Shown: one piece after another, positions 1 through 40,191 of the stretch
Layout of the letters: each line of letters begins with the position of its first letter
Position numbering within the stretch: position 1 is the first letter of the stretch
Assembly: GCA_028876065.1 (NCBI GenBank)
Contig: JAGWTI010000023.1
Span: 1-40,191, forward strand
Source of the DNA: Nitrospirota bacterium
GTDB taxonomy: Bacteria > Nitrospirota > Nitrospiria > Nitrospirales > Nitrospiraceae
Length of the DNA stretch: 40,191 nt
Reading direction: 5' to 3'
Program-made: the position numbers and the translations under genes
Notes under the pieces: model-generated
What the model was told of the DNA's origin: nothing
The model's input: only the letters and a program-made list of their open reading frames with translations
Databases searched by the model: none

Positions 1-425
1 TGGTGGATTTGGAAAAGATCGCCTATGACTTCGAGTACGAGATCGATCACAAAGTCTCCCCGGGGCTTTACGAAGAGTTGACCCAGTTGGTTCGTGACTG
101 GCGGCAGCGGCATGCCTCCGCAGACAAGCCGTTTCTCTACTACTCCAAGTCCCTCAGTTACGTGACCGTCTACGATGGGAGGCCGAGCGACAGGCCGATG
201 CGGATGCGCTACGACTGGCCGGCTTCTTCCATCATCGAGCAGTGCAACGAGGCCCCCAAATCCAAGGAGCAAATCCAGGCTGGCTTGAAGGAGACGGGAC
301 GGGGAGAAGTCCCCGATCCCGCCTCGGTGGAAAACCTGCTTGCGGCTTTGGTCGCTCGGCGCATCCTCTACGCCGAGCGCGGCAAATACTTCACGCTGGC
401 GCTTCCCACCAACGCGACGTTCTAG
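1..425 (+). CDS. C-terminal part of a probable B12/radical-SAM RiPP maturase (5'-truncated)
   Basis: The reading frame is open to the left edge, so only the last 140 or so residues are present. The first usable codon, GTG at 3, is probably internal. The segment begins with FEYEIDHKVSPGLYEEL, continues with a region rich in aromatic and basic residues (LVRDWRQRH, FLYYSKSLSYVTVYDGR), and ends in a winged-helix-like stretch with a final short hydrophobic strand. This pattern resembles the C-terminal tail of RiPP maturation radical-SAM C-methyltransferases, where the tail follows the B12-binding and radical-SAM domains. No CxxxCxxC motif or B12 motif lies in the visible part, so the assignment rests on recalled tail similarity only. 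No small precursor-peptide gene follows it before the next gene. Confidence 0.45.
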   Translation, partial: VDLEKIAYDFEYEIDHKVSPGLYEELTQLVRDWRQRHASADKPFLYYSKSLSYVTVYDGRPSDRPMRMRYDWPASSIIEQCNEAPKSKEQIQAGLKETGRGEVPDPASVENLLAALVARRILYAERGKYFTLALPTNATF

Positions 426-436
426 TCCGGCGGCTG

Positions 437-476
437 CCGACTCGCTCCCCTCCGGGTGATGCCCGTGCGGAGTCGG
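437..476 (+). other. Hairpin after the truncated maturase gene
   Basis: CCGACTC at 437-443 pairs perfectly with GAGTCGG at 470-476. A second short stem (CGGG 453-456 with CCCG 462-465) lies inside. There is no T-run afterwards, so it could be a weak or Rho-assisted 3' end rather than a classic intrinsic terminator. Confidence 0.3.
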
Positions 477-573
477 AAGGGGAGGCGGCAATAAGGCTTG
501 GTGCATAGCCGGCCTTTGCCACGGAGATAAGCTGGGGCTCAAGTCTTGAGGCGGGCACCTTGCAGGTATCACA

Positions 574-607
574 ATACTTGACATCATGTAATGGATCGTG
601 GTACATG
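574..607 (+). promoter_or_regulatory. Promoter with overlapping dyad before the HTH-molybdate regulator
   Basis: A perfect -35 hexamer TTGACA lies at 578-583, inside ATACTTGACA (574-583). A weak -10 (TACATG, 602-607) follows at a spacing of 18. A perfect 6-bp inverted repeat, CATGTA (585-590) and TACATG (602-607) with 11 bases between, fills the space between -35 and -10. That is where an autorepressor would bind. The likely start codon at 618 lies only a few bases after the predicted transcription start. The half-site does not match the ModE box I remember. Confidence 0.5.
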
Positions 608-617
608 GCGGACCGTT

Positions 618-1802
618 ATGGGAGAAAAGAGCAAAGCGGAACCGGCCAGTAATATCGAGAACCGGCTGCGCGCCTTGCGTACCGCCAAGGGTCTCTCGCA
701 AGGAACGCTGGCCGGGATGGCCGGGGTCACCCGGCAGGCCATTTACGCGATCGAGGCCAACCAGTACCTGCCCACGACGGCGGTGGCGCTGCGCCTGGCC
801 GGGGCGCTCGATTGCCGGGTGGAGGATTTGTTCAGCCTCATTGCCGGAGGGGAGATCGTCGAAGGGGAATTGGTCGGCTCGCTTCCGGCCGATCCGGCCC
901 AGGCCCGCGTCAAAGTGGCGAGGGTTGGGAGCCGCCTGTTGGTCAGGCCGGTTGCAGGGTTGGGGGAAGTGTTGAACTTTACCGTCCCGGCCGACGGGCT
1001 GCTCGTGGGGGCGGCCACCGCGTCACGTCGGACCGTGCGGGAGGGGGATCGCGTGCGGGTCCGGCTCCTGAGAGATCGCCGGATCGTGGACGAGGAGATT
1101 GTCGTGGCCGGGTGCGATCCCGCCATCTTTCTGGCCGGAGACTATCTTCGCCGCCGGCAGGGCCAGACCACGGTCGTCGAATGGTCCATGGGGAGTTCTG
1201 CCGCCATGGACGCGCTCAAGCGTGGAGAGGTGCATGTGGCCGGTCTCCACATCGTGGACCCCAAGTCGGGCGAATCGAACCTGCCCTATCTGCGTCGTCA
1301 TTGGAAGGGACCGGAGGTGCAAGTGGTGACCTTTGCCTCCTGGGAGCAGGGCTTGATGGTCAGGCACGGCAATCCGAAGGGCATCAGCGGGGTGGGCGAT
1401 CTGGCGCGCAAGGATCTGGTCTTGATCAATCGCGAGGCAGGGGCCGGCGCGCGGCTGTTGCTGGACCAGAAGCTGGCGGCGGCCGGTATCAAGGGCGACC
1501 AGGTCAAGGGGTATCAGCGAAGCGCAGGCTCTCACCTGGAGGTGGCGCGGTTGATCGCCGAAGGACAGGCGGATGTCGGAATGGGTGTGCGGTCTGCCGC
1601 ACGCTTATTGGGGCTGGAATTTCTGCCGTTGCAGGAGGAACGGTACGACCTGGTCATTCCTGCGCGATATTTCTCCGACCATCCGGGATTGGAACAGTTG
1701 CTGGACATCTTGGTCAGCCGCCCCTTCCGCACCGAAGTCGAAGCATTGGGCGGATATGATATGCGTGAGGCCGGAAAGATTCGGCAATGGCAGGCAAGGT
1801 AA
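618..1802 (+). CDS. One-component regulator: XRE-type HTH fused to a periplasmic-binding-protein-like (molybdate-type) domain
   Basis: The protein has 394 residues. Residues ~13-74 form an XRE/Cro helix-turn-helix (LRTAKGLSQGTLA, then VTRQAIYAIEANQYLP). After a linker of ~90 residues with beta-rich character, residues ~175-390 match the substrate-binding-protein-like domain of the COG1910 family (MGSSAAMDALKRGEVHVAG, the HGNPKGI turn, NREAGAGARLLLD). Known members are cytoplasmic one-component sensors that bind molybdate or tungstate and control mod genes. There is no signal peptide, which agrees. I prefer ATG 618 because the -35 at 578-583 would place transcription start just before it. ATG 591, nine codons upstream, has no ribosome site and lies inside the promoter. 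It heads the molybdate island and ends 37 bases before the next gene. The ligand is inferred from family and context. Confidence 0.8.
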   Translation: MGEKSKAEPASNIENRLRALRTAKGLSQGTLAGMAGVTRQAIYAIEANQYLPTTAVALRLAGALDCRVEDLFSLIAGGEIVEGELVGSLPADPAQARVKVARVGSRLLVRPVAGLGEVLNFTVPADGLLVGAATASRRTVREGDRVRVRLLRDRRIVDEEIVVAGCDPAIFLAGDYLRRRQGQTTVVEWSMGSSAAMDALKRGEVHVAGLHIVDPKSGESNLPYLRRHWKGPEVQVVTFASWEQGLMVRHGNPKGISGVGDLARKDLVLINREAGAGARLLLDQKLAAAGIKGDQVKGYQRSAGSHLEVARLIAEGQADVGMGVRSAARLLGLEFLPLQEERYDLVIPARYFSDHPGLEQLLDILVSRPFRTEVEALGGYDMREAGKIRQWQAR

Positions 1803-1839
1803 CAGCCCTGAGTTGCGTCCGAAAGAGGAGGGTGGAGAA

Positions 1840-2685
1840 ATGATCAGCCATCGGGTACGGCAACTGGCAGCTATTGCGCTCGTCTTTACCGTGGCATTTG
1901 GCATATTCGATGCCTCTATGGCGATTGCCGAAGAGTCATTGGTGATCCTGGCCTCGCCGAGTTTGAAAGCGCCCCTGGAGGCCCTGGGACACGGATTCGA
2001 GGCGACACACCCACACGTCAAGGTGCAGATTCACTATGACTCGGGCCTGGGGCTGCGCCAGATGATCGCGACCATGCAAAACTCCGGACGGCACTTTATC
2101 GGATCGGGACCGGTCCACATCATTGCGCCGGCAGGCCTGGAGTTGCTCGAGCGGTTGGAACAACGATATTATGTGTTGCCTGGGACTCGGAAAGCCTATG
2201 CGGCGGTGCCATTGGTCTTGGTGGTGCCTGAGTCTCTTGCGGACGCGCATACGTCATTCGAAGCGTTCGCGCACGATCCGAGCAAGCGGTTGTCCGTCGC
2301 CGACCCGCAACGCACGGAACTGGGGCTGCGAACGGAGGCCTTCCTTCAAGGCATCGGTGTCGTGGATGCGTTGAAGGGGCGGCTGGATGAAGCCCACGAC
2401 GCTCGTGGCGTGATAGATCATGTGCTGAACGGAGAAGCCGATGCCGGCATCGTGTTCGGGTCTGATGCGGTTCGAGAGCGGGAGCGGGTCCGCGTTGTCG
2501 CGACGTCAACGGAAGAGACGCACCGCCCCATTGTCTATTGGATGGCTATGGAACGGTTTTGTCCGAATCGTGCGCTCTGTGAAGCGTTCCTCGATTTTAC
2601 CCAGTCTCAAGAGGCGCAGGCCATTTTGACTCGTCTGGGATATGGCTCGCCCGCCAACGTTGCTACCGCCCAAAATCCGCAATAA
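1840..2685 (+). CDS. ModA-like extracytoplasmic solute-binding protein (divergent)
   Basis: The protein has 281 residues. ATG 1840 follows a strong ribosome site (GAGGAGGGTGGAG, 1825-1837). A signal peptide covers ~1-30 and ends near MAIAEES. The mature part starts with the beta-strand LVILASPSLKAPLEAL, which is the ModA opening, and has the two-lobe type II binding-protein pattern, including GEADAGIVFGSDAV and a final FLDFTQSQEAQAIL helix before a conserved GYGSP end. The ligand loop that in ModA reads SSG is here DSGLGLRQMI, and the GAPxDxFxSAD motif is replaced by GPVHIIAPAG. It may therefore bind another oxyanion, or deliver molybdate with different affinity. It could serve the same ModB/ModC permease as the canonical ModA at 6663. 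The family is clear; the ligand is inferred. Confidence 0.75.
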   Translation: MISHRVRQLAAIALVFTVAFGIFDASMAIAEESLVILASPSLKAPLEALGHGFEATHPHVKVQIHYDSGLGLRQMIATMQNSGRHFIGSGPVHIIAPAGLELLERLEQRYYVLPGTRKAYAAVPLVLVVPESLADAHTSFEAFAHDPSKRLSVADPQRTELGLRTEAFLQGIGVVDALKGRLDEAHDARGVIDHVLNGEADAGIVFGSDAVRERERVRVVATSTEETHRPIVYWMAMERFCPNRALCEAFLDFTQSQEAQAILTRLGYGSPANVATAQNPQ

Positions 2686-2903
2686 GAAAGCTTGCCCCCT
2701 CGTCGGTTGTCGGTATTGAGATCCGGACACGTGATACGGCTTTCGGTTCCCTCTGTAGGGTGTTGAATTTTCCCTCTGTTCTCCTCCCTCCGTCTGTCGC
2801 CGCATATCCGCTACGTCGCATCCTGACATGTTGATCATCGTCTAGCAGGGCGTTCCTTCTCGCGTGGAGCTTGTCTTGCCGAAGAGGGCGATTTATTTGC
2901 GGA
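2686..2903. other. Non-coding gap after the ModA-like gene
   Basis: No supported gene is visible. The stretch is pyrimidine-rich (ccctctgttctcctccctccg around 2770-2795) and contains no clear intrinsic terminator. The next 40 bases hold the promoter of the following lipoprotein gene. Confidence 0.5.
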
Positions 2904-2944
2904 TGACAATTATACTTGACAATATAGACAGTATTATGAAATAT
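2904..2944 (+). promoter_or_regulatory. Promoter with 13-base-spaced TGACAAT direct repeats
   Basis: TGACAAT occurs at 2904-2910 and again at 2917-2923. The second copy overlaps a perfect -35 TTGACA (2916-2921). An AT-rich -10 (AAATAT, 2939-2944) follows at a spacing of 17. Short arms ATACT (2912-2916) and AGTAT (2930-2934) form a dyad across the -35. The 10-mer ATACTTGACA is identical to that of the regulator promoter at 574-583, which hints at shared control, although TTGACA alone is the sigma-70 consensus. The leader before ATG 3004 is ~50 bases. Confidence 0.5.
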
Positions 2945-3003
2945 ATCGCGCGTCCAATTCGAGCCAATCGGTGTACGCGATGAACAAGGATGAGGAGGCT
3001 GTT

Positions 3004-3678
3004 ATGCGAATCATGCGGAACAGGCGGACCGGACGATGGAGGATCCTGGCGGCAGTCATTCTTCTGTTCGTTGACCTGGCCGGGATGGAAGGCTGCGCGC
3101 GTTTGCCCATCACGACCAAGGTCGTTCGAGAAGATGCGCGCGTGGTGGTGAAGCTCCAACAGGAGGTGGATCGGACCACCTATTCCCACCCGGTCACGCT
3201 AGGCCAGCAGGATATTGCCGCCATCTTGAAGGGCTTTTCGCTTCGTGAAGACCGAGGTCCGCTGCTGCGGTGGTATCAGGAAGATATCCCCCCCATTCCG
3301 GTCTTTCGCGACGATGAAATAGAGGCATTGGTGCCGGCGCTCGTCGAGGCGTTGCAAGGGGCCAAGGTCAATGAGCGAGTTGCCTTTGAAGTGCGAGCGC
3401 CCGGCAATGATCCCCGAGAGGAACGCGAAGTAACCGCAGGGTGGCTGGCGATCAGGGACCCGTACTTCCATCTCACAGTCGAGTTCCACCACGCACAACT
3501 CCCCACGCGCAAGTCGATGACCTATGAGCGCTATTACCCCACGCCGCCGCCTGCACCGAAGAGCTTCAGTTTGTACTTCGAGCCGGGAAGATTTTGGGTG
3601 TTGGACAAAACGTTTGGCGAACGCGTGGTGGACTTTCGAGGCTTTCTGCAATCTGCGCCGGTTCCGCGAAAGAACTGA
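3004..3678 (+). CDS. Putative outer-membrane or periplasmic lipoprotein, unknown function
   Basis: The protein has 224 residues. ATG 3004 follows GAGGAGG six bases upstream, so it is preferred over upstream in-frame starts. An N-terminal arginine-rich segment (RIMRNRRTGRWR) and a hydrophobic stretch (ILAAVILLFVDLAGMEGC) precede a cysteine, an acceptable but imperfect lipobox (MEGC). The mature part starts ARLPITTKVV and is mixed alpha/beta. A proline-rich segment (YYPTPPPAPKSF) leads into a final beta segment. I do not recognise a named domain. It lies 60 bases before the porin gene, probably in the same transcript, so a role in assembling or assisting that outer-membrane channel is possible but unproven. 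Confidence 0.7.
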   Translation: MRIMRNRRTGRWRILAAVILLFVDLAGMEGCARLPITTKVVREDARVVVKLQQEVDRTTYSHPVTLGQQDIAAILKGFSLREDRGPLLRWYQEDIPPIPVFRDDEIEALVPALVEALQGAKVNERVAFEVRAPGNDPREEREVTAGWLAIRDPYFHLTVEFHHAQLPTRKSMTYERYYPTPPPAPKSFSLYFEPGRFWVLDKTFGERVVDFRGFLQSAPVPRKN

Positions 3679-3738
3679 CGCAGCCGATCGCATTGTCGCC
3701 TTTTTGATGTGGGCTTCTATGTCGGTAAAGGAGGGCTC

Positions 3739-5484
3739 ATGGTGCGCTGCGGAATACAGGACAAGGTGGATAAGATTCCCACGGGGCTCGCTCGGTATGT
3801 GATAGCTCTCGCTGCCCTAGTTGGCGCCGTGATCACTGTCGATGTTGCCGAAGCAGTGGACTCAGGCAAATTAATCGAGAAAGACGGTCAGCATGTGTTT
3901 GTGGAGAGCCAAGACCCGGCCGTCAAACTCTTGCTCGAACGGTCGTTGAATAAGGGGCTCATTACGCAGGATGAATATGACCGGGTTCTCAAGGAATCGG
4001 AAACCCATGCCTATCTGAATAAACCGTCTTTTAACGCCTGGTATGACCGCGGCTTTAACATTTCGACGAACGACAATGCGTTTTTGCTCAAGATTCGTGG
4101 ATTGGTGCAGATGCGATCCACCCAGCGGTTTCGCAATAATGCCTGGCGCACGGACGGCGACGGCGCCAACTTCCCAGAACTGCTGGGCGTCTTCGGAGAC
4201 TACCGCGCCAACCGGGCCCAGAGCGATTCGACGGGGTTTAATTTGCGGCGGGTCCGGCTGGCTTTCATGGGGCATCTGTTCAGTCCTGATTTTCAATACA
4301 TGGTCCAACTCCGTGCGGAGACCGCAGAGAATGCCCAGTCTCCCGGCAGTGCCCAATTGGCCGATTACTATGTGACCAGCCGCCACCTCCCCTGGGCGAA
4401 CCTGCAGGTGGGGCAGTACAAAGTATATTTCAACCGAGCCCAGATCAACTCCACCGCCTCGATGCAGTTTCCCGAGCGGGCCTTGGTCATGGATGCATTC
4501 ACCGCCAGCGGTCTGGACCGACGGGATATGGGAATCACGTTCCTAAACGATGAAGAGCTCTACCCGGTCAACTATTACTTCGGCGTCTTCAACGGGGCCG
4601 GCCCAAGCTTTAACCGCATCGGCGCGTTTACGAGCGAGGAGCCGACCAACAATTGCCCCGGCGGTGCCGTCAGTGGGAATCCGTATCCCTCTCCGCAAAA
4701 TTGTCCGAGCAGCCAGCGCGATCTTAATGCGAATCTCAGGACCAATATCAACCAACTCATGTATACGGCTCGCTTGATGTGGAACGTTATGGGCAGGCCC
4801 GGCTACGGAGAAGGGGATATCGCCTATTCCGAAATGCCTCAAATGGCCATCGGCGGGGGCTACTCCTATAACCCTGCCATCAACGCCAATTCCAATCAGG
4901 GCTACGTCGGCATTGACTTAGCCAATCTTACCTTTCGACGCCAGTTGGCTGCCTTCGGCAACGCCCGGCAACTGGGATGGGGCGTGTTGGATTTTTCGAC
5001 CTGGAACCTCGATTACGTGTTCAAATATCGAGGGTTTTCTCTGCAAGCCGAGTATTATTTTAAGAACGTGACGCGTCATGACAAGGGCCTGCCTTGCATG
5101 GTCGGAGGCACAACGGGATCTCCGACATGCACTGCGCGTGCCCCTGGACTGTTGGGGAATGCCACCGGCTGGTATGTGCAGAGCGGGTATTATCTGATTC
5201 CGCGAAAGGTAGAAGCGGCCGCTCGCTTCGCGTACTGGGACCCGGACACGCACTCCGGCGGAGACTTGGTCAAGGAGGTAGACGTTTCACTCAACTGGTT
5301 CTTAAACGATACCTATGACCATTCCATCATGTTGGAATACTACAACGTTCAGATGGGCACGGGAGGGTATCTTCTCGGGCGGAGCAACCCCCTCCCAAGT
5401 GTATCCGGGGCGGTGGCACTTGATAGCAGGGGCCCCTTGTTGATCGAGAACGGAATCCGGCTCCAGTATCAAATCTTTTTCTGA
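3739..5484 (+). CDS. OprO/OprP-type outer-membrane porin, candidate oxyanion channel
   Basis: The protein has 581 residues. ATG 3739 is chosen because AAAGGAGGG (3727-3735) precedes it and a signal peptide then fits (hydrophobic YVIALAALVGAVITV, cut near AEAVDS). Residues ~45-75 form a short helical element, LLLERSLNKGLITQDEYDRVL, typical of the N-terminus of phosphate-selective porins. The rest alternates amphipathic strands ending with the C-terminal YQIFF, where a terminal Phe is the usual signal for the Bam machinery. Strand motifs such as FNLRRVRLAFMGHLFSPDFQYMVQL are typical of Porin_O_P. Four cysteines fall in two loop regions (TNNC/PQNC and LPCM/SPTC) and could form surface disulfides. 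Family members pass phosphate or pyrophosphate. The molybdate neighbours suggest an oxyanion such as molybdate, which is inference. Confidence 0.8.
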   Translation: MVRCGIQDKVDKIPTGLARYVIALAALVGAVITVDVAEAVDSGKLIEKDGQHVFVESQDPAVKLLLERSLNKGLITQDEYDRVLKESETHAYLNKPSFNAWYDRGFNISTNDNAFLLKIRGLVQMRSTQRFRNNAWRTDGDGANFPELLGVFGDYRANRAQSDSTGFNLRRVRLAFMGHLFSPDFQYMVQLRAETAENAQSPGSAQLADYYVTSRHLPWANLQVGQYKVYFNRAQINSTASMQFPERALVMDAFTASGLDRRDMGITFLNDEELYPVNYYFGVFNGAGPSFNRIGAFTSEEPTNNCPGGAVSGNPYPSPQNCPSSQRDLNANLRTNINQLMYTARLMWNVMGRPGYGEGDIAYSEMPQMAIGGGYSYNPAINANSNQGYVGIDLANLTFRRQLAAFGNARQLGWGVLDFSTWNLDYVFKYRGFSLQAEYYFKNVTRHDKGLPCMVGGTTGSPTCTARAPGLLGNATGWYVQSGYYLIPRKVEAAARFAYWDPDTHSGGDLVKEVDVSLNWFLNDTYDHSIMLEYYNVQMGTGGYLLGRSNPLPSVSGAVALDSRGPLLIENGIRLQYQIFF

Positions 5485-5555
5485 GCCAATTGTGGGTGGC
5501 CTGCGGGATTGGCGACGGTGGTGTGTCGGTTATGCCGCAACAATAAGGAGGCAGT

Positions 5556-6419
5556 ATGCTCCGGCCAGAGAGTGTCAACGGGCGGGATCAGCAAAACAAC
5601 GAGGAGCCTCAGAGCCCGACGACTGATGGAGGGCAGGCGATGCTCACATGGAACACCGTACCCGGAATGGTCGAGTCCGTCCATCAGGGGCTGACCAGAA
5701 CGGGGATTCACGTAAGAATCGGGCGACATGCGACGGTCCGTTTTCGACTGCCGTCCGACATCGGTGTATTTTATGACATCCGGGTTGGCCAGATGGTCAC
5801 CGTCAAAATTCCCGCTGCCGCTGTATTGTTGGCCGTGCCGGGCACATGGCCGGGTATGGATCGGTGGAATCGGTGGACCGGTCGCATCGTTCTCGTAGGG
5901 CCGGGGACGGCATCCCCTCTGATCACGGTGAAGGTGCAGGGCGAGCAGTGGACGCTCAAGAGCTGTGGGCCCGTGCTAGGATCGGACCGACAGCCGCGCA
6001 CATGGGAGCATGTGAATATCGTCGTCGATCCGGCGCGGGTGAAATTTCGTCGTTCACCGCCTGGCGGCAGTGCGCAAATGCCTACGCCCGCAACCGTTCG
6101 CTCCCAAGGTCTCATCGGGGGACGGGTGTGGTTGAAGGGGGTGGTGCAAGCCATCCGACAGGTTCCGACCGGATGGCTTCTATCGCTCGACGTCGGCGGG
6201 GCCCATGTCTCGGCTTTGGTATGCACAGAAGCCGGACTGCCCTGGCAATTGATGCCGGGTGCGCAAGTGGAGGTTCACATCGGCCAGTGGGAAGCCTGGA
6301 TCAAACCTTGCGGGATAGACAGGGAACCTGTTCAGTGTCGGTTGCTGTATCAGGACTTAGAGCCGAGCGGTGGCAGTAGGTATAGTCGAAGTCCAACGAT
6401 GATGAGGTCTATCGAATAG
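5556..6419 (+). CDS. Stand-alone protein with tandem TOBE/Mop-like OB folds
   Basis: The protein has 287 residues, with ATG 5556 after TAAGGAGGCAGT. A second in-frame ATG at 5640 also has GGAGGG before it. There is no signal peptide or membrane segment, so it should be cytoplasmic. Residues ~35-92 resemble the TOBE domain of ModC (GMVESVHQGLTRTGIHVRI, then LPSDIGVFYDIRVGQMVTV, ending KIPAAAVLLA). A second unit (~105-170, WTGRIVLVGPG to VNIVVDPARVKF) and a third (~187-262, LIGGRVWLKGVVQAI to MPGAQVEVHIGQWEAWI) repeat the strand layout more loosely. TOBE and Mop domains bind molybdate or tungstate in ModC, ModE and molbindins. I know no family with three such units and no ATPase or HTH, so the triple count is my reading. 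A Mo storage, delivery or sensing role is inferred. Confidence 0.6.
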   Translation: MLRPESVNGRDQQNNEEPQSPTTDGGQAMLTWNTVPGMVESVHQGLTRTGIHVRIGRHATVRFRLPSDIGVFYDIRVGQMVTVKIPAAAVLLAVPGTWPGMDRWNRWTGRIVLVGPGTASPLITVKVQGEQWTLKSCGPVLGSDRQPRTWEHVNIVVDPARVKFRRSPPGGSAQMPTPATVRSQGLIGGRVWLKGVVQAIRQVPTGWLLSLDVGGAHVSALVCTEAGLPWQLMPGAQVEVHIGQWEAWIKPCGIDREPVQCRLLYQDLEPSGGSRYSRSPTMMRSIE

Positions 6420-6484
6420 GCAACATTGGCAACGTGTCGAGCTGGGCGGGGTACGACACTCGGCACGACCTGCTCACGACGACT

Positions 6485-6525
6485 GAATTCAGAGGATCGC
6501 AGGTATCTTCCTCTCCTCTGAATTC
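6485..6525 (+). repeat. Perfect 12-bp inverted repeat upstream of modA
   Basis: GAATTCAGAGGA at 6485-6496 pairs with TCCTCTGAATTC at 6514-6525 around a 17-base loop. Each arm carries an EcoRI-type hexamer. There is no downstream T-run. It could end the upstream transcript, stabilise its 3' end, or be a protein-binding dyad. Confidence 0.6.
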
Positions 6526-6528
6526 CCG

Positions 6529-6564
6529 GGAGGGCTCCCTTGCTGTGCCGCAAGGCGGCCCTCC
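6529..6564 (+). repeat. Nested GC-rich hairpin upstream of modA
   Basis: GGAGGGC (6529-6535) pairs with GCCCTCC (6558-6564), and inside it CCTTGC (6538-6543) pairs with GCAAGG (6550-6555) around a 6-base loop. A 2x2 internal mismatch (TC/CG) separates the stems. It lies four bases after the 12-bp inverted repeat, so both would fold in any transcript reading through from the porin side. No run of T follows. Confidence 0.55.
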
Positions 6565-6585
6565 TCGCTCTGCCGAGTCAGCGCC

Positions 6586-6614
6586 TTGCGTGCCGCACGA
6601 GCAATCAGTATAGT
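6586..6614 (+). promoter_or_regulatory. Candidate modA promoter
   Basis: TTGCGT (6586-6591), a 17-base spacer and TATAGT (6609-6614) give a plausible sigma-70 site. Transcription would start near 6621, about 40 bases before the modA ATG. The -35 is poor and the -10 good, which fits a regulated promoter. If it is used, the two upstream hairpins are not in the modA leader. Confidence 0.4.
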
Positions 6615-6662
6615 GCTGCGCTAGGCTTGCACCGTGACAACCGTAGGATTGGAGAAAGCGCC

Positions 6663-7475
6663 ATGTTCCCAATGAACGTCGTTCCGCTCTCGTCGGTGAT
6701 CCGATACATCTGCGTCGCGCTCGCGGTCGGACTCGTTGCGCTGGGAGGGATGCAACCATCGGTTGCCGCAGGCAACGACCTGACCATCGCTGCCGCGTCC
6801 GACTTGAGTTTTGCGTTTAAAGACCTGGTCGCGGAGTTCGAAAAGGCCAGTGGCACGCACGTCAAGCTTTCCTTGGGCTCGTCGGGTAACTTCTTTTCGC
6901 AGATCCAGCATGGGGCTCCCTACGATCTCTATTTTTCTGCTGATGTTCGGTATCCACAAAAACTGGAACAGACCGGTTATGCGGTGCCAGGGACCCTGTA
7001 CAAGTATGCAGTTGGGCGGATCGTGGTCTGGACGCCCAAGAGTTCCCCGCTGGATGTGGAGAAGCTTGGCATGGAAGCGTTGCTGGCTCCATCTATCAAG
7101 AAGATCGCCGTTGCCAACCCGAAGCATGCCCCATACGGCCGCGCGGCGATTGCAGCGATGGAGCATTTCAAGATTCACGACCGGGTCAAGGATAAGCTTG
7201 TGCTGGGAGAGAATATCTCCCAGGCGGCCCAGTTCGTCGAGTCGGGCGCGGCCGACATCGGAATCATCGCGTTGTCACTGGCGTTGGCTCCGGCGATGAA
7301 AGAAGCAGGCCAGTATTGGGAAGTTCCTGCGGATGCGCATCCCCCCTTGGAGCAAGGGACTGTCATCCTGACGAGCGCCAAGAATCCTCCAGCCGCGAAG
7401 GCCTTCCTGGATTTTCTGAAAGGGCCCCAGGGGCGGGAAATCATGCAGCGCTACGGTTTTGTTTCCCCCAGTTAA
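6663..7475 (+). CDS. modA: Molybdate ABC transporter, periplasmic binding protein ModA
   Basis: The protein has 270 residues. ATG 6663 follows GGAGAAA. A signal peptide covers ~1-37 (hydrophobic YICVALAVGLVALGG, cut near SVAAG). The mature protein begins DLTIAAASDLSFAFKDL, the canonical ModA start, and has the oxyanion-binding SSG loop (LGSSGNFFSQI) followed by HGAPYDLYFSAD. The second lobe contains VANPKHAPYGRAA and ESGAADIGIIALS, and the end is FLDFLKGPQGREIMQRYGF. It binds molybdate (or tungstate) in the periplasm and hands it to ModB. ModB and ModC are encoded 1.3 kb downstream in the same direction, with three accessory genes between. Family identity is secure; preference for Mo over W cannot be read from sequence. 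Confidence 0.93.
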   Translation: MFPMNVVPLSSVIRYICVALAVGLVALGGMQPSVAAGNDLTIAAASDLSFAFKDLVAEFEKASGTHVKLSLGSSGNFFSQIQHGAPYDLYFSADVRYPQKLEQTGYAVPGTLYKYAVGRIVVWTPKSSPLDVEKLGMEALLAPSIKKIAVANPKHAPYGRAAIAAMEHFKIHDRVKDKLVLGENISQAAQFVESGAADIGIIALSLALAPAMKEAGQYWEVPADAHPPLEQGTVILTSAKNPPAAKAFLDFLKGPQGREIMQRYGFVSPS

Positions 7476-7489
7476 TCTCTGCGCTCTTC

Positions 7490-7801
7490 ATGATGCGTTG
7501 CTTACGAATTGTCCTGCCGGTTGTGTATCTGTTGGGCGCGGGGTGTGCCGATGGAGCGAAGTTGACGCGGACGACGGAAACGGGAGGGATCGTGACCTAC
7601 CCTCTCAAGAAAGACAGGGAAAGTATTTATTCTTCTCCGTTTCGAGCGGATGCGCTGAAGCTGATCGAGGGGCATTGCAAGGGATCGTACCGTATCGTTC
7701 GGGAGGGGGAAACCCAGGGACAAAGTATCATGTCCGGGGTAGAGGGGGAGGACAGGGTGACGACGAGACGATTCTGGGCGCTGCAGTTTCAGTGCAAATA
7801 G
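7490..7801 (+). CDS. Small putative lipoprotein in the mod cluster
   Basis: The protein has 103 residues. Two ATG codons at 7490 and 7493 begin it, 14 bases after modA, with no clear ribosome site, which suggests translational coupling to modA. The N-terminus is a lipoprotein signal (RCLRIVLPVVYLLGAGC) with the lipid-bearing cysteine at ~19. The mature part includes YPLKKDRESIYSSPFRADALKLIEGHC, one more internal cysteine, and a C-terminal strand ending WALQFQCK. The two non-lipid cysteines could form a disulfide. I do not recognise a family. The position between modA and modB suggests an accessory periplasmic role, which is inference. Confidence 0.6.
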   Translation: MMRCLRIVLPVVYLLGAGCADGAKLTRTTETGGIVTYPLKKDRESIYSSPFRADALKLIEGHCKGSYRIVREGETQGQSIMSGVEGEDRVTTRRFWALQFQCK

Positions 7802-7834
7802 CCTCAGCGTCGAGTTCCATGGGACAGGAATGAT

Positions 7835-8455
7835 ATGATCCGGCTGGCGCTGGCTTCATTTCCGGGTGCGTTGTTGATTCTGGGTAGCCTCTTATCGGTG
7901 CAACCCCAGGGCCATGCTCAGCCGTTGCACCCTCCGGGGCATGCGGGGGACGCGGAGCCGATGAAATCGGACGCGTCTTGTGCGGCCAGATTGCTTGCCG
8001 CGTCGGATCGGCCGACGGGTGAGTTGTCGTCTGCAAGCTCCGAGGTTTTGGATAGCGTACAGATCGAGACGTCCGACCTTCGGCTCTTTGAGACGTTCCT
8101 CGGCGAAGTCCTGAAAGCGCGGCTGGTCGAACGTCGAGACCACCTGGGCAAGGACAGCATTCGCGGATATTGCTATCGCGGAATCCTGGTCGTCGTTCGC
8201 AAGAACCACGAAAGTCCTCGTCCGACCGGGTGGGTGCAGCTCAACTTCGCCGTGCCTGACGTGGAGATCGTGCAGCGCGAGTTGGAGACAACGCTCGCGG
8301 AACCACGTCTCGCTTCCTTGAGTCAGGCGGAGCGGGAGCGAGTCGTACGCATCAGGCTCAAGCCGGATGTGCGCCGGGGCAATCGCAAGGCGATTAGACT
8401 TGAAGTGCTTGGCCCGGAGGGCTTTGTCGTCGGATTCAACCAATACAAGTCGTAG
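7835..8455 (+). CDS. Exported VOC (glyoxalase-fold)-like protein
   Basis: The protein has 206 residues, starting at ATG 7835. A signal peptide covers ~1-29 (ALASFPGALLILGSLLSV, cut after GHA). Residues ~70-205 show the double beta-alpha-beta-beta-beta layout of the vicinal-oxygen-chelate superfamily. The first module opens VLDSVQIETSDLRLFETFLGEVL. The second opens WVQLNFAVPDVEIVQREL and closes with IRLEVLGPEGFVVGFNQY, matching the usual PDGNxxEL ending. The metal-binding His/Glu set of glyoxalases is not obvious, so it may be a binding protein rather than an enzyme. It lies between modA and the molbindin gene in the same direction. A periplasmic VOC protein in a molybdate operon is unusual, and I cannot name its function. 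Confidence 0.55.
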   Translation: MIRLALASFPGALLILGSLLSVQPQGHAQPLHPPGHAGDAEPMKSDASCAARLLAASDRPTGELSSASSEVLDSVQIETSDLRLFETFLGEVLKARLVERRDHLGKDSIRGYCYRGILVVVRKNHESPRPTGWVQLNFAVPDVEIVQRELETTLAEPRLASLSQAERERVVRIRLKPDVRRGNRKAIRLEVLGPEGFVVGFNQYKS

Positions 8456-8509
8456 TGCCGTGATTGTGCCGCGAGAAGGTTACTACCACCATTTACCCAG
8501 GAGGCTTCC

Positions 8510-8713
8510 ATGAAGCTCAGCGCAAGGAATCAATTTCAGGGCACAGTGACGCACATCACACAAGGGCAAGCGATGGCTGAGGTGATCATCAAAGTCGGCA
8601 ATCTGGAGTTTGTGGCCGCCATCACGGAAGGCTCCGTCAAAAATATGGGGCTCAAAGTGAATGATGCGGTGACGGTTGCGGTCAAAGCGACCGAGGTCAT
8701 GGTCGGAAAATAA
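8510..8713 (+). CDS. mop: Molbindin (Mop), molybdate-binding protein
   Basis: The protein has 67 residues, the normal size for a single-domain Mop, and ATG 8510 follows CCAGGAGGC. The start KLSARNQFQGTVTHI and the later GSVKNMGLKVNDAVTVAVKATEVMVGK match the Mop/TOBE consensus (SARNxLxGxV, then LGLKxGxxVxAxIKAxxV). Molbindins assemble into hexameric rings that hold several molybdate or tungstate ions and buffer the cytoplasmic pool. The gene lies 77 bases before modB. The assignment is firm. Confidence 0.93.
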   Translation: MKLSARNQFQGTVTHITQGQAMAEVIIKVGNLEFVAAITEGSVKNMGLKVNDAVTVAVKATEVMVGK

Positions 8714-8790
8714 CCGGAGACGTCACGCTGGCGGGGTTCTGGAGCTGGATGTCCACGTTCAGTGCGTGATGGCGCTCGACAGAGGCAGGC

Positions 8791-9465
8791 ATGAATTGGG
8801 TGGCAATAGGGGTCACGCTCAAATTGGCCATGCTGACGTCTCTGATCCTGGTCGTGATCGGGTTGCCGTTGGCCTACTGGCTGAGCTTTTCCCGCTGGCG
8901 TTGGAAATTCCTGGCCGAGTCGGTGGTGGCGCTTCCCTTGGTGCTGCCGCCGACCGTCCTGGGGTTCTACATTCTTGTCGCGATCGGGCCCCGCAGCCTG
9001 TTTGGGCAGTTCTATACGACCCTCGTCGGACATCCCTTGCCGTTCACCTTCGAAGGGCTCCTGCTTGCGTCAGTGCTCTATAGTTTCCCGTTCGCCGTGC
9101 AACCCTTTGCCGCCGCCTTCGAGCAAGTGGATCGTCGCCTCATCGAGGCCTCGTGGACGTTGGGCGTATCCAGATGGACTACTTTCTTCAAACTGATCGT
9201 TCCGATGTCCACGGCGGGGATCGTCACCGGCGCCGTGTTGAGCTTCGCGCATACGCTTGGCGAGTTTGGCGTGGTCCTGATGGTCGGCGGCAACATCGAA
9301 GGCGTGACGAGGACGGTCTCGATTGACATCTACGACGAGGTCCAGGCGCTCAATTATGCGGGAGCCGCCAAAACCGCCTTGTTCCTGCTGGTCGTGTCCT
9401 ACGGGGTCTTGCTGGGTGTCTATGCCATGAACCGGAAGGTCTGGGCCGTATGGCCGCAGAAGTAA
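8791..9465 (+). CDS. modB: Molybdate ABC transporter permease ModB
   Basis: The protein has 224 residues, the usual ModB length. Five or six hydrophobic segments are visible (MLTSLILVVIGLPLAYWL, VVALPLVLPPTVLGFYILVA, LLASVLYSFPFAV, AGIVTGAVLSFAHTLG, TALFLLVVSYGVLLGVYAM). The EAA loop that contacts the ATPase reads IEASWTLGVSRWTTFFKLIVP. LALPLVLPPTVLGFYLL-type motifs are characteristic of ModB. It forms the inner-membrane channel through which molybdate released by ModA enters. Its last 16 bases overlap modC in another frame, so the two are translationally coupled. Confidence 0.95.
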   Translation: MNWVAIGVTLKLAMLTSLILVVIGLPLAYWLSFSRWRWKFLAESVVALPLVLPPTVLGFYILVAIGPRSLFGQFYTTLVGHPLPFTFEGLLLASVLYSFPFAVQPFAAAFEQVDRRLIEASWTLGVSRWTTFFKLIVPMSTAGIVTGAVLSFAHTLGEFGVVLMVGGNIEGVTRTVSIDIYDEVQALNYAGAAKTALFLLVVSYGVLLGVYAMNRKVWAVWPQK

Positions 9466-10547
9466 CCGTCGATATTGCCAAGGCCTTTCCCGGTCGCCTG
9501 ACGGTCCGTGCGTCCTTCCGCATGGCCTGCGGGCTTCCCGAAGTTCTGGTGCTGTTCGGGCCGTCCGGTTCCGGAAAGACCACCATCCTGCGCTGCCTTG
9601 CCGGGCTCGAATGGCCGGACCAGGGAAGCATTCGATTCGGCGACGACGTCTGGGTCGATACGGCCTTGGGCGTCTCGCGTCCCCCTCAAGCACGGCAACT
9701 GGGCTACATGTCCCAGGACTATGCCCTCTTTCCGACCTATTCCGTATCGGGAAACATCGCCTATGGACTGGGCGCTTTGTCGGAGTGCGAGCGGCAGCAG
9801 CGCATCAACGACATGGTGATGTTGCTCCAATTGCAGGGGACGGAGGATGCACGGCCGGCTCAATTGTCTGGGGGGCAGCAGCAACGAGTGGCGCTCGCCA
9901 GGGTGCTGGCGAGACGGCCCCGCTTATTATTGCTCGATGAGCCGTTGTCGGCGCTCGATCTTCCGACGCGATCGAAATTGCGGGGCGAGCTTCGATCGTT
10001 GCTGAAGCAGTTGGCCATCCCCTCGATTGTCGTGACGCATGATTGGGAAGAGGCGCTGGCGCTGGGCGATCGGATGGTCGTCCTTCGAGAGGGACGGGTC
10101 TTGCAGGAAGGCACTCCGCAGCAGGTGTTCAATCGTCCGTTGGATGCGGAGGTGGCCAAGATCGTCGGCATCGAGACGGTCATGCCGGGCCGGATTGTCG
10201 AGGCGGCTCAGGGACTCGTCACGGTTGAGGTGGCCAACCAGAAGCTGGTAGCGATCGGCAGCGAGGAGGTTGGGCCGGACGTCTTTGTGTGCATCCGCGC
10301 CGAGGACATCCTGTTGGAAACGGTCTTGATCGGCACGACGAGCGCAAGGAATCGGCTCGCCGGAACCGTGCGTGAGGTTCAGCCGATGGGGGCGCTCGTG
10401 CGCGTCGGGATCGACTGCGGTTTCTCACTCTCAGCCATGGTCACCCGCTCAGCCGTTGCGGATCTGCATCTCTCCCCCGGCGCGTCCGTCGTGGCCGCGA
10501 TCAAGGCCGGCGCCGTACACCTTGTGCCGCGACACAACAATGCCTGA
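9450..10547 (+). CDS. modC: Molybdate ABC transporter ATPase ModC
   Basis: The protein has 365 residues. The ABC domain shows Walker A GPSGSGKTT (~37-45), a Q-loop (YMSQDYALF), signature LSGGQQQRVALARVL, Walker B LLLLDEPLSALD and switch His in VVTHDWEEA. The C-terminal ~130 residues form the regulatory part, with one TOBE/Mop-like domain (NRLAGTVREVQPMGALVRVGI to SPGASVVAAIKAGAVHLV). ModC dimers hydrolyse ATP to drive ModB, and the TOBE part can bind molybdate and inhibit uptake. The ATG at 9450 lies inside the end of modB. It is the last gene of the island. Confidence 0.94.
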   Translation: MAAEVTVDIAKAFPGRLTVRASFRMACGLPEVLVLFGPSGSGKTTILRCLAGLEWPDQGSIRFGDDVWVDTALGVSRPPQARQLGYMSQDYALFPTYSVSGNIAYGLGALSECERQQRINDMVMLLQLQGTEDARPAQLSGGQQQRVALARVLARRPRLLLLDEPLSALDLPTRSKLRGELRSLLKQLAIPSIVVTHDWEEALALGDRMVVLREGRVLQEGTPQQVFNRPLDAEVAKIVGIETVMPGRIVEAAQGLVTVEVANQKLVAIGSEEVGPDVFVCIRAEDILLETVLIGTTSARNRLAGTVREVQPMGALVRVGIDCGFSLSAMVTRSAVADLHLSPGASVVAAIKAGAVHLVPRHNNA

Positions 10548-10740
10548 CCGGTGACAGATATCCGCGCAGTTCCTTTCGGCCGTCGGCCACAGTCATCCAC
10601 GCTTCAGCGCGGCACAGTCTTCATCGGCGATGACGATCGCTCCAATGCCTGACATGTATCAGGCCCTCGCGTGCGGCCGATTTGGTCCTGCAGGTTGATA
10701 TTGGTCAATGGTTCAGCGACAACACCTCATTTGTTTTCCC
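10548..10740. other. Non-coding 3' region after modC
   Basis: No supported gene is visible. Short dyads occur (for example GGCCGtcGGCC near 10580), but nothing with a T-run before the hairpin at 10741. This segment and the following 200 bases separate the convergent modC and outer-membrane protein genes. Confidence 0.45.
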
Positions 10741-10770
10741 CCGCCTGAGCACACAGGCGGAATTTCTCTT
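10741..10770 (+). terminator. Probable terminator of the mod transcript
   Basis: CCGCCTG (10741-10747) and CAGGCGG (10754-10760) form a 7-bp GC-rich stem with a 6-base loop (AGCACA), followed by AATTTCTCTT. The T-rich tail is short but on the plus side. It lies ~195 bases after modC, before the convergent gene's 3' end at 10951. Confidence 0.55.
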
Positions 10771-10950
10771 CACGTTCGGTCTGCACGCTTCCGACTCGTG
10801 GATCACGATCTCGATGGATCCGTAGCGGATCTTGCTTAGCGCATGCAGCATCGCCTTGACTGTCGTTGGGTTTGGGCCTGTTCGTCGGCGTTCACAATAG
10901 CATGACTTTCTGCCTTGTTGGTACGTGTATGTCTGGAGAGACGACGCACG

Positions 10951-11997
10951 TCATCGCATAATGACTTGCTTCCCCTGATTCCAGTACCACTGAATCGCGA
11001 AGTTTGGATAGAACGCATCAGGGCTGTTTTGGCCGGCGACGGTGTAGAGGACGCCGAAGGCACCTACCCAGGCATCGGAAAATCGCCATTGAAGGGCCGG
11101 TTCGATGCCGATGACGGTTGAACCGCTAGGCGCCCCACGATTGAGAGCATGGCCATCGGCACGCCAGGCCAGACTGTGGTAGGTGGCGAATTCGATGTTG
11201 TAGGCCAGCCCCCGTTTGTCGTCGAGGAAGTGTTCGAACGCCAGTCGAGTGTTAACGATATCGCCGACGTATGTGGTTTGGCCTGCATCGCTTCCCGGCG
11301 CGGAATAAGTATAGTATACGCCGCCGCTGATACGGTAGGGCTCGCTGTTCTTTCTCATGGTGAGACCTTCCGTAAAGCCCAGTTCCCCGAACCGAGTGGC
11401 GGGAAGGCGCCCCAGCGGTGCAAATCCGCCTGGGGGGCGCTCGGTCCCGGCCCAACGACTTGTAGGCAGGATAATCTGGTTGTAGAGGGTCACGGAGGGT
11501 TGAGAGCTGTCGGGGTCTTGGACGATCGGCCGGTACTTCAGGACTAACGAGAGATCGCCGAGGCCTGAATTCGTGGTCATGGGGCCGCCCTGTCCTTTGT
11601 TGAAGCCCTCGGAGTCTTGTGCCCAAAAGGTGTTCCAAGAGGTTGCCGCCCCAAATTCCAGATGGTTCGTGAGACCGTAGGTCACGGTTACAAGCGGCGC
11701 AACGGAGTAGAGGTGAACGGGGCCGTTGCGAGTGTTATTCGGGGTCGTGAGTTGGTTGCCATAGCTCTTTTCGGAGATTTGGGAAAACAAAAACGGACGG
11801 ACGGAGAGCTGGCCCTGGGGGTGAATATCTACGGATTGAATCAGGAGCGGGCCTTCAGAAAATGGGTTCCAGCTTTTTCGATATTTGGCGATTTCCTCAT
11901 CAGACGGGGTCCAGTCGAGCGCCCATGCTTGCTGCGATTGAACCGGAATGAAAAGAAGAGCCACCGTGAGGATGATTGCTATGTTGATAGGGATCAT
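10951..11997 (-). CDS. Putative outer-membrane beta-barrel protein (Phenol_MetA_deg/transporter-like)
   Basis: The protein has 348 residues. A signal peptide covers ~1-27 (NIAIILTVALLFIPV, cut near AWALDW). The mature part is a series of amphipathic strands separated by short turns (VTVTYGLTNHLEFGAATSW, GDLSLVLKYRPI, TLYNQIILPTSRWAG, YRISGGVYYTYSAPG, NTRLAFEHFLDDKRGLAYNIEF). The LPTxR motif after a GDLxLxxKY strand is a hallmark of the MetA-pathway/transporter-like outer-membrane family, whose substrates are mostly unknown. The end QWYWNQGKQVIMR lacks the usual terminal aromatic residue. It converges on the mod cluster and has an AT-rich promoter, so its transcription is independent of mod. 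Confidence 0.6.
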   Translation of the reverse strand: MIPINIAIILTVALLFIPVQSQQAWALDWTPSDEEIAKYRKSWNPFSEGPLLIQSVDIHPQGQLSVRPFLFSQISEKSYGNQLTTPNNTRNGPVHLYSVAPLVTVTYGLTNHLEFGAATSWNTFWAQDSEGFNKGQGGPMTTNSGLGDLSLVLKYRPIVQDPDSSQPSVTLYNQIILPTSRWAGTERPPGGFAPLGRLPATRFGELGFTEGLTMRKNSEPYRISGGVYYTYSAPGSDAGQTTYVGDIVNTRLAFEHFLDDKRGLAYNIEFATYHSLAWRADGHALNRGAPSGSTVIGIEPALQWRFSDAWVGAFGVLYTVAGQNSPDAFYPNFAIQWYWNQGKQVIMR

Positions 11998-12045
11998 GGC
12001 CTTGCGAAATATTTTTTATATCCGATCGAATTAATGTATTTAAAT

Positions 12046-12093
12046 TAGTATTAGTTTAATTAATTTGTCAACAATATTTTTATTTTAATACTA
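12046..12093 (-). promoter_or_regulatory. AT-rich promoter with TAGTATTA/TAATACTA operator-like pair
   Basis: On the minus strand a perfect TTGACA (12071-12066) is followed, at a spacing of 17-18, by AT-rich -10 candidates (CTAATT or TAATTT). TAGTATTA (12046-12053) and its exact reverse complement TAATACTA (12086-12093) bracket the -35, with starts 40 bases apart. The surrounding ~130 bases (12005-12130) are far more AT-rich than the rest of the window. This serves the barrel gene ending at 10951 and leaves a leader of ~45 bases. Confidence 0.5.
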
Positions 12094-12167
12094 GCAAATT
12101 ATAAGTTCATGAAATGTCATTTTTTTAACGGGATGAATACGGGTTCGAATGAAAACGGAATGGTGGC

Positions 12168-12488
12168 TTAGCGGAACCCAATCTTACAGGACGGACAGCG
12201 TGTCGGGTTCAGTCCTAGCCAATGCTTCCCGAGAGGACGGCTATTGCAGTTTGGGCAACGGTAGGTTGCGTAAGCGATGAGCAAGGTCGCGAACAGTGCC
12301 AGAAAGCAGATGATCAGCCGATCACGAACGCTGATTCCCCATGCTACTTCCGGAGGGGCAAGATAGATTTTCCATAGGTGATAGGCCGTGAGCGCAAGGG
12401 AAACAAAAAGCCAGCCCAATACGATGGCTTGCCGTCTCCGGAACCGGGCGATGATGACCCGTGAATAGATCCCATGAGGGACCGGCAT
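12168..12488 (-). CDS. Small membrane protein with C-terminal zinc ribbon
   Basis: The protein has 106 residues. Two transmembrane segments are visible (AIVLGWLFVSLALTAYHLW at ~20-40 and LIICFLALFATLLIAYATY at ~58-76). A C-terminal zinc-ribbon follows, with paired cysteines CPNCNSRPLG and CPSCKIGF, close to the end. A basic N-terminus suggests it faces the cytoplasm. I do not recognise a named family. Such proteins are often uncharacterised membrane zinc-ribbon proteins. No strong ribosome site precedes the ATG, which lowers confidence in the exact start. Confidence 0.6.
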   Translation of the reverse strand: MPVPHGIYSRVIIARFRRRQAIVLGWLFVSLALTAYHLWKIYLAPPEVAWGISVRDRLIICFLALFATLLIAYATYRCPNCNSRPLGKHWLGLNPTRCPSCKIGFR

Positions 12489-12883
12489 AGTATATTAACC
12501 TACCATCTGCGGTATGCCGTTTTTGTGATCTTGCGTCACTTGTGAGACGGCGGTGTATACCCTGGCCGATTTGGACAGGATATCCGGCACCCGCTTTTTC
12601 ATAAGATAGCATGCACCACGAGGCGGAGCAATTGAATGGCGACAACCATTTTTCATGAGATTACGGGGAAAGGATGCTGTAAGGATTGAACACGCCGATT
12701 GACTCATGTATAGGCTTAGTCCGCAAACTATCTGTTAATCGATCAGAGACAGGGGTTTCAGCCTTTGATGAAAATTTCTCGAAGGAGTCGTTCTGGCGGC
12801 CTCTTGATTGCAGATGCAAGGATATCCGTGTTACGGCGGGCTGTGGTTGAGCACCCGGTCACGTGCGGGAACGAGAATTTTCC
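12489..12883. other. Gap without a convincing gene
   Basis: No reading frame here has a good start, ribosome site and protein-like composition. A 70-codon minus-strand frame (12495-12707) and a 39-codon plus-strand frame (12768-12887, ending ATGA into 12884) exist but look unsupported. The region lies between a minus-strand gene start and the relic of a plus-strand gene, so it may contain that relic's old promoter. Confidence 0.4.
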
Positions 12884-13069
12884 ATGACCAGTCAAATTGT
12901 GCAGAAATGCTATGCGTCGGGCGCAGTCCGGGCTCTATGTATGGCAAGGCTCGGAGCTCGTGGGTTTCCAGCGACATGGATGTGCACCATTGTCTTTGTG
13001 TGCGTCTGTGCGGTTTTGGTTCGACCGGCCCCTACGGCTGCCTTGGAAAAGTACGGCCGTCCGTTACCT
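12884..13069 (+). pseudogene. N-terminal relic of a barrel-protein paralogue (inverted copy)
   Basis: From ATG 12884 the frame encodes a basic segment, a signal-peptide-like hydrophobic run (CTIVFVCVCAVLV, cut near PTAA), and then ALEKYGRPLP. That decapeptide also follows the signal peptide of the oppositely oriented gene ending at 13076 (codons at 13892-13921). The two 30-base codings match at 21 positions. Homology stops at 13069, six bases before the intact gene's 3' end, and the remaining frame runs antisense through that gene. This looks like a 5' fragment left after a deletion or inversion between paralogues. Whether it is expressed cannot be judged. The upstream limit is uncertain; GTG 12863 is possible. 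Confidence 0.55.
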
Positions 13070-13075
13070 TTTCAT

Positions 13076-14041
13076 TTAATGCGGCATAATTTTACGGAGG
13101 ACGTTTTGAGCTGCTTTTTTGGGTACATCGAACGCATACCGAAGCTGTATCGCTACGTACTGTTGGACCAACCCTCCTCGATCCAACGGTCGATCCTGCT
13201 CTCGATAAATACTCAGTTCATAGTCGTTCCAGCGGACAGCCAATCCAATGATCCAATCGAGTTCAGAAGGTCGAATCTGACTCGATGCCGTTCGGTCCGT
13301 GAACATGTTCATGTCGCCGTACACAATGAACCGGTTTTCGTAGAGATCTAAATCAAAATGACCGACATACCGATACTGAGCCAACCCTGTATTGTCGGGG
13401 CGGGCAAAATAGTTCTTGTTGAAGAATAGCCACCCGGGCCCAGCGTAGGCCGTGAGATTTTGCTTGGGGAACGTTTTGTTCCACCATTCCCAATCCCCGG
13501 TCGCTTCAAAACGATAGGTCACGAGCGTGTCCGCATAGATCTGTTGCAAACCACTTTGGTCGAGCGGCTTATCCCGTTCGTATTGCACCCGCCAGCCCCA
13601 ATGATCCAGAATTCCTGTCAACGCATACGTGTCATCCCACTCACTCAGCTTAATCCAGCCCGTCTTCCGATCAGAGAAAAAGTTCTGGTCGGTATAGAAG
13701 GTGAGATATTGTTTGTACAGGTCCGTTTCGAGGTGCACCATGTGACGCATGCCAACTAAGCCGGTATTGTTCGGGCGAGCAGCGAACGTAGGGTTATCAA
13801 CGAATGGCGCCGTCAGCAAATAGCCCCCGACCAACGTTTCTTCTTCCGGCCGAGTGTCGGGTCCATTCTCATCTTTGCTCTGTTCCATTGAGGGCAGGGG
13901 ACGCCCATATTTTTCTAGGGCATACACCGACGCCGTTCCCATTCCTAGCGCCATGCAGGTGATAGCTTGGATTGCAACGGATTTGACAGACTTAAAGATA
14001 ACGAATTGCCGAATGGCCAAGGCCCAAAGCCGCTTGGTCAT
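13076..14041 (-). CDS. Outer-membrane-like protein with internal duplication, unknown function
   Basis: The protein has 321 residues. ATG 14041 is chosen over an upstream frame extension because AGAAGAG precedes it and a signal peptide then fits (AIQAITCMALGMGTASVYA). The mature protein begins ALEKYGRPLP. Two homologous halves share AARPNNTGLVGMRHMVHLETDLY / FARPDNTGLAQYRYVGHFDLDLY, then a YxDxNxFxDR strand (FYTDQNFFSDR / VYGDMNMFTDR) and a YERDKPLDQSGL / YREQDRPLDRGGL element, each followed by a last strand. Dense aromatic, alternating strands suggest a beta-barrel. I do not recognise the family. A good promoter lies ~240 bases upstream. A broken copy of its N-terminus lies inverted at 12884-13069. 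Confidence 0.65.
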   Translation of the reverse strand: MTKRLWALAIRQFVIFKSVKSVAIQAITCMALGMGTASVYALEKYGRPLPSMEQSKDENGPDTRPEEETLVGGYLLTAPFVDNPTFAARPNNTGLVGMRHMVHLETDLYKQYLTFYTDQNFFSDRKTGWIKLSEWDDTYALTGILDHWGWRVQYERDKPLDQSGLQQIYADTLVTYRFEATGDWEWWNKTFPKQNLTAYAGPGWLFFNKNYFARPDNTGLAQYRYVGHFDLDLYENRFIVYGDMNMFTDRTASSQIRPSELDWIIGLAVRWNDYELSIYREQDRPLDRGGLVQQYVAIQLRYAFDVPKKAAQNVLRKIMPH

Positions 14042-14279
14042 CAACTCTTCTCTGATCTGGACAATTAAGAACCGCACAGGGCACCTCTCCGTTCGGCTTG
14101 GACGAAGAGGCGCAGGGGAGGGATGGACAGACGCCATTAATGCGTCATAGTCCCACCTGGCTCAATTCCAAGCAGAGGACAGACAGAAGGCTGTTCGCTT
14201 ACAACTACCGCTCGGGTCCATACGACATTCCTCAATTGGAGAGATCAGCATGTCGATTGATCGGATGCAGCCGTCGGCG
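14042..14279 (-). other. Long leader of the duplicated barrel gene
   Basis: If transcription starts from the promoter at 14280-14308, this would be a ~230-base untranslated leader on the minus strand. No long gene is supported. A 29-codon minus-strand frame starting MLISPIEECRMDP (from ~14252) exists without a clear ribosome site. A regulatory leader or small RNA is possible but not shown. Confidence 0.35.
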
Positions 14280-14308
14280 CTTATACGCTTGGGCATCATT
14301 CCTGTCAA
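14280..14308 (-). promoter_or_regulatory. Near-consensus sigma-70 promoter (minus strand)
   Basis: Read on the minus strand: TTGACA (14308-14303), a 17-base spacer, then TATAAG (14285-14280). Both hexamers and the spacing are close to ideal. It points to the barrel gene starting at 14041, with transcription start expected near 14273. Confidence 0.6.
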
Positions 14309-14392
14309 GCCCAATTATCTTGCAAGGCAACAAACGTCTGCTTTGCATTTTGGATCATTAACAGAAAGCGGCCCCGTGTCCCTCGTGCTAGA

Positions 14393-14821
14393 TTACGGTG
14401 CAATACAATTCCTGAAAATTTCGTCACAGTGCTCTTCATCTTCATAAGACGAGGGAACCGAATCGTACTGAACACCTTCAACGCGATCGCTCTTTAAGAC
14501 GAGCGATGCCCAGCATCCATGGTGAATGCGCGGAATGCTACTCTTTGATCCTGAAAATGATTCTTCCAGGATCGATGCTTCCTTGTAGTATCGCAGGATC
14601 GTGAGATCATCTTTCGCGCTGACCTCAGGCTGAACAAGGGTACATGCCCTGAGTTCTTGCCTTGTTTTCCCAATCAGTGCTTTCTGTATAGGAGATGAAG
14701 GTGTGATGTCTCGAGTAGGTGTTGTACATCCACTAAACCCCACCAAGATTGTCAGAAGCAGCATGCCAAGCGTGCATGCCTTACTCGCCAGCGAGGCAGG
14801 TTCAGCGTTCATGAAAATCAT
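14393..14821 (-). CDS. Small lipoprotein of the SmpA/OmlA-like hypothetical type
   Basis: The protein has 142 residues. ATG 14821 follows GGAGAGGGCG. The signal (ACTLGMLLLTILVGFSGC) ends in a good lipobox (FSGC) with the lipid cysteine at ~32. The mature part contains IQKALIGKTRQELRACTLVQPE, which resembles the GKTxxELxACxGxP motif of a widespread group of small outer-membrane lipoproteins with a BamE-like fold. Three further cysteines follow (HHGCWASL, EEHCDEIFRNC), likely disulfide-bonded in the periplasm. Function is unknown. Its 3' end lies ~110 bases from the promoter of the next gene downstream. Confidence 0.6.
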   Translation of the reverse strand: MIFMNAEPASLASKACTLGMLLLTILVGFSGCTTPTRDITPSSPIQKALIGKTRQELRACTLVQPEVSAKDDLTILRYYKEASILEESFSGSKSSIPRIHHGCWASLVLKSDRVEGVQYDSVPSSYEDEEHCDEIFRNCIAP

Positions 14822-14852
14822 AAGATCGCCCTCTCCACGGTGAACGATATAG

Positions 14853-14866
14853 CATACTTCAGTATG
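14853..14866. promoter_or_regulatory. Palindrome upstream of the lipoprotein gene
   Basis: CATACT (14853-14858) and AGTATG (14861-14866) form a perfect 14-base palindrome with a 2-base centre, 32 bases before the start at 14821 on the minus strand. An AT-rich -10-like stretch (TATATC) adjoins it. This is a candidate operator; no good -35 is visible. Confidence 0.35.
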
Positions 14867-14997
14867 TTACGTGTACTGCCCCGCTTCGTTTCTGGACTGC
14901 TTAGTTTCCCCAGTTAAACTGTGCGCAAACACGCAACTCAGGCAAAACCTGAAGGGGATATCGTGCAGTAGGGGAGGCTATAAATCGCGGAAAGTAT

Positions 14998-15073
14998 TGG
15001 TGGCGGTGGAGGGTATCGAACCCCCGACCCGCGGCTTATGAGTCCGCTGCTCTACCAACTGAGCTACACCGCC
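14998..15073 (-). tRNA. tRNA with anticodon CAT (elongator Met, or Ile2)
   Basis: On the minus strand the acceptor GGCGGTG (15073-15067) pairs fully with CACCGCC (15008-15002). The D-arm GCTC/GAGC, the anticodon loop CTCATAA, the T-loop TTCGATA and an encoded CCA end (15000-14998) are all present, 76 bases in total. The G1-C72 pair excludes an initiator tRNA. The last anticodon-stem pair (31-39) is an A-G mismatch, so only four canonical pairs remain there. A CAT anticodon can read AUG, or AUA if lysidine-modified; identity cannot be settled by eye. Confidence 0.93.
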
Positions 15074-15083
15074 ACGCGGGGAG

Positions 15084-15112
15084 TATGTACCAAGGCGTGC
15101 GCTTGACGTCAA
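15084..15112 (-). promoter_or_regulatory. tRNA promoter
   Basis: Read on the minus strand: TTGACG (15112-15107), a 17-base spacer, then TACATA (15089-15084). Initiation would fall ~5 bases before the tRNA 5' end, with almost no leader. Confidence 0.55.
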
Positions 15113-15153
15113 GACCATTTGCTGTCAGGCGCGCGAGACGGACCTGAATGAAC

Positions 15154-15558
15154 TTAGCCGACGAGGTCTGGGTTGAGGCGGTCCAACGGTTGAATAGAAT
15201 TGGCCTTGATCTCGTTGAAGACGATCGTACGGCCAGCCTGCCTGAGCCGGTTGAAGATGCCTTCCACGATGACCTGCTCTCCTTCATGGATTTCCACTTT
15301 TCCCAATGCGACCACCTTGAGCGTGCCCCGATCGCCGGTGAGCAAAAATCCATAAGCCGGTTGTCCTTGTCGGTTCGTGGCGATCTGCAGATTGGACACC
15401 TTCCCGGTGACCATCACGGCCTGCCGATCATATTGTTCCGGATGGGCCAGAAGTTCGGTAATGTCCTGCATACCGGTCGCATGACTCGCATCGGGAACCG
15501 AAAGCCATGCGCAGGAAAGGAGGGCAAGCATCAATGGGGCTTTTCTTGTCAAGAGCAT
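15154..15558 (-). CDS. Exported OB-fold protein
   Basis: The protein has 134 residues. A signal peptide covers ~1-28 (PLMLALLSCAWLSVP, cut near SHATG). The mature part has the small OB-fold layout: ITELLAHPEQYDRQAVMVTGKVSNL, GFLLTGDRGTLKVVAL, HEGEQVIVEGIF and a last strand around TIVFNEIKANSIQPL. This is the pattern of periplasmic stand-alone OB folds whose first strand follows a [L]xxNPxxYxGxxVxVxG motif. It lies 18 bases after the 394-residue gene ending at 15577 and is probably cotranscribed. Binding partner and function are unknown. Confidence 0.65.
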   Translation of the reverse strand: MLLTRKAPLMLALLSCAWLSVPDASHATGMQDITELLAHPEQYDRQAVMVTGKVSNLQIATNRQGQPAYGFLLTGDRGTLKVVALGKVEIHEGEQVIVEGIFNRLRQAGRTIVFNEIKANSIQPLDRLNPDLVG

Positions 15559-15576
15559 AGGGTATCGACCTCCCGC

Positions 15577-16761
15577 TTAGCGGCGTCCTTGAAGGTCCGG
15601 ATGACTTTCGCCCATGAAGCTGCGGAGCACGTGTTCTCCCATCTCGCTGAGTTGGGGCTCTGCTGGAGAGGCTTCAGCCTGCGCGTCCGGCGATGCCTTG
15701 GAAGCCGGGCTGACTCGGGCGAGCAGGTCGGCTTCCAGCGCGTCCGCCGACATATCCATGTCATCCAGGATTGCCAGGAGACGTTGGAGCGCAAACAGCG
15801 AGACGGCCTTTGAACCGTATTCGGCTTGATGCCGAGAATCTTGAATCAAGGACAGCCAAAACCGGCTTTCAAGCTCTTCCGGGAATGCTCCGGCTGCGAA
15901 TACTGTGAGTTTTTCGATCAGGGCGCCTTCGGTTCGCTCCAACCCGTCGTAGGTGGCCGCGGATCGTTCCACCGGTGAACGGGACAGCACGGCCAACGTT
16001 TCCTGCCAGAGGTCCACAGGAGGTGTGTTGGCCGGAAGGGTTGACGGCGCTGCGCCGAGCCTGGATTGGAGGCCCTGCAGATATTGGGTCAAGTATTTGG
16101 CCTTCCGGGCAGATAGGCTGCCTGCTGGAATCCCCCAGATCTGGCCGATCTCGTGGTCTTGGAGCGGCGACGTATTTGCCGCATCAAACTCTCGTTTGGC
16201 TTGCGCCAAGCGCTTGCGATCGGACTCGACGCGGCGCAGGAGGCGTTGCAGTTCAAGGCCGATCCGTTCTTTGCGATAGTCCTCTTCCGAGATTTCGTTG
16301 AGGTCCCATTTCCGATCCAATTCGCGGAGCACCGGCTTGGGAACGGCGGTTCGTGACAGGGTTCGCACTTCCGTGACCGCTTCCGGGGTCATGGCAAAGC
16401 GGGTAGTCAGCAACGTCGTAGCAAGTTCGATGAGCGCCTCGCTCCTGGCCAACATCCGTTCGAGACAATCGACTTGCAGTTTGAGGCGCTCCCGTTTCTG
16501 GCGTGCCAGAGAGCGGTAATGTGCGACTCGATTCGCGATGCCTTGCAGGGTTTCCTGGGAGATATAGGGTATGATCGGTTTGCCGCCCGACTGAAAACGA
16601 GGGTCGGGCCGGTCCGTCGCCATATACTCGATATCCTCGGGCGTGACGTCCAGGTACCGGAGCAGCAGCAAACGGAGCATGATGCGGCCCTGAATCGGCA
16701 GGGCATCGACCGCGGCGACGATGTGGTCCTTCGTCAGCACCGTGCTCACATTACGCTCCAT
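15577..16761 (-). CDS. Conserved-looking cytoplasmic protein of unknown function
   Basis: The protein has up to 394 residues. It has no signal or membrane segment. The N-terminal ~70 residues are helical (VDALPIQGRIMLRLLLLRYLDVTPEDIEYMA). A charged helical and probably coiled region spans ~90-195 (HYRSLARQKRERLKLQVDCLERM, LELQRLLRRVESDRKRLAQAKREF), and a tail rich in Ala, Glu and Pro ends at LQGRR. I do not recognise a domain. ATG 16761 has no good ribosome site. GTG at 16749, four codons later, is preceded by GGAG at suitable spacing and may be the true start. It is followed closely by the OB-fold gene. Confidence 0.6.
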   Translation of the reverse strand: MERNVSTVLTKDHIVAAVDALPIQGRIMLRLLLLRYLDVTPEDIEYMATDRPDPRFQSGGKPIIPYISQETLQGIANRVAHYRSLARQKRERLKLQVDCLERMLARSEALIELATTLLTTRFAMTPEAVTEVRTLSRTAVPKPVLRELDRKWDLNEISEEDYRKERIGLELQRLLRRVESDRKRLAQAKREFDAANTSPLQDHEIGQIWGIPAGSLSARKAKYLTQYLQGLQSRLGAAPSTLPANTPPVDLWQETLAVLSRSPVERSAATYDGLERTEGALIEKLTVFAAGAFPEELESRFWLSLIQDSRHQAEYGSKAVSLFALQRLLAILDDMDMSADALEADLLARVSPASKASPDAQAEASPAEPQLSEMGEHVLRSFMGESHPDLQGRR

Positions 16762-16782
16762 TCGAACGCCGAATAGTCTTGG

Positions 16783-16995
16783 TCATGTCGAACCGTCTGT
16801 TTGAGACTCCAGGTAAGTGGCCACATACTCGCGGATTTGTTGCACGGTTCCGTTGGCATACAAGTCGCGGGGAATATCGATCCGTACCAGTTTGGCCGGA
16901 TCGGCCCCCCGCTCGACCGCATAGGCTTCGTCGACATAGAGACTGACCGAACCGTCCGGATGTCTAATGGCGCAGAGGGCCGTGGAGTCTTCCAT
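16783..16995 (-). CDS. Small hypothetical protein, 70 residues
   Basis: The protein is acidic and compact, with an apparent beta-alpha layout: ALCAIRHPDGSVSLYVDEAYAVERG, then KLVRIDIPRDLYANGTVQQIREYVATYL. It has no signal peptide or membrane segment. It ends 21 bases before the 394-residue gene and runs in the same direction, so it may be the first gene of that transcript. Its composition looks protein-like, but I cannot name a family. Confidence 0.5.
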   Translation of the reverse strand: MEDSTALCAIRHPDGSVSLYVDEAYAVERGADPAKLVRIDIPRDLYANGTVQQIREYVATYLESQTDGST

Positions 16996-17079
16996 GCAAT
17001 GGTCTCGTTGCAGCCCGGATGTGCGTATGTTGGCCGTACAGCGGGGTAACTGTCTGATAACACAACGGTTGGCACCCTG

Positions 17080-17769
17080 TCAAAGGCTCTCGGATGCCGG
17101 TGGTCGCGAGGCAAAGCAGGAGGAGCGCCAGAACACGTAGGCCGTGAACGCCGTGAGCGTCACCAAAAAGACCGTACGGACTCGCCCATAGCCGAAACAG
17201 GCAAAATTCGCCGAGGCATTCAACAATCCAAACGCCGCATAGACGGCATAAAGCAGAAGCCCCCATCGGCGGAGCCGCAGGAACCCATACCCGATCAGTA
17301 TGTGTAATGTAGGCGATTGGGCTTTCGCCAGTACTCCCCAGAGTCCTGTCGGTTTGGCGCAGAACAGGGTCAAGGCATAGGATGGATTCGCCACGATGAT
17401 GTAGAAATCCGTCGCCGCCGTCAGCAAGAAGAGCAAGCCGAGATAGCGGATGTCATGGGCCCGTGTCCAAACACGCCGCCATGTTTGCGTGAAGTCCCAA
17501 CTGTTGATGGGGGTCGGAGCCAGCCAGGCATCGTAGCTCTGAAATGCCCACCAGGGCAGGCCCACCAGCATGAAACCAAGGACTCCTGATCCGGTCCCGC
17601 CGATCGTCCCGATTCCCCAGGCACCGGCCAGCAGCAATCCTGTAAGCGTAAGAATCAGAAGTGATCGGCCCGGTTGACGCGTGTAGGCTTGTCCCAACCC
17701 GGGAACGACCAGGGATAGGCCGGCGGCTTGTCGTCGACGTCGATCAGGTATGAATGAGTCCGCTGCCAT
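17080..17769 (-). CDS. Multi-pass membrane protein of unknown function
   Basis: The protein has 229 residues. The N-terminus (RRRRQAAGLSLVVPGLGQAYTRQPGRSLLILTLTGLLLAG) resembles the start of small integral membrane proteins in which PGLGQ and a basic turn precede the first helices. About six hydrophobic segments follow: GVLGFMLVGLPWWAF, YLGLLFLLTAATDFYIIVA, LLLYAVYAAFGLLNASANF and VFLVTLTAFTAYVFW. No catalytic motif is visible. It lies 34 bases downstream of the zinc-ribbon gene. Confidence 0.65.
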   Translation of the reverse strand: MAADSFIPDRRRRQAAGLSLVVPGLGQAYTRQPGRSLLILTLTGLLLAGAWGIGTIGGTGSGVLGFMLVGLPWWAFQSYDAWLAPTPINSWDFTQTWRRVWTRAHDIRYLGLLFLLTAATDFYIIVANPSYALTLFCAKPTGLWGVLAKAQSPTLHILIGYGFLRLRRWGLLLYAVYAAFGLLNASANFACFGYGRVRTVFLVTLTAFTAYVFWRSSCFASRPPASESL

Positions 17770-17803
17770 CAGCTGAAGATCGGGCAGGAACTGGAAACGC
17801 GAC

Positions 17804-18037
17804 CTAGCGTGCTCGTGTAGGACGTTTGTGGCGCCCAGCCGTCCGGGGTTCGCCGGCGCCGGACGGTGAGCCGGCCATGGCCGCCGATCGTGCGTCGGGT
17901 TGGGCGTCGTGCCGGTTCTGGGCGATGGTTTGATCGAGCCGGAGCCCGCATTGGATACAGCGCCACCCGTGGAACCGGCCGCTGTGTTCCTGAATTTCCT
18001 CTTGGATCAACAGGCCGGCACACTTCGGACAATTCAT
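17804..18037 (-). CDS. Small zinc-ribbon protein
   Basis: The protein has 77 residues, with ATG 18037 after AGAGGAGAG. It begins MNCPKCAGLLIQEEI and continues HGWRCIQCGLRLDQTI, a classic CPxC...CxxC zinc ribbon of the kind found in small zinc-finger proteins of unknown role. The last ~35 residues are basic and low in structure. The long upstream part of the open frame is antisense to the coproheme decarboxylase gene and is not part of this gene. It lies 34 bases upstream of the membrane-protein gene. Confidence 0.6.
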   Translation of the reverse strand: MNCPKCAGLLIQEEIQEHSGRFHGWRCIQCGLRLDQTIAQNRHDAQPDARSAAMAGSPSGAGEPRTAGRHKRPTRAR

Positions 18038-18135
18038 CGAATGCTCTCCTCTCGTCCCTGAGTTCATGCGGGATATGAAACCGTCGGCCGGCCATGTGCG
18101 CGGGCGGCATGCCGGGTCTGCAGCGCGAACGCCGC

Positions 18136-18843
18136 TTATCCACCCAGCGTGTCGAGCATTTCTTTCAGGCTTTTCATGATGCAGCTGAAAATGGGCGTGT
18201 CGCGTTCCGTATAGCGGCTGGCTTCGGCTAAGCGCAGTTCCATCACCAAGTCCAGGAAGTCTTCCGGCTTGTCCGACTCGAACGCCACGACGAATTCCTG
18301 ATCGTCCAGCCCGAACGAATAGGTCGTGTTCAATTTGACCGACGGGTACCGGTGCCCGATCTCGATATGCTCGTCCATCATGCCTTGGCGGGCCGCCTTG
18401 GTCAGCAGATACCACTCGCGCGTTTTGACGAACGGGTAGACAAAAATGTATTTGCTCTTGCCGGGAATGACCTGCAGCCGCTTGCTTTCCTGCCCTTCAT
18501 GGACGTGGTGATCCACGTAGATCGACCGTTTGGTCATGGAGAGGTAGGAATAGGGGGTGCTCATGTACTTGCCCACCCCGGTAGTCAGCAGCTTGGACAT
18601 CATCTCCTGGAACAGCTCCAACTCGTAGCCGATGCGCCAGAGCATGAAGTCGCAATCGCCCCGAATTCCGACTAGGGTGTAGGGAATCACAATGACTTTG
18701 CCGGCATATTCCTCCACCACACGGGCGAACTCTTGCTTGCCCCTGGTGCGCTCCTCTTCCGGAAGCCGGCGCCAGGCCGGGTCCATTTTATGGAAACTAA
18801 AATTGACGAATTGCCGTTTGGCTGTCTGTTCAGGGCTCGCCAT
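18136..18843 (-). CDS. chdC: Coproheme decarboxylase / chlorite dismutase-family protein
   Basis: The protein has 235 residues. ATG 18843 follows an ideal AAGGAGGAG. There is no signal peptide, so it is cytoplasmic, unlike exported chlorite dismutases. The C-terminal dimeric alpha/beta-barrel half shows SKYIFVYPFVKTREWYLL; Y136 here matches the catalytic Tyr of coproheme decarboxylases (YPMxK pattern). The heme-ligating His is H159 in MMDEHIEIGHRYP, followed by SFGLDDQEFVVAFE. The distal Arg of true chlorite dismutases is not at the expected place, nor is the Gln seen in Firmicutes ChdC; L171-N172 lie there. ChdC turns coproheme III into heme b with peroxide. This supports a heme-synthesis role, but a relative of unknown activity is possible. 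Confidence 0.75.
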   Translation of the reverse strand: MASPEQTAKRQFVNFSFHKMDPAWRRLPEEERTRGKQEFARVVEEYAGKVIVIPYTLVGIRGDCDFMLWRIGYELELFQEMMSKLLTTGVGKYMSTPYSYLSMTKRSIYVDHHVHEGQESKRLQVIPGKSKYIFVYPFVKTREWYLLTKAARQGMMDEHIEIGHRYPSVKLNTTYSFGLDDQEFVVAFESDKPEDFLDLVMELRLAEASRYTERDTPIFSCIMKSLKEMLDTLGG

Positions 18844-18893
18844 CCCACTCCTCCTTACACGACAAGGACTTAACAATGCATAGGAAAGAAAAT

Positions 18894-18922
18894 TTCTAAC
18901 ACTTCGTGCGCTGGTTTGTCAA
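18894..18922 (-). promoter_or_regulatory. Candidate promoter of the coproheme decarboxylase gene
   Basis: Read on the minus strand: TTGACA (18922-18917), a 17-base spacer, then TTAGAA (18899-18894). The start would be near 18887, leaving a ~44-base leader. The -10 is weak. The rest of 18844-19120 shows no other supported feature. Confidence 0.4.
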
Positions 18923-19120
18923 CCGAAGGGTAACCAGCGGAGACGCGCCCAAACCTGCCGGAAGGCAGAACAATGGAGAGCCATGACCAGGGAGAAGAGC
19001 AGGGCAGACGCGACGGACTCGCATGGCTCCCGACGCCCGGGTTTGGATCATGCCGGTTGGAACGGGCCTCGTTGACAGGCCTGCGGCAATCTGTTATCGG
19101 CTGGCCTGGAGAAAGGGCAG

Positions 19121-20449
19121 ATGATGCGACGCGGAGAAATCATTGCCATCGGATCGGAACTCCTGCTCGGCGGGAGGCTGGACACCAATTCCATCTTCTT
19201 GAGCGAAGGTTTGGCTTCCAATGGGGTCGAAGTGCGGTTCAAAACCATCGTGGGGGATACGGAAGCGGACATCGTGGCCGCTCTGCGGACCGCCGTGCGC
19301 CGAGCTGACGTCGTTCTGCTCACCGGCGGGCTCGGCCCAACCTCCGACGATCGTACGAGAAAAGCTGTAGCGCGAGCAACCGGCAGGCCGTTACGACGCC
19401 GCGCAGAGGCGATCGAGGGGATGAGGAGGCGTTTGGCCGCCTGGGGCCGAACTCCCTCGGCGGCCCAACAACGCCAGGGATTGATTCCGACGGGAGCCGA
19501 GGTCCTGGCCAACCCTGTCGGGTCCGCCCCGGGCTTTGTCCTGCGCTGGCAGGGGGCGCTGATCGCCGCCTTGCCCGGTGTGCCGGTAGAGGCGGAACGG
19601 ATGTTTACAAAGGCGGTTCTGCCTCGCCTGCGCGAAGGGGGCGTAGCCGGGCATATCGAACGAAAGGTGCTGCACACGACCGGTCTGCCGGAATCCGACG
19701 TCGAACAACGGATCGGTGATCTGTTGCCCTCCGACGGCGGCATTCGCCTCGGCTTGTTGGCTTCACCGTTGGGCGTGATCGTGTCGCTGACGTTGCCGGT
19801 GCCTGATGGAGCGGCGGGGGGCATACGAGGGGGGAGAGGTCGGAGCGCCCGAGTTCGACTGGAGAAGACGTTCCGTGCGGTCAGGCGGAAGCTCGGCCGT
19901 CATGTCTATGCCGAGGGAACCGACACGATGGAGCAAGTCGTGGGTCGCTATCTGGCCAAACGTGGACTGATTCTGGCCCTGGCCGAGTCCTGCACCGGAG
20001 GATTGATCGGCCATCGCTTAACCCAAGTCCCTGGCAGTTCCGCCTATTTGGATCGGGGCGTGGTCTGCTACAGCAACCGCGCGAAGACCGAACTGTTGGG
20101 CGTGCCGGCAGGGCTGATCGCCAGGCACGGTGCCGTCAGCGCACCGGTGGCGGCGGCCATGGCCAAGGGGATCCGTGTCACAAGCAAGGCGTCGGTGGGA
20201 TTGAGCGTGACCGGCATTGCCGGGCCAGGCGGAGGAACAGCCACCAAACCGGTGGGCTTGGTCTATGTCGGACTGGATACGATGTCACAGGGAACAGGCA
20301 AGGTCAGCAAGACGCAGGCCTTTCGGTTCCACGGCACGCGCGAGACGATTAAACTGCGGGCCTCCCAGGCGGCCTTGAACCTTCTTCGGGAATGGCTGTT
20401 GGGACCGGCTCCGTTGATCGACCATGATTCGAGCTTTCCTCGCCGTTGA
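19121..20449 (+). CDS. cinA: CinA-family protein: MoCF-like domain plus NMN-amidase domain
   Basis: The protein has 442 residues, near normal for CinA. The N-terminal ~170 residues are the MoaB/Mog-like fold (IIAIGSELLLGGRLDTNSIFLSEGL, LTGGLGPTSDDRTRKAVA). The C-terminal ~160 residues form the CinA amidohydrolase domain with ALAESCTGGLIGHRLTQVPGSS and FDRGVVCYSN-type motifs (LDRGVVCYSNRAKTELLGV), ending FRFHGTRETIKLRASQAALNLL. Known CinA enzymes deamidate NMN and cleave ADP-ribose in NAD salvage. A Gly/Arg-rich insertion (GGIRGGRGRSARVR) lies between domains and may be unstructured. Its last 26 bases overlap thpR. Confidence 0.9.
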   Translation: MMRRGEIIAIGSELLLGGRLDTNSIFLSEGLASNGVEVRFKTIVGDTEADIVAALRTAVRRADVVLLTGGLGPTSDDRTRKAVARATGRPLRRRAEAIEGMRRRLAAWGRTPSAAQQRQGLIPTGAEVLANPVGSAPGFVLRWQGALIAALPGVPVEAERMFTKAVLPRLREGGVAGHIERKVLHTTGLPESDVEQRIGDLLPSDGGIRLGLLASPLGVIVSLTLPVPDGAAGGIRGGRGRSARVRLEKTFRAVRRKLGRHVYAEGTDTMEQVVGRYLAKRGLILALAESCTGGLIGHRLTQVPGSSAYLDRGVVCYSNRAKTELLGVPAGLIARHGAVSAPVAAAMAKGIRVTSKASVGLSVTGIAGPGGGTATKPVGLVYVGLDTMSQGTGKVSKTQAFRFHGTRETIKLRASQAALNLLREWLLGPAPLIDHDSSFPRR

Positions 20450-21035
20450 ACTGCCGGTTGAGATCAGGCAGGCCCTGGCTCTGGTCCAGACCGACGTGAA
20501 GAATCGGATCTCGCGGGAGCTATCCCCTCGGATGCGTCTGCAATGGGTTCGGCCGGAGTCGGTCCACCTGACGGTGAAGTTCCTCGGCGATATCCAAGAA
20601 ACTCAGGTCCACGACCTTCAGTCCGTTGTTGGGGAAGCGCTCCGCTCCGTGGCTCCTTTCTCTATCGAAGTCGCTGGACTTGGCGTCTTTCCGGACATGC
20701 ATGCGCCGCGCGTTCTGTGGGTAGGGCTTGTCGGTAGGGCTGGGATAGGTGGTCCGCCGACGGCCTTGTTGCAGCTGGTCAACATGGTCGAAACGAGTGT
20801 GGAACCTCTGGGTTATCCGCCTGAGACCAGGCCGTTCAATCCGCATCTGACTCTGGCGAGGATCAAGGAAGGCTCCAAAGAGGTGGGGAGGGCAATAGCG
20901 CGGATCGGCTTGCTGGAGCGAGAAGTGCCGTTGGGCCAACTCGAGGTCTCCAGGGTGGCTCTCATGCGGAGCGAGCTGAAACCGTCGGGTTCCGTGTACA
21001 CCACACTCTGGGAAATCCCACTCGGTGCAGCGTGA
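20424..21035 (+). CDS. thpR: RNA 2',3'-cyclic phosphodiesterase (2H family)
   Basis: The protein has 203 residues. The two HxTxxx motifs of the 2H phosphoesterase fold are present: HLTVKFLG (~49-56) and HLTLARIK (~137-144). The start [17 protein letters not shown] and later PHLTLAR order match ThpR/LigT. These enzymes open 2',3'-cyclic phosphate ends of RNA. It overlaps cinA by 26 bases in another frame, so it is translationally coupled. ThpR next to cinA-recA is a recurrent layout in bacteria, from general knowledge. Confidence 0.88.
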
Positions 21036-21084
21036 CCTGGAGGGCAGCGCCGATCATCGCATTTGTGATCGCCTCCAAGGCTAT

Positions 21085-21120
21085 GTTTCTCTTAATGACT
21101 TGGGTATAATGGTTTCTCTT
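21085..21120 (+). promoter_or_regulatory. recA promoter with GTTTCTCTT direct repeats
   Basis: A perfect TATAAT (21105-21110), preceded by TGGG, lies ~38 bases before the recA ATG. The sequence 17 bases upstream (TATGTT) is not a good -35. GTTTCTCTT occurs at 21085-21093 and 21112-21120, flanking the -10 with a 27-base period. No canonical LexA box of the E. coli or B. subtilis type is seen here. Confidence 0.5.
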
Positions 21121-21147
21121 TCATTGGTACTTGAACAGGAGGCCTCC

Positions 21148-22242
21148 ATGGCAGAGCGAACCGCCGAAAAAGACGAGAAAAAGCGCGCATTGGACCTGGC
21201 GCTTTCCCAGATCGAAAAACAGTATGGCAAGGGGGCCATCATGAAGCTGGGCGGGGCCGAGGTGCCGGCGGATGTCCCGGCCATCTCGACCGGCTCTCTG
21301 ACCTTGGATTTGGCGCTCGGGGTCGGAGGGTTTCCAAGGGGACGTGTGATCGAGATTTTCGGCCCGGAGTCTTCGGGCAAGACCACCCTCTCGCTCCATG
21401 CCATTGCCGAGGCCCAGAAAGCCGGCGGGGTGGCGGCTTTCGTTGACGCGGAGCATGCCCTGGACCTGGGCTACGCGAAGAAGTTGGGCGTGAATGCCGA
21501 CGAGTTGTTGGTCTCCCAGCCTGATACGGGAGAGCAGGCCTTGGAAATCGCGGAAACGCTGGTCCGCAGCGGCGCCATCGACCTCATCGTGGTGGACTCG
21601 GTGGCCGCCTTGGTGCCCCGCGCCGAGATCGAGGGGGAAATGGGCGACGCCCACATGGGACTGCAGGCCCGCCTCATGTCTCAAGCCTTACGGAAACTGA
21701 CCGCCGCGATCTCCAAATCTCAGACCACGGTCATTTTCATTAATCAGATCCGGATGAAGCTGGGCGTGATGTTCGGAAACCCGGAGACGACGACGGGCGG
21801 CAACGCGCTCAAGTTCTATTCTTCCGTGCGACTGGATATCCGACGGATCGAGTCCATCAAGGAAGGACAGGACGTCATCGGGAGCCGTGTGCGGGTCAAG
21901 GTGGTCAAGAACAAGATGGCGCCGCCGTTCAAGCAGGCGGAATTCGACGTCATGTTTGCGGAAGGCATTTCGAAAACCGGGGAACTGGTGGACCTGGGGA
22001 CCGAGAAACGGATCATCGAAAAGTCCGGGGCCTGGTATTCCTACAAAGGAGAGCGTCTCGGCCAGGGTCGCGACGCGGTCCGCGACTTTTTAAAGACGAA
22101 TCCGGCGATTGCCAAGGAGATCGAAGCCCGCTTGCGCGAAGCCACCGGCCCGGCAGCCAAGGCGGTCGAAAAGAAACCAGAAGGCCGAGCGACGGAGGGC
22201 AAGGTGGATGAAAAGCGAGCCCATGCCGGACGCGTCTCCTGA
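21148..22242 (+). CDS. recA: Recombinase RecA
   Basis: The protein has 364 residues. ATG 21148 follows ACAGGAGG. Walker [15 protein letters not shown] (~66-79), Walker [13 protein letters not shown] and the L1/L2 DNA-binding region ([50 protein letters not shown]) are all typical. The C-terminus is a long charged tail ([21 protein letters not shown]). RecA forms ATP-dependent filaments on single-stranded DNA for strand exchange and SOS signalling. recX follows 21 bases later. Its own promoter lies just upstream. Confidence 0.98.
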
Positions 22243-22263
22243 CGGAGCAAGCGGTAGGGGAGC

Positions 22264-22742
22264 ATGAAGCCTCTCCCTTCGCCATCTCGTTCTGCTGCGC
22301 CGCCCGATCACGCTGCGGAGCGGTTGGAGCAGGCGGCTCTGCGCTACCTCACACGGCGCGATCGAACCGAAGCCCAGGTGCGGGCTTATCTGGAGCGGGC
22401 CGGTGCGGCGCCGACCGTGATCGCCACCCTCCTTGGACAGTTTCGGCGGCGCGGTTACGTCAACGATGCGGCGTATGCCGGACGTTGGGTGGAAGCCAGA
22501 CTGACGCAGCGTCCGATGGGGCGCGATCGGCTTGAAGCCGAGTTGATGGCTCAAGGGTTCGAACCGCCGACGATTGAGGCGGCCTTGGCGCGGGCCTATG
22601 CGGGGCGCACCGAAGAGGAGCTGGCACAGGCTTTGTTGCGGCAGCGGAGCCGCCTCCAGACTGCCGCGAAGCAAGCCACGTTGTTGAGACGACATGGGTT
22701 TAGCGACGACATCATCCAGCATTGCGTAGGAGACCAGGATTC

Positions 22743-22746
<4 letters not shown>
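22264..22746 (+). CDS. recX: Regulatory protein RecX
   Basis: The protein has 160 residues, with the three-helix RecX repeats: ALRYLTRRDRTEAQVRAYLERAG, FRRRGYVNDAAYAGRWVEARL and PMGRDRLEAELMAQGFEPPTIEAALA, then a C-terminal ATLLRRHGFSDDIIQHCV. RecX binds RecA filaments and limits their activity. Its stop overlaps the alaS start (ATGA at 22743-22746). The N-terminal ~18 residues are a low-complexity Pro/Ser-rich lead. Confidence 0.9.
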
Positions 22747-25376
<2,630 letters not shown>

Positions 25377-25418
25377 AGGAGCGGCTGTGCATCGTGGTGA
25401 TGAGGCGAGAGTAGACCT

Positions 25419-25901
25419 ATGACCGGCACGCGTATTCTCGCCTTAGACCCGGGCACCAAGCGTATCGGGGTGGCCCTGAGCGATGAACTGGGGTGGACCG
25501 CGCAACCGCTGGAAACCTACGAACGACGAGGCATCGTGGCGGACGTGGCGCATATCCAGCACCTGGTGCTGGAACATCAGGTCAGCCGGATTGTCATGGG
25601 TTTCCCCGTTCGGCTGGACGGCACCATTGGACCGGCGGCCCTACAGGTCCAAGAGTTCATTCGTCAACTGGAGCAATCCGTGACGGTTCCCATCGTGACC
25701 TGGGATGAGCGCATGACGAGCAAGGCGGCGGAAGAGTTGTTGATTTACGCCAACCTCGGCCGAAAGAAGCGCAAGGGCACCGTCGATCGGGTGGCTGCCG
25801 CGATCCTGCTACAGAGCTATTTGGAGAGCCAAGGCACCGGTGGAAGCGCCGACGGTCATGAGGCCGATCAGACGGATCCCGTTGCTACGGAAGGGACATG
25901 A
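25419..25901 (+). CDS. ruvX: Holliday-junction resolvase-like / pre-16S rRNA nuclease RuvX (YqgF)
   Basis: The protein has 160 residues. The RNase H-like fold is seen in ILALDPGTKRIGVALSDELG (first catalytic Asp), RIVMGFPVRLDGTIGPAALQVQEF, VPIVTWDERMTSKAAEELL and VDRVAAAILLQSYLE (last Asp). YqgF trims the 5' end of 16S rRNA in E. coli; a resolvase role has been proposed. It overlaps mltG by four bases (ATGA at 25898-25901). The C-terminal ~20 residues after the fold are a variable tail. Confidence 0.92.
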   Translation: MTGTRILALDPGTKRIGVALSDELGWTAQPLETYERRGIVADVAHIQHLVLEHQVSRIVMGFPVRLDGTIGPAALQVQEFIRQLEQSVTVPIVTWDERMTSKAAEELLIYANLGRKKRKGTVDRVAAAILLQSYLESQGTGGSADGHEADQTDPVATEGT

Positions 25902-26923
25902 AACGGGGTCGGACGCTGGTGGCGATGGGGGTGGGGCTCTGTGCGGTCGTGGCTTGGTTCTTGTTGTCGGTGACCACGACCACGGTCGACCAACCAGGCC
26001 AGGGCGTAGTCAAAACCATCGAAATTCCTGACGGAGCGACATTGCGGCAGGTTGCGATCCTGTTGCAGCGGGAGCGTCTGCTGCGGAACCAATGGGGGTT
26101 GCTGCTCCTGGGGAAATTGACGTCATCAGAGCGCCGGATCGTGGCCGGGGAATATGCGCTCCGATCCGACATGACGCCGAAGGATCTGTTGGCCGAGCTG
26201 CGAAACGGCCACGTGGTATTGCATCAAGTGACGATTCCGGAGGGATATACCGCAGCCCAGATCGCCGACTTGTTCGACCAAAAGGCCATTGTAGACGGCA
26301 AGGAATTTCTGCAACTGGTACATGACCGGGCCTTCATCCGAACCCTCAACCTTGAAACGGACAGCCTCGAAGGGTATTTGTTCCCGAGTACCTACCGGTT
26401 GCCCAGGCACGCCAAAAGCAAGGACGTGATTGCGGTCATGGTCGGCAGCCTCCGGCAAGTGTTGACGCCGGAGCTTCAGGCCCGCGCGAAGGATGTCGGC
26501 ATGAGCCTGCACGACGTGCTGACGTTGGCCTCGGTGATCGAAAAAGAATCGGGAGTCGAAACCGAACGCGGACTGGTGTCGGCGGTGTTTCATAACCGGC
26601 TGCGTCGGAACATTCCGCTCCAGAGCGATCCGACCGTTATTTACGGCATCCGAAATTTTAACGGCAACCTGACAAAACAGGACCTGGCCGCATCCAGTCC
26701 GTACAACACCTATCGCATGACCGGCCTGCCTCCCGGGCCGATCGCGAATCCAGGGGCAGGGTCCATCCGGGCCGCACTCTACCCGGTGCCGGCCAGCTAT
26801 CTGTATTTTGTGTCCCGCAACGACGGCACTCACCAGTTCTCCTCCACGCTGGCGGAACACAACCGGGCCGTGGAACAGTACCAGCGCCGTCCGTTTCGAC
26901 GCACCGCCAAGCACGTATCGTAA
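25898..26923 (+). CDS. mltG: Endolytic murein transglycosylase MltG
   Basis: The protein has 341 residues. One N-terminal membrane anchor (LVAMGVGLCAVVAWFLLSV) precedes a LysM-like part (IPDGATLRQVAILLQRERLL) and the YceG catalytic domain, with the essential Glu in LASVIEKESGVETER and the downstream FHNRLRRNIPLQSDPTVIYGI and SPYNTYRMTGLPPGPIANPG motifs. MltG cuts nascent glycan strands on the periplasmic face and so sets their length. The gene lies 19 bases before deoC. Confidence 0.95.
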   Translation: MKRGRTLVAMGVGLCAVVAWFLLSVTTTTVDQPGQGVVKTIEIPDGATLRQVAILLQRERLLRNQWGLLLLGKLTSSERRIVAGEYALRSDMTPKDLLAELRNGHVVLHQVTIPEGYTAAQIADLFDQKAIVDGKEFLQLVHDRAFIRTLNLETDSLEGYLFPSTYRLPRHAKSKDVIAVMVGSLRQVLTPELQARAKDVGMSLHDVLTLASVIEKESGVETERGLVSAVFHNRLRRNIPLQSDPTVIYGIRNFNGNLTKQDLAASSPYNTYRMTGLPPGPIANPGAGSIRAALYPVPASYLYFVSRNDGTHQFSSTLAEHNRAVEQYQRRPFRRTAKHVS

Positions 26924-26942
26924 ATCGGAGGCATATCCCGGC

Positions 26943-27632
26943 ATGGCCCTCGAGCGGAATCAGAATCTGGCAGCCAAAATCGACCATACCGTGCTCCGTC
27001 CCGATGCGACGCAGGCTGATATTCTGCGGATCTGCGAAGAGGCGGTGCAGTTCGGATTCACGGTCATTTTTGTGCCGCCCTGTTATGCCGAGCAGGCCGT
27101 GAAGGCCCTGGCGGGGCGGCCTGTCCGCGTCGGCATCCCCATTGGGTTTCCGCACGGCTTGCATACGACCAGCGCCAAAGTCGGCGAAGCGATCGAAGCC
27201 GTCGGTGTGGGCGTCACGGTGCTGGACATGGTCATGAACGTCAGCCGTCTGAAGTCGGGGGATACGAAGGCGGTCCGAGACGATATCGCCGCCGTCGTGC
27301 AAGCCACGCCTGGGGCGGAGCACAAGGTCATCCTTGAAACCGGCTACCTGACGCAGGAAGAAAAGCGTCTGGCCTGCCAGTTGGTCATCGAGGCGGGGGC
27401 CGATTATGTGAAAACGTCGACGGGGTTCGGTCCGGGAGGGGCGACCGTCGAGGATGTGCGGTTGATGGCCCACACGGTGGCGGGCCGAGCCAAAGTCAAG
27501 GCGTCCGGCGGGATCCGTACCCTGGCTGCCGCGCAGGCGCTGCTTGACGCCGGAGCCGAGCGGATCGGGACCAGCGCCGGGGTGGCCATTATGCAGGAAT
27601 GGTATGCGGTCACTGGTTCGCCCCGGTCTTGA
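26943..27632 (+). CDS. deoC: Deoxyribose-phosphate aldolase
   Basis: The protein has 229 residues. ATG 26943 is chosen because the fold starts at once with AAKIDHTVLRPDATQADI; GGAGG lies ~11 bases upstream. The Schiff-base Lys is in DYVKTSTGFGPGG and the second catalytic Lys in VKASGGIRT, with the strand IPIGFPHGLHTTSAKVGE between. The enzyme splits 2-deoxyribose-5-phosphate into acetaldehyde and glyceraldehyde-3-phosphate. Together with deoB, 2.5 kb downstream, it forms a nucleoside breakdown pair. Confidence 0.95.
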   Translation: MALERNQNLAAKIDHTVLRPDATQADILRICEEAVQFGFTVIFVPPCYAEQAVKALAGRPVRVGIPIGFPHGLHTTSAKVGEAIEAVGVGVTVLDMVMNVSRLKSGDTKAVRDDIAAVVQATPGAEHKVILETGYLTQEEKRLACQLVIEAGADYVKTSTGFGPGGATVEDVRLMAHTVAGRAKVKASGGIRTLAAAQALLDAGAERIGTSAGVAIMQEWYAVTGSPRS

Positions 27633-27684
27633 CTCCTGGGCGTGGCCGTTCGCATCTGCGTGTCCGGAAAAAGGTGTCTGACCA

Positions 27685-30141
27685 TTGATCAATAGCCTGT
27701 GCAGACTGTTCCTGGCGTTTCATCGGCCGACTGTTCCCTCCGCCTCTCCGACACCGGTACAGGCCCGCCAGCCCGCGCTCATCAATTTTGACGCGTTTTC
27801 CAAAGGGATCGACAACGTCCATATCGATGTGCGGCTCAGTCCGAAATTCCAAGCAAAAGCGATCCGCATGATTGCCATTCTCCTCGATCAAGAGGCGGGC
27901 AGCGGACGGTGGGGGGGCAAGACCGGCGGGCCGAGCCGGCAGGAATGGGAAGAGTATCGGCTTAGCTATGTGCGGATGATCGAGGCCACCGTTCATCGTG
28001 CCAAAACCTCCGGGGGGATGCCGCTCGTCCAGTTGGTGCAGGTCGGCGCGATGAAGTTCGTGCTCGGGCGCGTCCAGGCTGACCTGGAGGTGCTGCGACA
28101 AACGATCCGGGCGACCATGACGTCCGGGGGGGAAGCGAACGACAGTCAGCGAATCGAGATGACCGAACGGTTGAGCTGGCTGGCTCGCAATCGGGCCCGG
28201 CTGCGATACAAGATCACGCAACAGCTCGTGGCGCCACTCCTGAAAGCCGAAGAAGGCACCTTGGGAGATTTGCGGCAGTCTGTGATCGGACAACGGTGGT
28301 CCCTTCCGGAGGAAGTCCTCGGCAATCCGTTGCTGCAGGCGGATAACCCGTTCGACGACGGAGTGTTGATGAAGCACTACGTGCTGTTGAGCCAGGGGCA
28401 CGCGCAGGATGAAGAGGGGACCTATAGTTATGTCGCGCTGGACCGCCTCCTGCCGAACATCTTCCGCCCGGAAAAACCGGCCAATGAGCTGGAAGCCGCT
28501 CTGACCAATGCGGAGCAGGTGCATCGGGAACGGGCCGACCACGTGGCCGCGCTCAAGAAGAAGCAGCGACGCACCAAGAAGCCTGCGCAAGCGGAAGAGC
28601 TTGCCAAACAAGTGACGGACGCTGAAGCCAAGCTGAGCTTGGCCGTGAGCGATTTGGCTCATCACCAAGCGCGGTACTTGCAGGAACAGTATGCCTGGGC
28701 CGATGTTCCGGCCAACGTGGACTTGCTCTTTAATGCCGCCCTGACGCGCGATCGCATTGCCAGGGCCAAGCAGGCGAAAGACAAGAAGCAGGTGGCGGAC
28801 CTCAAAGCCCAATTGCAGTTTCAGCGACGCCTCGTGGCGGTCGCCGAGCGCTATTTTCGGCGGACGCCGCTCTTGGCCAACGTCGTGGCGGCCTATGAGG
28901 TGGTGCCGTGCTACAAGGAGTATGCCGGTGTGTTGACGGCGGGCGAATTGCACCAGTTCGTCGCGGACAACCGGACCCGTAAGGCCCTGCTCGCGAAGAT
29001 CAAAGACAAGAAGGTCAAAGGGCAGCCGGTATCGCCCAACGGGTTGACCCGGGCGGTCCAGCGGGTGGAAAAACTGTCCTGCGGAGAAGAGCGGGCCTAT
29101 TTGGTCCGCTTCCTGAAAGATTTTCTGACGCTACGCCGTGACCTCGCGAACCTTCAATTCCTCCAGCACGCGATGGGCTATATCGAACTGCAGGAGGACC
29201 AGAAGAATATCCGGCTGTCGCGGGCCAACCGGACCCTCTTCGAGTTCCTGGGCACGGGCGAGGAAGGCACGGTCGCCCAAACCGTCCTGAATCACGTGAT
29301 CCTGAAGGCGGACGTGCGCGGCTCGACGACGATGGTCGGCGAGCTGCGCAAGCGGGGGTTGAATCCGGCCTCGCATTTCAGCTTGAACTTTTTCGAGCCG
29401 CTGAATGAAGTCCTGGAAACGTACGGCGCCAACAAGGTTTTCATTGAGGGCGACGCCGTTATTTTGAGCCTGATGGAACATGCGGAGGCGGTCGAGCACC
29501 ACTACAGCGTGGCCCGCATGTGCGGGATCGCCAAACGGCTTCTGGGCATGGTGCAGGCGCAAAACGCCGCGTGCCGGAAGGACGGGCTGCCCGAACTCGA
29601 ATTGGGAATCGGAATCGTGTACAGCGAGGAGCCGCCGACGTTCCTATACGACGGCAACAATGAAATCATGATCTCCTCGGCCATCGGCAAGGCCGACCGG
29701 CTGTCCTCCTGTTCGTGGATGCTCCGGAAGGAGCGGGCCAAGCGCGACCGTATGTTGACCTGCGTGGACATCTACGAAATCCCCGAGGGCGACCCCCTGC
29801 GGGGCGAAAAAGGAGAAGTCCATTTGCGGTACAACCTCAATGGGATCGAATTGGACGAGGACGGGTTCTTCAAGCTTCAGACCGAGCTCACGATGCAGGA
29901 AGTGGAAATTCAGTTGCCGGGGGACGATACCACGACCTCGTTCTACGTCGGCCGCTACCCGGACCTGAAAGGCGCGTTGCATCGGGTGGTGGTCCGCCAG
30001 GGCCGCATCCGACTCTTGGACAAAGCGCACCCGCGGTTCGGCCTCCCGACGGCCGATGTGTTCTACGAAGTCGTCACGGATGAGGCGCTGTTGCAATTGG
30101 TCGTGCAGCCGACCACGCAGGACGAAAGTACGGTCGGATGA
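27685..30141 (+). CDS. Large protein with C-terminal class III adenylate/guanylate cyclase-like domain
   Basis: The protein has up to 818 residues with a TTG start at 27685 (AAGGTG upstream); a later start is possible. It has no signal or membrane segment. Residues ~30-260 are helical and basic. Residues ~270-400 are charged helices, probably coiled ([21 protein letters not shown]). Residues ~535-680 match the class III cyclase core: [15 protein letters not shown] (metal Asp), [11 protein letters not shown] (second metal Asp, ~586), and [11 protein letters not shown], which carries the transition-state Arg. The purine-recognition Lys expected four residues before the second Asp appears to be Phe, and the transition-state Asn appears to be Gly. 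A ~140-residue beta-rich tail ends the protein. It overlaps deoB by ATGA. Activity is unknown. Confidence 0.7.
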
Positions 30142-31325
30142 GCGAACGTACGATACAACGAGTCCTCCTGATCGTGCTGGACGGCCTGGGCGTGGGGGCT
30201 CTTCCGGATGCGCAAGCGTACGGGGACCTCGGCAGCAATACGCTGGCCCATGTGGCCGAGGCGGTTGGAGGGCTGCAACTGCCCAATTTGCAGAGGCTGG
30301 GCTTTGGACATATCGGAGAGTTTGCCGGCCTGGCTCGGGTCAGCGAACCGGATGCGTGCTTCGGCAAGATGGCGGAGTTGTCCAAGGGGAAGGACACGAC
30401 GGTGGGCCACTGGGAATTGGCCGGTCTGGTGACGGAGCGGCCGTTCCCGACCTATCCGAATGGATTCCCTGCGGAACTGATCGGCGCGTTTGAGAAGGCC
30501 ATCGGGCGCAAGACGCTGGGGAACCGGCCGGCATCCGGCACAGCCATCATCGCAGAACTGGGCGACGAACATGTCCGGTCCGGAGCCCCCATCGTCTATA
30601 CCAGCGCCGACAGCGTGTTTCAGCTTGCGGCGCACGAAGACGTGGTGCCGGTCGAGGAATTGTACACCATGTGTCGGGAGGCACGGCGGCTGCTCCGCCC
30701 GCCGCATCAGGTCGCCCGTGTGATCGCCAGGCCTTTTTCCGGCGAACCCGGCCGATTCGTTCGAACCCCCAATCGGCGGGACTTTTCATTGGAACCGCCG
30801 AGTCCGACCTTGCTTGACCTGCTGAAAACCGCCGGCTATCCGGTGGTCGGGATCGGAAAAATCGAGGACATTTTCAGAGGGCGGGGGCTCACGCGCGCCA
30901 TCCATGCCGCCACCAATCGTGAAGGGATGCTCGAAACCAGCCGCGTGCTCGAAACAGTGCCCCGTGGGTTGATCTTCGTCAATCTGGTGGAGTTCGACAT
31001 GCTCTATGGCCACCGCAAAGACGCGCAGGGCTACGCCCAGGCGCTGACAGACTTCGATCACTGGCTGCCCGGTATGCTGGGCGCGTTGCGCCAGGGGGAT
31101 CTGTTTTGTCTGACCGGAGACCATGGGAATGATCCGCTCATGCCCGGCACCGACCATTCGCGGGAGTATGTGCCCCTGCTGGCGTATGGCCCGAGGCTGG
31201 CGCGAGGAGTCAATCTGGGGGTACGGGAGAGCTTGGCCGACCTCGGGCAGACGGTTGCGGATGCCTTACAGGTCAAACGTTTGCCCTGGGGGGAAAGTTT
31301 CTTGGATTCGCTCACGCTGGGCTAG
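30138..31325 (+). CDS. deoB: Phosphopentomutase
   Basis: The protein has 395 residues. It shows the alkaline-phosphatase-superfamily metal sites: [15 protein letters not shown] near the N-terminus, [13 protein letters not shown] (nucleophile Thr region), and [25 protein letters not shown] near the C-terminus. The mutase cap lies between. DeoB converts (deoxy)ribose-1-phosphate to the 5-phosphate, feeding DeoC. It starts within the stop codon of the cyclase-like gene, so the two are translated together. Confidence 0.95.
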
Positions 31326-31335
31326 GAGGGATGTC

Positions 31336-31800
31336 ATGGCGCCGTCCTATGAGGGCATGCTGAAGGAACTCGGCCTGGAATTGCCGTCGCCGCCCACGCC
31401 GGTGGCGACCTACGTGCCGGCGGTGTTGGCCGGGGATCTGTTGTTTGTCAGCGGGGTCCTGCCGGTGCGCGACGGAAGGCTAGTGCAAGCAGGCAAGCTG
31501 GGGCGGGAGGTGACGGTCGAGCAGGGCTATGAATCGGCTCGTCTGGCTGTGCTGAATGCGCTTGCGATCGTACGGCAGGAACTGGGGACGTTGGACCGAG
31601 TCCGCAGAGTCGTCCGTCTCGTGGGACACGTCGCGTCGGCCGAGGGGTTTGTGCAACAGCCGGCGGTGGTCAATGGTGCTTCGGATCTGCTCGTCAAGCT
31701 CTTCGGCGATGCTGGGCGGCATGCCCGTGTCGCGGTCGGAGCGGCCCAGCTCCCGCTGAATGCGCCGGTTGAATTGGAACTCATTCTCCAGGTAAGGTAA
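31336..31800 (+). CDS. Rid (YjgF/YER057c/UK114) family protein
   Basis: The protein has 154 residues, the longer Rid subgroup. ATG 31336 is in frame with the fold and follows TAGGAGGG; the ATG at 31331 is out of frame. The start is PVATYVPAVLAGDLLFVSGVLPVRDG, and the end HARVAVGAAQLPLNAPVELELIL keeps the conserved Arg and Glu of deaminating RidA proteins. RidA hydrolyses reactive enamine/imine intermediates. It is the last gene of the deo block, ten bases after deoB. Confidence 0.85.
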   Translation: MAPSYEGMLKELGLELPSPPTPVATYVPAVLAGDLLFVSGVLPVRDGRLVQAGKLGREVTVEQGYESARLAVLNALAIVRQELGTLDRVRRVVRLVGHVASAEGFVQQPAVVNGASDLLVKLFGDAGRHARVAVGAAQLPLNAPVELELILQVR

Positions 31801-31817
31801 TCCATCCGTCGGGTCGC

Positions 31818-31844
31818 CTTCCCCTTTTCGGCTTCTCGGGGAAG
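31818..31844 (+). terminator. Hairpin after the Rid gene
   Basis: CTTCCCC (31818-31824) and GGGGAAG (31838-31844) form a perfect 7-bp stem with a T/C-rich 13-base loop. No T-run follows, so it may stabilise the 3' end or act as a weak terminator of the deo block. Confidence 0.35.
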
Positions 31845-31904
31845 AACGGCGCTCCCGATGTCCTGCGCGTGAAGCACTTCCCAGTCCACAGGGGAGGGTT
31901 GGTT

Positions 31905-32750
31905 ATGGGCAAGTCACGGCCGGTGTCAGTCGCAGCAATGACGCTCTGTCTGATCCTCGGAGGAGAGACGGCAAGAGCCGGTGAGGCGCCTCTGCAAGCG
32001 GGCGACAACCGATTCCTGGCCGAGGCCAAAACCGTTTCCATCGATGCCAAGACGACGACCTGGAGGGCCAGGGGGCAGGTGTCGTTTCCCCTGGCGGCAG
32101 AGATCAGGATGAAACTCCAGGCGGCCGGTCTGACCGTCGTGGAGGACGAGCCCGGCGACCTGGTCTTGGCGGTGGACTATCGCGAAGAACGTAGAGGGCA
32201 GTACCGTGTCGATTTGCACGGCACGGAGATCATCGCCGATATCGATCTGGCGCATCCGCGACAGGGATCGCTGCTTCATCTGACGATCCGGGCCTCTTCG
32301 AGACCCGATGCAGGCAGCCGGCCTTACTTGGACGCCGTGGAGCAATTTGAAGCCAACCCGTACTTTTATTTTCTCGGCGAGATCGTCAAAGACCGGATCG
32401 CGTCGCAGACGGATTTGTCCGGCACCCTGATCGCAGCCCTGGAACGGATGCCGGAGCAAGGCCGGACGGCCGACGATTCGTCGCTCATGCTGCCCTCCGA
32501 AACGCTGCATGTGACATGGGCACGGTACGATATCATCCAGGAATTGGGGCGACTCAAGGATCCCCGGGCGATTCCCGTCCTGACCAGGCTGTTGGGGCAC
32601 GAGGACTGGCGTGTCCGCAGGGTGTCGGCGGAAGCCCTCGGCGCCATCGGCTCGCGGTCTGCCCGAACCGCGATCGAGCAGGCATCGCGACTCGACCGAC
32701 ATCGAGAGGTCCGGGAGGCTGCCACCGCGTCTCTTGCGCGTATGCCGTGA
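31905..32750 (+). CDS. Exported protein with C-terminal HEAT-like repeats
   Basis: The protein has 281 residues. ATG 31905 is chosen because GGGGAGGG precedes it and a signal peptide then fits (VSVAAMTLCLILGG, cut near ARAGE). The first ~170 residues are a mixed alpha/beta domain (MKLQAAGLTVVEDEPGDLVLAVDYREERRGQ, DIDLAHPRQGSLLHLTIRAS). The last ~65 residues have two HEAT/PBS-lyase-like repeats: LKDPRAIPVLTRLLGHEDWRVRRVSAEALGAIGS and DRHREVREAATASLARM. Such repeats bind proteins. Function is unknown. It lies 104 bases after the Rid gene. Confidence 0.65.
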   Translation: MGKSRPVSVAAMTLCLILGGETARAGEAPLQAGDNRFLAEAKTVSIDAKTTTWRARGQVSFPLAAEIRMKLQAAGLTVVEDEPGDLVLAVDYREERRGQYRVDLHGTEIIADIDLAHPRQGSLLHLTIRASSRPDAGSRPYLDAVEQFEANPYFYFLGEIVKDRIASQTDLSGTLIAALERMPEQGRTADDSSLMLPSETLHVTWARYDIIQELGRLKDPRAIPVLTRLLGHEDWRVRRVSAEALGAIGSRSARTAIEQASRLDRHREVREAATASLARMP

Positions 32751-32765
32751 AGGGTGCGCGGTCGG

Positions 32766-32795
32766 TTGACAAGGAAAAAAGACGATTGTTATAGT
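32766..32795 (+). promoter_or_regulatory. Strong sigma-70 promoter of the IPT/TIG gene
   Basis: TTGACA (32766-32771), an 18-base spacer with an A-run, then TATAGT (32790-32795). One mismatch in twelve. It gives a ~115-base leader to the next gene's ATG at 32918. Confidence 0.75.
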
Positions 32796-32844
32796 GCCTT
32801 CAGTTCCCCGCCCGCGACGATTCTCCGTTCCGGTTCATGGGCAT

Positions 32845-32879
32845 CCTCTCGCGGGGGAATCTGTTTGTCGCGCGAGAGG
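32845..32879 (+). other. Stable hairpin in the IPT/TIG leader
   Basis: CCTCTCGCG (32845-32853) pairs with CGCGAGAGG (32871-32879) over a 17-base loop, giving a perfect 9-bp GC-rich stem. It lies in the predicted leader, ~40 bases before the start codon, and could affect mRNA stability or translation. Confidence 0.5.
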
Positions 32880-32917
32880 ACGCATCCTTTCCGAACGAAT
32901 GCAGGAGATCGAGCGCT

Positions 32918-34579
32918 ATGATGCGGCTGGTTGTTGTCCTGACTCTTCTGCTTTGCGCGAGCGCTTGGGGGGCGCCTTCCGGGGCCGAAAGCGCCATCGC
33001 CCCGGATGCCGCACCGCCCGGGGCGACGGTCACCATTACCGGTAAAGGGTTTGGGTCATTTAAGTCCTCGCAGAACAATCAAGTCTTGTTCAATCGCGTG
33101 CCGGCCCTGGTGCAACGGTGGGAACCGGACTCGGTGTCGGTGAAGGTGCCGCTTCGGGCGACGACGGGACCGGTCGAGATCGTCAAGGGGACGAAGCGGA
33201 CGCCCGTCGGCACCTTCACGGTTCTGCGCCCCACCATTACCGGCGTGACGCCGGGAGAAACGGAGCCGGGCGCCGTGCTGCAGATCAGCGGGGCGCACTT
33301 CGGCAATACGGCCGGCTCGAAAGATCCCAACACCATGTTTGGGGTCAATGATGTCCTGATCAGCGGCGTGCCGGCCAGGGTGCGGCGCTGGAGAGATGAC
33401 CGGATCGAAGTGGACGTGCCCGCCAACGCTGGGTCCGGCGACGTGCTGGTCCGACTGGCCTCCTCGGACCCTCTGCCGGACGGGTCCTGCTGTGCGCCGG
33501 TCGAGTACAGTGTCAGCAATGCGGTGCCCCTCAGCGTCCTGCCTTCGATCCGCGTCGACCCGCTCAGCGGCCCGGTCGGCACGAAAGTGGTGCTGTTTGG
33601 GAAGGGACTCGGCGCCAGTAAAACTCCGGCCGATGCCGTGCTGTTTAACGGCCGCCCGGCCACCGTGTCCCAGTGGACCGATCAGGCCATTGTCGTGCAC
33701 GTGCCGTTCAACGCGGCCAGCGGCCCGGTCGTCGTCCGGCAAGGACCCGTCGAGCGGACGGTCGGTCAGTTCGACGTGCGCACCCCGAAGGCGACCGGTC
33801 TGGTGCCAACCAGTGCGCCGATCGGCAGCCTCTTGCGGATCACCGGCGAGAATTTCGGCTTCTACTCGGAAAGCGGCGCGACGCCGTTCGCGTTCGCGGA
33901 TTTCAACAAGGGCGACAACGGCGTGGAGATCGGCGGGGTGCCGGCCATTATCTATCGCTGGCATGACGACAAAATCGATGTCTGGGTGCCGTACAGCGTC
34001 AAAAGCGGGCCGGTCGTCGTCAAGCGGGGGGCGAATATCCCCAAGGCGGATGGGACCTGCTGTGCCGAGCGAGGGTTGGTGACGACCGAGGCGGGGATGT
34101 TTTCCCTTGTCGTTCCCAAAGTCGAATCCTTTGCTCCGACGTCCGCCGGTCTTGACGAGATCGTCACCATCAAAGGCTCTGGATTCGGGAATTTTCTGAA
34201 AACCACGGAAGCGACGCAGCCGGGATTGAACGAAGGCGGCCACGACGCGTCTCCGATCAGACTCGGCGAAAACGTCGCTCGCAGCGAAGTCCTCTTCAAC
34301 GGGTTGGCCGGCATGGTCGTGTCTTGGACCGATACGGAAATCAAGGTTCGGGTGCCCCGACGGCAAATGTTCGGGATTGGCAAAATGAACGAGTTCGTGA
34401 CCGATGCCACCTCCGGACCGCTGGTGGTGCGGCGCGGCTCGTGGGACCTGCTGCCGGACGGCAGTTGCTGCACTCAGAAACGGTGGGTGAGCGTGGAGGC
34501 GGGGTCCTTTACCATCCAGGCACGAGGACTTCCCGATCCAGGGTATTTCAACAGTCCTGAGCAGAAGGGCAGAGATTAA
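32918..34579 (+). CDS. Exported protein with five IPT/TIG domains and repeated CC motifs
   Basis: The protein has 553 residues. The tandem ATG at 32918/32921 is chosen because AGGAG precedes it and a signal peptide begins there (RLVVVLTLLLCASAWGAPS). Five Ig-like IPT/TIG units follow, each with a PG(A/T)xVxIxGxxFG core (TVTITGKGFGSF, VLQISGAHFGNT, KVVLFGKGLGAS, LLRITGENFGFY, IVTIKGSGFGNF) and a V(P)xxxxSGPVVVxxG end. Units 2, 4 and 5 have an insert PDGSCC / KADGTCC / PDGSCC. These vicinal cysteines would be in the periplasm or outside. IPT domains are structural and mediate binding or adhesion. It lies four bases before the YCF48-like gene. Confidence 0.8.
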   Translation: MMRLVVVLTLLLCASAWGAPSGAESAIAPDAAPPGATVTITGKGFGSFKSSQNNQVLFNRVPALVQRWEPDSVSVKVPLRATTGPVEIVKGTKRTPVGTFTVLRPTITGVTPGETEPGAVLQISGAHFGNTAGSKDPNTMFGVNDVLISGVPARVRRWRDDRIEVDVPANAGSGDVLVRLASSDPLPDGSCCAPVEYSVSNAVPLSVLPSIRVDPLSGPVGTKVVLFGKGLGASKTPADAVLFNGRPATVSQWTDQAIVVHVPFNAASGPVVVRQGPVERTVGQFDVRTPKATGLVPTSAPIGSLLRITGENFGFYSESGATPFAFADFNKGDNGVEIGGVPAIIYRWHDDKIDVWVPYSVKSGPVVVKRGANIPKADGTCCAERGLVTTEAGMFSLVVPKVESFAPTSAGLDEIVTIKGSGFGNFLKTTEATQPGLNEGGHDASPIRLGENVARSEVLFNGLAGMVVSWTDTEIKVRVPRRQMFGIGKMNEFVTDATSGPLVVRRGSWDLLPDGSCCTQKRWVSVEAGSFTIQARGLPDPGYFNSPEQKGRD

Positions 34580-34582
34580 GCC

Positions 34583-35560
34583 GTGCCTACACGACCGCGG
34601 CCTCTCCGGAAGAGGTCTACCTGCTACGTCGCCATGGCCCTGGTTCTCTTCTGCTCAAACGCCTTCGTGAGGGCGGCGCCGATTGCCGCCATTCCTCAAA
34701 AGAGCGGGACTGATGCCACCTTGATGGGAATCTATTTCCGCGATGCCAAGAACGGCTGGGCCGTCGGAAACGGAGGGGTCATTGTTCGTACGACCGACGG
34801 AGGAAGGCATTGGAAGCAGGCGGCGGGGGGCACCACCGCGCAACTCAGCGGCGTGTTTTTTGCCGATGCGGCGCATGGCTGGGCCGTGGGCGCCAACGGG
34901 ACGCTGCTGCATACCCGGGACGGCGGAGGCAAATGGGTGCCTCAGGCCAGTGGAACTCAGTCGCCTCTGTATGGGGTCTTCTTCCTCAGCCCAACGGTGG
35001 GGTGGGTGGTTGGCGGCGGCGGGACGATTCTGCACACCGCAGACGGCGGCCAACATTGGGCCGACCAAACGAGCGGCGCCAATGCCGTCTTATATGCCGT
35101 GCAATTCCTGGATTCACTGAGGGGCAAGGCTGTGGGGGCATTGGGGACGATTTTATCCACGGAAGACGGGGGGCTCACGTGGACCACGCAGACGACTCAA
35201 AGCTCGGCCACGTTTTTCGATGTGTTCTTCGCCGACCCTCTGAACGGCTGGGTGGTCGGCAACGCCGGAGCGATGTTTCAGACCCTCAACGGAGGGGATC
35301 AGTGGGTTGACCGTTCCCTGCCTTGTTCCGGTTCCTGCTCACGGCTGACCGACTTGCTCAGGGTTCGGTTTACCGATAGCAAGTCGGGCTGGGTTGTGGG
35401 GGAACGGGGCACGATTTTCAAGACGACCGATTCAGGCTTCAACTGGATGCCTCAGGAACACCCGACCAAAGCCGCCCTCTATGGCCTGACCTTCCCGACC
35501 GCCGCCCAGGGCTGGGCCGCAGGGGAGCGGGGGACCATCCTGCAGATCACCACGAAATAG
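34583..35560 (+). CDS. Exported YCF48-like seven-repeat beta-propeller protein
   Basis: The protein has 325 residues with a GTG start three bases after the previous stop, a sign of coupling. A signal peptide covers ~1-31 (MALVLFCSNAFVRAAP). Seven repeats of a GWAVGxxGxxxxTxDGGxxW motif occupy the rest (for example GWAVGANGTLLHTRDGG, GWVVGGGGTILHTADGG), as in YCF48/BNR-type propellers. In photosystem II assembly factors the family chaperones a membrane complex. Here it is probably a periplasmic or surface binding protein. A CSGSC motif lies between repeats 5 and 6. Confidence 0.8.
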   Translation: MPTRPRPLRKRSTCYVAMALVLFCSNAFVRAAPIAAIPQKSGTDATLMGIYFRDAKNGWAVGNGGVIVRTTDGGRHWKQAAGGTTAQLSGVFFADAAHGWAVGANGTLLHTRDGGGKWVPQASGTQSPLYGVFFLSPTVGWVVGGGGTILHTADGGQHWADQTSGANAVLYAVQFLDSLRGKAVGALGTILSTEDGGLTWTTQTTQSSATFFDVFFADPLNGWVVGNAGAMFQTLNGGDQWVDRSLPCSGSCSRLTDLLRVRFTDSKSGWVVGERGTIFKTTDSGFNWMPQEHPTKAALYGLTFPTAAQGWAAGERGTILQITTK

Positions 35561-35573
35561 CCGAACAGCGGTT

Positions 35574-36314
35574 TCACCCCAACTCGCCTAAACGGCTCTG
35601 AACGATGCTCACCGCGGCGGCCGCAGCGGTTTCTGCCCGGAGAATTCTTGGGCCAAGCGTGACCGGCCGGAATCCGTGCTGAATCGCCTGGTCGGTTTCC
35701 TCGTCCCGCCAGCCCCCTTCCGGCCCGACCGCAATGATAATGGTCTTCGTGGCCATGGCGGGCAGTGCGACGCTCTGCAAGCTGGCTCCCTCGCACCGTT
35801 CGGTGAGGATGAATTTCGTCGCCTGCGCAGGCTGGCCGGCAAAGAAGTCGCGGGCGTGGACCGGCGAGGTCACGGTCGGCACGTCCCATCGTTCGGATTG
35901 CTGCGCCGCTTCGAACGCGATCCGTTGCCACCGTTCCCGTTGTGCATCGGAACGGGAAGGGCGAGGCCGAACGATGCCCTGCTCGGCGACGAGTGGGACC
36001 AGCGTGGCGATGCCAAGTTCGGTGGTTTTCTGGATGATCCAGTCCATCCGATCGCCTTTGAGGATGGTTGCTGCGAGCGTAATCGGCGGGCTGCTCGCTG
36101 ATGGGCCGGCACGTTCATCGAGGATGGAGCCCAGGATGGCCTGTTTGGTCACCTGGAGGGCTTTGACCAAGTACCGGCGGCGCTGTTCATCGCCCACCCA
36201 GAATTCTTCCCCGTCCGTGACCCTGAGGCTGCCTCGGAGATGATCGCACAGGGGGCCGGTAATCGTGACTTGTCCGTGAGTGATCTGGTTGGAACTGATG
36301 AAGAAGACCGGCAT
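35574..36314 (-). CDS. rsmE: 16S rRNA (uracil1498-N3)-methyltransferase RsmE
   Basis: The protein has 246 residues. The N-terminal PUA-like part (DHLRGSLRVTDGEEFWVGDEQ) and the SPOUT domain (ATILKGDRMDWIIQKTTELGI, AFEAAQQSERWDVP, IAVGPEGGWRDEE, VTLGPRILRAETAAAAAVSIVQ) are all present. The deep trefoil knot motif GPEGG and LRAETA are diagnostic. It methylates U1498 of 16S rRNA. It is 19 bases after dnaJ in the same direction and 13 bases from the convergent YCF48-like gene. Confidence 0.95.
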   Translation of the reverse strand: MPVFFISSNQITHGQVTITGPLCDHLRGSLRVTDGEEFWVGDEQRRRYLVKALQVTKQAILGSILDERAGPSASSPPITLAATILKGDRMDWIIQKTTELGIATLVPLVAEQGIVRPRPSRSDAQRERWQRIAFEAAQQSERWDVPTVTSPVHARDFFAGQPAQATKFILTERCEGASLQSVALPAMATKTIIIAVGPEGGWRDEETDQAIQHGFRPVTLGPRILRAETAAAAAVSIVQSRLGELG

Positions 36315-36333
36315 GTCGGCTGGAAGGGGGCCG

Positions 36334-37455
36334 TTATTCGAAGTATGTCTTCATCTTGTCGAAAAACCCGTCACCGTCGGTATCCATGGTCATGCCGCTT
36401 TCTTTCGCAAATTCCGTCAAGAGCGCTTTCTGTTTGGCGGTCAGCTTGGTAGGAATCTGGATTTTGACCTTCATGATCTGATCGCCGGTCTGCTGGCCCT
36501 TCAAGCTGGGCACGCCCAAACCCTTCAACCGAAACGCTTTGTCCTGTTGGGTCCCCGACGGCACTTTAATGACGGTCGTGCCCTTGAGCGTCGGCACCTC
36601 CACCTTGCCGCCGAGCGTGGCGGTGACGAAGCTCACGGGAATGTCGCAGACGATGTCGTTGCCCTTGCGGGTGAAGATCTCGTGGGGCTGCACGGTCACC
36701 GCCACGTAGAGGTCTCCAGGCGGTCCCCCGTTGTCTCCCGGCTCGCCTTCGTTCGCCAGCCGCAGGCGCATGCCCGACTCGATGCCCGCGGGGATGTTGA
36801 CCGACAGCATCCGTTCGCGGCGGACACGGCGGCGCCCTCGACAGGTCCCGCAGGGGTCGGTGATGATCTGGCCGGCTCCTTCGCATTGATTGCAAGGCCG
36901 GCTGATGCTGAAGAAGCCCTGTTGGAAGCGGAGCTGGCCGGCTCCTTTGCAACTGGGACAGACTTTTACGGCGTCGGCCGTGCGGGCGCCGGTACCCTTG
37001 CAATCGGTGCACGGTTCGGCTCGAGGAATCTTCAGCGTCGCTTCCTTGCCGTAGACGGACTCCTCGAAAGACAGGTCCAAATTGTACTGGAGGTCGCTGC
37101 CACGTTCGGCCCGTTGGCCGCTTCGCCCGGCGCCAAAAAAGTCTTCGAAAATGTCGTTGAAGACGTCGCCGAATCCGCCGCGCCCGAAATCGAACCCTTC
37201 CGGACCGCCGCCGAAGCCTTGTTGCCCCCCGGCATGGCCAAACATGTCGTACCGGCGACGCTTTTCCTGGTCGCTCAGAACTTCGTAGGCTTCGTTGATT
37301 TCCTTGAACTTCTCTTCGGCGGTTTTTTTAGGCTGTTCCCCATGCTGCAGGTCCGGATGGTACTGGCGGGCCAGCTTGCGGAAGGCTTTCTTGATCTCAT
37401 CGTCGGCCGCGTTGCGGTCGATGCCGAGTGTCTCGTAATAATCGCGTTTGGCCAC
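36334..37455 (-). CDS. dnaJ: Chaperone DnaJ
   Basis: The protein has 373 residues. It opens with a J domain (DYYETLGIDRNAADDEIKKAF) that keeps HPD in QYHPDLQ, then a Gly/Phe-rich linker (QQGFGGGPEGFDFGRGGFG). Four CxxCxGxG zinc repeats follow (CTDCKGTG, CPSCKGAG, CNQCEGAG, CGTCRGRR), and then the two-barrel C-terminal domain. DnaJ stimulates DnaK ATP hydrolysis and delivers substrates. A hairpin lies between dnaK and dnaJ and may adjust their ratio. Confidence 0.97.
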   Translation of the reverse strand: MAKRDYYETLGIDRNAADDEIKKAFRKLARQYHPDLQHGEQPKKTAEEKFKEINEAYEVLSDQEKRRRYDMFGHAGGQQGFGGGPEGFDFGRGGFGDVFNDIFEDFFGAGRSGQRAERGSDLQYNLDLSFEESVYGKEATLKIPRAEPCTDCKGTGARTADAVKVCPSCKGAGQLRFQQGFFSISRPCNQCEGAGQIITDPCGTCRGRRRVRRERMLSVNIPAGIESGMRLRLANEGEPGDNGGPPGDLYVAVTVQPHEIFTRKGNDIVCDIPVSFVTATLGGKVEVPTLKGTTVIKVPSGTQQDKAFRLKGLGVPSLKGQQTGDQIMKVKIQIPTKLTAKQKALLTEFAKESGMTMDTDGDGFFDKMKTYFE

Positions 37456-37483
37456 AGAAGTTCTTGGGGATGAACATAATGAA

Positions 37484-37512
37484 CCGGCTCACGCCAGAAG
37501 AGCGTGAGCCGG
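37484..37512 (-). terminator. Hairpin between dnaK and dnaJ
   Basis: CCGGCTCACG (37484-37493) and CGTGAGCCGG (37503-37512) form a perfect 10-bp stem with a 9-base loop. On the minus strand it is followed by TTCATTATGTTCATC, only moderately T-rich. It may be a partial terminator or an mRNA-stabilising element that lets dnaK be expressed above dnaJ. Confidence 0.55.
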
Positions 37513-37534
37513 CTGGTTCGGACCTGTCTCGCGC

Positions 37535-39469
37535 TTACTTCTTGTCCTTGTCGACTTCCTCGAATTCGGCGTCGACCACTTTCTCATCGGTCTTGGCCGA
37601 GCCGCCGTCGCCCTGGCCGCCTGGCTGGGGTCCGTCTCCGGGTCCGGCCGATCCCGTCCCGGCCGAGGCTTTCTTGTACATCTCCTCGGCCAGCTTGTAC
37701 GAGGCGCTCGTCAGGGCTTGCGTCGCCGACTCGATGGCGCCGGGATCATCGCCCTCCATGGCTTTGCGCAGCGCGGCAATGGCGTCCTTGATCCGCTGCT
37801 TGTCGTCTTCGCCGATCTTGTCCCCGTGTTCGGTCAGGTTCTTCTCCGTGCCGTAGATCAGGTTGTCGGCCTGGTTCCTGGCTTCGGCCACCCGCCGCCG
37901 CTTCTTGTCGTCGTCCGTGTGGGATTGGGCTTCTTTGACCATCTTCTCGATCTCGTCCTTGCTGAGCCCGCTGGAGGCGGTGATCTTGATGGACTGCTCT
38001 TTCTGCGTCCCCAAGTCCTTGGCCGCGACGTGCACGATGCCGTTGGCGTCGATGTCGAAGGCCACCTCGATCTGCGGCACCCCTCGAGGAGCGGGCGGGA
38101 TGCCGACCAGGTCGAATTGGCCCAGCAACTTGTTGTCGTTCGCCATCTCGCGTTCGCCCTGGAAGACCCGGATCGTGACCGCACTTTGACTGTCGGCGGC
38201 CGTCGAGAAAATCTGGCTCTTCTTCGTCGGGATGGTCGTATTGCGTTCGATGAGGTGCGTGAAAATCCCCCCGAGCGTTTCGATGCCGAGCGTCAGGGGC
38301 GTGACGTCCAGCAACAGGACGTCCTTGACTTCGCCCTTGAGCACGCCGCCCTGGATGCCGGCCCCGATGGCCACCACCTCGTCCGGATTGACGCCTTTGT
38401 GCGGCTCTTTGCCGAAAAACTCCCGCACTTTTTCGATGACCTTGGGCATGCGGGTCATACCGCCGACCAACACCACTTCGTTGATGTCCCGTGCGGTCAC
38501 GCCCGCATCGGCCAGCGCCTTCTTGCACGGCTCGATCGTGCGCAGGACCAAATCATCCACCAGCTGTTCCAGCTTGGCCCGCGTCAGCTTGATCACCAAG
38601 TGTTTGGGGCCGCTGGCATCGGCGGTGATGAAGGGGAGGTTGATCTCGCTTTCCTGTGAGGACGAGAGTTCGATCTTCGCCCGCTCGGCCGCTTCCTTCA
38701 GCCGCTGGAGGGCCATCCGGTCCTTCCGCAGATCGATGCCTTCCTGCTTCTTGAACTCGTCCACCAGCCAATCCATCACGCGCTGGTCGAAGTCGTCGCC
38801 CCCCAGGTAGGTGTCGCCGTTGGTGGATTTGACCTCGAAGACCCCTTCGCCGATTTCCAGGATGGAAATATCGAAGGTGCCGCCGCCCAGATCGTAGACG
38901 GCGATCCGCTCATCCTTCTTCTTGTCCAAGCCGTAGGCCAAGGAGGCGGCGGTCGGTTCGTTGATGATGCGGAGCACGTTGAGCCCCGCGATCTGTCCCG
39001 CGTCCTTGGTTGCCTGTCGCTGGCTGTCGTCGAAGTACGCCGGCACCGTGATGACGGCTTCGGTCACCTTTTCGCCAAGATAGTCCTCGGCGGTCTGCTT
39101 CATCTTCTGGAGGATCATCGCCGAGACCTCGGAGGGGCTGTAACGCTTGCCGCGAATTTCGACGTGGGCGTCTCCGTTGTTCGCCTCCACGACCTTGTAC
39201 GGCAAGCGCTTCATGGCTTCCTGCACTTGGCGGCTGTTGAATTTCCGCCCCATCAGCCGTTTGACCGAGAAGATCGTGTTTTCCGGGTTGGTGATGGCTT
39301 GCCGCTTGGCGATCTGGCCGACGAGCCGCTCCCCCTTGTCCGTGATGCCCACGACCGACGGAGTGGTGCGGCTGCCTTCGGCGTTGGCGATCACCACCGG
39401 GTCTCCGCCGCTCATGATGGCCACGCACGAGTTCGTCGTCCCTAAGTCAATGCCGATGACCTTGCCCAT
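37535..39469 (-). CDS. dnaK: Chaperone DnaK (Hsp70)
   Basis: The protein has 644 residues. It shows the canonical [14 protein letters not shown] start, [59 protein letters not shown] and the substrate-binding [14 protein letters not shown] region, with a Gly-rich, acidic C-terminus ending [10 protein letters not shown]. DnaK binds unfolded chains in an ATP-controlled cycle with DnaJ and GrpE, which flank it in the usual order. Its start lies 76 bases after grpE. Confidence 0.98.
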
Positions 39470-39545
39470 GTGTGCTCTCCTTCCTCAAAAAACGGAATGC
39501 CGACCGGTCTCCAAGTTGCGGCGCGCCTACTGACTGACCGCGCAT

Positions 39546-40175
39546 CTATGGCGTGCCGGTTGAAGAATGCTCCTGGTTCGTGGTTGGGGCGCTGGCCACC
39601 GTGACCATCGCGGCCCGCAACATTCGGTCGTGCAACAGATAGCCTTTCTGGAATTCCTCGACCACGGTGTTCTCCTGAGCGCCAGGCGATTCGACGCGGG
39701 CCACGGCTTGGTGCCGGGCCGGATCGAACGGCTCGCCCACGCTGACAATCTGGCGGACGCCGGACTTGGCCAACACATCGATGAATTGCTTGAGCGTCAG
39801 TTCGACGCCTTCGATCAGGCTGCCGCTCTTGGCGCCTTCCTTGGGAGCGTCTTTCGCCGCTTTGATCGCCCGCTCGAGGTTATCGACGATCGGCAACAGT
39901 TCCTTCAGCAAGCTCTCGTTGGCGAACCGCGCATAGTCGCGTTGGTCCTTCTGCGCCAACCGCTTGTAATTTTCGAATTCGGCGGCCAGCCGTAAATGTT
40001 TGTCCTGAAGAGCCTGAGCCTCCTCCGTTTTCGAAGCCAGGGCTTGGCGCAAATCAGCGCTTTCTTCCTGCTGGAGCCCCCCTCCATTATTCGGAGGCAA
40101 GTCGCCGACAGGATTAGACTCTAAGTTATTGATATGACGTTCTTTTTCTTTATCGTGGCTCAAGGCATACACCAA
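39546..40175 (-). CDS. grpE: Nucleotide exchange factor GrpE (start near the window edge)
   Basis: The protein has up to 209 residues. A long N-terminal coiled helix (ADLRQALASKTEEAQALQDKHLRLAAEFENYKRLAQKDQRDYARFANESLLKELLPIVDNLERAI) precedes the beta domain (VGEPFDPARHQAVARVES, VVEEFQKGYLLHDRMLRAAMVTVA). GrpE releases ADP from DnaK. There is no in-frame ATG near the start: TTG 40175, GTG 40172 and TTG 40163 are candidates, behind GGGGAGGG at 40176-40183. The frame stays open to the edge, so the true start cannot be fixed. Confidence 0.9.
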   Translation of the reverse strand: MVYALSHDKEKERHINNLESNPVGDLPPNNGGGLQQEESADLRQALASKTEEAQALQDKHLRLAAEFENYKRLAQKDQRDYARFANESLLKELLPIVDNLERAIKAAKDAPKEGAKSGSLIEGVELTLKQFIDVLAKSGVRQIVSVGEPFDPARHQAVARVESPGAQENTVVEEFQKGYLLHDRMLRAAMVTVASAPTTNQEHSSTGTP

Positions 40176-40191
40176 CCCTCCCCGGAGATAG

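Follow-up and report, generated by a model that had tools for sequence, protein, structure and literature searches.

Proteins that consist of one or two TOBE units alone are known, and they are classed as storage proteins. One or two units are also the common architectures described in a gut survey (PMC11980592). The single-domain molbindin Tub has two type-1 and six type-2 anion sites; the type-1 sites lie on the three-fold axis and are formed by main-chain groups of residues 20–22, and the type-2 sites are formed by Ser4, Arg6 (main chain), Ser40, Lys60 and Ala61 (PMC11980592). In ModG of Azotobacter vinelandii (1h9j, 1h9k, 1h9m), which stands alone, two Mop OB units follow each other, and each trimer binds eight molybdates (PMC11980592). 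Pairs of OB units also form the di-Mop domain of ModE (1h9s, 1h9r) and the C-terminal TOBE domain of ModC (3d31).

Nitrite oxidation in Nitrospira needs a molybdenum enzyme, nitrite oxidoreductase, and molybdenum supply is therefore central to these bacteria; a paper search found little literature on molybdenum homeostasis in Nitrospira. Here we describe a protein encoded at 5556–6419 of the window, the whole 40,191-nucleotide stretch of DNA that was analysed, whose family offers a specific handle on this process. Like ModG, the protein stands alone and carries two Mop-like OB units in the same order, and both are linked to molybdate metabolism. Unlike ModG, it has a third OB unit and has lost the type-2 ligands. 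Stand-alone multi-Mop proteins are already known from ModG; what is new here is the combination of three units with lost type-2 ligands.

The operon around the three-unit gene

The genes of the operon follow one another in the order below, with two small proteins encoded between ModA 2 and the canonical Mop.

591..1802, + strand: regulator with XRE-type HTH and PBP_like domains, start of the operon (Pfam)
1840..2685, + strand: ModA-like binding protein 1 (TIGR01256, above cut-off)
2971..3678, + strand: small conserved protein without a Pfam family, exported or lipoprotein-like (the latter judged only by eye)
3709..5484, + strand: Porin_O_P porin (Pfam)
5545..5551, + strand: Shine-Dalgarno-like AAGGAGG, 4 nt 5' of the ATG (sequence)
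5556..6419, + strand: three-unit OB-fold (TOBE/Mop-like) protein, 287 aa (ORF; Pfam TOBE above cut-off; AlphaFold2 model)
6663..7475, + strand: ModA 2 (TIGR01256, 213.6 bits)
8510..8713, + strand: canonical single-domain Mop (molbindin), 67 aa, with all type-2 ligand residues (ORF; TIGR00638, 62.1 bits, cut-off 55)
8791..9465, + strand: ModB permease (TIGR02141, 229 bits)
9450..10547, + strand: ModC ATPase with a canonical C-terminal TOBE unit (PF00005 and PF03459)

The position between a porin and ModA, reported in an earlier note on this DNA, is confirmed: the Porin_O_P gene lies upstream and ModA 2 downstream. The note missed the canonical Mop at 8510–8713 (+), which is placed between p206 and ModB, and it also missed the loss of oxyanion-binding residues described below. 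A second start of the 5556–6419 reading frame, at 5640 (Met29), likewise comes with a GGAGG. The regulator at 591–1802 resembles TaoR in its HTH plus PBP-like architecture (PMC11980592) and is kept at the head of the operon in relatives. The operon thus has two ModA-like proteins, and the one encoded upstream of the porin, at 1840–2685 (+), is divergent. In several relatives (L032, L034, L043, L052, L056) there is a second porin-ModA-lipo triple. A scan for promoters and terminators gave results no better than shuffles, and no Rfam element was found within the operon; a tRNA gene lies at 15001–15073 (–; Rfam RF00005).

Three OB units and their closest folds

The Pfam TOBE family (PF03459) matches residues 33–91 at 31.2 bits (E 2.6e-7), where the curated cut-off is 22.3 bits, and this match is confined to unit 1. 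The NCBIfam Mop family (TIGR00638) matches residues 193–240, in the region of unit 3, at 17.1 bits (E 0.0042), below its cut-off of 55 bits. Pfam and NCBIfam find no ATPase domain (no ABC_tran match) and no HTH in the protein, in agreement with the earlier note; it thus differs from ModC, which has an ATPase, and from ModE, which has an HTH DNA-binding domain. By eye, the N-terminus carries no hydrophobic signal, and we therefore take the protein to be cytoplasmic. Its three units are as follows.

5646..5846, + strand: unit 1, TOBE/Mop OB fold, aa 31–97 (PF03459; canonical-Mop profile; ModG domain 1 in the structural match)
5847..6059, + strand: unit 2, OB fold, internal repeat of unit 1, aa 98–168 (unit 1–unit 2 profile match; ModG domain 2)
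6114..6353, + strand: unit 3, OB fold, weakly Mop-like, aa 187–266 (models; TIGR00638; profile)

Unit profiles were built from relatives in 30 of the 175 genomes of the window's taxonomic family, and a canonical reference profile from 71 canonical Mop and ModC units. Between the family profiles, unit 1 matches unit 2 at E 1.3e-6 and the TOBE unit of ModC at E 1.5e-8; the ATPase part of ModC, compared with unit 1 as a negative control, gives E 0.52. These comparisons, with their control, rule out a chance resemblance. Against the canonical reference, the E values are 2.5e-9 for unit 1, 5.3e-5 for unit 3 and just 0.013 for unit 2.

The AlphaFold2 model of the protein has a mean pLDDT of 80.6, with values above 90 over most of the three units. 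Its strands fall into three high-confidence beta units (residues 32–93, 105–166 and 192–264), the last of them preceded by a low-confidence linker. Residues 29–167 of the model, comprising units 1 and 2, superpose on Azotobacter ModG (1h9m) in its entirety, over 137 residues at 2.4 Å (Z 17.8), with a sequence identity of 14–17%; Foldseek matches the model to ModG at E 3.1e-8. The model and this match rule out an unrelated fold. Other structural matches of units 1–2 are the ModE di-Mop domain (Z 16.7–16.9), ModBC (15.3) and the ATPases of MalK-type sugar importers (about 9–12). From a viral fold library came only spread-out matches of low TM.

Unit 3, modelled alone, is an OB fold. Sporomusa Mop and Tub are among its best Foldseek matches, at E values above 0.1, and in the structural comparison ModG and ModE stand on top at Z 7.2, tied with other OB folds. 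A single TOBE unit with unrelated extensions is ruled out for unit 2 by the repeat and the structure, and unit 3 is predicted to be an OB fold with high confidence. We conclude that the fold and the family relationship, a molbindin like ModG extended by a third OB unit, are well supported, and that the descent of unit 3 from Mop is moderately supported. The earlier note had proposed a stand-alone protein with up to three TOBE/Mop-like folds, the first resembling the TOBE unit of ModC and the others repeating it loosely. Pfam, the profiles and the model bear this out: profile and structure comparison count three OB folds, and the third is weakly Mop-like.

The likeness to ModC raises the question whether units 1–2 derive from its C-terminal TOBE pair and act in trans, as an orphan regulatory domain that inhibits or gates the importer. 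In addition to the profile match of unit 1, the 3d31 C-terminus accounts for the ModBC score quoted above. In relatives the gene nearly always stands in a molybdenum or oxyanion locus, directly behind ModC in one clade, but in most members it is the porin, not modC, that directly precedes it. As ModG is also the better structural fit, we give this reading little probability.

Anion sites and proposed role

The type-2 ligands of ModG are the Ser of a SARN motif, a Thr or Ser in the beta3 turn and the Lys of an I/VKA motif. In the 71 canonical units, the Ser4 position is Ser in 70, the beta3-turn Thr is kept in all 71, and the Lys59 position is Lys in 70. The three-unit family looks different. 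At the Lys59 position, unit 1 has Pro in 20 of 29 sequences, unit 2 has Asp in 20 of 31 and unit 3 has mostly Gly, Asp or Ser; Lys is found in 0/29, 0/31 and 0/21, respectively. The Ser4 position is not kept as Ser. For units 2 and 3, the alignments behind these readings are weaker than for unit 1. The type-2 oxyanion side chains, which make up the six buried sites of Mop, are lost from all three units. The single-domain molbindins Mop and Tub (1fr3, 1gug, 9beb) share the OB unit and the type-1 loop position with unit 1; unlike them, the protein has three units without Ser4/Lys59-type ligands, and it coexists with a canonical Mop in its operon.

Two conserved motifs lie in units 1–2.

5688..5699, + strand: GLTR, aa 45–48, at the type-1 (three-fold) anion loop of ModG/Tub (structural match to ModG)
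5862..5885, + strand: family signature RWNRWTGR, aa 103–110 (N105 in 29/29, W107 in 28/28, R110 in 26/28)

Residue numbers in the structural match differ from those of ModG by 26, at its start as well as at its end. With this constant offset, G45-L46-T47-R48 falls on residues 19–22 of ModG, the type-1 loop. In the window-type subfamily A the loop has Gly in 18 of 19 sequences, Leu in 18 of 19 and Arg at position 48 in 15 of 19, with Gln, Lys or His otherwise; the R48 column ranks just 34th among 137. The type-1 loop position, whose ligands are main-chain groups, is thus retained in unit 1 with the conserved sequence G-L-x-R, and it may still bind an anion.

We asked how these observations bear on storage, since the earlier note had suggested a new kind of molybdate storage, carrier or sensing protein and had proposed a check for oxyanion-binding residues. 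That check found the type-2 ligands absent. Their loss, together with the canonical Mop of the same operon, which already covers storage, argues against storage of the Mop kind, and ModG provides a precedent for the architecture. The storage or carrier part of the suggestion is thereby weakened, and sensing or an adaptor role is the favoured reading. A true store or carrier of molybdate or tungstate would have to use non-canonical sites, either the type-1 poles or new arginine-lined pockets. The ModG fold, the molybdenum operon, the basic units 1–2 and their many conserved arginines are consistent with such a protein; however, in the ModG scheme type-1 poles alone amount to at most two sites per trimer (PMC11980592), and with the type-2 ligands lost across the family and a canonical Mop at hand, we consider it unlikely.

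The charge of units 1–2 suggests another possibility. They are strongly basic, with a pI of about 10 in most members, and many further arginines are conserved in them; these would suit binding of a polyanion or RNA equally well. OB folds are often nucleic-acid binders, and in two three-unit loci the next gene, directly behind, encodes an OmpR-type Trans_reg_C protein (L040 7271–8188, L049 8624–9562). The protein could therefore be a regulator of the operon that binds RNA or DNA through its basic units. Yet it has no HTH, and its closest folds are ModG and the ModE di-Mop domain, well above nucleic-acid-binding OB proteins. A regulator of this type seems improbable to us.

Based on these observations, we tentatively favour a divergent molbindin of ModG fold that has turned from a store into an accessory of molybdenum uptake, as a sensor or adaptor. 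The retained three-fold loop and the fixed place beside the porin, ModA or ModC suggest such a role, and a low-capacity sensor or adaptor is the likeliest form because the type-2 ligands are lost and the type-1 loop is kept with an arginine. The protein, encoded in the molybdate-uptake operon of a Nitrospira, has two Mop/TOBE OB folds in tandem, as ModG does, and a third OB unit; it would be cytoplasmic and, by analogy with ModG, probably forms a trimer through its OB units. It has given up the side chains of the six buried type-2 sites, the basis of storage in Mop and ModG, and has kept the three-fold loop of unit 1, now with a mostly conserved arginine. Cytoplasmic molybdate, or a related anion, may be read at this arginine-ringed site with low capacity. 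The protein may also, or instead, dock on ModC, at its TOBE domain, or on the canonical Mop and so tune uptake through the porin and ModABC. Counting against this reading are the incomplete conservation of R48, the dispensability of the gene described below, and the many arginines, which suit a polyanion or RNA just as well. A more specific version is rather doubtful: a ‘pseudo-molbindin’ of the Nitrospira lineage that has abandoned storage and serves as a molybdate sensor or as a trans-acting adaptor coupling the outer-membrane porin module, the canonical Mop and the ModABC importer.

Relatives, architecture and selection

Outside the window's family, the only relative is in one genome of another family of the same order (G395), and none was found outside the order in a sample of 395 genomes of the phylum. 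A contig search with the protein as single query gave no matches; with an 11-row alignment it gave ten loci, whose titles all read Nitrospira sp. or Nitrospirae bacterium. The G395 relative has all three units, and its locus encodes an Alginate_exp porin, the three-unit protein, a canonical two-Mop protein, ModA and an ABC ATPase with a TOBE unit.

Three genus-mates have the same operon without the gene, which is therefore dispensable. The porin itself occurs in 76 of the 175 family genomes, so that the protein is an accessory. Genes with three units, with units 1–2 only and with unit 3 only are all seen at the same operon position. A tree of units 1–2 has two strongly supported groups, the window-type subfamily with 20 rows and a diverged subfamily of paralogues with 9; its branches are long and call for caution. 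Because the G395 relative has three units as well, three units are probably the old state, from which the shorter forms arose by loss, with horizontal transfer as an alternative.

Frameshifted or truncated copies are found at L048 1728–2243, L059 9188–9364 and L051 12903–13109, where assembly error is possible; on this reservation, the gene would be in the course of loss in some lineages. We considered whether the family as a whole is a decaying, functionless molbindin, in line with these copies, the patchy presence in 30 of 175 genomes and the gaps among genus-mates. Several observations point the other way. Pairwise dN/dS among close relatives is mostly 0.14–0.41, indicating purifying selection, the reading frames are intact, the signature is strongly conserved and the operon position is constant. 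Decay is accordingly very improbable. Here a Mop fold without its classical oxyanion ligands has stayed under selection next to a canonical Mop, which makes the question ‘store or regulator?’ directly testable. Short proteins of another kind, not found in the window's genome, occur in the mod loci of relatives (L039 8828–9220, L042 8013–8417, L050 1845–2261 and others); they combine an excisionase-like N-terminal HTH, recognized by eye, with one canonical Mop unit.
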